Source of the DNA: Ilyonectria destructans
Lineage: Eukaryota; Ascomycota; Sordariomycetes; Hypocreales; Nectriaceae
NCBI GenBank assembly: GCA_020740775.1
Contig: JAHEWK010000011.1
Coordinates: 930,001 to 994,000 of the forward strand
Direction of reading: 5' to 3'
Length of the DNA stretch: 64,000 nt
Position 1 is the first letter of the stretch. Each line of letters starts with the position of its first letter. Position numbers and translations under genes: made by a program. The notes beneath the pieces are model-generated. The model saw only the letters and a list, made by a program, of their open reading frames with translations. It had not been told where the DNA came from and did no database searches. Of this stretch, positions 1 to 64,000 are shown piece by piece.

Positions 1-42
1 GAATGGACTCCTAACCATACCAAGTACTCACATTATCAATAG

Positions 43-339
43 GTCTACCACCCCGATGATCTCAAGGGAAAGGGTGCCAATTTCGAACTTGAGCGAGACT
101 TGAAAGAGAAGAAGCGTCTGGCCAAGGGCCAAGCCGCCGAGTACGAAATGCAGCCCCGGGCCAGTCGTCCTCCCCGGAGCCACCACCGAAGTTTCAGTGA
201 ACAGCCCGTCTCCACTCCCGCCGGCGGTTTCTCCAACAGTGCCGATCTCGGGCGCCAGAACTCCACGAGCAAGCGGCTGAGTGACGGCTTCAGGCGACGT
301 TTCGGTAGCATCCGTCGCAAGAAGCAGGAGGTACTATGA
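43..339 (+). CDS. 3' end of a possible Pal1-family cell-morphology protein (partial)
   Basis: Only the last exon is in the window. It begins after a plausible acceptor (ATCAATAG at 35-42) and reads about 98 residues to a TGA at 337-339. The peptide opens VYHPDDLKGKGANFELERDL, is rich in basic and Ser residues, and ends RRRFGSIRRKKQEVL. A YHPDDLKGKG-like segment with a basic RRFGS tail is what I remember of the C-terminus of ascomycete Pal1 proteins, which act in cell polarity at the cortex. This is recall, not a search, and no catalytic domain is visible. The gene is convergent with CFT1. If it is not Pal1, it is an unassigned basic, probably disordered tail. Confidence 0.45.
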   Translation, partial: VYHPDDLKGKGANFELERDLKEKKRLAKGQAAEYEMQPRASRPPRSHHRSFSEQPVSTPAGGFSNSADLGRQNSTSKRLSDGFRRRFGSIRRKKQEVL

Positions 340-833
340 GGAAGGGACTTCTCCACTCGCCTTGATTCCATTTCAGTTTTCCGGATATTCTTTGGCGTTC
401 TTTTTTAGGCAATCTGGGGTTTGATGGCGGACACGCTAGTTTTTGGGAGTACGCATAGAATGCAATATTCACGAGGATAGAGGCACATACACTCGAGGGC
501 AGTTGAGGAGTTTTAGTATCTCCGGCGACAGTCTGATTGATAAGAAATACGGGATGGATGCGACAGTATATCGGTTTACTACGAGGGCCTAAGATCTAGG
601 CCTGTTGCAAGCAGATAGACGATGCAATGAATGATACCACATTAACCGAATGCCTGTGCATGTGCAAGAGGTCCACTGCAGTTGTATGATTGTAGTTCCA
701 TGTATTTGTATTTTACCCAGCTCTAGTTTGAGGCGACCTGCAGGCTCCGCCGCAAATGCAGCCAACTTGAAGCACCTTTTCGACTCCCTGAACAACAAAA
801 CAGCATAACCATTGGGATTCGAACAAGACATCG
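340..833. other. Convergent 3' intergenic region
   Basis: The stretch lies between two converging stop codons. It presumably holds both 3' UTRs. I see no RNA gene or conserved reading frame. Confidence 0.5.
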
Positions 834-3800
834 TTAAAAGTACGCCAACCCACTCCAACCCAACAGACCTTCCAGCTCATCCCTCAGCTCAGCCACACCA
901 TCGTATCCACCCTTGCCAGCAATCTCAGCTCGCTTCGCAGCAGCCAGCTCGGTCCATCGCGCGAGCACAGCGCCGTCCACGATGGAGCGTCCGGCAGCGG
1001 CCTCGACGCCGACGTAGCGCGAGCCGTCCCCGAGCCGGTGGGCCTTTGCGTTGAGGCCGCCGTGGGGCGCGAGGGCCGGCAGCAGCTGGTTGGTGACGGA
1101 GAGGAGGCGGCGGTAGGTCGTCTCGGGGAGCGGCGTCAGGGCGGCGAGGTGGCCCGAGGGCGAGGCGAGGACGAGGACGTGGGGCGGCGAGTCTGGGGCG
1201 GGATGCGAGGGCGGGAGGGTGCGTGGGAGGAGGAGCGTCGAGGATGGGATGTTGGGCGTTACGGAGAAGGTGGTGCGGTGGAGGAGGAGGTGGCCTTGGA
1301 GAGACTTGGGATCTGGATGATGTTAGTCTGGGATTTATGCGTATATGATAGGGGAGAACTTACGGTCCGGGTTAAAGTCGAGAATGTGCAGGTCGCCATC
1401 CGCGTCTGACGCAACAATGGCCAGGTCGTCGCCATCGGGGAGGAAGTCGGCCACCAGAAGCGGCAGCCGGCCGTTGCTCTTCCCAAGGATCTTGAACGTG
1501 TACGGCTCCTCGGTGTATCCGGCAAACCACACGCCCTTGAAGGCGTCGGCCATGAGACACAAGCCGGTCCGGGGCAGCTCCCGGGCCGTGGCGACGTGGC
1601 AGCTCATATCGAGAAAGGCCACGGGCAGCAGCGAGCCGTCCTCCTTAAGACCGCGCACCATGCACTTCTGGCCCTGGGCGACGAGCATGAGGCCCTGCGA
1701 GCCGATCTCGGACAGCGCCGTGACGCCGCCGCGCGGGATGTCCTCGCGCGCGATGAGCTTGAGGCGCTTGTTGGTCTCGGGCCGGCCGGGCTCCGGGATG
1801 ACGGTGACGATGTCGAAGACGTGCACGCGGCCGCGGATCGGCAAGTCCTCGCCCTTGGAGAGCGCGGTGCCGACGGCGAGCAGCATGCGGCGCTCCTTGG
1901 TCTCCTCCGAGACCTCGAGGTGCAGCGTCTTCATGCACTCGATGGACTCGCACGACTCGAGCTCCAGCTCGTGCACGACGGTCCAGCTGACGGGGCTGAC
2001 GAGCTTCAGCACGCCGCGCGCCATGGTCGGCGGGATCGCGAGCGTCTCCTTGGCCCACTCCTTGTGGTAGTCGTCGTCGCGCGGCAGCTCGAACGGCTCG
2101 GGCGCCATGCACCCGGCGATGTACGCGCCCGTGGGGTGGTGGTACGCGATGCCGCGGACGTCGACGTCGAGCGGGACCTTCTTGACGGACAAGCCCAGCT
2201 CGGTGAAGTTGGTGTCCGGGGGTAGTTGCGTGACGCGGGCGATACCCTCGTCGTCGGCGTAGATGAAACCCCTGTCGCAACCCTCGGTGTGGAACGGGCT
2301 CATGCCGCGCACGCCGAGGCCCTGGAGGCCGACGACGCGGGGGATGCTCTTGCTGGACTTGATGACGAAGCTCGGCGACGGGCCCGGCAGGAAGACGGTG
2401 CTGTAGCCGTCCACGTTGGCGCATGCCCGGAGGGGAACGAAGCGCGGTTGCTGGACGGCGTCGTCGCCTGTGGCCTCGACGGGGGTGATGGCCAGAGTGG
2501 AGTTGGCCGACTTCTTGAAGGAGAGGGTGGCTTTGAGCGTGGGCTCTGTGCCCTCGGAGTGGTTGCGGAGGGGTTCGTAGATAGTGAGGTCGTCAGTTGA
2601 GTTGCGGAGCTGGAGAGTCAGTTGATGTCCAAGATGCGACTGTGGGAGTCGCTTACGATTAGGTACGGTTGTTGGGACACGGAGTCTCCGAGATCAGCTA
2701 CCATGATCTCGCTGAGGGTCTCGCGGGCCATGCCTCGACGGTGGGTGTAATCAGGGGAGAGGAAGGGGGGGATATAAGTCAAGCCTTCGGCGACGTAGAC
2801 CGGCTCTGAGAGGTCAGGAAGTGCGTAGACCTATGATTGTTAGCTGTGTTCACACGGTTGGGGAGAGACTGAATCTCACATGAAGCGCTCCAGCCGAGCT
2901 TAGTAGGAACATCATAACCTTGTCCTCAGCGTCCGCGCCTTTGTCGCCCCCAATAGGCTGGAAGGTGCCCTGCGTGTCGGTGTACAGGCATCCGGCCTGC
3001 CACTTGGTGGTCGATAGAGTGCTGGTCTTTTCAACCTCCTCGATTTCGTTGTTGCTGTCGATCTGGGCGATGAAGATGCTGCTGTCATCTCGAATGAGGA
3101 GCAGGTAAGGGTCGGCAATGCTTGCGCTGGTGACCCTGGGCTCTGCGCCTGTCTCTTCGTCGAGCATAGGCAGGATCTGGGCGAGACCGAGATCTATTTC
3201 TGTCAGTACATCTGCTCATATTGGCTGTGCACAGTGACCAACTCACCTCCGTCATAAGATCGGACTTCAGACTTGAGGACCTGGATGATCCTCATCTTCT
3301 TGCCCATCGTACCAGCCTCAACCGTGAAGCCAGCGGCGGGGTCAAACTCGGTTTCCTTGAGCGTCTCGAACCCGGCGGCCGTAAGCGCATATACATCTGA
3401 CGTCTCATAGCCGTCCAGGTCGACCTTGGCCACAATCATGAACTTGTCGTACTGTCCAAACGTCTCGTAGTCGCTGTTCACGGCGACATTGGCACCGAGC
3501 GACTTGGGAATTGGCTTCTTCACGGACATGGTCCAAAAGCCTCGTGCTTCGGGAAACTCGAAGCGCCCAATGATCTTGGGCTGAATGTGGCGGTTCACAA
3601 CCGCAAGGGCGCCTGCGCTTCCGCGGCCGACGGCCAAGCCGAGCTGCAACTCAGCGACGACGCCCTGAGACAAGGTCGCTTCTTCGCTGTCGGGAAGAAA
3701 CGACGCCTTGCCACAGGTGAAGTCCTGGATCGGGGCGATGCTAAGAAGGGTATCATGAATGCGGAAACTCAGCTCGCCCGATTTTCCAGTGCCGTTGAGA

Positions 3801-5326
3801 ACTTGCGCAGGTTTTGTGGCTGCCGATTCCGTGCCATACAGGTCATCGTCTTCGTCGTCCTCATCATCGAGATCGAGATCGTCCACATCTAGTGCCAAGT
3901 CTGCATCGATAACTCGAGCCTTGCGGCGTTTCTCCTGTCCTTGTTTCCTTGACCAGCCCAAGACGACAGAGTCACCAGTTTCGCTTCCCACGAAGAAGGA
4001 GTTCTTGCCTAGCTTTGATATACAGGAAGCACGGCTCTTGATCAGGGTGCCCCCACTCTCTGTGGGAATCATCTTGATGGTGATGCCGGATACGGTACGG
4101 CCGTCGATTCGGAAAGACACAATGCCAAGTCGGCCATCGTTCAAGACCAGAAGAAGTTCTCCGTTCTCGATGTATAGCTGTTCAATGGCACATCCCTCCA
4201 AGCGTAGGTTTAGGTCGGACTGGTCAGTCAAGCTGAAAGAGGTCATCAACCTCGCCATAGAGTTGACAGCCACACCATTGGCCTTTCCTGACTGATCGAC
4301 GTGGATTAGCTCATTCTGACCAACCAGCAAAGCTCCTCCCACAGGCGTAGGCAGGGCAATAACCTGGTACAGGTCCCGGGGGAGGTCGGTAACGGAGAGA
4401 ATAGTCGTCGAGGCGCGTTGCTGCAGGTCCAGAGTAAAGACCTTGTAGGTGAGGTGGTCCTTTTGGCCAAACGAGTGCGCGGTCGATTGGCTGGACGAGA
4501 GGATGCCAAAGGTGGGCTCTCTATACTCATGCAGAAAGGCGAGGTGCACGGGGTGGAGCAGGCTGGGATCTAGCAGAGGGAGACGAAGGACAAAAGACGG
4601 TGTATACGCTGCTTCTAGACTGTCGCTATCTCCATTGGCGACTGCAGTGGGCGCCTTGACGGGCCGCGGGCCGTCGAGATCCTCATCCCAATCGTCCATC
4701 TCCAAGTCCTCTTCCGACTGCCGGAACGGGAGGATGGCGAGGTTTCGCGAGCCGAACTTGAAGGCCGCGCACCTGCTCCCTGGGTCGGCCTGGAGGTAGT
4801 TGACATGCTCGCCAAAGGGCACCTCCCACGGCGCGCCGTGCAGGTCGTCCTTTTCGTAGAAGTGTATTGAGATGGTCTCGAGCGTGTTCTTTTTAGGATC
4901 CCACTCGGCAAGGCACATCTTGGCCGCCTTGTACGCCAGCAGGAGCGCCTCGCCTCCCGACTTGGTGTTCTTGGTCTTGAGCCTCGCCAGGCCTATGACG
5001 GCGCCGGCAAGCGGGATCTCCGCAACAAGCACGAGCTTGGTGTTGTTTGTTCGATCGGTGCGCACCAGCATCGACTCCCCGCCGCCAAGGAAGGACGACT
5101 CGAGGCCGTCATCGTCGTTTGCGCGGAGGTCGAACTCGGGCTCGGGCTTGGCCGGCTGCGGCAGCGGGTTCTGGGCGTCGAGCTCGGCGGAGATGGCCTT
5201 TGTGGCGAAGATCTGGAGCAGCGAACCCTTTGCGACGACCAGGTTGGCGGCCGTGGCGGACGTGAGAGGTAGGCTCAGGGAGTGGGTGACGGCTGAGGGA
5301 GCCGCGAGCTCGGTGTAGGCCTGCAT
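834..5326 (-). CDS. CFT1: CFT1, cleavage and polyadenylation factor subunit (CPSF160 homologue)
   Basis: Large scaffold subunit of the nuclear CPF/CPSF complex that recognises poly(A) signals and organises mRNA 3'-end cleavage. Five exons on the minus strand: 5326-3247, 3193-2880, 2830-2657, 2609-1364 and 1312-834, all with GT-AG introns and kept in frame, give 1430 residues, normal for fungal CFT1. The N-terminal half is the MMS1/CPSF160-type beta-propeller region. It carries the typical start MQAYTELAAPSAVTHSLSL and an acidic insertion near residue 480. The C-terminal half is the CPSF_A domain (HILDFNPD then PKSLQGHLLLHR across the last intron). The start is the first ATG of the open frame. 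It is divergent from the cobalamin transporter gene. DDB1 and RSE1 share the fold, but the length, acidic loop and PKSLQGHLLLHR segment favour CFT1. Confidence 0.93.
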
Positions 5327-6065
5327 CGCTCCAAGACCATGCTTTCGCGACGAGGAGGGAGAGGGATTGAGCTCGAGCTCGGCGGGGGAGTTTCGTCTTC
5401 GTAGGCGGGTTCGTTCGCCTGGGCCCTGTTGTCGCGACTGGTTGTTGGATGTTGCGAAAGAAGCTTGAGCTTCGGGCGGATCAAAACAGCCTCCGCCTTC
5501 CGAGAGCTCCAGGCCGCGACAGCTAGCTTACCCTACAGGGCTAGACCGGCTCATGGGGACGCTAGCCGGGCGCTGGGACAGGGCGGCGTGGCAGAAGCCG
5601 CAGGGGTCGCGATAGCACGCTACTGCGGTAGTCCTCCGTAGGCCGCTAATGGATGCATTCCTGAGCAAGGCACAGCCGCACAAGCACAAGTCTATTGCGT
5701 CACGCAAACAGGCCAAAGCCTTGCCATCATTATGCCCGGCTTTTGTAACCAAGCTTCAACCCGTCACCAGCTCCAGGGATATTTGAGCTACTTACCTTCC
5801 CTTTCCGATTGCTCCTGATCTGTGCGTCCTTCACTACCGCTCGCATAGACACGCATAGCTCGCTGTGCCGAGTGCATAACGAACGACGTCACCGGCTCTG
5901 CCACAGCTTGTCTCTCCCAGCGCCCGTCGCCAACCCGCAATCTCGGGTCTCGATTCTCGACCTCACACAAAACAAAGACATCTCGACGCCCTCACCTGCA
6001 AAATCCCACATCCCTTGCCTCTGCGGAATTGAGATCCACTGCGCATTGCGTGCGTTCTTATCACC
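5327..6065. promoter_or_regulatory. Bidirectional promoter between CFT1 and the LMBD1-like gene
   Basis: 739 bp between two divergent start codons. It contains both 5' UTRs. No clear TATA box is visible, as is usual for housekeeping genes. Confidence 0.5.
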
Positions 6066-7850
6066 ATGGCCGCCGCCGGCCTCGTTCAGACCAGTCTCAT
6101 CTGGGTCACCTACGCCGTGGCTGTTGGCCTCTGCCTGGTCGCCGCCGTCATCACTACCTTCACCTGGCAGACGCCGCGCGAGCGCTCCGCCATCGTCAGC
6201 ATCGTCGCCATCGTCAGTTTGACGTCCCTCCTCGCGACCGTCCTGCTTCTCCCCGTCGACATTGCTCTCGTTTCCGCGACCGGCTCCTCCGCGCACGGCG
6301 CCAAAAAGGACTGGGCCACGCCCAAGCGAATCGACGAGATCCTCTTCACCCTGAAGGTCGTCTATTACAGCCTCTACAGCTTCGATTCCCTGCTGTGCCT
6401 CATCGTCATCCCCTTTGCCTACTTCTGGCATGAGGAATATGACGAGATCGAGGTCGAGGAGGGTCGCTCTCTCGGTAGCCGCTTCTGGGCCGCTGCTAAA
6501 TACACTCTATTCTTCGTCGCATTCGTTGTTGTCCTCTTCCTGCTCGGCTTCTTCGTCCCGGCGGCTGGCGATAGCTCCAAGGATCACTGGGACCTCGACT
6601 ACTTCAAGCATCTAATTTCCCAGAACCACGGAGAGAAGGCACTGACCTTTGCTCTCGGTCTTCTGATGACGATTGGCACACTACTTTACGTCGTCTATAC
6701 CGGTGCCGGACTTGCTCTGTTGCCCATCGCCTTCATCAGATCGGCACCTTCAATCTCCGCCCCGCAGCTTTCCGAAACGACCGCTTCTCAGCTCGAACAA
6801 AACCGCGAACGACAGCGACAGATTGAGATGCGCAATGTTGGCCGTCAGGAAGAGATGTCACGCAAGGATCGCCGGGAGTTGGATGCTTTGGTTAGAGCGG
6901 AGCAAACCTTGGTTCGACGAGAGAGACTGGCCGCTGAGGCGCAGGGAGAGGGCAGGAGCAAGGTCTACCAGGCATGGCTCAAGGCCTGCGTTCTTTTCCG
7001 ACCGATCAAGATGCTGGGCGGCATCTTCCTGCTTATTCTCGCCATCCTCATCTGGGTCTCGATGCTGATTACGGGCATCGACAAGGCCAAGAACTCGGTC
7101 TGTAAGCAGCGTTGCGGCTATATCCTGGGCCAAATTCACTTGTTCCAGCCTATGAACTTCATATTTGTCAAGGCGGCGAAGGCTTTCCCGGTTGACTACA
7201 TCCTCATGGCTCTGCTGGTGCTCCTGTTCTTCAGCAGCTCCATCTCAGGTGTTGCCACCGTCGGCATCCGCTTCCTCTGGGTTCGCATCTTCCAGATCCG
7301 CAAGGGCCGCACTGCTCCCCAGGCGCTGCTCATTGCGACTGTGTTGCTGGGCCTCATTATTTTGGCCACCAACTACAGCATCGCTATGATGGTTGCTCCC
7401 CAGTATTCCATCTATGGAACCCAGACGTTTTGCTCCAATGCGCCAGACTTCCCCGGAACGCAACCTAGCTGCGAGGGTCACTCGGACAAGATCCAACCTT
7501 GCTCCGAGCTCTTGGAGTACAGGCACGCAAAGGATGTTTGCACCCCGTCCATGATGTCGACATTCTTGAACCGAATCACCATCACGTGGCCATTCTTCGG
7601 TCTCGTCGACTTCTGGGCACAGTTTGCTTTCTTAGGCGTCTTCCTCATTGTTTTCGTCACGGCGCTTTTCCGCTCCCCCAAGGTCAACATGTCCGAGTTT
7701 GACGAGCAGGCCGAGGCCGACGAGGAGGAGAGCCTCCTCGCCACCACAGGAAGGCGGTTCGGCGCGACCTGGCAGGATGTGAGGGGCAAGACCGGGTCAG
7801 GGAACCATTCTACCAATGGCGGGAACGGATCACAGTCTAACGATGTTTGA
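6066..7850 (+). CDS. Probable lysosomal/vacuolar cobalamin transporter (LMBD1-like)
   Basis: Intronless gene of 594 residues, ATG in a good context (ATCACCATGG). The protein has about nine hydrophobic membrane spans: near residues 8-30, 42-62, 95-118, 140-162, 193-222, 312-335, 375-395, 415-440 and 505-530. A charged helical cytosolic loop of about residues 235-305 ([14 protein letters not shown]) sits in the middle. This layout, the LMBR1/LIMR signature and the length match fungal homologues of human LMBRD1, which moves cobalamin out of the lysosome. The C-terminal tail is acidic ([15 protein letters not shown]) and may carry a vacuolar sorting signal. Whether fungi that do not use B12 keep this substrate is uncertain; the family call is firm, the substrate is inferred. 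Confidence 0.88.
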
Positions 7851-8062
7851 TATGATTGTACGAGCGTTATATCAGTGAGAGATGGGATAGGTGGCATATC
7901 TGGATTGGTTCGCTGCAGTGCAGCAGCACAGGCACTGGTAATGGAGTTATAACAAGGACTGGTCTCTTGGGTATCTGGTTTATTTAAAATGGTTACGCGG
8001 TCAGGCAGAGTCTGGCAGGATGGATTATCAAGTAGGGGACCACAGACAGGCTCGAATTATTT

Positions 8063-9209
8063 TCACGCCCCTAGCGCTATCTTCCTCTTCTCCGTCTTCT
8101 TGTCCCTGGTGAACTGCACGGCCCTGTGGCTGCGCTCGTCGAAGCCGGCCTGCGGACCGACGTGCATCTCGCGCCAGCACCGCGCGCAGTAGACGTCGTC
8201 GTCGCAGCCCAGGCACCGCAGCGTGGCGTCCTCGAGGCACACGGTGCACCAGCTGTCCATGTCGTCGTCGGTGTAGTTTGTGCGCGTAGCGAGCCGCTTG
8301 AAGGGCTTGGAGGGCGCGTCGGTGGGCACGTCGGGGAGGTCGAGGATGTCGTCGGAGCCGGAGTTGGCGTTGGGTGCTCGTAGGGCGGCCATGCGCGCCG
8401 TGAGGTCGTCCAGGTCGGTGCTGGCGGCGCGGGCGGTGCGGGCGGCGGGGAGATCTTCGAGGGTTGGCGGGAGGTCGGGTAGAGAGAAGCCTGATTCCGT
8501 CGATGGGAGGACCGTGGAGGATTCGTGGCCGTCCTGGGACTTGTCCTCGTCGGGAGGGTCGTCTTTGGCGAGGGCATTCTCAAGTTCCAACTCATCGCGG
8601 AACCTCGCGAGGACGTCGTCGACGTCACGTTTCATGTCCTCATTGTCCGAGTCATCCGAATCCAAGTCCTTCTCATTCTTTCCATCCTCCTTCATGCCAC
8701 CCTCGGTGTCCTTTGGGATTGCCTGGGCGAGCTCTTCGAGCAGGGCCTTGACTCGCTCATCGTCTGGTTCAGCTTGGAATTGGTCGTCGGGGCCAACATC
8801 CCCGAGCAGCTCTTCTAGCGTCTGGTCATCCGTCTGGAAGATGGCGTCGTCAATGTCCCCGTCGTCTGGCTCAGGAGGACTCTCTTTCGGCGCAGCTCTC
8901 ACGGGCGCAGGACTTGCGCTGGCCGTAGTGGACGACCTGTCCGCCTTAGGCGACGGCCTTGCTGCTACTGGCGAGGGACTATCCTGGTCGCGCAGAGACT
9001 TGAGACGGAGGGCGAGAGCCTCCTCCCGGTTCGGAGTCTTCTTCCGCTCTATGGGATCTACGTTTATCCTGAGCGCTTGATTAGCTTGGGTCTTGTCTTT
9101 TCAAGCCAACATCGCTGTACTTTGTAGGTGGAGTCCTGTCTGGAGTTGCGCTGCCCCCTCGTAGCGCCTGGAGGCGATCGAGGAGGGATTTGTCGACGGG
9201 GTCGGACAT
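8063..9209 (-). CDS. ANCHR/ZFYVE19-like B-box zinc-finger protein
   Basis: Two exons (9209-9121 and 9068-8063, intron with GCTAATC branch site) encode 364 residues. The C-terminus is a B-box-like zinc finger around residues 300-345: WCTVCLEDATLRCLGC, then DDDVYCARCWREMH and a closing His. This is the same zinc-finger type as the C-terminus of human ZFYVE19/ANCHR, which binds VPS4 and controls abscission. The middle is acidic and mostly disordered, with a leucine-rich acidic helix (VKALLEELAQAIPKD) that could be a MIT-interacting motif. No FYVE finger is visible. A role with ESCRT-III/VPS4 is inferred from the family. The ATG at 9209 is the first in frame after splicing. Confidence 0.75.
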
Positions 9210-9885
9210 GACGCGGGGTCAGGCTTGCAGGGTAAATACACAGCCCTGTACGGTGCTGTTAGTGATTCGATATGTGTAATCTGGTGTTTGGCGCCCGAGT
9301 GCTGTTGTCGTTGTAGGTATTGGAATGAGATGAGGCGATCCGCAGCGCCTCTATCTCCGCTGTTGAGTCAGGTGGGGTTGAGTGCCCAGACGTTAGTTGG
9401 CGTTGGCGACAGCCACACCTATCACTTGACCAAAAACAGAGTCGCAAGACCAGAACTTCTGGATCATATGACAAAAACTAATCATTTCATAAATTCCATC
9501 TTCGCATTTGTCAGTTTCTATTGAGATTTTTGAACTCGCAGCATAAGAAGATCAACGCCAAGTGTGGCTGTGACGTCAGCCCAGCAACAACATAAACTAA
9601 GAAGCAAGAGGGCCAAACGAGTTGAGACCTTTGGTGTCATATTTTACTCTAACCTGTTACTCTAGATGGGATGTTTCTTGCACACAGGGGAACTTCATTC
9701 CGAGCCTTATATGAAGCAGACAACCCAGGACATCGATGCCGGACTCTTAGATAGGATGCTATATTGCATTATTGAGAACTATCCTCTGTGTACGTGCGAA
9801 TAGCAAAACGCCATACAGAATCAATCCTAATTTTCACTAAATATCTTGTCATCCCACAGTTAGTCTCACCCTAGCACCACCTCTA
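9210..9885. other. Intergenic region
   Basis: Lies between two minus-strand genes: 3' of the interrupted HET gene and 5' of the B-box gene. I see no gene or repeat in it. Confidence 0.4.
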
Positions 9886-11928
9886 TTAGTATAATGTGAT
9901 CTTGGACCACTTGGACTCGTCTGCTGCCTCCCCCAGCATCATGTTTGGAATAATGCTGTCACCGACCAACGTATATGTACCGTCCGTTCGAGGGCGTAGG
10001 ACCACGGGGACACTGCTCCCACTCAAGATGGCAATGCAATCGCCCGGCCTTGAGTGCTTAGAAAACCACCCAACATTCCCCTTCGTAGTTTCTCCTAGTC
10101 TCATACCCATTCGCAAGGCGTTTGTGGCTGCAAAAATTGCGCGAACCCTGAAGTCCTTCTTTTTCTCTTTACTCAATCTCCGAAAGTTGTATCCGATAAC
10201 GGGTCGCGGGCTGAACCACGACCTTAGACCTTCACCTCCAATCTTGAATGAAGAGTTCATTGAACAATCTAACCATTCAAGGATATCAGAGGTACTCTTC
10301 CCCATATCAGTTCTCGATTTCCTTTGATATTTTATCGCATCTGGCACGAATTGCATCCCTGTAAGGAAATCAGACCTGAACAGGTCTCTTTTCCTATCAT
10401 CGCGGAGAATGTAGAAACAGTTGAAAAGTGCAAACTCAATATTTCCGTCGCTCTTTTCCTTAACAAGTCGTATATTCCGACGCCCTTCATAATCAGCCAG
10501 CTGTCTCGATTTTGATCGCCTCTCTTCAAAGGTCGCAGAACAGTCGCGGATGGTGTCCAGAATCGATCCTTCTACCACCAGGTGCTGGTCTTGTACGGTA
10601 GCTATTGGGAAACTCGATGGCGTAGCATCCCATTTGGAGCATAACGTTCCATTTCTCGTACGGAATTCCATCGAGCGATGAAGGTATGACACGACTCGCG
10701 GATCCAGCCAGGTCTCAGAGTCAAACCAGTCGACCAACCAGGACCTTGGACTCTTGCTCCTGAAGACGATGGTATCTAGCGAGCGCTCAAGTCGGATGAT
10801 GCGCAACGTCGCATCCTCGTTAACACGCCGGACATCGCTTCCGTAGCTCGGGGTGGGAAAGATTATGGAGCCGTCGTATGTCAGCCCCATCAACCCGTAA
10901 ACTTTGTCGCGAATGTCTGTCGACCTGGCAAACGACGTCATCTTCAGAGCTCGAATCAACGGTATGGGTTGTAATCCGCTTTGGAGGTTCTTGAATTTAA
11001 GGAGATTTTGAATGTGTTGATAGGCTCTGGGGGAAACAATGTCGCCTACCATGTCGGCTTTGCGCATGCGCTTGTAAGCCATGACAAGGTAGGTGAGGTC
11101 CAAGAAGGCAAAGTTGTGACTTCCCCAGATAACTTGTAATTGGTTCGCCATAGATAGTTCTTGGATGACCCAAACCCGACTCCAATATTCACAGCCAAGC
11201 AGCCTCTCAAGGGCTCCCCAATGAGAGTCTTGCAGGTTTGCGCGAATGTGTTTTAATGCGCCCTTCGTTTTGCTAGCTGGATGGAGGTCCTTGAGGGTGT
11301 TTTTGTCTAGAAGTTTGACGACGCCTCGAACGACACGGCGTAAAGCACGCTGGCGTAGCATCTAGTTGTCGGGCGTTTTTGAGTCCTGTAACTGGGCCTC
11401 GGTCAGGATGTCACGCCCTTTACCGCCACCAAGACACTGCAGCTTGTCCTTTCTGTCGTTAAATCTTAGCAACGTTTCGACTGCACCCATTAGATGGACG
11501 ACCCCTAGGACTGCGGGAGGTTCGGCATGACCCAGCCAGGCTATCACGGCGTGAGCGGAGCGGTAAATGGCGGCCATGCGGAGGACCTGATGACTACGCT
11601 CCTCGTCATCATCTTGGTTGATGCAAATCGCGTCGGCCCATACTTTGACATAACCACGCGAACGAATTTCTGTCAAAGCACTGGCTAGGCTGGGGGTGTC
11701 ATGAGTGATTTGGTTGTTGACCCTGACTGGCACGGTCTTGTCAGAACCGCCCCAACAGTACGAGAGCGCGACGTAATTGGAGCTTGCTGCTAGCGAGACA
11801 TGTTCGAGCCGGCATTTAATCTCGTCTTGAGACCTCTTGGCAGGTTTGATGCGTAGGATCCGCATTTCGTTGCTCGCCGCACTCAAGGGCTGGTAGCTCA
11901 AAGCCGGCTGCTGCGTAGAGCTTGCCAT
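9886..11928 (-). pseudogene. HET-domain (heterokaryon incompatibility) gene interrupted by one in-frame TAG
   Basis: From the ATG at 11928 the frame reads a HET domain: YVALSYCWGGSD, then VKVWADAICINQDDDEE, then SAHAVIAWLGHAEPP. It hits TAG at 11364-11362 and continues in the same frame for 491 residues, including EYWSRVWVIQELSM, the usual end of the HET core, and a normal C-terminal region ending at TAA 9888-9886. HET proteins trigger cell death after non-self recognition between hyphae. I looked for an intron that would remove the TAG. The best donor (GTAAAG, near 11425) with an acceptor at the TAG leaves the wrong phase. The simplest reading is a recent nonsense mutation, for example CAG to TAG. 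An unusual intron or a base-call error remain possible. Confidence 0.6.
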
Positions 11929-13873
11929 TGGGGTCAATCAAGCACCTGCCAGCGATGGGGAAATCCGTGCCAATGAGTATCGCGCGAACAGTCGCGGTAG
12001 TGTATCAGAATAAATGGGTATGGGGAATTCGAAGATTGGTATGCTCCGTCTGACATTGCTTTTGTCAGCTCTCGTATGCTCCACGAAACATGTAAGGCAG
12101 ACGAGGCGACCAATGTGGCGCAGAGCTGCAACCCTTCCATGCAAGTGATTTGCACATTCCCTCAGAAGAGGCTTGGATAACAGACCCACTGACAATGCAT
12201 AGGGCAGTCATGTGGAATGCCTAGATGTTGTGTGAGTACAGTTTCCGTGATAATAGCTTTTACTACTTTTTGGGGGGGCATACGGGGGATTTAAACATGG
12301 GTTTCTGGCCAGCCTTCTTGAAATTATCGTCAATATCTGCGAAACCAGCTGCGACTCTCCTTATTTGATCAACCCGGGCATAGACAAGATTTATCTCAGT
12401 GATTTAGAGAGAAGTAAACAGAGCAAGATGTAAAAAGAAATTAAAGCCTCAAAAAAGGGACGGCAACACTCATTCTTGGCGGCCTATGGGAAATACATAG
12501 CTTGCATCTTGGAGATCGTGCTTCGGGGGTGTCTTAGGTAGGCGAGGCAGACTCCGTAATCTGTAAGACAGAGTAGGGCATGGCCAAGAGTCGCACACAA
12601 AATATATGTGGCAATTTTCTGCTGTTTCTATTCACTGAATCATCCTGTGCGTGTGGCGCGGCACTTGATGCGCTGGCAGCCCAATAAGCATATGTAACAA
12701 AGTACCGCAGCACAAGATGCAGCAAAAGTGCAAGAGCCCTACGTGAGGTACGAAGTACTGTTCTATAGGTAGTGTGCATGTATGCCTTGCGACCGCCTAA
12801 CTAGGCAGCAACGACTCGGCCACGAACGGTAGTTTGCTCATTGATCAGAGTTAGATGGATCGTCTCATTGTTCGCAGGTAAAGAGATGAGAGGAACTCCC
12901 TTTAACACACATACACATCTACATTGTCTATGGGGCATAGCATCTATCTCCGATGTATGCCTCTTAGTTTGAATCCGTAATCACAATGACAAATGACTTC
13001 CAGAACGTCGGTTCTCAGCGCACTATCGACATCGCACCAAAAATCGCATCGGCATCGGAATGGGTCGCGAAGCCAGCTCTATCATGAGCGAAAATGGCAC
13101 CTCCCATTCCCTACTAAATTGAGTCCCAAAATCATCCATCCCAAAGTCCAAATGCCGGTCATTTAACTTCCGTACTAGGCCAAGATGTCGGCCAGTGAGA
13201 GACTACCGGCAGGGTTCCTTGGAGGGTCTGGGCTGAATTGAAGAATAGGTACCTACACTAAAATTTAGGTACCCAAGCTAACTTTTAGGTACCCATAGGT
13301 GGGTTTTTTCGTGGGTACCCGCGGGTATTTTACACCCTAATCTTCGCAGGTACTTACACATCCACCTTCCAAGACGCGCATTTTGTCACTTTTTTATCCT
13401 CTGCATTTCTTTCTGTTAAAAAGCTCTCTCTCTCGATGAGGGAACCTAATGTCTGCATCTACTGCGTTTTCGTTGTGCATATTACAGTTGCCAAGGCCCG
13501 CATTTAGGTTCCAAGTTCAAACTTTTCGATCTGCCTCAATCCTATCTAACCTTTATGGACTGGTCAAAGATCCCCTGGCCCAATCTCTTGCATGCCTTAT
13601 ATGTAGCTCAGGATAAGGTTATTACCTACAGGTAGCAAAGTTATTGCTTACACTGTATGGCTTTGATCCATCCATGACATGGAGTGAAGCTTAAAATATT
13701 TTCTTTTTGTGGCCCTGGACGAAGATGCTCATCCAGCACCTTCCACTTCATCCACCCAATTATCTTGTCCACTCAAGCCAATTCCAGTCGCAACACCATC
13801 AACGGATCTTCTCACCATGTACGTACACATGAGACCCTGAAACCAACAACTATTAGCTAAAATACTACTCAGT
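11929..13873. other. Long AT-rich intergenic region
   Basis: About 1.9 kb upstream of the HET gene and upstream of the small secreted protein gene. I find no convincing coding frame. It holds a cluster of TAGGTACC-type motifs (listed separately) and an A/T-rich stretch around 12280-12460. Confidence 0.4.
13240..13345. repeat. Cluster of TAGGTACCC motifs
   Basis: At least three close copies of TTTAGGTACCCA or its variants (AATAGGTACCTA, TTTAGGTACCCAAG, TTTTAGGTACCCAT) occur in about 60 bp, followed by GTGGGTACCCGCGGGTA. No coding frame overlaps them. The origin is unknown; the remains of a simple-repeat expansion or a transposon end are both possible. Confidence 0.45.
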
Positions 13874-14218
13874 ATGCGCTTCCCGATTCTATGTATTCTT
13901 GCCGCCGGCCCTCTCTTGGCTGTTGCTCTCTCGAAGGGCTGCGCCATCTCCTATCTCTGGCCTGCTGATGCCAAACATGACGTATTTTGGGACCTGAAGG
14001 CTGCCGCCATTTGTACCGAAATGGGAGGAACTTTAGCCGGTTCTGAACTGGCCCTTAAGGATCGCGGCAGCTATACGAACAGATGCTCTATCTGTCGGGG
14101 TTCGAGAAATATAGATCGGACTGATGACTTTAACCGCATTGTCATACGAGGAAAGCAACGACTACAATACTCAGTTCGATGCGGATGGTACGAGTGGGGC
14201 GATTGTGATTTGTATTAG
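13874..14218 (+). CDS. Small secreted cysteine-rich protein
   Basis: 114 residues. The N-terminus MRFPILCILAAGPLLAVALS is a typical signal peptide with predicted cleavage after ALS. The mature part of about 94 residues has six Cys (KGC, AIC, NRC, SIC, VRC, GDC), enough for three disulfides, and no domain that I recognise. Size, secretion signal and Cys content fit a candidate effector or apoplastic protein, which is inference. A likely 5'-UTR intron precedes the ATG: donor GTACGT near 13819, acceptor TACTACTCAG ending at 13872. The neighbour on the same strand is the LaeA-like methyltransferase. Confidence 0.6.
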   Translation: MRFPILCILAAGPLLAVALSKGCAISYLWPADAKHDVFWDLKAAAICTEMGGTLAGSELALKDRGSYTNRCSICRGSRNIDRTDDFNRIVIRGKQRLQYSVRCGWYEWGDCDLY

Positions 14219-14696
14219 GTATCAAGCCGTCAGAGGGAGGATCTGTGGTCAAACCTTTGTGCCTATTTTTTACAGTATATTCCAACGAAGCGGATTCCCA
14301 ACCGAAATATCTTGTTAGCTCATGATTTTAAACGAACCAAGTCCCTGGTAACCAACATACCAGTTTTAGGCGTGCTACAGTGGTCGTCACCGTGACGAGG
14401 GCGCCAAGTCATTTCCCCGCTCCGAATCAGCTCACCTATACACCTCATTACCAACACCAAACCTGCCACGGGTGTCAAATGTCCTGCCATTATTGGAATA
14501 CTGCATATGCAACATTGATATCGCACAAGACCCTTACAGTTTTCCTTCATGGGTATTGCCATCCCTGCACTTTACGATTGCATTTAAGGTGCGTTATTTC
14601 CCGCATCAAATCAATCTCCTGTTGAGATTTGAGCGACGACTTGCCGAAGGACTGCAACCATAAGACTTGAAAACCCCACCAAAGCGTCTACTCACC
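14219..14696. other. Intergenic region
   Basis: Holds the 3' flank of the small secreted gene and the promoter of the methyltransferase. I see nothing else in it. Confidence 0.4.
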
Positions 14697-16265
14697 ATGG
14701 GAGATCAGGAACCCGCAGGAAAGAGGAGTCCCGATACTGGGAAGAGCAGCCCCCGGACTGTAGCGAGCTCCCATCACGGCGAGATCCCCGCACTTGAGCC
14801 TGATGTAAGAACCCCCGGGACAACTCCCAAAACCAAAGGATCCGGAGCTGAGAGACGTATGTTAAAACGATAAATGTAGGCAGCTGAATTTAACGACGAT
14901 GATTCTGCCATTGAGACTGTGAGTCCGCCGCCACACTACTAGATAACCCCCCTTCAAAGCTCAACAATGTATCTGTAGGCGTCCACTGGCAGCAGCACCA
15001 CCTCGCTTGCTTCCAGCATCGCCAAATATCGCATGGAGAACGGCCGCACATATCATACGTATAAGGAAGGATGTGTGTGACAACAACATTGAACTTCCGA
15101 GAGCTATAACTGACCAGTACGTTCACGCAGCCTACCACTTGCCGAACGACGAGATAGAAAACGAGCGACTAGGTGAGGGATTGTACCTGCCAAGAGCAGC
15201 ATTACATGTCCATTTTATGTGACACATATCTCTAACAAGACCTAGATTTACAACACCATCTATGTTTTCTGACTTTCAACAACAAACTCTTCACATGTCC
15301 AGCCGGCGTTGATAAGCCTTTGAAGCGTGTCTTGGATGCTGGTTGCGGAACAGGCGCTTGGGCCATGGATATGGGTAAGTCGCGATCAAAAGATATGAAT
15401 TAATTCAAACTGATTAGTCTATTAGCGGATGAACACCCCGAGACAGAAGTATGTTGATAACTATGATCTTTCTCGCAAGACATTGCGGTCTCTAACCACT
15501 AGGCAGGTCATCGGCGTGGATCTGAGTCCAATCCAGCCAACACTGCAAGTTTTCCGTAACTGAGATACGACAAAGATATATCTCAAGCGGCATATCGTGG
15601 ATCTTCGCTAACTACGACTAGGGTGCCACCCAATGCGACCTTCTTAGTCGATGACTTGGAAGCAGAGTGGACTTATAGCCAACCATTGGACCTTATTTAC
15701 CTCCGCTTCCTAGTAGGTTCCATTTCCGACTGGGATAATCTTATCCGCCAGGCGTTTCAGAATCTCTCCCCTGGTGGATGGGTCGAAACCGCCGATGCGG
15801 TGTACCCCCTGGCGTGCGACGATGACACTGTTACGGAGGATCAAGCCGTCTACAAGTGGAGCAACCTGATGAGAGACGCAGCAGCCAAGGTTCACCCAGG
15901 ACGGAGCCTGGACGGATCCATGGAGCTGAAGCAGAAGATGATTGACCGCGGGTTCACCAATGTTACTGAGAAGTGGTACAAATGGCCGATGAATAGCTGG
16001 CCGAAGGATCCCGAGTTCAAGGAACTTGGTGGCTGGACCGTGGAAAACGTACTCAGCGGGCTTTCGGCCTTGAGTCTGGCGTTGTTTACACGCGTCCTAG
16101 GTTGGACGTGTGAGGAAGTTGAATTGTTCCTGATTGACGTCAGGCGGGATTTGAAGAACAAGAACATCCACGGCTACTGGCGAATGTGAGTCTCGAATCC
16201 CTTTTGGCCGATACTTAAATGCTGATTGCTTTAGTCTTGTTGTGTCTGGGCAGAAGCTGGAATAA
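14697..16265 (+). CDS. LaeA-like (UMTA-type) SAM-dependent methyltransferase
   Basis: Nine exons: 14697-14804, 14880-14918, 14979-15072, 15131-15172, 15246-15374, 15426-15448, 15507-15544, 15622-16185, 16235-16265; all phases agree and give 355 residues. The fold is a class I methyltransferase. The SAM-binding motif I is VLDAGCGTGAWAMDMA, followed by EVIGVDLSPIQP (acidic post-I), DLIYLRFLVGSISDW and LSPGGWVETAD. The order matches the LaeA-like family that fungi use in secondary metabolism and development. The N-terminal 50 residues are disordered and Ser/Thr-rich. Intron 7 starts with GC (GCAAGT at 15545), the only donor that keeps frame. The last 31-nt exon supplies the family's usual short tail (VVSGQKLE). 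Substrate unknown. Confidence 0.85.
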
Positions 16266-16837
16266 AGGGACCAAGTTGGCTCTTTCTTTTGTCCAGGTTT
16301 CTAGCGCCTTTCTTGCTCGCTCCTAGTATGGTATGGCTTTGCTCCACTTTGCTAGAACATGGAAGGGACCAGCTAGAAGAGGCATTAATTGCGCTTTTCA
16401 CTGGAGTGGAAGCTTGAATAGGATTATACCTACACTTCCTGTATGCCCAACCCAAAGAGTTGAAATGGGCAAAAGAACAATCCGAATGTTGAATTGAGCT
16501 GTTTCCTTTCTCGTGGGTGAACCTACGCGGTGAATAGCTGCTCTAGGTTGAGTTTACATTCAATCTAAATCCTGAATGTGACGCTATCGAGGGTTTTGGT
16601 ACGGAAATCCGACGCATTCCCCGACGAAACCCATCCTTAGTTGGTATTCGTCAACATCATCAGATTGATAACTAGAAGTAATTGCCGCTGACAATGTTCG
16701 ACGATCACGTGCTGTCAACCATTTTCACAGCCTCGTTGCCCCGCGCGAACGACCGCATCCTAGCGTTGGAGTGGAGGTTGCCTTGAGCAACATCAATCTT
16801 CAGACATTCTACCACCAACGGGCTCATACTAGCCACC
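16266..16837. other. Intergenic region
   Basis: Between two plus-strand genes. It presumably carries the NLR promoter. I see no gene in it. Confidence 0.4.
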
Positions 16838-19731
16838 ATGGAAGCTGTCGGGGCTGCTGCGAACATCATCGCCGTCATTGATTTGTCTGCCAAGGTCGCT
16901 ACACTATGCTTCCAATACTATACCGAGGTTGCGGGTGCCCAAGCCGACATCACTCGCCTCCAGAGCCAGGTTAACCACCAGTGCGTTGCCTTTAGAGGCG
17001 CTCGGCAGCTACTGGAAGAGAAAACTAGCCAGCCACTTGCTACATCACGCGAACTGGTCGATTCGCTCCAGGAATGCGAACGCGAGCTACGGAGACTCGA
17101 AGACAAGCTTGACCCCAGCAGAGCGCGTAAAGCGATGCGCCGCTTTGGGCTCCGAGCCCTCAGGTGGCCCTTCAGTAGGAAGGAGATCGAAAGTGTCATC
17201 GCTAACTTGGAACGTTGCGAACAAACTATCATGTTCGGCCTGCAGGTCGACCAGACGTGTGTCTGAGCCTACCAGTATCTCATTACGTTCGCACGCTAAT
17301 CTGCCATATAGGAGGATTCTTCTCGACATCAATGATAAAATCGAGGGTATCTCCCTCCAAGTAGCTGACGACTCGCCAAGAGCTCACAAGCCCCATTTCA
17401 TGGTGCCATTTCCCGCCGACCCCGATTTCGTCGAACGGCCCGCGATCTGGACCTGGCTCACGGAACGATACGAAGAGCCTGCGAGCCGAATAGCCCTTGT
17501 GGGTATGGGCGGGTTTGGGTAAGGCCTTCATGTCCCGATAGTCGCTTCGGCTAACAAATAGAAGAAAATCCCAGATCGCCATCCGATTTGCCTACCACGT
17601 CCACACCACTTCGCCCAACACGAGCATTTTCTGGGTATACGGGAGTACGAAGGCCAGATTCGAAGAGTCGTACCGATCCATCGCAGACACACTTGCGTTA
17701 CCCCGTCGTCACGATCCCAGCGTTAACGTCCTCACGCTCGTTCGCGACTGGTTGCAGAGGGACGATGTGAGTCCGTGGTTGATGATTCTCGATAACGCGG
17801 ATGACCTCGACATGTTCTTCTCTAAAGATGAAGGCGTATACGATACGCAGGTGCCGATAGCATCATGTTTACCGAAAACGCACAAGGGAAAGATTCTAGT
17901 CACGTCGCGCAGCTTGACCGTCTCAGAGAAATTGACGGGTAGTCACAAGGCCATCCTGAGAATCCCCACGATGGGTAGTTTCGAGGCCCTTAAGCTCTTC
18001 CGAAAGAAATTAGATGGAGATATCGATGAAGTCGCGGCTGCGGACCTTGTTTCAACCCTCGACTTCATCCCGCTTGCTGTGAACCAGTCAGCTGCGTATA
18101 TTAACCGACGCGCTCCTCGAGTTACTGTCCGCTCGTATCTGGTCGATTTACAGAGGAGCCGAGAAAGGATAGGGAGTCTACTTAACAGTGATGCTGGGGA
18201 TCTTCGACGTCATGAGGGTGTGTCTAATGCGGTCGTTGTGACCTGGCAGGTGACCTTTGAGCAAATCCGCCGAGAACGACCAGCAGCTGCCAACTTGCTC
18301 TCACTCATGAGCCTCTTCCAAGCCCAGAGCATCCCCGAGTATGTGCTACACGACTATAGCGACGTTGAAACGAACGGCGGAGAGAGTGGCTTTGAAGATG
18401 ACCTCGATGTTCTTCGAGGATATTCCCTCGTCAATATAACGACGACGAAAGGCTTTTGCGAGATGCATTCCCTGGTTAAATTCTGTACGCAAGTCTGGAT
18501 TTCCATGTTTGGCGAATTGAGGCGATGGAAGAAGCTCTTCTTGAGTCTGGCTTCAGAGCACTTTCCGTCCGGGAAGTTTGAGACTTGGGAACAATGCCAA
18601 ACATTACTGCCCCATTTTCAGTCAATCTTAAAAGATGAGCCAGCAGAAGAGAGTGATTGGCCGGGTTGGTGTAATTTGCTCGCAAATACATCGCGGTATA
18701 CGTTCAACATAGGAGAGTATCAGAAAGCAGAGATATTGGCTCAAAACGCCTTCGGGATGAGAATACGGATACTAGGCGAGGAGAATTCTGCTACTTTACA
18801 CAGCATGACCAGCCTAGCGTCAATATACGCAGAACGGGGAAGGTGGAAGGAGGCAGAAGAGTTACAGGTGAAGGCACTAGGGATCAGCTCAAGGGTGCTG
18901 GGCGAAGAGCATGTCTCAACCTTAGTTAGCATGACTGACCTAGCGACAACATATCGATATCAAGGAAGGTGGAGGGAGGCAGAGGAGCTACAAGCTAAAC
19001 AACTAGAAATCTGCTCAAGGGTGCTGGGCAAAAAGCATCTCTCAACCATATCCGGTATGGCCCAGCTAGCGTCAATATATTGGGATCAGGGAAGGCTCAA
19101 CGAAGCAGAGGAGCTAGAGCTTCAGGTAATAGAGACTCGAAAGAAGGTCTCAGGCGAAGAACACCCCATAACATTGGTCAGCATGGAAAATCTGGCGTCC
19201 ACATACCGACTTCAGGGAAGGTGGGGGGAGGCAGAAGAGCTGGGCGCGCAGGTCGTGGAAATTCAAAAGAGGGTCTTAGGCGAAGAACACCCTGATACAT
19301 TGACCAGCATGGCCAACCTAGCCACAACATACCAATATCAGGGAAGGTGGGGGGAGGCAGAGGAGCTACAGACTAAGGAACTAGGGATCTGCTCAAGGGT
19401 GCTGGGCGAAGAGCATGTCTCAACCTTAGCTAGCATGGCTAACTTAGCCAGGATATACTGGAATCAGGGAAGGATGAAGGAAGCAGAAGCGCTGGAAGTA
19501 CAGGCAATGGAGAGTCGGAAGAGGGTTTTGGGCAACGAGCACCCCGATACGCTAAGCAGTATGGCAAACCTAGCCAACGGGTGGCATAGCTCAGGTAGAT
19601 ACGGCGAGGCGATTGCGTTGAGGAAGGATTGCGTTGGTTATCAAGAGAGAATACTTGGCCGAGATCATCCTCATACGCAGAGGTCAATCTCAATTCTGGA
19701 ATCATGGCAAGAATCATTTGCCCTGGTATGA
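16838..19731 (+). CDS. Fungal STAND/NLR-like protein: HeLo-like N-domain, NB-ARC-type ATPase, kinesin-light-chain TPRs
   Basis: Exons 16838-17256, 17312-17518 and 17565-19731 give 930 residues. Residues 1-140 form a helical N-terminal domain starting MEAVGAAANIIAVIDLSAKV, like the fungal STAND (HeLo/SesA-type) effector domains. Walker A is GMGGFGKSQ (about 204-212) and Walker B is WLMILDNADD (about 278-287). From residue about 592 come eight TPR-like repeats of exactly 42 residues (pattern GRW.EAEEL...ILGEEHP.TL.SM.NLA.TY..QG). Such proteins are fungal relatives of NOD-like receptors thought to act in non-self recognition and regulated cell death. Intron 2 ends in a tandem acceptor TAGAAG; only the downstream AG gives an intact Walker A. 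The repeats are very similar at DNA level, as in rapidly evolving NLR arrays. Confidence 0.85.
18715..19722 (+). repeat. Eight 126-bp TPR-encoding tandem repeats
   Basis: In-frame repeats of 126 bp start near 18715, 18841, 18967, 19093, 19219, 19345, 19471 and 19597. Some blocks are nearly identical; for example CTGGGCGAAGAGCATGTCTC occurs at about 18898 and again at about 19402. The exact period and the DNA-level identity indicate recent duplication or gene conversion between units. Confidence 0.85.
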
Positions 19732-20479
19732 GGATGGGGTATGATTAGAGAATGAAGTTTGCAATACGAGTGTTCAGGATCTGCATCATTCGTCATTCTT
19801 TCCAGTGACAGCTTCATTTGACGACATATCATCGAACAACTAGGAATTATCAGCTCGTTCGACTTTTCGTCATGTGAATGGAGATGACAGAACCCTGACG
19901 GTTGAAAAGCGGCGAGAAAAGCGGACACCACAGGCTAGTCGCGAGCATTCCTTTGAACTACTCAGCGCGGCCCGACGGAGTGAGAGCTGGCGGATTGAGG
20001 CCGCACAAAGCTTCAATACTGGGGAGAGATCGATTAAAGTCCCCATAACCGGGGACCTCAACACCGCTATTATTCACACTTCTCCATAATTCCTAAGGCA
20101 TTGAGACGAGCAGATGGGGCTTGGTGGGTAGCGGCCAAGTAATTCTGAGCCTGGTGCCCCAGAAAATGGCGATGATGCAACGGGTGTCGCACCAGGGTGT
20201 TGAGCGCCTAGACTCGGTTGTCGAAACCGCATTTGTTTAATCACAGTACAGTGCACCTTGTTAGACATGGGGCAGAATCCCACTTGTTTGTCGAATTATA
20301 ACAGCTTACACACAACGCACTAGGCTTGAATTGACACCAAAGTGTATTATCTGTTCTTATGGACTACTTGATGTACTATAGTTACTTTTTCAGATCCGAC
20401 CCGCCCCTGTGGATTTTCACCAGACAACACATCCCAGACGTCTGTCTGTAGACTAATCCAGGAGAGTTGACGGTACCCT
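19732..20479. other. Convergent intergenic region
   Basis: Between the 3' ends of the NLR gene and the repeat-precursor gene. I find no gene or structured RNA. Confidence 0.4.
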
Positions 20480-21736
20480 TTAGTTGCAGTTCGCCGCATT
20501 GTTTGCGTTTGCGTTTGCGTTGGCATTGGCATTGGCATTGGCATTAGCATTGTTGGCATTGGCATTGTTCGCCTGCTGTCCTTGGTGGTGTCGGGCATAA
20601 ATCTCCTCATCACGCTTGTTGTTGCAGGCATTGGCATTAGCAGCGTTGGCAGCAGCGTTGGCATTGTTGGCATTGGCATTGTTGGCCTGCTGGCCTTGGT
20701 GATGTCTAGCCTCAAGCTCCTCGTCTCGCTTGTTGTTGCAGGCGTTGGCATTGGCATTGGCATTGGCATTGGCAGCGTTGGCATTGGCGTTGGCGTTAGC
20801 ATTGGCGTTGTTGTTGGCCTGTTGCCCTTGATGGTGTCGGACCTCAAGCTCCTCATCGCGCTTGGCATTGCAGCCATTGGCGTTGGCAGCGTTGGCAGCG
20901 TTGGCAGCGTTGGCGGCGGCGTTGGCATTGTTGGCGTTGTTGGCATTGGCGTTGTTAGCCTGCTGGCCCTGGTGATGTCTGGCCTCAAGCTCCTCGTCTC
21001 GCTTGTTGTTGCAGGCGTTGGCGTTGGCATTGTTGGCAGCAGCATTGTTGGCGTTGGCATTGGCATTGGCGGCGTTGGCATTGGCGTTGTTGTTGGCCTG
21101 CTGTCCTTGGTGATGTCTGGCCTCGAGCTCCTCGTCACGTTTGTTGTTGCAAGCGTTGGCGTTGGCATTGTTGGCAGCAGCATTGTTGGCGTTGGCATTG
21201 ACATTGGCGGCGTTGGCATTGGCGTTATTGTTAGCCTGCTGCCCTTGGTGATGTCTGGCCTCAAGCTCTTCATCTCGCTTGTTGTTGCAGGCATTGGCAT
21301 TAGCAGCGTTGGCAGCAGCGTTGGCATTATTGGCATTCGCATTCGCGTTGTTAGCCTTCTGCCCCTGGTGATGACGGGCCTCAAGCGCCTCATCTCGCTT
21401 GGCATTGCAGCCATTGGCGTTGGCAGCGTTGGCAGCGTTGGCGGCGGCGTTGGCATTGTTGGCATTCGCATTAGCGTTATTAGCCTTCTGCCCTTGATGG
21501 TGTCGAGCCTCAAGCTCCTCATCGCGTTTGTTGTTGCAAGCATTTGCGTTGGCAGCGTTGGCAGCGTTGGCATTCGCGTTGGCGTTGTTGCCGTTGTTGG
21601 CCTGCTGCCCTTGATGGTGTCGGACTTCAAGTTCTTCGTCTCGCTTGGCATTGCAGCCATTGGCGTTGGCAGCGTTGGCGTTGGCATTAGCATTATTGGC
21701 ATTGGCGTTGTTGGCCTGCTGCCCCTGGTGATGAGG
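20480..21736 (-). repeat. Ten-unit tandem repeat inside the precursor gene
   Basis: Unit order from the N-terminus by C-terminal type is GCNA, ACNN, GCNA, ACNN, ACNN, ACNN, GCNA, ACNN, ACNN, NCN-stop. Units 5 and 6 are nearly identical in DNA. Units 3 and 4 share the HHQGQK variant. Unit lengths differ by Asn/Ala codon pairs or triplets, as expected from slippage and unequal crossing over. The array is open in more than one frame, which creates long decoy frames on both strands. Confidence 0.9.
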
Positions 21737-21998
21737 CTGTTTTGTATTAGCGAGTGATTAGGGAATTCCAAGATGATTTAACTAACATCTCTGGTCTCAA
21801 CAGTCTTAAAGATAGGGAAACCAGCGGCTGGAAGAGCCATGACGGCTAGTGGGGCCTGCGAGAGATCAGTAACAATGTCTGAGCTCGGCTTGAATAACCA
21901 CATACGGCATATCGTCCAACAGTGACACCGGAAGGAGTGAGGCCAAAGGCCAGTGTCTGACTGGCAAAGACAGTCGCAAAGAGAATGGAAGAATGCAT
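20480..21998 (-). CDS. Secreted repeat precursor with nine Lys-Arg sites (candidate RiPP / Kex2-processed peptide precursor)
   Basis: Three exons on the minus strand (21998-21906, 21855-21787, 21736-20480; GTATGT and GTTAGT donors) give 472 residues. MHSSILFATVFASQTLA is a signal peptide, followed by a 40-residue leader. The rest is ten tandem units of about 35-48 residues. The consensus is DEELEARHHQGQQANN, then a variable Asn/Ala run, then ACNNKR or GCNAKR. Each unit has one Cys and nine end in KR, a Kex2 site. The first unit lacks DEELE; the last has DEEIYA and stops after NCN. Base differences between units fall mostly at codon third positions of this frame, so this is the translated frame. 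A UstYa oxidase gene is divergent from it. Unlike ustiloxin- or phomopsin-type cores, the units lack Tyr apart from the last. The product is unknown. A structural secreted repeat protein is the alternative. Confidence 0.8.
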
Positions 21999-23272
21999 GA
22001 TGGATGTTGAAAAGGTAAAAAGTAAAGATAATAAGTAAAGACTGGCCAGCAGTGTGAATGGAAAAAAGGATTCAATTGATAGAGGGCCGAGCCTGAAACC
22101 AAAAGAAGAAAGAATAGAGAGCAAAGTGAAGCTGTGTGGTGTGATGAAAGAAAGAATCGAACCACATTGACTGAGCAGGTTTGAGAACTTATATCATATC
22201 CATCACAGGAGCCACAGGTGTCTAAAGTGGAACTCTGGATGATTCCTAAGTTAGCCCCTGAGGCCTAGTCTGCTAGTCAAGATGCTACACGGAAAACCCC
22301 AAGTTTCCGAATCCAGTGTCAATGACATTTGGTATGCCGCTTAGCCGGCCTCTGCAAATGAAGACTCCTCGATGTGACTATCAAACTTGAGGTCGAGAAC
22401 TTGTCCCTCAAACTAGAGGCTGGGACGGCACACTAAGCGAATTCTGGTTGTTGATGACCGCAGACAGTAGCATTGCCGCCGACACTAATCCAATAGCAAC
22501 GTAGCGTCGGCCAAGAGTCCTATGCGCGCTCTGACAAGTGTCATCGAACGCCAAGGCAAGCCATTGTTCATGGTTTCGAAATAAAATCATTGGCAGAGAT
22601 CGTAGGCGGCTATTGTCCCCTGTTTGAGAGTTGGTCAAGGCTTTAGGCGAGCTCTGTTGGACTCTTACAGGATGAACCATACTAGTGCTTCAGGTTTTCA
22701 AACAACCCCCCGACAGGGCCTAAATACCACCCTGGCGCCAAAATCCACAAATCCTCCATATTTAATTGGGTAGGCCAGGGTCAGTTTCTCCGAGCCAGGA
22801 GACGGCCCCTTTGCAAAGGGGTTGCAGTCAGGTTGTGGAACATCGGCGATCGCACCGAACCCGCCTGTCGGTCCTGTCTGTTAGTTAGCTCATACATTTC
22901 TACCCCGCGATATTTATCGCTCGTGTTGTAGGAAACCCATTTTTTTTTGGGGGTGCATCTGTATTCGGCTTGCCCTGGCTTCCCCTGTTTGAGCGTGGAC
23001 TTTTCGTTCAATGATCGCTTCATGATCGTTACATCCGTTTACGATTCGTCGGAGAGCCAAGACCTATTCATAGATTGCCAAGCTCCTATTCTGCTTGGCC
23101 CGGTGATCTTGGCTGGTAATAACCACTCCACGCACCCGACAAAAATTTCCTTCGCTCTTCATTCCATTCCTACGGCCCTGTGCCATTTATTTTTTTCAAG
23201 TCGCTGGGCGTCTTTGTACATTTTATTTTTGTTTTTGCATGTTGAAGGATTTCGCAGACGCTAGACGCCGCG
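21999..23272. promoter_or_regulatory. Shared divergent upstream region of the repeat precursor and the UstYa gene
   Basis: 1274 bp between the two start codons. On the precursor side a GATATAAG element lies near 22190, about 190 bp upstream of its ATG. The UstYa side is T-rich just before its start. Head-to-head placement would allow co-regulation, as in known fungal peptide clusters. I did not find a convincing third gene. Confidence 0.5.
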
Positions 23273-24164
23273 ATGGATACCTACCAGTCAGTCCCTCTTG
23301 ACGAGGAGCAGCAAACATCCGAGAAGGAGACTCTGCTGTTGCAATTGGAAAAGCCCGTTCCGTTCTACAAATCGATTGTCCAACGTATGGGACTCCAACC
23401 CCATCTGATTTGGATATTACACGGCCTACTTTTATCCACTTCATTATCACTCTTCGCACTCTCATTTTGTCTACATTTCGGCCGGCCCTCGGTGCTATCA
23501 TGTACTGGACAAATTTCGCCTTACTGTAAGTCACGAATGTTCATGAAAGATTTATCGTTCTGACGCATGGCAGCTCCGGCAGAGTCGGCCGTTGAGTACC
23601 AGACCACTCGCTATAATATCACTCCTCTCCTGGCGGAGTCTGAGTACGTCGGGTACGGCGCGGATGTTGACAAGGCTTGGGACCACGTCACCTACGATGT
23701 TGGTGATCAGATGATTGGCCAAGCAGAGCTTGATCGTCTTGGACTTGATCCGGCTTCCTTGAAGGTCAAAGACCCTAGGACAGGCAAAGAAGGTTACCGT
23801 GCCGGGGTGCAGGTATTTCATCAACTTCACTGCCTCAACCTCCTGAGGCAGGACAGTTATAGAGACTACTATTCTCACCACGGTGGAGACATTGAGGTGC
23901 AGCCTGAAGACTTGAGAGGGCATCTTGGTGAGTGAACCGATCGACCTTGGGTTACCCTGTACTAACGAGTGACAAGACCACTGTATTGAAATCTTGCGCG
24001 TAGCATTGATGTGCCAGAGCGACACTGGTGTCTATGCCTTCAAGTATTATGAGGGGTTCGAAGGACACTGGCCCGACTTTAGCACATTACATACCTGTCG
24101 TAATTTCGACGCTATCCGAGACTGGGCATTTGAAAATGCTGTAGTATTTGGAGATGAGGAATAA
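23273..24164 (+). CDS. UstYa-family (DUF3328) oxidase
   Basis: Exons 23273-23525, 23574-23927 and 23977-24164 give 264 residues. A single membrane anchor lies at about residues 44-68 (LIWILHGLLLSTSLSLFALS) after a short cytosolic tail. The lumenal part has both family signatures: HQLHC at 167-171 (in FHQLHCLNLLRQ) and DHCIEILRVALMC at 203-215, with an HTCRNFDAI segment near the end. UstYa proteins carry out oxidative cyclisation of Kex2-released core peptides in ustiloxin-, phomopsin- and asperipin-type RiPPs, and occur next to precursor genes. Its divergent neighbour is such a repeat precursor. The His/Cys motifs are intact, so activity is expected. The target residue cannot be deduced. Confidence 0.92.
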
Positions 24165-25511
24165 TGTGTTAACCGTTAAATAATGGGATTGCACGACATA
24201 AATATATCCTTCCCGGCGCTTTTTGTTTGTCCCATCGTAGAAATGACTAGTAGGCAGAGCCTGTTACTCAGCTTCATCTAATTTCACTTGTGAAGTTGGA
24301 GGATTTTATCTAAACCTGTATTTGTATCCGTCCCAGTCTGTTGTTGTTCCCTGTACTGCTCTTGGCCTTGAGCTCAAAGGCGGATGGCTACCCTATGGCA
24401 CACGATAGCTTAGTGGCGAGCATCAGGTGGCTGAGATGACTGGCCTACAGCTGGGACTATACAGCGCTAGCATTACTGCCAAATGAGGTCCGCATTGGAC
24501 AACCAACAGATTTTTTAGTTAATGAGATGAACAGGACCCGAGCATTCACGATGCGTGACGTGACGCAATCACTCAGTAGATGTTATTAGTGACACGGTCC
24601 CTTTCTCAAAATCAATTAGCTGGAGGGAATTCAATGGGGCTGTGCAAGTGGAATTGCCTTCTGTCCAGTGATCCTCCCGGAGCCCTACCCTAGATCTTAA
24701 ATGCTAGTCGCGTCTTCCTTCCACTGCACTACCAACAGCATCAATGCGTACGGAGCTGGATAGCCGATATTAATTCAGCTGCTGTTGTTGGTAGAACGCA
24801 CTGGGGTCGAGCGGAAAAAGACGCAACGCGCGTACACACGTGGGGCTATTGGCGCAACAAATATGAAGTCGAGGGTGAGGCGATATTTTGTAGGATCCTG
24901 CATCGTGCAGTTTTGTGACAGTATCAGCTGTCCTCTTCTATGTATCCCTCTGTGCATCCCTCAGTATTAATTTTATTTCTGACCAATTCAGTTCCTCAAT
25001 TTTTTACCAGGAATTTTTCTTTCTTCTCTCCATCTCGCGATAAGAGTATAGAGATGACAATTGACCATGATGAAATCCGCATCGTCGGATGTCGCGGCGC
25101 TGTCATCCCCACACGAAATGAGATAACACGATTCGTCTACCCCGGATAGTCGGCTCTCGGTCGGGCCAAAAAAATGGCCATTCAATCTATCTCAGCCGCG
25201 TTTCATTTCTTGACCCTGTAACAATTTTGCTATTCATCCCATAGGATCGATCGGATTGTGGCTAATATCAGAAACATGCGACGAAGGATCCGCAACATGG
25301 GGTGGTTGTTTCATTACGCTGACTCCTGCAAGACTGGATAGGCGGCCACGCATCGGATCATTTTCTGTCGCTGTGAATGAATGAATATATAAAGCTTTCG
25401 AAATGCACCCGGTTTGTTCATGCGAGATCGAATTCATTCATGTAACATACTTACACCTTTTGTTCTATTCTCTCCTTCATTTCGTTCATTCATTCATTCA
25501 ACAATTTCGTC
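24165..25511. other. Intergenic region
   Basis: 1.35 kb. No convincing gene. The 3' part is the spherulin promoter, with a TATA box (listed) and a short CATT/ATTC repeat at about 25487-25500. Confidence 0.4.
25386..25394 (+). promoter_or_regulatory. TATA box upstream of the spherulin-4-like gene
   Basis: TATATAAAG, 118 bp before the ATG at 25512. The spacing fits a TATA-driven, inducible fungal promoter. Confidence 0.6.
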
Positions 25512-26348
25512 ATGCGTTCTTTCATTACTTCCAGCGCTCTGGTCAGCCTGATTACTTCTGTTTCTGCTACCGGGATTTTGCTCCCACTTTACGTCTATCC
25601 TTCTGCTGAGTGGAACGACAATGCTGCCAACTGGAAACCTGTCATTGAAGCCGTAAAAACCCATACCGAAATCGATTGGACTATTGTTATCAACCCTAAC
25701 AACGGCCCCGGCCTGTCAGGTAAACCCGCCGACGATGACGCAAACTTTGTCAGCGGCGTATCGCAGCTGAATGCGAACGAAAATGTCAACACCGTTGGTT
25801 ACGTCCGAACCAACTACGCAAAAGCTCCGATGGAGGAGCTCAAGGCCAACATCACGAACTATACCAACTGGGCTTCATATTCCGGAGCGGACATATCGAT
25901 CCACGGTATTTTCTTCGACGAATCCGATGCCGATTTCGTCTACCTTAACGAAGCCATTACGTACGCACGCGAGGCCTTCGACGATCATATTACCACCATT
26001 TGCAATTTTGGTGTCAAGACTGCAGAAGAGTACTACGGCATCTGCGATATCGTCATCGCCTTTGAGAGCTGCCTCAATTGCTATGGAATGCCTCAGTACG
26101 AGGGTGAAAAGACTCTTAAAGCCAACTTTCCTATCGGTTACAAGTCTCAGGGGGCCGTGATCGTCAACCAGTTCACAGGCGAAGACTTCCAGGGCAAGAG
26201 TGCTGATCCTTCCTTGCTGGCCAGCTATGCCGAGACCATCGTCAGCCACGGTATTGGCTGGTACTACTTCTGCCCTGCAGACTACAACGATATTACGTCC
26301 TCGCCAGCCACCGTCTTGCAGAACGCGAAATCACTTGTTAGTGTGTAG
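25512..26348 (+). CDS. Spherulation-specific family 4 (spherulin-4-like) secreted protein
   Basis: Intronless, 278 residues. The signal peptide is MRSFITSSALVSLITSVSA. The mature protein begins TGILLPLYVYPSAEWNDNAANWKPV and continues with TIVINPNNGPG, NTVGYVRTNY, SIHGIFFDESD and IVNQFTGEDF. These are the characteristic blocks of the spherulin-4 family, a TIM-barrel-like group related to glycoside hydrolases and first seen as a Physarum spherulation protein. The conserved acidic FFDE segment is a plausible active-site element. It is secreted; substrate and role are not known. It sits beside the peptide-precursor locus, but nothing shows that it belongs to that pathway. Confidence 0.85.
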   Translation: MRSFITSSALVSLITSVSATGILLPLYVYPSAEWNDNAANWKPVIEAVKTHTEIDWTIVINPNNGPGLSGKPADDDANFVSGVSQLNANENVNTVGYVRTNYAKAPMEELKANITNYTNWASYSGADISIHGIFFDESDADFVYLNEAITYAREAFDDHITTICNFGVKTAEEYYGICDIVIAFESCLNCYGMPQYEGEKTLKANFPIGYKSQGAVIVNQFTGEDFQGKSADPSLLASYAETIVSHGIGWYYFCPADYNDITSSPATVLQNAKSLVSV

Positions 26349-26456
26349 CTAGCGCTAGGGGTTGGAAACCTGATCAACAGCAGTGGTTCTACCTTGGGTA
26401 TAAATTGGAGATAAAATTAAGTAAAAATCGTAAACTATTCTTAACGCCACCTCCTA

Positions 26457-28318
26457 CTAGTTTGGTAGATTAATAGCAGCGGTGATATCGTCGACCTTGG
26501 TAATTTGAACCTCAAGCTCTATTATGGTTCGCCCAAGGAAAGCTGCAGTGTTGAGTTTCGCCGTGACTCTCCGCTGCTCAACGCCCCCCAGGAGAGCAGA
26601 GTCGACATGGGATTTCCTATTTCCATCAAAATTAAACAGTGAGTCGAAGGATCTATCACGCATGCGGACACTTTTCATAACCTCCCGAGCAAATGCTGCA
26701 TCGCCACGAACACTGATACTTGCGTGCTTCAAATCATCCAGAGGCCAGATTTTGCACCATATTGAGAGAAACTGCTCTTCTCGATTACGAAAAGGAGGCT
26801 TGGCTCGTCTTGATTCCCAAATGACACAAAACTTGGGGGCTGAAGGCTTATGAAACATGATGATGCCTCTTGGGGTTAATCGGGAGGAAGTCAGCATGGT
26901 GTCACTGAGTCTTTCTGGGAATGTATCCTCCACGCTGTATCCTCCGCATTTAATAAGTGGTTTTATCCGCAAGGGGGTCCCTTGAACAATGGGATCTTTG
27001 CGGAGATCGTATTCTGGGACGATAGTAATCCTTTGAACCTGAGCTTCAGCAATGTCAAAGTTAACTAGATCAGCCGGTTAGCCGCTGTTATACTCTCCCA
27101 GAGGGGGGTCTACTTACAATCTGTCCAATTTCCAATCGGGCTTCCAACGAGGCGGCCGTGTCCGGGTTGGTCCACACAGCACAAGATGCCAGGTAAAAAC
27201 CTTCGAAATGTGTGCTCAGGTAGATGAACCGGCTTTAGGAGAATAGCAGGTCTGGAGAGCAAGTCTGGGCCCATTGCACAATCCAATATGCCGATATAAT
27301 AATGCTCCGAATCCAGCGGCCTAAAGTCCCGCAGAGGACATATTAAGATGTCCGCGCTCAATCCACCATTAGCCAGGTAAAGTTTGGATTGCCGATTGCT
27401 TAGGAATTCGGCTTCACTATCCAGTGCCCATTTGGAATATATCTCGCCAACACCGAAGCAATCTGGGCTGCTGGCGAGGATCGTACCCCAACCCTGATTA
27501 AAGGCCAGGATCGATTGATCGTCGCTCTGCCGGACGATCTCCTCTTGAAGTCGAGTGAATGCCCTTGGGCCCTCGCCGTAGAGCAAAGGCAGATTAACAT
27601 CAAAGAGACCAAAGAGGCAGTACCCAATGTCCTCTTCTCGTGTTGTTGCCCGTTTTGCAGCCCACGACATGCGCTGGGCGACACTGAACTGGGCAATGCC
27701 ATCATCATAAATGGAGGACCACCATCGGCACCCGCACGACAAGCAATATGAATTAAACGTGTTGTCGGACTTGTGATCTGCCCATCGTGACGGGTATGGC
27801 TCGTGCCCGTGCCGAAGTACCATCTCTTTGATGCCTGTGATATTTGCGAGAACCGGTGCAAGGGAGAATCGATCGTTGATAAATGTCCAGCTCTTGTCGA
27901 AAAACCTGACGTCTGTGGGGGCAATCAGCTCCTGTAACGTCCACCCTCGAGTAAACCATCGACACCCATCAATGGGCGCGTTTGGAATGGTATCATCAAG
28001 GTAGACGTAGCAGACTTCTGCTTGATTGTACCACTGAAACATGGAGTTGATGGCCTCGGATAATTCGGCACTGCTGCCCTGGTCGATACAGCACGTATCA
28101 ATCCAAACATATTCATAGCCATGCTGGTTAGCTTTCTTACAAAACCCTTCTAGTTTCGAAAAGGCGCGTTTCTTTCGCCAGCTGCGAATAGGCCTATTCT
28201 GGACGTCGTCGAAGAGTATTTCATCGTCCCCCCAGGTATGAGATAAGATAGCGTATCTCGGTGAATTCGCGATGAGAAAGAAATGTAGCTGCAGAGTCTT
28301 TATATGCAATAGACGCAT
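26457..28318 (-). CDS. HET-domain heterokaryon incompatibility protein (HET-E/HET-D-type N-domain)
   Basis: Two exons (28318-27118 and 27064-26457) give 602 residues. The start ATG at 28318 gives the typical opening MRLLHIKTLQLHFF. HET motifs follow in order: RYAILSHTWGDDEILFDDV, then YEYVWIDTCCIDQGSSAELS, then SMFQWYNQAEVCYVYLDD, then GCRWFTRGWTLQELIAP, then EDIGYCLFGLFDVNLPLLYG. This matches HET proteins of the Podospora het-e/het-d and genetic-incompatibility type, but without an attached NACHT-WD40 part. The C-terminal 270 residues are unassigned. The likely role is induction of cell death in response to non-self hyphae. No breaks were found. Confidence 0.88.
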
Positions 28319-29050
28319 CGCAGTTTCGGAGAAGCGTAGCTCGTCTTTAGCAGAATGTGACAATGCTCCTTCGCTTGTTCATGATATGCAGACGCGCACG
28401 TTTAGTTGAAACGGGGAAATCGCCTTCCGTCACGCCAGCCATACAATCACACCTCAAGACACGTGACCTTGACCATTTGCATTATTTCAATTGTGCATTT
28501 CTGCTACCTTAGGCAAATTGTCAAAATGCACAAAACCAAGCTTCGCGGACAACTTTGCTCCTGTCGCAGCTCAGTCTAACCTCCTGATAATACCGTAGGC
28601 GTGAGCCACAGGTGCTATTTTTGGACTTCACATGATTGATTATAGTCACACCTGGTGGAACTGAGGCCATTCCCACTCCACTGCTCCGCTTAGCCACTGC
28701 CGTTACTGTGCGTGCTGACGAGTAGCACCCTAGCAAGAGCGGTAACAGCGATCATGCAGCTGCTGTTTTCGGCGTTAATATATAGGTGTATGGTAGATAC
28801 ATGGCTGCACCCCGTTAAGTCAGAAGCTTGATCTTAATTGTAAATTATCACACACCTGCGACGCCCATCGCAGAAAGGCACACATTCTTTGGTTGACTGC
28901 GCCGTCTACCGTCACCCATGGCTAAAACAATTTTGCGCCAGTTCTCGCTGATAGTGAATGGACATCTCTAAGTGATAATGCACCGAGCTTGGGGTTGGTG
29001 CTCTGTTCCCCTAATAGTGTGAGGCAACGGTTCGCCTGGCATTACAGCGA
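28319..29050. other. Intergenic region
   Basis: Upstream of the HET gene and downstream of the WSC gene. I see no gene. Confidence 0.4.
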
Positions 29051-30854
29051 TCAAATATCCTCTATGAGCTCTATCTTAGCATTAGTCTTCTGGGACAAAA
29101 TTATTCCTCCATAGACACTCTCAGTTGGGACACTGGATGCAACTGGATGCGCTCTCGTTTCTTCCACTGTCCGTATCAAGCTTCCATACAGAGATGTTGC
29201 CTGAGCAAGAGCCTCCACGGGGACCGTCAGCAGAATGCTATTTTCTCCTTCTCTCCCACACCCATCGCAAGGAACCTCCCTTGTGGTCATTTCTACAATT
29301 GGCGGAACGGCCGTGCCGCACATAGCGCAGTAGTAAAATTCGAGAGTAGTGCGGATTTCGACAATGATGAGAGATCGAGAGTTTGTCGGCTCAACGGTCG
29401 TGTATCTAACCACCGATGTAATTGATGTAAAAACGGTCTTTGGCGCAGCCGAAACCGATTCAGCACCCTTATCAGAGGCCATATTCTCATTTCCAATTAA
29501 AGATGTAGTAGAATCCTCGTCATGGATATAAAGAGTAAGCAAAAGAGAAGCATTATCCAGCTTAGCGAGGGGATCAACGCGTCGAGAACCACGATTTCTC
29601 CAGCCTCTCAAACGTCCCAACCCACCACAGAAGCGGCTTAGATTTCCCGGGCAACGCCAATTGCAGCGCTGTGAAGGGACAATTTTTGTCTGGTTGAGAG
29701 AGTCTGCAGCATAGCAGATACTGGGTCGAGCATTAGTCTCCGGGTATTGGAAAATTAAGGGTAGTAAGACTATACTCGTCGTTGATAGCAAAATACTTGC
29801 TTCCCTTCGCAAGAGATAGACACAGAGAAGGCTCCATTTTGTTACCTATGTTACTTCTGCCCACTTCAGTGAAGGTTGGGTAGCCAGCTTCGGATCCTAG
29901 ACATCCGCCAAAGGTGTACTGGCCAATTGTTGGTAAATTCGACACAGGTCCCGTCGCAGAAGATGTACTCGGATCGAGTGCCGTAGATGTAAGTGATTTG
30001 ATTGCATTGGTATCCTCCTAGATGTGTCAGTGGGGCTGGCGAGCGGAATGTAATTGTCATGGAACCTTACTGTAGCGTCCGCAGGGGAAGTTGATTTTGG
30101 TCTACGCACAGCATTCACGCTGAAAAGCAGCGCGGAGTCGCGGAGAGCATCCCCGACCTCGTAAACTGTGAACATGAATGAATGGCTTCCAGGCGACATT
30201 GGGATGCTACGTGAGAGTAGCCGCGTGGAGCGAGCGTACGACATCCCATTATTATTCGATGATGACGTTAGTCTTAGATCTGATGCATATGCTCTTTCTA
30301 TTATCTCCCCGTCGAATCGAATGACCATCTGGTCATCTTTCATATGTCTTGGGACAAATTCTCGCGTGCGTCGTCGCAGTTCGTCAGCGAAAGGCCTATG
30401 ATTTATTAGTAGTTCATCACTAGCTCGTTCAACTTCTTTCTCACGGTGGCTCAGCCGTTGCGAATATATAGCTTATTTTTAGCGCCTCGATGCTCTCTGG
30501 TACAACGATGTTGGCGACGACGCTGATGGTGTCATATCCTGGGTACTCTCCACTGGGCATTCTTCCTGCGTCAACATTGACATCTCCCCCTGGTACAGCT
30601 TCTATTGGGTCTCCTGTAGTCAGAATAACTCCGCGCTCTATGCCTGGAGGACCATTTATGAACGTTCCTGAGCTCAGGTTGCCAATTAAAATATCGATGT
30701 CGCCTTCCAGAAGTCCAGCATTACCAAAGGCGGAGGCATACAAAGCAGAGGCACCGGGGTTTGGTTTAACCGAGAACGATGGGGCATGGGCAACCGCCGG
30801 GTGACATACGAATGCCACCCACAGTAGGAGAGGGTTGGTGGTAGTAGGCTTCAT
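29051..30854 (-). CDS. Secreted protein with choice-of-anchor-L-like N-domain and WSC domain
   Basis: Four exons (30854-30445, 30395-30071, 30017-29776, 29720-29051) give 548 residues. The signal peptide is MKPTTTNPLLLWVAFVCHPAVAHA. Residues about 30-240 include GASALYASAFGNAGLL, GPPGIERGVILTTGDP and DDQMVIRFDGEI, a pattern like 'choice-of-anchor L' extracellular domains. Residues about 290-370 form a WSC domain: YTFGGCLGSEAG, MEPSLCLSLAKG, DICYAADSLNQT, then CNWRCPGNLSRFCGG. WSC domains bind glycans. The last 150 residues include a CxxC...CxxC set (YYCAMCG, VPCDGCGRE) that could bind zinc or be disulfide-bonded. No membrane span or GPI signal is obvious. The role is probably cell-surface or matrix binding. 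The N-domain call is weaker than the WSC call. Confidence 0.7.
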
Positions 30855-32501
30855 CGCGATAAGATGAATTTTAGGAAGTTGGTAAACCTCATGAGTGTGG
30901 CAGCTCAGAGCTGAAAGGAGTGATTAATAGAATAATCAATACTAAGAAATGCCCGAGAAAAGGCCATCCAGTCCTCTAGCGGACTTTCCGTGGAGAAACT
31001 GAGCTTAGCAGGAATGCTGTAAGATTAGTGACCGGGTTGGCCAGCAACGGCACAGTACGACGGGCTGAGTGATGCATGATCCTAAATTCCAAAGTCAAGT
31101 CTTGTGGCACCTAATGGGCTAAAGGGTTTCTCGGCAAGGACATGGTTCGCGTATCACCCTGCCTCCTGAGACATCCGTCGGGTACGGGCCCTCACCGTTT
31201 TCGGTATCATAGAAACTTTCATCTAAGACATGATGACGCAATGTCCCAAATTTCGATCATCTTTCCAAGCCCGTCATGGGTGAGATCCGAGGATTCTTGT
31301 TGGCCATTTTGTTGCCTCGCTAGCTCGTAAATATCTCGAATCTCGGGGGCCTAAAGTCTCGTCATGTACGGCTGGCTGAAGGTCTTCCGTGCTGGTACAG
31401 GCGGCATAATTGCTTTACGCCCTTCTCAAAATGATCCAGGAAATTGGGGATCAACCCAAACTACGAATTATAAGCATATGGAATCTAGCAATCCATATGT
31501 TCGTTGCTAAGAGCCGCCTATGCTATAGCCGGTAGTTCCAAGTTTCACCCTTGAGGACCATCGCCATTTTTCATCGTCATACAGCTCACCATCCATCACG
31601 CTCGTATCATCCCGTTACAGAATGTGAAACAATACTCTCCCTTGAGATAGAACTATTGCTTTTTACGTACTCGTTGATTATCGGAGAAGTACCGTGTTGT
31701 CTTGAATCTATGTCTTCGTGACCTTTGGTCCAGACAACAAATACCACCAATCATCTCAGTTTCGCCGCTCTCAATTGCCATTAACCACTTCCAGGTGGGG
31801 GTTCCGGAAGATGCCACACTGCATTGCACGCTAGGGTTCCGTCGTTGCTTTCCCAGGCAGCCTATTGGTTCGAACTGGTCATGGATTCTAGTCTACAGGC
31901 GCATGGTGACGTCACGATGCACGATGTCCTTGCTGTGATCACTAATAATCTTGGGCTCGAGGCTTTTGCTGTCGTGGGGGAAATATGAGAGCGCGACAAC
32001 AGGAAGTCGGCTTTATTGTTTTATTGTGTGGTGTCTTTCTGTCTACGCCGCATGCTTCCCACATATGCCGATCCCCCTGTCTCTAAGGTCTCTAAGACAA
32101 GGGTCATCTTCCAGCTTGCATGACTCGACTCTGCTGAATTGTGAAGCTACAGTCTAAGCTACTTTATCTCAGCGCGATACTTGCGTCACCGGAGCGCTTA
32201 CTCCGCGATGGTCTCGTCCCTTGCCACATGCTCCAACGTTCCCCACCAACCCGCCGCATCATCGCATCTTTTCTCCGACTACTTGGTGCGCGAAAAGACA
32301 GCTGCTGGCAACCTCCATGCTCCGCCCGCATTCCTGATTTTACCCTTTACATAGTGGCCTGACCTATGCCAGCCCCTGTCCATCTCCCGGCGTGTTGTCC
32401 TTGATCACCGGCCGCTGCGGGGGGATCGCTGAGTCGCCTAGCTAGGCAGTTTCTTGTGCACATCGGGTACCTGCGGCGACTAAGAGCCCCGCGTGATTGC
32501 G
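30855..32501. other. Divergent intergenic region
   Basis: 1.65 kb between the WSC gene and the histidine kinase. Short frames only; I see no credible gene or RNA. Confidence 0.4.
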
Positions 32502-35500
32502 ATGACGGCACCGCCCAAAATCCCGAAGTTCGTCTGCGAGACGACGCGTGAGCGCGAGACGTTCAAGTGAGTGCATGCTCTATAACCTTTCTTGACAGTC
32601 ACCTAACCAACAGTCAGCTAACCAACGGGTGTCGCAGATACGACGGGTCTCTGTTGACCTCGGCACGATTCAACAATGACGGCCTCCCCATTCCCAGCTC
32701 CGAGTTGGTGACTTGCTCCGACGGCACATTGACTGCGCTCGCCCAACTCGCAACCTGCCAAACGGGCACCGCCAGGTCTCTCATCTCCCTTTTCGACCAG
32801 ACCCACCAATACATCGTCACCGAAGCAACTCCCTCGCTCCCGCTGATCCCTAGCCTGCCGCAAAGTGGTCATGGCGAAGAACTCTGGCTGTGCGGCACCG
32901 CCATTCCTCGCGCCCATGGAGTGTGCGATTATACCCTTTGCAGGGGCGATACGGATCAATTCGATCAGCCCAGTGACCCCAATAAACTGCCCTTGGTCAT
33001 AGTGGACGACCTCACAGCCGACCCGCGCTTTATGACGAGACCGTATTGCCGGCCCGGAAGTCCCGCACGCTTCTATGCTGCTACTCCCATCACGACGCGT
33101 CAAGGCATCAATATTGGCGTCTTCTGTGTCATCCACACCGAGCCTGTGACGGATTGGACCGAGCGTCATTCAGACTTGATGCGGAATTTATCTCGCATTA
33201 TAATGGGCCACCTGGAGGCAAGCAGGCTTAAGAGTGTACAGGCACGCAACGAACGGATAACTCGGGGTATTGGATCATTTCTCGAAGGCAAGCTAGCATT
33301 GCCTTCCGAGGTTAGTCCAAAGAAGGGAGGTACTCTGAATGCGGGTCATGACTCCCTCCAAGATGGTGATGGGACCGCCAAGCAACAAGATCCCCCACTG
33401 TTGGAGCAGATGACTGAGTCAGATTCCAGCCCAGATTCCAAGCCAGATTCCAAGCCAGAGGAAGGGTCTGGAGGGCGAGTGCTTGAAGTGTCACACGACA
33501 CATCGAACGACACTCGGCCTATCGAAGAACCATCATATTCAACCACCGATGAGAACACAAAACGGGACCCCGAAACAATCTTCTCAAGAGCCGCAAATAT
33601 AATCAGAGAGTCCATCGACATAGAAGGATGTCTATTCATCGACGCCAGTTCACAGAAGTTCAGCGGTGGGGCTCCTCACCAGCCGAATGAGTCGCGACGA
33701 GGCTCCTTGGCTCCGTCAATAAATTGCGGCTGTATCAGTGATGATGAGGATGGAGTCTCGTCAGTCAAATTTTCGGGGCCACCGTGCGAAGTGCTTGGAT
33801 TCTCTAGTTCCGGTCAACCTGGCACCCACGCTTTCTCCACACGATCCTCACCTAAGCCTTTACCACAAAAGTTTTTGGAAAAACTCCTTCGAAGGTATCC
33901 AAAGGGTCACATCTTCAACTTTAATGCGAACGGAGAGTTACAGCGCAGCGACTTCCCCGAGGACAATGTCCGGCGGTGGCTTGCCCGAGAGCCCGACGGG
34001 CAATATGCTACACACGAGTGCGAGAACCCCATAAAATGCAACAGTTTGTCAAGGAATCAACAGGATAGAACAAGAAAACGACAGAAAGAAGGTCGTATCC
34101 TCCTCGAGACATTTCCAAGAGCTCGAAGTGTCGCGTTTGTCCCTATCTGGGACCCAAAGAAGGAAAGGTGGTCTGTCGGTGCCTTTGCCTACACATCCAC
34201 ACCAGCTCGCATTTTTTCTCTGGAGGGCGACTTGAATTATCTAAGAGCTTTTGGCATGCTCGCAGCTACCGAAAAACTCCGACTTGAAACGGTCATGGCC
34301 GACAAGGCCAAGGCCGACGCACTTGGCTCTCTTTCACACGAGCTCCGCTCTCCGCTTCATGGCATCATCCTTGGAGTTGAACTGTTAAACGACACGAACT
34401 TGAATGTTGTACAGGAAAACTTAGCACATATGGTTGAGACGTGCTGCCGTACTCTTGCCGACACCGTGGACCACCTCTTAGACTACTCCAAGATCAATAA
34501 TTTCATGGGCAAAGAAAGGATACCGAGGAGAGACAGCGGACCCCGAGGATTGCGACCGGACAGTGATCAATCGATCGAAGCTGGAATGCAGGCTCTTTAC
34601 AAGGATACCCGTTTCGATATTCTTGTTGAAGAGGTCGTGGAAAGCGTTTACGCAGGCTTCAACTTCCAGCATCTATCTATCGCTCAGCTTTCAAGAAAGA
34701 GGGCAACGGGTTTAGGCCATACCGATAACACCGCGATGAGACGCCTCGATTCGGTACGAGCGATGGAAGACCTTGGCCCGACGCTCACACAGAAGGGAGA
34801 AGTTCAAGTGAAGTTTGGGGAGGTCACAATCGTGCTCATGATTGACCCTTCTCTCTCTTGGACGTTTCACACTCAGCCAGGCGCTCTTCGTCGTATTGCG
34901 ATGAATCTGTTTGGCAATGCTCTGAAATACACTCACCGAGGAGTGATCATGGTATCACTTGACCAGGCCTCGTCCGAATCTGGTGGCAATAAGCGGCTGG
35001 TAAACCTCACAGTTGTTGATACCGGTGTGGGGATCAGTGACGACTTTCTGCAGAATGGCTTGTACAAGGCATTTTCACAAGAGGACCAGCTAGCACCTGG
35101 AACAGGTCTTGGATTAAGCCTTGTCAAACAAATCGTGGATCAACTTCGTGGCCATATATCTGTCACGAGTCAAGTTGGAGTTGGGACAACCGTGGTGGTG
35201 TCACTGCCATTGACACAAGTTGTGACCCGCCTCGAAGTGCTACCTGAGCCTACAGAAGCGGACGATACGATCCAGGCGCAAATGCGTGAACTTCATGGCT
35301 TGCGTGTTCAGATAGTAGGATTCAACAAGCAGCGGGCTTCTGGGGAGCCTCCGTCAATCGACACTCTCAGGGCTCATCCTCTGGTCCAGCATATCTGCCA
35401 TGACCTGCTGCATATGCAGGTCAATGCAGAACCGCAAACACAACAGCTGATACCGGATGTAGTGATTTGGTCCGAGGATTCTTTGCCCGGTCCTGAGGAT

Positions 35501-36257
35501 ACGGATGAGCGGCTTGCAAAAATACCAGGAGTTGTGATCTGCACAAACGAGCTCATTGCGTATCAGTACACCACTGGCTCCAAGAACGCTGGACGACTTG
35601 GAATATCTGAATTCATCTCACAGCCGTCAGTATTACTCCTCATATTCCCAAGCTGACAACTAACGACAAAGCAGTATCGGCCCTCTCAAACTCGCCAGAA
35701 CAATATCACTGGTATTGAAACGTTGGACTGAGACCCAAGTGAACCCGATAACTTTCAGTGTGACGAACCTAGTTAGCGAACCGCGACCTCTAACTCCTCA
35801 ATCATCTCCCAACCTACCGCCTTCTCTCAGCCGCAAGGAGAGTGTGGATCAATCTCTAGGCTACTTCGCATGCCCCGAACTTCTGCTCGTGGATGACAAC
35901 AACATAAACCTGAAGATATTGGCCTCGTACGTGCACAAAGTCAAACGCCTATATAGCACGGCGACGAATGGGCAAGAGGCTGTGGACGCCTTTCAAGCAA
36001 ACCTGGGCCAATACAAATGCATTCTGATGGACATCTCAATGCCGGTCATGGATGGATTTGAGGCCACACGACAAATCCGAGCCTTGGAACAAAAGAACCA
36101 CATGAAGCCAACACTCATCTTGGCGCTCTCTGGGTTGGCCTCCGAGGATGCCCAGAAGGAAGCATTTAGCAGCGGAGTTGATCTTTTCCTGACGAAGCCG
36201 GTTCGGCTGAAGGAGTTGGGGGCCATTCTCAAGTCGAAGGGAATATTAGAGGAGTAG
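32502..36257 (+). CDS. Hybrid histidine kinase (GAF - HisKA - HATPase - receiver)
   Basis: Exons 32502-32566, 32638-35625 and 35675-36257 give 1211 residues. The N-terminus has a GAF-like sensor at about residues 60-240 (TARSLISLFDQTHQYIV, ARFYAATPITTRQGINIGVF). A low-complexity Pro/Ser/Asp linker with DSSPDSKPDSKPEE follows. The H-box is GSLSHELRSPLHGI with phospho-acceptor His at about 589. The ATPase domain has N-box MNLFGNALKYTHRG, G1 DTGVGI and G2 GTGLGLSLVKQIV. The receiver domain at about 1080-1205 has LLVDDNNINL, phospho-acceptor Asp at about 1137 (CILMDISMPVMDGFEAT) and the conserved Lys in FLTKPV. All key residues are present, so it should signal through a YPD1-type phosphorelay to SSK1/SKN7. 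No membrane spans. The ligand is unknown. Confidence 0.92.
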
Positions 36258-37486
36258 GGAATTCTTACATTTTAGTTACTGCAAGCCGACAAGCTTTAGA
36301 TACCCGTATACGGACATAGATTCAGATCATCAATATGACTACTCTTGGTGTCATCCTATTGGTACAACTGGGTACAATGCCGCAATTGATCCGTCTTGTG
36401 CCAACAATAGTACTATCAATCTATATTTGGCAAAGATGTTGCAAAACCGTAGTACGCATGTATTATAGAAAAAGAATTTCATCCTCAAAGGATGACGATG
36501 GGAGCTTCAGAATTGCACAATAGTTACAATGGGGCGCTTTCTCAACGCACCAATCCATTTTTGGTCATACCGACCAGTTCCTGTGAACTCCGCATTAGTG
36601 TCTCCGGTCCCTTGGTTTAGTCTTGTGTGCCTGATGCTGAGCAATCTGGTTTCCGTTCTAGGAAGGACTAGCCGCTGATGTCCAATCGGCAGTGCCACTA
36701 AGATGCATAAAGATCGTGGACCCGTGCCATTCTGCACTTGGCGCATGTGATAGATGTCTTGAGAGAACGAGAAAACATGACAGTTTCTCTATGGGCGGGT
36801 CTCAATTAAACCTCAAGACGGCTGTCACGGGTACAATGGTGAAGAAATCGATACGGGTTGTGTGCTAATATCCACACAGCACCGATGCTTCGGTGCCTTG
36901 TCAGCATAGATTCAGTTCATTGATCCTCCAGGAAGGGTAAGGTCTCTAGGAAATGGCAGTCTTTGCTTCGCTTCGTTCTACAAATGGTCTTCTTGGTAGC
37001 AGGGGCCATCCTTTCATTAGTGTTGTTTCTATTGGGACTGAGTCGGTTGGCTCATGATGCTGGAATTCTTTGCGGAGGCCCTGTTTTCGACCTCACCGCA
37101 TTTCCCTCTGACCCACCAACAGAAAGGACCCATCTCGTTTATCTTGGGTTGCATGATCCACCCTGCCCTGATACCCAACCCGCACCTGCTTCACACCTTG
37201 CCATCGGACTTTTGATAAAAGGGTTCGGAAATAACAAATCGTGGTCCTAATGGAGCATATGGTTGGGCCGGCAAGCTTGGGTGGTGGCGACTGATCCACC
37301 CCTCATGGTTCTGTCTGTGGTGGATGCATACCTCAAGCGTATCTTCCGTTGAGGGCTATTGTTAGCGCCTTGCAGCGAGTCCACTTTAGATAAGTCACAC
37401 ACACTGACAAGAGTTTGCACCATCAAGATTGCGGCGACTCCTCGCAAACTCGCAAGGAACATATTCCATTCGAGATCTCTGGGATC
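36258..37486. other. Intergenic region
   Basis: 1.2 kb between two plus-strand genes. Only short, unsupported frames. Confidence 0.4.
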
Positions 37487-39072
37487 ATGGCGTTCCGTGT
37501 GCCGTTTTACGTGACTGCAAGCATCCTTACATCATGCGTGGCATTTCTCTTCGGGTACGATCGTTGATTCTAGTCTCTTACTCCGGATTTCAAATTCGCT
37601 AATGGCTCTCTAGGTTCGACACCGGCAGTGTCGGTTCAGTGACCACCATGCCCGCCTTTAAAGAAACATTTGGTGAATTTTCAGCAACTGTGCATGGATT
37701 AATTGTCTCGTCTTCTCTTATTCCTGGCGCCTTAACAGCCCTCATTGCAGGTGCCCTTGCTCACCGATTTGGCCATACCAGCCTCATTGCCCTTGGCTCA
37801 ATCACATATGGCATAGGGGCCGGCATTGAGTGCGGCTCTCCCATTCTGGGCGTCTTCGTACTGGGCCGACTTATAAAGGGCATCGGTGAGGGTCTGTTTC
37901 TCAGCAACGTCTATGTTCAGGTCTCGGAAATATCGCCATTTCGAGTTCGGGGCATTATGACGGCGTTGCCGCAGTTCCTGATTGTATCTGGCCTGGCTTC
38001 CGGGTACTTCGTGTGCTATGGCACATCACGTCTCGGAGACTCGACTTCTTCTGTCACATGGCGAATACCTCCGGCCATCGCCTCATTCCTTGGGCTTGTC
38101 TTGTCGACAACCTACTTCCTTACGCCCCCGTCGCCACGCTGGTTGTTGTCCAGGGGAAGAATAGATGAGGCTCGCGCTGTTGTAGCCCAGCTTGGATTGG
38201 ATGAAATTGAGCAAAAAGAGCTCCTTTCGCAGTCCCTGCCACCAGATGAAGTCATGGACCCAGACCTTACTTTCTGGCAAAGCATTTTCCATACTTTCAA
38301 GGAGTTTGCGCATGCCTTCTCGGCCCCCTACAGATCCCGGACTGCGTTCGCTTGTTTTATCATGGGCATGCAGCAATTTAGTGGAATTGACGGTGTCTTG
38401 TATTACGCTCCTATCTTGTTTACCCAAGCAGGCCTCAGTAGTGAGAAAGCATCATTCTTAGCATCCGGCGTCTCTGCGCTGGTCATCATGGGAGCTACTA
38501 TTCCTGCGACCCTCTTTGCAGACCGATGGGGCCGTCGTACCTCAGGGATCTTGGGTGGAGTGCTAATCACAGGGTTGATGCTGGTGATGGGCTCGCTCTA
38601 CGCTGCAGACAAAGTCCACCCAGATCATGGAGCTGGAAGATGGATTGTTATCGTGTCCATCTATCTTTTTGCCATTTCATTCAGCTTCACTTGGGCCATT
38701 GGATTCCGAACATGGGTAGTGGAGAGTATGCCGAGGAAGACAAGAAGCAGTGCCTCGAGTCTTGCGCAGTGTTCCAACTGGGTAAGTTCGCATCTTTAAA
38801 CTGGATCAAGAATTCACATTAACACCAATTTTTAGTGCGCAAACTACGTCGTTGCATTGGTCACTCCCGTCCTTCTCGCCAAGTCTACCTTTGGGGCGTA
38901 TTATTTGTTCGCCTTCTCCAGCCTTGCCTGCACGCTCTCAGTCTGCTTTTTCATGTTTGAGACAAAAGGACTTAGTCTTGAGGCAATAGAGAAGAGGTAT
39001 GAAGAGAGAAAGGAGAGCTCGAATGGCCAGGAGTCTGGAGGCTTGAGCATGGGACGGCTCGGATGTGCCTAA
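37487..39072 (+). CDS. MFS sugar (hexose-type) transporter
   Basis: Exons 37487-37554, 37614-38781 and 38836-39072 give 490 residues with about 12 hydrophobic spans. It opens MAFRVPFYVTASILTSCVAF with FGFDTGSVGSV, the usual first-helix signature of fungal sugar porters. The second signature GRLIKGIGEGLFLSNVYVQV and SPFRVRGIM are present; loop 8-9 has the DRWGRR motif; FMFETKGLSLEAIEKRY closes helix 12, matching the PETKG motif with FETKG. The third exon restores the conserved helices 11-12. It is a plasma-membrane proton symporter or facilitator for a sugar or sugar acid; the substrate cannot be told. The cytosolic tail is short. Confidence 0.88.
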
Positions 39073-39454
39073 AAATAGATGAATTCCAGGCGAATCACTA
39101 TGCACGGCTGACGGTCGGCACACAACATTTAATAGCGACAATAAAAGTTATGTCGAATGGAATTGAGTATTAAAAAGTACTGCAGCGAAGGATTTAGCGG
39201 ATTAGTCGTTCGGGCGGTGGCGTGATTCACATTGATTAACTGGTGGAATGCGCCGGGCATGTGGTTGACGTTCGCGGCCTTTGGCGGATTTTCGGTCCCG
39301 GAAAACTGAGAAATGTCCGGATTCCGACAGGGTCGCTCACCTCACGTCATCTTTTTCGCGTTACAACAGCACAATAAAAATACATAAATAGAGCATTTAG
39401 ATCTTTTGTGATTTGGTCAATCGCTTCTCTGTTCTACATCAAATTTTATTTCCC
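39073..39454. other. Short intergenic region
   Basis: Promoter of the cytochrome b5 reductase, ending in an A/T-rich block (ACAATAAAAATACATAAATA, about 39369-39388). Nothing else seen. Confidence 0.4.
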
Positions 39455-40452
39455 ATGTCTTGGACAATCCAGTTTCGCCAAGTGCGACCAGCACCTCTCA
39501 TCGCCAGTCTCGCCGCAGGTGGTATCGGTCTTGGAATAGTATCTAAACTCATGATAGGCACAGCCTCTGCAGAGTCCAATTTCCCTCCCAAGGTCTTCAA
39601 AGGCGGCCCGGCGTTTGTGTCTCTGCCCCTTGAGAGCTCCGAAACGGTAAACCACAATACCAAGCGCCTTCGCTTCAAGCTACCCCAGGAAGACGCAGTC
39701 AGTGGACTTACTCTCACATGTGAGTTAATACACAGGATCATTAGGTGATACTGAGGGCTGATATTTTGATAGCCGCTCTGTTGACCGTTTCATGGCCCAA
39801 GGGAAGTTGGCTGCCTGTCCCACGCCCGTACACTCCTGTGAGCGCGTCTGGTAAGTTCTGCATCCTTCAACACCCTTTAGAAGCTTAGCTCATGTCTATA
39901 TCCTCAGATGCACCGGGTTTTCTTGATCTTCTTGTCAAGAAATATCCCAATGGAAAAGCCAGCAGTCACTTGCACTCGCTAGAACCAGGAGAGAAGCTCC
40001 TCTTCGCGGCACCTCTGAAAGGATACCAATGGAAGCCCAACACTCACTCGCACGTCACTCTCATTGCTGGAGGTGCTGGTATTACTCCCATCTACCAACT
40101 CGCTCAGGGTATCCTCCGAAACCCCGACGACAAGACGGCCATCACCCTCGTATTTGGTGTGAATGGTGATGAGGATGTCCTGCTAAGAAAAGAGTTCGAG
40201 CAATTTTCCAAGGACTTCCCCGATCGGTTCAAGGCGATCTACACCGTCAGCCATCCAAGTGAATCATCGACTTTTCGAAAGGGCTATGTAACAAAGGCTT
40301 TGCTAGAAGAGGTTATGCCACCGTCTAAACAAGACACAAAGGTCTTTGTTTGTGGACCACCAGCAATGGAAGCGTCCCTTGTCGGCAAAAAGAATTCGCC
40401 TGGAGTTCTAAGTCAGCTTGGGTACAGGTGGGATCAGATCCACAAGTTCTAG
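39455..40452 (+). CDS. NADH-cytochrome b5 reductase (MCR1-like)
   Basis: Exons 39455-39719, 39773-39850 and 39908-40452 give 295 residues. The N-terminus ([20 protein letters not shown] and a hydrophobic stretch to about 35) looks like a mitochondrial targeting and anchor sequence. FAD-binding motif RPYTPVS, then [18 protein letters not shown] (the usual K-G-P is AAP here), NAD-binding [14 protein letters not shown], and [12 protein letters not shown]. The C-terminal F is conserved. It would pass electrons from NADH to cytochrome b5 for sterol and fatty-acid reactions or ascorbate recycling. At 295 residues it is shorter than typical MCR1 (320-340 from memory), so it may be a paralogue. Confidence 0.85.
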
Positions 40453-40851
40453 AGCTAGAAACGCCCCGTCTTGTGTATGTTGAGTTTTTGTTAGCATGCG
40501 ATTGACATGTTGGAATGTTTTGGTATTAAAAGTCTACTAATTTAAGATCATTAAGTAATTCTTTATTCTCGGGATTGAACAGTCAAGTAAACTAACTTTG
40601 TCCAATTATGTTAAGTGGTTCTCTCTCGAACTCAGAGCCAACCGTAGACAATCCATAAGTATATGCTGTAAACTCCACATCTTGAAGCATAAGTAGAACT
40701 ACTAGGGGGGACTGAAAACTGTCTCCCCTAGTAGCCGAGCTGATCCGAGTTTGGAGTATGTCCTTTTCGTCGTCCAGGGTGAGCGAGTTTCGCAACTGGG
40801 TCTGGCCCACCTGCATAATCGGACTTAGCGGACATATCTCTCATCAAACAC
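40453..40851. other. Intergenic region
   Basis: 3' flank of the reductase gene and 5' flank of the first tRNA-Phe. No gene seen. Confidence 0.4.
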
Positions 40852-40979
40852 GCGGGTTTAGCTCAGTTGGGGTATGTTCACACATTAATCCCTCACTCCA
40901 AGCAAATCACTAACCTTCACTGGCAGAGAGCGTCAGACTGAAGATCTGAAGGTCATGTGTTCGATCCACATAAACCGCA
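40852..40979 (+). tRNA. tRNA-Phe(GAA), copy 1, with a 55-nt spliceosomal-like insert in the D-loop
   Basis: 5' part 40852-40871 (acceptor GCGGGTT, D-stem GCTC, loop AGTTGGG), insert 40872-40926, 3' part 40927-40979. Joined, it is a 73-nt tRNA with D-arm GCTCAGTTGGGAGAGC, anticodon loop CTGAAGA (GAA, Phe), T-arm ATGTG/TTCGATC/CACAT and discriminator A. The anticodon loop has no insert at the usual 37/38 site. The insert begins GTATGTTC, has CACTAACCTTCAC and ends GGCAG, the signals of the protein introns in this window. The A-box is intact before the insert and the B-box after it. One G-A mismatch in the acceptor stem is the same as I recall for Neurospora tRNA-Phe. Confidence 0.9.
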
Positions 40980-40987
40980 AGGAATTC

Positions 40988-40994
40988 TTTTTTT
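40988..40994 (+). terminator. Pol III terminator of tRNA-Phe copy 1
   Basis: Seven T residues starting 9 nt after the discriminator base. Confidence 0.85.
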
Positions 40995-41071
40995 GGTTGT
41001 CTTTTTACCTCTTTGCCAACCTTGACCGAGAGGGAATAAATATGGAAGATTGAAGCCGACGAAGCACAAGC

Positions 41072-41199
41072 GCGGGTTTAGCTCAGTTGGGGTACGTCAT
41101 AACAACTTTCTCTTATACGAGACAAATAACTAACCTTCACTGACAGAGAGCGTCAGACTGAAGATCTGAAGGTCATGTGTTCGATCCACATAAACCGCA
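41072..41199 (+). tRNA. tRNA-Phe(GAA), copy 2, with a 55-nt spliceosomal-like insert in the D-loop
   Basis: 5' part 41072-41091, insert 41092-41146, 3' part 41147-41199. The 73 tRNA positions are identical to copy 1. The insert differs from copy 1 over its 5' two-thirds (GTACGTCATAACAACTTTCT) but keeps the donor GTACGT and the 3' block TAACTAACCTTCACTGACAG, so the splice-like signals are conserved while the interior is not. It is 220 bp downstream of copy 1, and the flanks are unrelated. Confidence 0.9.
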
Positions 41200-41207
41200 C
41201 ACTTCAA

Positions 41208-41225
41208 TTTTTGTGTTTCTTTTTT
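41208..41225 (+). terminator. Pol III terminator of tRNA-Phe copy 2
   Basis: T5 at 41208-41212 followed by a T6 run at 41220-41225. Confidence 0.8.
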
Positions 41226-41286
41226 GCCGAGTTACAGTTTCAACTCGGCAAGATAGTCCACATGAAGAATCCCGGCTCTCAACAAA

Positions 41287-41413
41287 GCGGGTTTAGCTCA
41301 GTTGGGGTATGTTGTCATATTAATCCCTCTTCGAGCCACATCACTAACCTTCACTGACAGAGAGCGTCAGACTGAAGATCTGAAGGTCATGTGTTCGATC
41401 CACATAAACCGCA
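41287..41413 (+). tRNA. tRNA-Phe(GAA), copy 3, with a 54-nt spliceosomal-like insert in the D-loop
   Basis: 5' part 41287-41306, insert 41307-41360, 3' part 41361-41413. The joined tRNA is identical to copies 1 and 2. The insert starts GTATGTTG, shares ATATTAATCCCTC with copy 1 and CACTAACCTTCACTGACAG with copy 2, and is one nucleotide shorter. The spacing to copy 2 is 215 bp. Confidence 0.9.
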
Positions 41414-42602
41414 AGGACTATCTTTTTGTAGTGCTTCTGTTCTAGGAGCAGGCACCGAGGTCACTGCCTTATTAGGCCTGCCCCCTGCCACGATCAGTTC
41501 CTTACTTTTTGTTCATATAATTGAAGTGGATTTTATACTCCCCTTGCCAACTTGTAGAGATGTTTGGGCAATGTGTGAGGGAAAGAAAATTTCATCCAGG
41601 ATCCATATCAGATGGGGTCAAGCTAGAGTAGCACAAACAGTCCGAACCTCGGCTCAAAGTTCGGAGGGAGGCATAATATGATTCATAGGCATATCCACAG
41701 AGCATGGTACACAACTAGGCTCTTCATTGGAGTTGATGCCTTGAACTCGGGCACAGTCCTTAAATGTAGCAGTAGTTCAAGTAGAACGCGGCCCTAAAAC
41801 AGACATCCATAACTTCTATTTAAATCGGTGGAACTGAGCGTTTGTTGCATGAGCTTAATGTCCTGAGCCGAGGGTGAGCCTTGGCGACCCATGAGAAAAG
41901 CTGCAATCACAAAGAACCCTGACTTAAGGACTTGGACTGTAATAATCGAATGTATGTCGATAGTGCGCAAGTTGGATTTTTGAACATCAAGACACACACT
42001 CGTTAGATGACAAGCAACTAGAAGTCTCTCCATTAGTCACGCTTCCTGTCACAACAAGCATCTTGGGTTGCCGTACTCGGATACCAATTCCTCACCCATT
42101 CGATGTTGTATGGAACCCGGACAAGTCCTACCTGCTGACTTCCCGAGTTCCGGGCTTCCGTCTGGGAATGTGCATCGATACGCTCAGCGATGGCGAGGTA
42201 ACGAGTTGGTTTGCGACTTGCAGAAATGCCTTGGGGAGCTACGGTCTGTGCCAACAGCCTTAGAGCGAGCAATGCTGCACTTTGCAGTTTGAACTCTTAC
42301 CATGCACTCCATGAGGACACTTGCGAATGTCTTGTCGCTCGCAGAGAGTTATGCACACTTGGGGGCGGTAGTGATAATGGACGCATCCGCTCAATTTCAT
42401 AACATCGGCACCGGTCAATACATTATTGCGGCGCCACAGGCTTGCCATAGCAGATCAAATAACATTGCCAAGTAACCCAAGATGCCTGGGCCTTTCAATT
42501 ATTATAGCATATACACCTCCATAGAGCTTGTGGCTGCCGAATCTTGGCTCATGGATAAGAGGTAGTGGGGAGTAGGGTCTAGACCTGACTTCTGACCGCC
42601 TT
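41414..42602. other. Intergenic region
   Basis: 1.2 kb after the tRNA cluster. Apart from the terminator of copy 3, I see only short unsupported frames. Confidence 0.4.
41423..41427 (+). terminator. Pol III terminator of tRNA-Phe copy 3
   Basis: Five T residues, 10 nt after the discriminator base. Confidence 0.75.
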
Positions 42603-43825
42603 TCATGTTGGCCCATGAAGTCCTTTGAAAGAGGCATACACTTGCAAACCACCTTCAATACTTTGTACCAAACCAAAGAATACTGTCAACACAAGAACGA
42701 GAACGGCTACCCAGAATGTGTACCTGTTGATGAGACCAGTATTAGCGGACAACAATGTACGTTGAAAGGCTTGCTGTTGAGAGGGGGTACCATTGGACGC
42801 CGTTCCGCCTATCATGCCATCATTGCGACAAAGATTTGGGTTGTGCTTCATCAAAGACCTGCTTCAATATGACAAGACGATCACTCCAAAATCCGAACTT
42901 TTCAGTTTGCCGATGGTCGGTCTTCAGTTGCCCACACTGGATGACTCGTTTGTCGAGACCAGCGTCGGACAACTTGGAGAACCACTTCCTTGTTTCCAAG
43001 TCCGAGGATGGGAAAAGGAGTGCTAACGTCCTCAAAGTCTCATCCGCGAGACCTTTGGGTAGCAGGGAGTCGGTACTGCCACAATAAGTTAGCGGGCATC
43101 ACACATTGAGTGGTCGAGAAGAATGTGAACCTTTGTCGTTGGACTTCTAGGAACGAAGCATGATGGAAGACGTGTACGCGTCGATCGTCATCCGTCAAGC
43201 GGAGATGATCTACCAAGTTATCCGTCCAAACGATATCCAGTCCTGCGATGCGGCATAGGTTGCGTGCAGTAAATATTTTCTCCATTCTAACATTCTCCTT
43301 GGCCTGGTGGGCAGTTCCAGGATCGAAGTACGCCGACACAAAGCTCTCCAGTGACCCATGACTCCAGTGAAGTGGACTGCTGCCAGAGAAGCCGTATGCG
43401 AAGCTGCAGAAGCTCATCATCAAAAGCAGACTGGCGGCCAAGTCTATTGAGTTGTCGAGCATCTCGTCTTCGTTGTCATGAAAAGCTGTAAGCTTTTCTC
43501 GCAGTTCCTCCTTGATGTCATGTCGCAGCATCCCGCTTTTAAGCTTGCGGATGCAGTCGGCCACATCGCGGTGAGATCTCAGAGCCACGTACCGCCCTCC
43601 GTTGTGGAGAGCTCTGGCGCATTCTTTGTTGTAGTACGTCCAAAATGATTGCAGATCATAATCCACGCTATTGAAGCGCTGACCTTGGTGCCGGTAGGCC
43701 CAGTACTCGCTAGATATTGTCGTTTTGGTGAGTTGCGGCAGCGGGAGGTCCAGCAGGCTCGAATCGAGCACCGTCTTGTTTGTCATTATCGCAGTGTCAG
43801 TCGTCTTCTGGCCTGTTTTGTTCAT
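42603..43825 (-). pseudogene. Fungal protein with C-terminal membrane segment, interrupted by one in-frame TGA
   Basis: Three exons (43825-43131, 43075-42791, 42723-42603) give 366 codons with one internal TGA at 42822-42820 (codon 317). Recognisable blocks are SSEYWAYRHQGQRFNSVDYD, HASFLEVQRQ, TLRTLALLFPSSDLETRKWF, FGFWSDRLVILKQVFDEAQP and a C-terminal span YTFWVAVLVLVLTVFFGLV. This order belongs to a family common in fungal genomes that I know only as hypothetical. The TGA comes just before WHDRRNGVQW, in a spot where I recall tryptophans in relatives, so TGG to TGA is likely. The first intron has a weak donor (GTTCAC) but a 55-nt length and GCTAAC branch site. It is divergent from the chimeric gene 230 bp away. 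Readthrough or a base error are alternatives. Confidence 0.55.
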
Positions 43826-44055
43826 ATGAAAGATCAGGCTCTGGTGACGCTGACGACGACGAGTCGAGTGAGGTAGCACTGCTCGGCTGCATGATACTGC
43901 ATTTGCTATTGGCGGATAATGCTGCGCCTCAGAGCTGATGAGCCACCTGCACACTGCCTCGATGGCCCCTCATAAGTGCGGCTGATCCCCTCCATCTAAG
44001 ATCGAGAGCCGTATTTCTCGTTATCTGAGAAAGATGTCCTGAATTACGTTGAACC

Positions 44056-47012
44056 ATGTCGACGGAAATCGTAACATCCCCTCTGAGATCCTGGGGCAGC
44101 GGCATCGCGATACTCAGTGGCAGGTCGGCAACGAGGCATCTCGCATGGCCTGAGCCAGAGCTGTCTGCCGGCCGCTGCATTGGCAGAGTCGGCAAGGAGC
44201 TTTGCTGGGTAGCTCAAGGCCCAGCGAGAGACGCATTCACGGCCTTGGCCCCAAAGATCAAGGCCTACCTCGAGAGGTCCGTCGAACCAGTATCGAGCTG
44301 GGTTACATGGTCAATCTACATGTTCGGCAAGTCGGCAAAGAACGCCAGCCCAGCCATCCTGTTCTGCTGTGAAGTCGCTGCACATCGAAAGCAGGTGAGA
44401 ATTGCAATCAAAGACAGCGGCATTCTCGATGAATTCCCTGGGATCAAGACGGCCCACATGCCTCGACCGCCTGACTTCAATCAGCTAGTTCAGTTAGCAG
44501 ACAATCTCACGACGTCCGCATCTTATCAAAGACCTGTCCTTGCGTCCTTTGCGAGTAACCCGTGCGGGATGCCGTTGTTCGTTGAACCGACTATAGACGA
44601 CGGAACTTGTTGCAAACAAGCTACTGTCGGTGGCATCATCCAGCTGTCGGACAAGTTCTACTACACCACAGCAGGCCATGTGCTCAGCCCTGATACGATG
44701 CCGAGTTGCGCGGAGGTTGAGGATAGTGGCGACGAATTTGAGATCGACGATGAACTTGAGATCGATGACGATGCTGAGGTGGAAGAAGTGGGATCGAGGT
44801 CCGATGAGAAAGCTTGGTTGACACAAACAAAGGACGCCGCTATGAGCTCGCGGTACGCAAGTTCAACCGAGAACGAGATGCTTCAGCCACAAATCTCATT
44901 GAGCATACAAGATATGCAAGCAACAGAAGAGGGATCGAAATGCAAAAGCCGTCAGGTCCCCGAGAAAGAACCTTCACTGGGCACTTTCCTGCCCCCACAG
45001 CGTCTGGGACATGTCTATCTGTCCTCCCTCGATGAACCGCCGTCTGGTCTTGACTACGCTCTGATCGAGGTGACCAAGCCCATTCACTGTACAGCGAACA
45101 AAATAGCCCCTTCGTCCTTTTCTGCACAGGGCCAAGCCAGGATCCAGCGTGTTGTCCTTGATGGCCCCAAGGACGTTAAGATCTTGAGCTCCACCTCTAG
45201 AGGAACTTTGACAGGAGTCATGTCAGGCACTCTTCTGTACGCCCGCCTCCCAAACAGCAGTCTGTTCCAGGACGTATACAACATCCTCCTGGACTCTCGG
45301 CTAGAAGCCGGAGACTGTGGCTCCTGGATCATTGACGCGGAGTCTGGGGACTTGTATGGACATATCGTTGCCGGATCCCCAGATTCAGGTGCTGCAATTG
45401 TGATACCTTTTGCACGCGTATTCGAAGACATAAAGGTGCGAGTAAACCAGCGACCTCACCTACCCCTAGCTGGAGCCGAATCCCTATACAATGCTGAGGG
45501 AGAACTGGATCTTGATCCGCATCCGCAACACATAGAGTCCGTCACGGCATCCTCTTCCAACGCACTATCGGAGTACGGCCAAGAGTGGAGCCGGGATTTG
45601 AGACGTCGATTTGAGGGCCAGCGGCGGATCAAACCATTGAATGAACTGAAGCTGTCACGGACTGAACGCCGAGCTACTATTGAACAAGCAATTTCGTCCA
45701 GTGAGGATGAATCAACCCGACCCCAGAGTGCACCTGGTGACGATGATTCAGCTCTACCGTGCACTGCAGCTAGTGAGGATGAATCAACTCCATTCCACAC
45801 CGGAAAAGCATCACTGCTGCAGCCCCAAAACCGAAGACGAATCCTGACACCGCTGTTCCCCCAGCCTTCAGCAGAAAACGACCAGGAGTCCAACAAGTTC
45901 CGCAATCTTTTAATATCCCTCTCCTTGACCCCAACGAGGTACGAGAACACAGGACTACTGGACGAGGCTCTGACCAACATCCCGTTGGACCGGATCTACG
46001 CCGAAGCTAAAGAAGAGAGCACGGTGCTCCAGGCCCGAGCAGAGTCATATGGCGATGGACGGCAGCCTACGTGGGACTACACTGACTGCATCATCCGGGC
46101 GTTGCTGCGATGGTTTAAACGCTCGTTTTTCACTTGGGTAAACAATCCATTATGTCCCGTATGCGCATGTAGCACCATTTTTATGGGGCAAACGAGCCCA
46201 ACCCCAGAGGAATCAGCTTGCAGCGCTTTGCGTGTCGAGCTCTACAGATGTTCAAGGGAAGACTGCCTGGCATACGAGCGATTCCCCCGATATGGAGACG
46301 TTTGGAGGCTACTTCAGACCAGGAGAGGGCGAGTTGGTGAGTGGGCGAACTGCTTTACGATGCTCTGCCGGGCTATGGGTGTCAGGGTAAGGTGGGTATG
46401 GAATAGTGAGGATTACGTGTGGGCCGAGGTGTACTCGGAACACAACAAGAGATGGGTTCACGTTGATCCATGCGAGGAAGCTTTTGATGACCCAAACCTA
46501 TACGCGGAAGGTAAGTTATTGAACCCAGGATCCTCCCAATCAATGACTGCCCTCCCAAAACACAGCACTGACATTTCGCAATAGTCTGGGGGAAGAAAAT
46601 GGCATATGTGATAGCGTTCTCCATTGAAGGCGCTACGGATGTCACGCGACGATATGTTCGCAAGGCGGAGCATGCGGCGGAGCGAAACCGTTGTCCAGAA
46701 GCTGTCCTGCTCTCTGTCATGGATGAAATCAAGAGCCCCCGACGCCGAAAAATGAGGGATGAGGATAAACTCCGCCTGGAAGAGGAGGATAGGCGCGAAC
46801 AGCAGGAGCTCAACGCATATGTTGTTTCAAGTCTCACCCTTGACTTAATCGCGACGAGCTCAGATCATATCGAAGATCCTTCACGGTTGCTAGTCAAGCC
46901 CCGGAGAGAGACAGCGAAGCACAGCCAGAAGCAGGGCCAAAGGCAGGGCCAGAAGCAGGGCCAGAAGCAGAGAAGTGGAGGAGTGGAAGAGGGACATTTA
47001 GTTATCCCTTAG
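44056..47012 (+). CDS. Fusion protein: chymotrypsin-like (GDCGSW) domain plus PNGase/transglutaminase-like domain without a full catalytic triad
   Basis: Exons 44056-46510 and 46585-47012 give 960 residues; the joint lies inside one long uninterrupted exon. Residues about 160-470 look like a chymotrypsin-fold peptidase: YYTTAGHVL (His208), LDYALIEV (Asp333) and [11 protein letters not shown] (Cys421 at the nucleophile position). An acidic Asp/Glu linker (about 225-250) and a Ser-rich linker (about 545-610) follow. Residues 620-960 resemble ascomycete PNG1: [70 protein letters not shown] and [12 protein letters not shown]. The PNGase triad Cys is Val760 and the His is Tyr787; only Asp804 remains. 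Filamentous-fungal PNG1 is known to be catalytically dead, so a non-enzymatic role is likely. The C-terminus has [10 protein letters not shown] repeats. Confidence 0.75.
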
Positions 47013-47284
47013 GTGAGCCATGTGTATTTCGGTCAGTTGACGACAGGAAGCGATACCTAGCGCCCTGAAAGGATCCGCTACGAGGCAAGCATCGCGCAAT
47101 ATGCCGGGTGACAGCTTGAGATAGGCAGATCTGTCAAAGTAGGACGAGAACTGGGGCGTGACAAATCACTACATCGCGCAAGAGAGCTCAGGGCGTTTGA
47201 AATCTCACTCGGCATGCTGAGGTATAGCTTGACTAGCAACACATCTTCCAAGAAATATCAACATCAATTCGCTCAAAACCCTCA

Positions 47285-49284
47285 CTATGAAATAACTGGG
47301 AACCCTAGTAGTTTCATCCCATTCTCCAAGACCTGCCGTGCATTCTGGTACAGGACGAGCTTTGCTTTCTTTTCTTCCAAACTCTTCTCACTCACATCGC
47401 TAGGACCGGCTGCTGCGCTGTCGCCTTCAAACTCTTCATCTTGTTCTTCACCCAGCATAGATAACGAACTCACAACTTTGTACAAGTAGCCGAGGAGCGT
47501 GTGTGGCTCCAGGGACTTGTATGTTGCTGCAACAACGTCAGGAAATTGTGCCATGAGCCGTAGCAAATCGGCAGAGTCGTCATCACTCAAAGTGGTGTAG
47601 TCTGCCTCAGCAGCCTCGACCTCGTCAGTGGTCAACTTTTCGATCGAGGCATTCAACACTCTGTGACATGCCTGCAACACCAAGCCCGTATGGGAGCTGG
47701 ATGATGCAATTTTCCTCGGTTCGAAGGTGTAGTGATGTCCCCTCCTTCCAGACATGTCTAGGGCAAGTAATCCGCTGATCAGGGACACGTCACTGACAGA
47801 TCCCAGACCGTCGCTGTCGATGTCACTCTCACCATGCTCCTCGCGCAACGCGTCATGAATCCGGATTGCGCACTGGTCGAGAATTTTGGAGAGCAGGCTA
47901 CCCTCAACCCCGTGGATAGTACCGAAATTGACGTGCTGAAGCTTGCCTTTGAGATCCGAGCGGCCCATTAGGTCAAAGGACGTGAACAACTGCTGGAAAT
48001 GACTGTCCTGCCTGGAAGATGCGACGTAGATCATTTTGTCGAATGTGAATTTATCTGAGCGATCGAGCGCTCCAGCAATGTCTCGGAGGAGATAGCGTGT
48101 GGAGCCATCGCGGCCTCGAACGATTTGCGTCCCGAGGCCTTTCTTCCCAGCATGCTTGACAAAGTCAATCATCCACGACCCATCGCTCTCCTCAAGGACG
48201 CCTTTCTCTTTGAGGGTGCCTTCGACTTCAGCAATTGTCTTCGGCTGAACTTCTGACTCGCCCCAGTACTCATCGAACTCAACACCAAGGCGTCCATAAC
48301 CGAGTTTGAGCTCATCAATAGTGATATCTCGGAAGTGCTTCCATAGTGCAAGAGCTGCTTCATCACCATCCTCCAGCCTTTTGACAAATATGTCTCTTTC
48401 AGCGAAGATACCCTTCCCTTCGATATCAGCAGTGTTCTGTTTGTCCTGCTTCGCTTTGTCCCTTGCGTCTTGTTCTGGTCTGAAGAGTTCCTGAATCTTG
48501 GCATAGACGTCCAGAAGGTGATGGATACCCCCACTTTGAAGTTTTTCCTCAGAGCTGAATCTCTCATATCCTGCAGCAAGTAAACCGATCTGCTTCCCCC
48601 AGTCGCCGAGGTAGTTCAGGCGTTCCACTTCCCATCCCATAGCTTCGTAGATGTTGGCAACAAAAGCGCCAATGAGGGTGCTTCGAAGATGGTTTCCATC
48701 AAAATCGGTGGCAACGTTTGGGGATGAGAATTCCACGACGACTTTCTTCTTTCCTTGACCAGGCGATATGGGATCCCGGAGACCTTGGGATAAATCATGA
48801 CCGTACAACGATTTCCGGTCGCTGATGTATGGGAGAAGGAGCCGGGGGAGAGTATCTGGGGAAAAGAACATCCGAAGGTGGATGCCATCGACCCAGGGTG
48901 ACAGGAAAAGCGGAGAAGAAGGGAGCTAAGAAGTGCAAGTTAGACCGAATCAAGTCTGAATATCAGGTTATAGGCGTGACAAACCCGTTCACCTATCTCG
49001 AAAGCCAGTGTCTTCAAACCGTTGTTGTCAATATCCTTCAGCTTGAGGCGAGGGAGAATGAGCGCCAAGTCTCCAAGAGAGGTTTCGGTTGTTGAGCTGA
49101 TAGCCTCCTGAATTACAGCCTCGTCACAATCTACCACTGTTGAAAGAAACCTTGCGAAATATGACCTCCATATTTCAACAGGCTTAGTAAGAGCATCGTT
49201 TGATGCATATTGAGGCAAAGGATCGAGGCGAAGCCCCTCGAGGAGGGCCTCAAGTCCTTGTGGTGTACTTGTAAGGCATGCCAT
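47285..49284 (-). CDS. Arginyl-tRNA synthetase paralogue with altered signature motifs
   Basis: Exons 49284-48985 and 48925-47285 give 646 residues, full length for a fungal ArgRS. The N-terminal additional domain (residues 1-100), the catalytic fold (KKVVVEFSSPNVATDF, NYLGDWGKQIGLLAAGYERF, DKMIYVASSRQDSH) and the C-terminal anticodon-binding helices (NARQVLENGMKLLGFP) are all recognisable. Two sites differ from active enzymes: the HIGH region reads FDGNHLRST (about 175-183), where yeast has FHAGHLRST, and the MSTRKG loop is replaced by GVEGSLLSKIL (about 439-449) after HVNFGTIHG. ArgRS charges tRNA-Arg; this copy may be inactive or have a changed role, and another ArgRS gene must exist elsewhere. 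The intron has donor GTTTGT and branch TCTAAC. Confidence 0.82.
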
Positions 49285-50373
49285 CGTCGGTGTGTTGAGG
49301 CGAAGTTATTTTGAATGAAGGGGGTGCGTAGAGGCCGGTCTTGATTGTGCACATGAAATATCGGGCTCTTTGGGAAGAAATTAGGCTGCGTCGGATTGAG
49401 AACATCTGGTTTGCTGACGGGAGCCGCATTAGGCACATGCCTGAAGTTGGGCAGATATTGGGTACGGTAGGAAGGGTGCTCACGAGGTAGCTGACTGCTA
49501 CGTGAAGCACATGCCCCCCTCTCCCCTCCCTGTAATACTCGAAGCTAGGTGGCAAGCGAATTGATCCTACTAGAATAATGCCAACAGGAGAAAGAGCGCC
49601 ATATGTAGTCTTTTTCCTAATTTGTTAATGATCATCTGATTTGCGCCCAAGGCCCTACACTCTACAGGAATAGAATATCAAGAGGGAATAAAACGAGGCT
49701 TCGAAATACCTGGAAAACAAGGCTTGCAAGCGCCTTACTTCAAGCGCTGCCTGTCCAATAATAGTCGGCCACGCAGCCTGCTATGATGTGACGAAGGAAT
49801 TCGTGCGTCGCAATGGCATCATTGTTAAACCACCGAAGCAACGCTATGAATAATTCCATTGAGGCATCGCAGATAATTAATCGCCCGCATGCTTTTCATG
49901 TGTGGCGAATGCACATTGAAGGTTAGGATTGTTTGAGCATTTTTGAGAAGAAAGAGTCTCCGGATTCGGCAACGGTTAACTACAGAACAAGCGATAAGAA
50001 CGAAAAAAAGAAAAAAGAAGAAGAAAAACCTCCCCAGAAAATATAGCCAGAAATGTCTCATAATATTCTCTCATTTCGCCGTATCTTTTGAGGCTTGCAT
50101 CTCTTGGTGGTCTCCCCATGGGCAGCAAGCTTGAGAAGTTGAGACAGAAGGGTTGAGGTCAGGGCTCGGGCCATGATACATGCTCGACAACCTCGAATAA
50201 AATAGTGTATCCTCCAGAACTAGGCGTGGTGCTAAGTGTGCTCATTCTTTTGTATTTACTGTATTGTTTTGATGCATTTGATAATATTGAATAAGGATAG
50301 AAAAGAATTGAAGAATTGAAGACGGAAGCCTTGTCAAGTAGATTTTGGTCATTCCACAATCAACATGATGGCA
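49285..50373. other. Intergenic region
   Basis: Upstream of the ArgRS paralogue and downstream of the CorA-like gene. A purine-rich AAAG/AAGAAG tract lies at about 50001-50030. No gene is seen. Confidence 0.4.
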
Positions 50374-52567
50374 TCATTGGGCTGCAAATGTAGGCTGCGG
50401 GAACCTGATACCCTCTGGCTGCCAATGGAAACCATTGATCATCGGCTCTTGGGCAAGTGGCGGAACAAGGCCGGCCCTTGGCTTCGAGCCCATGTATCGA
50501 TGGTACCATGTTAATGCTGGCCGCACAGCGGCCATCAGAATCCACAAGATCGCCGTCACAACAAGCCAAGGAAGGAAGCCGGACGTCCAGGGCAAAACAT
50601 GGCTCTGCATCATGCTTGCTGCCAATGCAGGCGGCGATATAATTTGGATCTAATCGGAAATTATTAAGCTTGCTTTTACGGTTGCCTGCTGGACCGACTT
50701 ACGAAGCTGATGTTGAACTGTTGCAAGACGATTGTTCGGTTATTCTCTACCTGTAGATATAGCTCGAGCTCCTAAATTCAGTATGAATTGCTTTGTAATA
50801 GGATAAAAGGTTATCTCACCGACTTCCTGAAGTCCTCATTTTTGTCCCATAGGTCTTGCAATTGAACTTCCAGGGCGTTTAGTTCTGTTACTATTGTATC
50901 GATGGAGCAAAGAAGAATTCTCGTACGGTTCGGCGTATCACTTTGTTGGCCAGTCACGTAGAAAGAATGAGTATCCCTAGCTCTAAATGACTCCCAGGCA
51001 TTGTTGAGGTTTCTGATTCTTTTCCTAAGGTGTGTTAGGAGGCAGGTGACCTGTTGGGTCCACCCGTATGAGTCCTGGAGAGACTTCGAGTGATCATCGT
51101 CAGGCCCGAATGGCAATTTATCGTCGTCGAAAAAGAAATCTTCGTCGTCAATCTATGATAAATCTTAGGATAGGCCTTGTGCGAAGAACCGGCAACTTGA
51201 GAGCATGCTCGTGTTATGGATCGCAATACAGCCTGTGTTTCGGGCTGGGGAAATGCGATGGGAAGTGCAAATTTGCATGAACCGAGGGAATTGCGAAAGG
51301 GTGCACTCACGTAATAGCACATTTTGCGCTCAAGTCTCGTGATGATGTTATTCCATTCTTCAAGAATGTGGTTCATGCATGATAAGAGGGTCGCTACAAA
51401 GTATTCGCGAGGGTCTTTGATTGGAAGGTTGGCGTCTGATCCGATGATAGGATCGTAGTCAATCGCGTCTTCATCCTGAAGACATCTTTGGTAATAATTG
51501 ATACTCAACCGATCAAATTCGTCGTCTATGTCGTAGAAGTAAGTATCTGTGAAGCCGTATACATTCCAGACAGTGTTGTTGAAGCCGGTCACTACACAGG
51601 ACCACTGGCTTTCGTGTAGACAATCCAGGTTACCTCCTTCAGATGTTGGACGAGACCTTTCCAAGAAGGAGAGAAGCCTCGACTTTCTCAGAGGAAACTT
51701 GTCTGATCTAATTCGTTTGTCGCGGAGGACTGATTTTGTGTCCTTCCACACAAAAAAAGGGAGATGAAACTCCAGCGAGAAGTAGCGAGATGTCTGTACA
51801 AAATCAGGTTAGTTTAAAGTCTGACATTTTGTCCCAGAATGAATAGAAGGACCGTCAGAAGAACTTACCGACACGGAGGCTTGGATCGAACAACGAGCTA
51901 TCATATACTTCCATAGGAAAATGCTCAAAATACCCGCCTCCTGTCTTGAAGCAGTCAAGATGATGGGCGACAGACCCCGCCAGTCTGGATTTGGTAGGTA
52001 TCTAAAGAAGCTGTCAGCATCTTGCAGTTCCAGGAAGCTGAAAGAAAGCCATACATGAGACGTCGTTCAGCATTAAGCTCATGGCCTTCGTCGACACCGT
52101 CGTCATTATGGAAGTAAATGCGCTGAAACTTAGTTAGTCCAACTTCCGAGGTCATGACAAGACTTCATAGAAACTTCGATAGAAAGAAGAAATTAACACA
52201 CCTTTTCCCGCAAGGCCTTGTACAGATCAGAGCGCGTCAGCCAGCCTGACAACCTTCTTTTGCAGGTCGAGTCCCCGGTCTGAGACCTGTCATCAAGCCA
52301 TGCGATGATCTCAGACCGACCAGTGACGCCGTCCTTGTGCAATTCTTGTAACTTAGAGGGTGGACAAATAACCTCAAGCTCCCTAGACTGATAGTGTAAC
52401 CTTGGGGACCCATCGGGGATGAGTTGAAAGAGCTCAAGGATTGTTCCATCTAAATCATCCCATTGCTCAATAGCTGACTGATTCACTGCCGTCTCGACAC
52501 CTAGCATGGGCTGGTTCCAATCGTAAGTGCAGGGATGAGGTTCGGGTATATTGTTCAAACCCATCAT
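50374..52567 (-). CDS. Hypothetical protein with C-terminal membrane segment, possibly CorA-like fold
   Basis: Seven exons (52567-52202, 52128-52055, 52001-51869, 51793-51311, 51152-50820, 50771-50703, 50649-50374), all in phase, give 577 residues. The first half is a mixed domain (FVWKDTKSVLRDKRIRSDKF, NVYGFTDTYFYD, REYFVATLLSCMNHILEEWN). A long helical part with ELELYLQVENNRTIVLQQF follows, then one clear hydrophobic span (GFLPWLVVTAILWILMAAV) and a basic tail. Domain, helix bundle and membrane anchor in this order resemble the many divergent fungal CorA-like proteins, but the GMN ion-filter motif is absent, so metal transport is not supported. No pathway can be named. Confidence 0.6.
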
Positions 52568-53332
52568 TACTAGTTGATTGTTCTATATTCCGCTGGCGCA
52601 TAACCTGTTGTAGGCCAGGATGTGTTGTAACGGGAGTTGTAGATGTAGAGGACCCATGGTCAGGCTAGACTGATATCGGCTACTCTTATTTAAACCGACA
52701 ATGCGCCGGATTTATAGCATTTGGAGAGGGCTGTGCCTCCATATGAGATCGTTCGTTGATGAGAGTTAGGTGGTGAAATTTGGCTGCCCGAGATCGGAGT
52801 CCCAACCAAAAAAGATTGACTCAACATTGGTAGGGTTGGGTCAGCCTCAATGTAATAGGCTTATGGAGGTTGTCTCATGACCAACAATTAGCCACGTCAT
52901 GGTACAGGTCAGCATGTATGTTTACTCACAAAGTCGCTTTGATTTGAGAGAGTCGACATTCTCAATGTTGTGCTTCCATGGAAATGGGAAAGGGGAAGAC
53001 GATGCTGAGAAAAACTACTTGTCGCGCCGCTGGCCGGTCTTAATGGCTGAAGTTCGATATCAGGCGGAGACACGGCGGCCTATCAAGTGGAAGCCAAGCG
53101 ACGAGGCGATAAGGCAACGAGGCCAGCTCATGGCTGACAAGCAGGGCGCAGTGTGAAGGTGTGTCTGAGGCAAAACTGCAAGATAAAATCTTCCACGCAT
53201 CCTTGAATTGGCCGATTGGTAGAAGTGCCGAGGAGGAGGGGCCTCACATGGCACCAGGATGCGATAGTCAAGTGGACTATAGATATCAGGTCATGTGTGA
53301 ATGTAGGTTCTCTTTGAACCAGACTTTTCACC
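52568..53332. other. Intergenic region
   Basis: Upstream of the CorA-like gene. A short plus-strand frame near 52899-53156 has no supporting features. Confidence 0.4.
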
Positions 53333-53740
53333 TCAGCCATGATTGAGATGCACTGCCTTGACCCTCACTCTTTCTACGGGACAGTACGCGCAGCGAGACG
53401 TGCTGCAGTACTGACACGCGGGGATATTCACCGACATGCCGGTGTGACCACACACGCAGCACGTCCACTGGGTTACCGTTTTCTTCTTTGGGGCCAGTTG
53501 TATTGGGCCTCGAAAAGGGCAAAGAATGTCGCTGCCCTGAGGCCCGTCTGCACTGGATAAGGCGGAGTCTGGTACGGGGCCGGTATGCCCGTCCTTGCCC
53601 GCCGTAACATGGGTCATTCGGGGGTCCCACTCAAGGAAATCTGCCCCCGTGCTAGGTTCCCATTCGGACTCTGCATCTCCACTGTCGGTGAGTTTCTGGG
53701 ACAAGGGTGCGAGGGATGAGATAATGATCAACGACATCAT
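53333..53740 (-). CDS. Small fungal zinc-ribbon-like protein
   Basis: Single exon, 135 residues. The first 80 residues are acidic and disordered (SGDAESEWEPSTGADFLEWD). The C-terminal part carries WTCCVCGHTGMSVNI followed by ACQYCSTSRCAYCPVERVRV: CxxC, then CxxC, then CxxC, with one His, consistent with one or two zinc sites. Short proteins ending in such W-x-C-C-x-C / RCAYCPVE signatures are frequent in ascomycetes and mostly uncharacterised. The hydrophobic start MMSLIIISSLA is too short for a confident signal peptide. An unseen upstream exon is possible. Confidence 0.55.
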   Translation of the reverse strand: MMSLIIISSLAPLSQKLTDSGDAESEWEPSTGADFLEWDPRMTHVTAGKDGHTGPVPDSALSSADGPQGSDILCPFRGPIQLAPKKKTVTQWTCCVCGHTGMSVNIPACQYCSTSRCAYCPVERVRVKAVHLNHG

Positions 53741-54518
53741 TGTTGAAGCTAGGAGATTGAAGTGCTAAAATTAAGTCCACGGTTAGATACGCGAGAATGG
53801 TTTTTTTTAGAGCTGCATCAGCTTGAATATGATATATCTATAAATGTCTCTACGCAGCTCAGCACTCTCTAAACCTAGACTTTAGTTGCTTTCGGATAAG
53901 TAATTACCCTCGTCGTCGCACTATCGCTTCTTGCGACGCGACTGAGATTATTGTCTCAGTAACAGCGGGTCTTGACTATCCGTTTTCATATGACGCTGTA
54001 ATGACGCGGGTAGCCAGCAATGTGCCACTAGGGACTGCGGTCGGATCCGGAGGACGCGCCTCTTGGGCACTCTGCAACCAGACGACCCACCCATCCGCCG
54101 GGGTCTGCGACTCAATTCCTAGCAACAGACGTACTGGGCGTCGCACGATGACCCTGAAATGTAGCATGTTGTGGTCCAGACACCGAAAACAGTCGCCAGA
54201 TCCATCCAGTGTGGGTGCGCTTCAGCTCCCCTTGCAACCCATTCGACTCACTGTGTGGCTAACCAAAGTAGGTATAGCCATAGCAGCTGGGTTATATTGA
54301 TTTTAGGCGAGGTAATACTTGCTAAATGGCGGAAACTTAGAATAGGAAGGGACAAAGCTACACAAAAATTGGTGTCTCGTACGCCGAAAATACTGTGGCT
54401 TTCTTTTTAGCGTCACACTACTCTCTCTTTATTTAGTTAGTTACACAGGGAGCCGAAGGGATTGCATGGGGTACTAATGAGCGTTAGGTACCTAATAGAT
54501 ATTAAGTCCATTTCCAAA

Positions 54519-54545
54519 TAGTAGTATTAGTAGTATTAGTAGTAT
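54519..54545. repeat. Short (TAGTAT)-type microsatellite
   Basis: GTAGTATTAGTAGTATTAGT and the following bases form a nine-base unit repeated about three times. Confidence 0.7.
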
Positions 54546-54656
54546 CTTCTTCGTGTTGTAGCTCAGTGCTGACTAGATCTTATTCTAGCACACGATATTG
54601 CATTGACAACTGCAGCAAAAGTAAAATGAAGACTCCGCTAATGCGTAGTACAACAA

Positions 54657-54752
54657 AAACCTATATATTATGTGTGACGGAGGCCTACGGATGTGTGGAA
54701 CTACGAATGTGTGGAACAACAGAGACCTATTATATTATGTGTAACATACGCC
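54657..54752. repeat. Imperfect direct repeats of TATTATGTGT and GGATGTGTGGAA
   Basis: CCTATATATTATGTGTGACG at 54661 recurs as CCTATTATATTATGTGTAAC at about 54727. Between them GGATGTGTGGAACTACGAAT repeats as AATGTGTGGAACAACAGAGA. It appears to be a local duplication of unknown origin. Confidence 0.5.
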
Positions 54753-55432
54753 CGCCCCCCCTAGATAAGCGAATGTATGTGTGAGGTAATTCGAATATTG
54801 TGATTTTGGGACGCAGGCTGTACTTTGTGTCGCTTCTCAGTGGGACTGTGTGGCTGTGTGGCTGCCCCAGCTTGTTGTATGCGTGGTCCGGACTGTCGAC
54901 CTCATCTGGTTGGTGTACGGGTTGTCTAGTCCATCTGCGATGGCAATCTTTCAGGATAGTTGCAGGTATTAACTCTCCCGGGTTTATAAATATTAAGTTA
55001 GCTCAAAGACGGGAATAACCTAGAACAACGAGTCGGAGTAAGAACCAGTATAACACGGCAGTGACGGCGCGGTAACTTAGCAGGAATTCAATACCCCAAA
55101 AATGTTGAGATTCTAAGAAGTCATTGAATTAAATTGGATAGACAACTGTAGCCTTAGAACTGTTACTAATCTAACTTCTGTCTGCTCCCTCAAGGTGAGC
55201 AAGTTGCCGGCACAAGGCCAAAAAAACACAGTTTTATCCACAATTCAAGCATTTCCTACCCAATGCTACCACGATGACCAAATATCAAGCTTTTCAACTT
55301 GAAATTAGAACTGTTACAAACCTCTGAATGGAAGATTCCGTACATTTCAGTCATTAGATTTCATCACTGCTTGAATGTGTCCTCGTCATATAGTAGATAA
55401 GGAATAAAGATTTGGTATTTGCTATCGACTGT

Positions 55433-57264
55433 TTACACCTCATTGGAAGGATACTGGATCGTTTCCAGTGGTATGAACTCCTCCTTGATAGACCGAACAC
55501 TGACAAATCGCTGCAGATGAGCCATTGTACCCGTCTTATCGTTGGTACCAGAGTCACGGCTGCCTCCAAACGGTTGCTGAGCCACAATCGAGCCGGTACA
55601 CTTAGTGTTGAGGTAGAGCATACCGGCAGCGTGCTTCAAGATAGTCTGCGCCGTTCGAGAGGCGTAGGGGTCAGTGGCATAGACACTGCCGGTCAGAGCA
55701 TACCGAGAGGTGCTATCAATAGTCTTTAATGTTTCCTCCCACTTATTATCCGGGAAAACGTAGATTCCGAGGATAGGCCCAAACAGTTCCCGAGACATAA
55801 TGTCATGTCGTGGGTTGGTTGTTTCATAGATAGTTGGGTGGACGAAGTAGCCCTCCTCCTTCGAGGCTTTGCCTCCCACCACCAACTCCAGTTCGGGATC
55901 AGTCTTCGCATCTTCAATGACCTGATTCAGTTTGTCAAAAGATCTCTCGTGGATAACTGGAGTGATAAAATTTTCGTAATTTTCAACATTGCCGACCTTC
56001 AGCTCAGCAACCTCGTCTTGCAGATGCTTCTTGAACTCGGGCCAAACGGATTCAGCGACGTAAACCCTGGAGTTCGCAGAGCACTTTTGGCCCTGGTACT
56101 CAAAGGAACCTCGAATGGTATTGAGAGCAGCACTCTTGATGTCGGCAGATGAATGAACAACTCCCCAGTTCTTGCCACCAGTCTCACCGACGACTCTGGG
56201 GTATGAATTGTAGATGCCATCGCCGATTCCGTTTCCAATTTTCTTTTGCACACCCTTGAAAACTTGGGTAGACCCAATGAAAGACAAGGCGCCAAACTCG
56301 GGCCTTTTGAGGACTGTGTCGGTAACCTCCTCGGCGTCGCCAGGAATGAATTGGATGACGTCCTTCGGAAGACCTGCCTCGAGCAGAATCTGATACAGTA
56401 GCCAGCTAGAGTGAAGAGCCGAATCGGAAGGTTTCCAAATGACCACGTTGCCCAAAAGAGCGGCAGGACCAACGAGGGTGGCGCCAAGCGCGGTGAAGTT
56501 GAATGGCGCGATCGCGTAGACAAAGCCTTCCAGCGGGCGGTACTCCATCTTGTTCCATTGTCCAGAGGGCTGAACCTTGGGCTGTTGCGCAAACAATGAC
56601 CAAGCCTCTTGGATATAGTACCGGAAAAAGTCCACCGTCTCGCTGGGTGCTTCAATCTCTGCCTGCCAGATGTTCTTGCCCTGGCCTAACATAGTGGCCG
56701 CGACGATATCAGAGCGGTACTTTCCAGCGATCAACTCTGAGGCACGCAGAAAAATGGCAGCTCGGTCCTCGAAAGGCATGGCCTCCCAGGCGGGTTTCGC
56801 CTTCAGGGCAGCATCGATAGCTGCGTTGACATGGTCGGGGGTGGCGATAGCATATTCTGCGACGATCTCCTTGTGGAAGGACGGGTTCTCTTGCTTCCTT
56901 GTTTGTTCCGTTTTTACCTGATGACTGGGTGAGTGAAAGAGTGTTCAAGAAGATTATGGTACATACTGTTGCACCGCTGATGGAAATAGGAATGTTGAGA
57001 GGGAAAGCGCTCTTCATCCTCTTGATGGTCTTTGTCAACTCGGCCCTCTCGGGCGAACCTTTCGCATAATCAAGCTGGAGTTCTGCAGTTAGCATAATCT
57101 CAAGGAGGTGACAATTTATTCACGGGTCATACAAATTTCTCATTTTCGAACTTAGGAGGATGGAGGCTGAGACATCGTCGCAGAGCGGGAGTTGCGGTGC
57201 TGCGACGACTTGCGGCATTCAAGTCCGCCAGCTGGACCCGTCGGACAAATCGAGACCTCTGCAT
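55433..57264 (-). CDS. Delta-1-pyrroline-5-carboxylate dehydrogenase, mitochondrial (proline catabolism)
   Basis: Second enzyme of proline use: oxidises P5C/glutamate semialdehyde to glutamate with NAD+ in the matrix. Exons 57264-57133, 57074-56967 and 56917-55433 give 574 residues, normal for eukaryotic P5CDH. The first exon is a basic, Arg-rich transit peptide (MQRSRFVRRVQ). ALDH features: FNFTALGATLVGPAALLGN, IWKPSDSALHSSW, FIGSTQVFKGV, catalytic Glu in VGETGGKN, catalytic Cys in YQGQKCSANSR, and QQPFGGSRDSGTNDKTGT near the end. Intron 1 has two candidate acceptors; only the second (ACTCCAG, ending at 57075) keeps frame. It is divergent from proline dehydrogenase, like prnC and prnD of Aspergillus (PUT2/PUT1 in yeast), which suggests shared induction by proline. 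Confidence 0.95.
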
Positions 57265-57830
57265 GATGGAAATTGGAAAAACGACTCGATGAATAGAATC
57301 AAAGATAAATTGCTGAGTGAGTATCTGTCGAATCAAGTCGGCTTTGAGCAGATCAAGAGTGCCTCTTATGGTAGCGAATCGGCAGCAGAACGGAAGCGGC
57401 TTCCGACAGTCGGTATCTCTCCTCCGACCAGCGCTGCGATGCAACCACCCCCTTTGGTCGTCCCGATAGTAGCCTATCCAAACATCTTCAACGCCACGGA
57501 ATTTGCTTCGACTATTGGCTCATTTCCGTACTGATTGTCGCGCAGGTCGTCATGACTGCATGGACCTGCTCTTGTGACCTCGCTGCGCGTCCCCGCCCGC
57601 CGCCACCTTACCTGAATGGTAATTTTAGCTCAAGCCGAACAACGATAACAACATCGGGATGCAATCCCGTACTACGTCGCCTATCGTCGGAGGTTTGTTC
57701 TGGGTGTTGCGAAGTGAGGGGGTCATCAAATAGGGCTGGTGGCTCATATGGGTGAAGTATATCATCGGTTGGTCTCCTTTATCGTGACAGCGAACAATCA
57801 TACTTCCATACCAAAGCCATCCGCCCCAGA
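57265..57830. promoter_or_regulatory. Bidirectional promoter between P5C dehydrogenase and proline dehydrogenase
   Basis: 566 bp between divergent starts. It contains CGG-rich spots that could bind a Zn2Cys6 factor such as the one encoded at 61339, but I cannot define the site. Co-regulation by proline is expected from the prn system. Confidence 0.5.
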
Positions 57831-59266
57831 ATGTTGTTCCAGAGTCCAATTCACAGCCGCCAAAAACTTCTTCCCCTCGTGTCCCATCTCTTTGGGCAGC
57901 AACAGGGGAGAAGGCTACTCAGTCATGCCTCTATCAAATCCGCTCCGGTAGTGGTGGAGGAGCAGACGGCGCTCTCCAAACTACCGGCCAAAACCCTACT
58001 GCGCTCTGCTATTTTGACCACCGTTATGTCAAAACCCTGGCTACTTCGACCTTCTTTAGTCATCATGGAGCTCGTCGTCAACTCAAAGTCTGCGCTCCTG
58101 AATGCGGACAAAAACCCTGCTCTGAATCGGTTGCTACGGTGGGCTGTCTACAACCACTTCTGCGCGGGCACAAATTCCAAAGAGAGTTTAGACGCAGTGA
58201 AGAATACAAAGAAGCTAGGGTACCACGGTGTTATTCTCGGATATGCTAGGGAGGTTGTGCTAGATCCAGTGGAGGCACTCCACCACACCCCCTCCGACGG
58301 CGCCAAGTATGGGCAAAAGCACTACGAGGTAGTTGATGAGTGGAAAATGGGAAACGTGGAGACTTTGGACATGCTTGATGCTGGCGACTTCCTGGCAGTG
58401 AAGTGAGTTAGCACCTAGTTTCCTCGTCGGATCAATCAAGCTAACAATGAGGTAGACTGACTGGTGCCGGTCAAATCGCTCTGGATGCTCTGCAAGATAA
58501 GCAACCAATGCCCGAGTATCTTGAGAAAGCTGTGGATGAGATTTGCGAGGAGGCGAGAAAAAGAGGATGCCGATTGTGGTTCGACGCTGAGCAACAGGCC
58601 CTACAGCCTACGCTTGATGAGTGGGCCATTGCAACAATGCGCAAACATAACCGAGGAGGCAAAGATTTGATGTACAACACGATCCAGGGTTATCTTAAAG
58701 GATCCAGAGCCAACGCTGAGCGACACTTAACACTGGCGGCCCAGGAAGGATTTACCGTGGCTGTCAAGCTTGTTCGAGGAGCTTACATCGAAAACGAAAT
58801 ACGGTCTCTGATCCACGACACAAAGGAGGACACCGATCGATGTTATGATGACATTGCTGACATGTTCATCTCTCGGAGGATGCCGGAAGGGGCGAAGCAC
58901 CTTGACTTCCCCAGTGCTACCCTATTTTTGGGTACCCACAACGCTGCGAGTGCAGAAAAGGCCATTCAAACTCACAAGCAGAGGGTGCTGGCTGGTCTTC
59001 CTCTAACACCTCTAGAGTGCGGTCAAATCTTGGGAATGGCGGATGAACTCAGTTGCAAGTTGCTTCAGGATCACGAGAAGGATGCTGCCGATTCTAGGAT
59101 TGGAGGGAAATCACCTCGAATACTGAAGGCCTTCATTTGGGGTTCAGTTGGAGAGTGTATGGGATATCTGTATCGCCGGACGGTGGAGAATCGTGGGGCT
59201 GTAGAGCGAACTCAGCACATGGCGGAGGCAATGCGGAAAGAAGTGCGCCGCAGAATTTTCGGGTAG
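57831..59266 (+). CDS. Proline dehydrogenase (proline oxidase), mitochondrial
   Basis: First enzyme of proline catabolism: FAD-dependent oxidation of L-proline to P5C at the inner mitochondrial membrane. Exons 57831-58402 and 58456-59266 give 460 residues. The N-terminus (MLFQSPIHSRQKLLPLVSHL) is a likely transit peptide. The TIM-barrel domain shows RLWFDAEQQALQP, MYNTIQGYLKGSRANAERHL, VAVKLVRGAYIENEIRS, FLGTHNAASAEKAI, GQILGMADELSCKL and a C-terminal GECMGYLYRRTVENRGAVER, which holds the substrate-binding RRxxEN pattern (YLYRRTVEN). The set is complete, so an active enzyme is expected. It is paired head to head with P5C dehydrogenase. Confidence 0.95.
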
Positions 59267-59833
59267 ATCGGGTTATAAACCAAGAACATGTTATAAACTT
59301 TCAGATTTTCTGTCTTACAGTAGCTAGCATTACATGTATCAATGAAATCACAGCCGCACGGTCTAACTGTCAAACTACCCCTGTCATTCCCCCGTCACTC
59401 TAGTTAGTGGAGGAAATAGCATACGTACGAACGGATATTTCAAGGATTCTCTGCAACCAACACTGCCTTACCTGGTAATAAAGTCCCGTCATATTTTATC
59501 TCCTTCTAATAAGAGACTCTCACATTTACTCAACACGTAGAGTCGCGTGCGAGGATACAGCAATAGGAGTCGCCAAAAGTTCATATACATGGCATGTCGT
59601 GAACCAGAAACGCTCAGCAATATCGTAGGCGTGCCAGACGGACGGCATTCAATGTTTTCACTTGACTGGGGTGTGTTGCTTCAATGGCCGTACTTTCGTC
59701 CCATTCGTAAAAGTTAGGGAGTAGAGAAAAGACATGGATGGAATTGCCACTCCCACCGGAGTATCTAGGATGCAAGACAGATATAGATTCATAACGAGAT
59801 TCTAATTTATTACACTGGGGGAACCAATAGTCC
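59267..59833. other. Convergent intergenic region
   Basis: Between the 3' ends of proline dehydrogenase and the FMN-binding protein gene. Nothing else seen. Confidence 0.4.
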
Positions 59834-60928
59834 TTACTGCTTCGACTTCTCTTCTAGCTTGGTAAGAAGCTCACTTTTGGGTTGTTCATCGACCCACCGC
59901 ATTCGGGGCAGCTCAAATGTCGAGGTAATACGACCATAAGACATGCCACCTAATTGCGCAATCGGTCGCAACTTTTCGAGGTCAATGTGACTAAAGTCCT
60001 CGTTGGCCGCATCTTCTTGAACCCAGAACCGTGTTGCCTCGAGTAGGACTATCGCAGCACTGCTCATCCCAGATTGGTGGGGGGCGAACTCCTTGATATC
60101 CACAACCTTGCCCTCGATGGAAAAGACCGACTCTTGAACTCGAGATGGCTTGACAGTTGTTGTGGGGGCCTCGTGAAGACCAGTGACATCCCACTCGGAC
60201 AGTCCATAAGGTGCATCAATGGAGGAAGCGCTCACAGCCTCGATCATATTTTCAGAAACCGTATTGATAACGCATTCGCCAGTGTCTTTCAGATTTTGGT
60301 AGGTATCTTTGATGGCCCCAAATCTCGATGAGAAACTGACGATAAACATGGGCGGGTCATGATCAACAAGTTGAAAGTAGCTGAAGGGTGCGAGATTCTT
60401 CGTCTTGCCATCTGCGGAAAGTGTACTGATGAATCCCACCGGGCGTGGGGCGATTCCAGAAACCAAAAGTCTATAATTTTGAGTAACGGATCGATCTGAA
60501 GAATAAGGATCGATTTCCTTGTGAACTTTCTGTGTCAGGTCTGTGGCGGAAGGCGACTTGCTCCGGACGCCGTGACCAAAGGACCAGGTTGAGTCGGGCG
60601 ACTTGGTGACTTCAATTGGGGGGTTGGAATGATCGAAGTCCGGTCGCCTGGCGATGGTCTCTTCGAAGTTGTCGAACGTTTGTACAGCTGAGAACCCATT
60701 TGTTGTCTTTGCCGGGCTGGGAGCCAACGCTTCTGCGGCGGAGGAATTCATTCGCAGGGTTGCTGGGAGCGCCCTTGACACCACAGATGCTTGTCCGCGG
60801 AGTGTATTCAATTGCCTATGACATTATTGTTAAGATAACCACCTTAGAAACCATGGGGACCTAAATAATTGGGATGTCGCATACCTCAGGGCAATTAGTG
60901 AGCGAGATGCGGTGGCTCTGATGGCCAT
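59834..60928 (-). CDS. Flavin reductase-like (FMN-binding split-barrel) protein, probably mitochondrial
   Basis: Exons 60928-60885 and 60815-59834 give 341 residues. The first 45 residues are Arg/Ser/Ala-rich without acidic residues (MAIRATASRSLIALRQLNTL), a likely mitochondrial presequence. The domain at about 110-290 has NYRLLVSGIAPRPVGFISTL, KNLAPFSYFQLVDHDPPMF and TGECVINTVSENMIEAV, the blocks of the flavin reductase/DIM6-type FMN-binding family. These proteins bind FMN and reduce it, or act as flavoprotein oxidoreductases on unknown substrates. It lies between proline dehydrogenase and a Zn2Cys6 factor, which may place it in proline metabolism, but that is inference. Confidence 0.82.
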
Positions 60929-61338
60929 TGTCAGATCTGGCCGGGGAGGTTCAATTCCTTGGAATGAATCGTAATATTACGGGTTAAAACACGTGTTCCC
61001 GGGTTTCTTTTTCGATGTACCATAAATGGCCCTGTCATCAAGGGATATTTATTGATTGTTTGCGAACCCCAGAAAATGTGTTGCTGAATGATAAGAAAAT
61101 GCAAACCCCACCGGATTTCGAAGCCGATCTCGCGCGATTGCGCCCACTGACTCGCAAACGTCGGGTGCACCACCCGACTGACAAATCACTCTCCGCCGAT
61201 AAGCGCGATCATTTTGAGAAGCCGAAAGCGTACAGAGTTACTTATAATCGGAACCATCCCCCGACCCCATTCCCCGACCGACCCACGACAATCCAGAAAC
61301 ACACTGCGAGATCCAGTCGCCTATTCACAGTTCCCAAG
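60929..61338. promoter_or_regulatory. Divergent promoter between the FMN protein and the Zn2Cys6 factor
   Basis: 410 bp between two divergent starts. I see no TATA box. A CGGGTGCACCACCCG near-palindrome at 61162-61176 has the CGG..CCG layout used by Zn2Cys6 dimers and could be an autoregulatory site. Confidence 0.5.
61162..61176. promoter_or_regulatory. CGGGTGCACCACCCG, candidate Zn2Cys6 inverted-repeat site
   Basis: Outer CGGGTG and CACCCG arms are inverted repeats. Zn2Cys6 homodimers often bind CGG-N-CCG. The position just upstream of the factor's own ATG suggests autoregulation. This is inference from pattern only. Confidence 0.35.
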
Positions 61339-63930
61339 ATGCCGAATAACCTACAGCGGTCCAAAATCGGCAAGAAATGCCCGAAAGCGTGCGTATCTAC
61401 TAGCATTCCTGTCTCCACTTCTGTGGCGTTCTTCAAGCCCTGACCGTTGTTGTAGCTGTAATCGATGCCGGTCCATGAAGGTCAAGTGCTCCGGCTCTCA
61501 GCCATGCACAAGATGCGATCGTAAGCATGTAACATGTCAATTTCCTGCCACGGACAAACGAGTCTCGGTCCCAGAGAGGTATGTGGCATGTCATCTTTCA
61601 TCTTTCGACTTTCCCCACCCCGCTCCTAAACCGCGTCTAACCTGCATCTCTACCAACAACAGCTATCTGCGAGCCTTGGAAGGCCGCCAAGACGGCAGTG
61701 CCTCGGACCCCTTCTTGGAGAATGAGACATGGTCAAGCCGTCAAATTCGCTCCAGAAACCCGAATGTTGGGGCCCGGGTTGTCGATGCCGACGAGGACTC
61801 AATGACATCCGTACGAGGTGAGATGGTAGACCCAGGTAAGACAATCCAATCAATTCAACAGCCTGTTCTTACTGACACATACCAGTCTTGACACCAGGGA
61901 CGTCCCAGGAACACCAATCCGAACACGTCCATGCGGGGAGTGTTATGGAGCCGGCCCTTAGCAGAGTGGAGCCGGCCTTTCAGCAGAATCCCCTCGTGGA
62001 CAATGACTACACATTTGCATTTGCACAAGAAAATGGGAAATATTGTAAGTGTCATGAGTCATCTTACACTAGAATGTTCACTCATGCTTGCCAGGGTACA
62101 TGGGCCCGTCATCATCTTGGGCCTTCTGTCGTCGTGTACTCTCACTCGTCGGGAAGCATCTTCCTGATGCCGGCTGCGAACCAGCCCCGTGGCATCTTGA
62201 CGGAGTCGCTTTTAAGATGCAAAGGCGACCCCTCGGCCCTGATGAAGCCCCTGATGTTTCAAATCTACCACCTTCAGATTATGCCCTTTTCTTGGTCAAA
62301 ACAGCCACCTTTTATCTGGGTCCACTGGCCAACATCATTGATGAGCAATCTTTCCTCCGCAACATGAAAGAGTTGTACAAGGATGCGCCCACCAAAGCAA
62401 AGAGATGTAGACACTGGTTCGCCCAATTCTTGCTCATGTTGGCATTTGGAAAGGCCTTCTTGGGTAACGGAGGCAAGAGTGATAAGCCACCCGGTTATAA
62501 TTATGCGGCTCGAGCCATGTCACTACTTCCAGATCTGGCGGCAATTGACAATGATCCTGTTGTCGCAGCTCAGGCGTTAACTTTAGCGGCCATTTACTTT
62601 CAATCCGTTGATATGAGGGTGCCTGCCTTCCAACATGTGAGTGTTGACCTGATTCAGTGATCATACATCTGCTTACATGATGCCTCTATAGATTGGACAG
62701 GCTCTACGTATATGTGTTCTTGCTGGGATGCATCGACACATGCGAGAGGACGTTGTTGGCGTCGAACTGTCCAGACGATGTCACATCGTATTTTGGATCG
62801 TCTACATGTTGGACCTCGACTGGGCGGCACTCATTGGGGCAACGAGTTCTATTCGAGACGAAGACATCACCACGAAGCTTCCATCTGAGATGGATGACTC
62901 TCTCAATGCATTGACTATGACTCTCCATGTTAGACTCTCCCGCTTGACAACTCGAGTCTTGACAAGTGAGTTCGGCGTGTTCTAACCCTTCGCTACTTTG
63001 AACGTCGCTCATCATATTCCACAGCCGTCTATGGTGTAGGAAAGAATTATGATGGCACACTCATCACAGATACTCAGTCGATTTTGAGGAATCTTGCGGA
63101 ACTATCTCGAGATTTGAATGGTCTAATCAGCACGTACTTTCAAGACTCCATCAGCAAAGCTTCACGCACTGCGACTCGTTTAATCCTGGGTTATCATCAC
63201 GTGAGTTAAATATTATGAGTATATCGACGATTCAAATCTAACATTATCCAGTGTGTGGTTCTTACAACCAGACCGCAAATCATGTGCGCACTGCACATGC
63301 ATATAGAGCAGGCTACAACACAAGTCTCTCGGGGAATCAATCTTTCGCCACCTGTCGCGTCACTTATACGGTCATGCGTTGACTCGGCCCAGACGGTTTT
63401 AAGCACTCTCCGGGCGTTAGCTGACGAAGATCTATTGGGTAAGTTTTTCTACTCTCCTCATAATAGGAAGTCGCTAACTGTAATGTCTTCGTCTAGAATC
63501 TTTTCTACCCTTCCAAGTCGAATACGCGTCTTCTTCCGCCTTCCTGCTTCATCTTATCACCGTTATCTGCCCATACCTTCTCCACGGCCATACCTGGCGT
63601 GAAGATATCAACTACATACTCGACACCATGATCTCAAAAGGCAGCTTGGTGGCGCCTCTCAGAAAGGTAGAACTAAGCCAACTAGAACAAAAGCTATCTT
63701 CTTTCACTCCAGCAAGTGAACTACCTGAGATACAAGAACCTTCAACCATGGAAGATGAGTTACAGCACCAGGTACAAGGAGAGCAAGAGCACGAGGATCA
63801 TGCGATTATTGATGAGACTGGATGGGATCACTTTGCGGCTAATGCAATGGCCGGGTTATCACCACGGGAACTTCTTGATCTGGCAGAACAGCTCGACGTG
63901 GATTGCCTTTTATATCCTCCAGAAATGTAG
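61339..63930 (+). CDS. Zn2Cys6 transcription factor, candidate regulator of the proline genes
   Basis: Nine exons (61339-61388, 61456-61578, 61663-61835, 61886-62044, 62095-62636, 62692-62965, 63025-63200, 63252-63438, 63497-63930) give 705 residues. The first intron splits the zinc cluster, which reads ACNRCRSMKVKCSG then QPCTRCDRKHVTCQF (C-x2-C-x6-C-x5-C-x2-C-x6-C). A coiled-coil start SYLRALEGR follows. The fungal-specific middle homology region spans about 180-450 (YMGPSSSWAFCRRVL, ALTLAAIYFQSVDMR, LDLDWAALIGATSSI). The acidic C-terminus (EDELQHQVQGEQEHEDH, ELLDLAEQLDVD) could activate transcription. PrnA of Aspergillus is a Zn2Cys6 activator next to the proline genes; the location here suggests an equivalent role, but identity with PrnA is not shown. 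Confidence 0.88.
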
Positions 63931-64000
63931 TAACCTTGATTTCCCTCGGAAACATTCCACATCCACCTTCTTAGTGCACAAAATATGCGACCTTCCCTCC

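Follow-up and report, generated by a model that had tools for sequence, protein, structure and literature searches.

Canonical introns of nuclear tRNA genes lie at position 37/38 and are removed by tRNA endonuclease, and the available text of PMC4090602 states that they are recognised by position and structure. The same text describes non-canonical introns in archaea, at 20/21 among other sites, and in nucleomorphs, where they lie in the D and T arms, with comparable introns in Cyanidioschyzon merolae; the available text of PMC3978253 adds D-loop introns in the permuted tRNAs of C. merolae. Other short insertions in the D or T arm of eukaryotic tRNA genes are mostly taken as pseudogenes in the available part of PMC4090602. 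A 2026 review, as far as its available text goes, places tRNA splicing outside the spliceosome (PMC13149111). Among the matches listed from the open-licence literature, with subscription journals outside the scope, none describes tRNA genes with introns of the spliceosomal kind.

Fungal nuclear rDNA is transcribed by RNA polymerase I (Pol I). The title of a reference in PMC11782384 concerns mRNA-type introns in fungal nuclear rDNA. The U6 gene of fission yeast has an mRNA-type intron (available text of PMC10484740), and B-box matches in Schizosaccharomyces U6 introns appear in the title of a reference cited there. Since fission yeast U6 has such an intron, there is a precedent for the principle that an RNA polymerase III (Pol III) transcript can carry an mRNA-type intron.

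The window analysed here, a stretch of 64,000 nucleotides of the Ilyonectria destructans genome, contains three tRNA-Phe(GAA) genes with an insert in the D-loop, and inserts of the same kind occur elsewhere in the genome. Like canonical tRNA introns, these inserts interrupt the precursor and would have to be removed for function, whereas they differ from them in lying in the D-arm and in having GT-AG ends and a branch motif. The introns of archaea, nucleomorphs and C. merolae that are cut at a bulge-helix-bulge also lie in the D-arm, in archaea including position 20/21, but the inserts described here have spliceosomal signals and no conserved bulge-helix-bulge. With fission yeast U6 they have in common that a Pol III gene bears a spliceosomal-type GT-AG intron; unlike it, the hosts are tRNA genes of four isotypes, with other insertion sites and many copies. 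The rDNA introns of fungi are likewise of spliceosomal type in a non-mRNA gene, but their host is a Pol I transcript and not a tRNA. Judged by sequence, the inserts look like ordinary members of a known intron class in a tRNA host for which no record was found.

Interrupted tRNA genes in the window and in the genome

A first-pass annotation had placed three tandem tRNA-Phe genes at 40852–41413, and these outer limits prove to be exact (Table 1). The joined 73-nt tRNAs are identical, and the inserts, with the lengths, donors and CAG ends listed in the table, all follow AGTTGGG and contain CTAACCTTCACT. The A and B boxes are intact, position 37/38 has no insert and each gene is followed by a T-run, as the annotation had it. 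The A box is left whole by an insert placed directly after G20, and the T-runs, probable terminators of 7, 5 and 5 T, start 9, 9 and 10 nt past the discriminator base. ARAGORN and Rfam at its gathering threshold make no call anywhere in the window, the three Phe genes included. The window also encodes a predicted peptide:N-glycanase with 84% identity to an Ilyonectria robusta protein, followed by proteins of Dactylonectria, Fusarium and Neonectria (one protein searched), matches that place the organism among the hypocrealean ascomycetes, probably in Nectriaceae.

Table 1. Positions of the tRNA-Phe genes, their inserts and their probable terminators in the window
Feature	Position	Strand	Details
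tRNA-Phe(GAA) gene 1	40852-40979	+	exons 40852-40871, 40927-40979; anticodon GAA 40940-40942
Gene 1 putative D-loop intron, 55 nt, position 20/21	40872-40926	+	GTATGT...CTAAC...CAG; branch motif 40910-40914
Gene 1 T7 run, probable Pol III terminator	40988-40994	+	
tRNA-Phe(GAA) gene 2	41072-41199	+	exons 41072-41091, 41147-41199
Gene 2 putative D-loop intron, 55 nt	41092-41146	+	GTACGT...CTAAC (41130-41134)...CAG
Gene 2 T5 run, probable Pol III terminator	41208-41212	+	
tRNA-Phe(GAA) gene 3	41287-41413	+	exons 41287-41306, 41361-41413
Gene 3 putative D-loop intron, 54 nt	41307-41360	+	GTATGT...CTAAC (41344-41348)...CAG
Gene 3 T5 run, probable Pol III terminator	41423-41427	+	

A survey of the 71.7-Mb genome (74 contigs) finds a D-arm GT...AG insert of 51–56 nt in 22 of the 27 tRNA genes found for four isotypes, namely in 7/8 Phe(GAA), 6/8 Arg(ACG), 5/6 Asn(GTT) and 4/5 Cys(GCA) genes, leaving one, two, one and one uninterrupted gene, respectively. 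These counts are lower bounds drawn from the best-scoring candidates only, and isotypes beyond these four were covered non-exhaustively. The inserts had at first been seen in tRNA-Phe alone, a picture that proves too narrow: 15 of the 19 interrupted genes outside the window belong to the three other isotypes. A pattern of the Phe anticodon arm with up to one mismatch gives ten matches, eight of them exact, and recovers the three window genes, four more interrupted genes and one uninterrupted gene (C12:2346992-2347064, minus strand); the seven interrupted Phe genes are spread over five contigs. The proposal that the window locus may be the main source of Phe tRNA is borne out only in part by this pattern and by Rfam: seven of the eight Phe genes, four of them new, bear the insert, but the gene on C12 is uninterrupted.

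The other isotypes were reached by several routes. Weak Rfam matches pointed to inserts in six tRNA-Arg(ACG) genes, arranged in tandem, and in three tRNA-Asn(GTT) genes, pattern scans supplied the fourth interrupted Asn gene and the first Cys genes, and DNA similarity searches for each isotype then gave 6/8 Arg, 4/5 Asn and 4/5 Cys genes with inserts. A diverged sixth Asn gene (L110), missed by the Asn DNA search, was added by a later pattern scan. The four pattern scans returned 28, 16, 41 and 11 matches against 28, 7, 36 and 17 in reversed controls, and matches were kept only with a visible tRNA body (10/28, 6/16, 9/41 and 2/11). No fifth isotype with such an insert was found in the D-arm pattern scans. 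The Rfam tRNA scan of the genome, with 63 scored matches, is judged incomplete because tRNA-Glu(CTC)-like genes with anticodon-loop introns are not listed there, and absence from it was not taken as evidence. Searches of viral and prokaryote contig collections, which are uninformative on fungal conservation, gave no relatives of the inserts.

Some features of the genomic arrangement were noted in passing. The six tRNA-Asn genes recovered, of which a single one is uninterrupted, map to one segment of about 136 kb on one contig (G000:C2:1402565-1538617), and the interrupted and uninterrupted sets of Arg(ACG) genes on C23 are about 72 kb apart. The tRNA-Glu(CTC)-like family, with an apparently ordinary anticodon-loop intron, occurs at G000:C7:595027-620667, at L081:2864-2954 and in other places. 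A further locus (L048, G000:C31:206000-206750) has tRNA-like genes in AT-rich surroundings on a 299-kb contig and is possibly mitochondrial or a mitochondrial insertion.

Splice signals, insertion sites and joined tRNA bodies

All 22 D-arm inserts begin with G1 T2 and have G at +5 (GTNNG), end in AG and contain a YTRAY branch motif, sought 9–14 nt from the insert end, whose A lies 11 nt (5 inserts), 12 nt (10) or 13 nt (7) from that end. Most inserts were first found through tRNA bodies or DNA similarity, and some pattern scans presupposed the GTNNG donor. Among the first six and last three bases, only positions 3, 4, 6 and -3 vary. A rough calculation assuming uniform independent bases puts the chance that four unrelated insert families share GTNNG, AG and a YTRAY within a 3-nt range at about 2e-18. 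In 16/22 inserts no other AG occurs between the branch A and the AG that ends the insert; in the remaining 6 an earlier AG lies within 5 nt past the branch A, and three of these, in the Asn genes L071, L073 and L081, have yet another ending 7 nt past it. AGs so near to the branch A are poor acceptors. TTTT occurs in 0/22 inserts and in 2/15 mRNA introns of the window; its absence would fit a Pol III template, the comparison of these two counts being weak evidence by itself. The A box, the B box, the T-run terminator and the lack of internal TTTT are all present as sequence features, a run of at least four T starting 1–25 nt past the matched gene end in 21/21 genes examined.

The likeness to the protein-gene introns of the window, claimed from the start, holds for size and signals: 51–56 nt in the tRNA inserts against 48–74 nt in 15 reading-frame-supported introns on both strands, with none in the reversed window. 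The scan required a GTRNG donor, an AG end, 45–75 nt, open frames on both sides and a branch motif, and so the likeness in donor and length is partly imposed by these requirements. Of 22 supported donors, 7 without a branch motif were dropped, and the acceptor nearest to a 12-nt branch distance was taken; two of the 15 introns have one acceptor in common, and the set demonstrates the existence of such introns in the window but is not an unbiased profile. One intron, 46511–46584 (GTAAGT...CTGAC...TAG), is backed by homology, with an alignment break in three of four related proteins: three alignments stop at 46509–46512 and resume at 46587, and the fourth resumes at 46527.

Numbered by hand, the Arg inserts lie at 19/20, the Phe inserts at 20/21, the Asn inserts just before A21 and the Cys inserts at 24/25, inside the D-stem, giving at least three sites in four isotypes; none of the D-arm inserts has the canonical 37/38 location. 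In the Asn genes the junction T/GT...AG/A allows a single register, and in Phe, Arg and Cys the register is ambiguous by 1 nt. For 21 inserts, the interiors (the insert minus its first 6 and last 18 nt) have a mean identity of 0.57–0.64 within isotypes and of 0.49–0.53 between isotypes, compared with 0.49 for shuffled sequences. Therefore, given this low likeness and the different sites, the signals are common to insert families with little other detectable similarity.

Joining the exons restores a cloverleaf with its anticodon. ARAGORN reports the expected isotype for 19/21 joined genes, including tRNA-Phe(gaa) for all 7 interrupted Phe genes; for L081 it reports a tRNA but gives no isotype, and for L107 (Cys) it makes no call. 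With the inserts present, only 6/21 are called (0/7 for Phe), each with a supposed anticodon-loop intron, the isotype being right in two (Arg copy 6 and Cys L108) and wrong in four. An Rfam search of ten loci at E values up to 0.1 matched L107 with its insert present (44.2 bits) and left unmatched the interrupted Asn genes at loci L081 and L110. By eye, the two Cys genes on C3 have a paired anticodon stem that differs from the one in the Cys genes of C1 and C67.

The interrupted genes can be compared with one another and with uninterrupted paralogues. Of the seven interrupted Phe tRNAs, six have one and the same 73-nt sequence and one departs from it at 2 positions, whereas the inserts have identities of 0.57–0.96 and most flanks diverge (60 nt upstream, 0.46–0.66 with one pair at 0.82; downstream, 0.46–0.64). 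The joined exons of Arg copies 1 and 2 (2/6) match the two uninterrupted Arg genes exactly, copies 3–6 differing at two bases, and in three of the five interrupted Asn genes joining the exons gives precisely the sequence of the uninterrupted one. Such exact presence or absence of an insert in otherwise identical genes would be the trace expected of gain or loss via spliced RNA.

Two Asn genes, L110 and L081, found near 1,410,450 and 1,402,600 of G000:C2, have a second insert. Between L110 and the uninterrupted Asn gene there are differences at 20/74 positions; removal of a 51-nt D-arm insert (GTGAGT, CTGAC, CAG) and of an 11-nt insert at 37/38, the limits of which were set by hand, leaves 21/21 pairs in the acceptor, D, anticodon and T stems (G-U allowed) and keeps the GTT anticodon. 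In addition to the D-arm insert, L081 has 11 extra nt in its anticodon loop; this second insert resembles a partial duplication of adjacent bases and may be an ordinary intron or belong to a damaged copy. Introns of the D-arm kind and of the canonical kind both occur in this genome, possibly together in these two genes, which would need two different splicing systems if both inserts are real.

Probable spliceosomal removal of the inserts and alternative explanations

The D-arm inserts are very probably U2-type spliceosomal introns that the spliceosome cuts out of Pol III pre-tRNAs. The first-pass annotation had offered either this or another cleavage system using the same ends, and the spliceosome is now the better supported of the two by the common signals, the exact intronless paralogues and the lack of a conserved bulge-helix-bulge. 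We infer Pol III transcription, excision and the spliceosome as the agent, all three, from sequence features. RNA polymerase III would read the gene from the A and B boxes inside it, left unbroken by an intron that lies just 3' of the A box, and would stop at the downstream T-run. The major spliceosome would then cut the precursor, with U1 and U6 acting at GTNNG and the branch forming at the A of YTRAY, 11–13 nt before AG, and splicing would yield Phe(GAA), Arg(ACG), Asn(GTT) and Cys(GCA) tRNAs with a normal cloverleaf. Group I and group II introns were set aside on length, and U12-type introns were set aside on donors and branch motifs of U2 form.

Alternatively, the tRNA splicing endonuclease might cut out the inserts by recognising a bulge-helix-bulge at a non-canonical position, as happens in archaea and Cyanidioschyzon. 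This would be in line with the D-arm introns of archaea, nucleomorphs and C. merolae cited above, and four weak pairs (GU included) can form at the helix position in 5/7 Phe genes. In the other isotypes, however, four pairs are found in neither register (Arg 0/6, Asn 0/4 tested, Cys 0/4), and so no conserved bulge-helix-bulge was found in a test of one cleavage geometry, the four-pair helix being limited to 5/21 genes, all Phe (L110 left out). The endonuclease also leaves unexplained the GT/AG ends, the G at +5 and the branch motif at 11–13 nt in 22/22 inserts, and two Asn genes have a separate insert in the anticodon loop, which makes this explanation highly unlikely. The possibility that the genes are embedded in Pol II transcripts, to be spliced within a longer RNA from which the tRNA is released later, would give the spliceosome access without any special link to Pol III; the intact A and B boxes, the T-runs nearby and the dispersal of seven interrupted Phe genes over five contigs with mostly dissimilar flanks argue against it, and it is the least probable of the alternatives.

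That the interrupted genes are dead copies, with the uninterrupted genes supplying all four tRNAs, agrees with the presence of an uninterrupted gene for every isotype. The interrupted genes are nevertheless the majority of those found in each isotype, with T runs downstream of every one examined, and six of seven Phe bodies have stayed identical while the inserts and most flanks diverged; L110 likewise keeps all its stem pairs despite 20 substitutions. Since the tRNA bodies are conserved in this way, there is very little likelihood that the copies are dead. Returning to spliceosomal removal, the spliced tRNAs need not be the sole source, because each isotype has one or two uninterrupted genes.

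U6 snRNA genes and the supply of tRNAs

Three U6 genes score above the Rfam cut-off; two measure 101 nt, and the third extends over 170 nt and scores lower (58 versus 83.2 bits). The long gene (L111, G000:C1:6743780-6744140, minus strand) has a 66-nt insert, GTAAGC...TTACTAACCCCTTCACAG, between AGAGAAGAT and TAGCATGG, which the two other genes lack, with a CTAAC branch motif whose A lies 11 nt from the CAG end and a B-box-like GGGTTCGAACCC inside. By its sequence, a second kind of predicted Pol III gene in this genome is thus a bearer of a spliceosomal-type intron. The 5' part of the interrupted gene is much diverged from the other two; the gene may be a minor or decaying copy, and its use is uncertain. 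The U6 set (L111, L112, L113 and L114) includes a weaker U6-like copy below the cut-off (L114), interrupted at this very site by 53 nt.

The splicing of tRNAs and that of mRNAs are regarded as two distinct systems, a division that spliceosomal introns at several sites in tRNA genes would break. If the interpretation is true, the tRNAs would be a second class of Pol III transcript, besides U6, to be handled by the spliceosome, and the genes would make it possible to test in a natural setting whether splicing depends on Pol II or its cap. None of the three window genes is called by ARAGORN or by Rfam at the gathering threshold, which suggests a blind spot of annotation, and genes of this kind may have been overlooked in the annotation of other fungi. 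It is rather likely, with less assurance than for the nature of the introns themselves, that the major spliceosome is essential for tRNA maturation in this fungus: most of the Phe, Arg(ACG), Asn and Cys genes found would have to pass through it, some Asn precursors would need tRNA endonuclease too, and the supply of four tRNAs would be coupled to splicing capacity.
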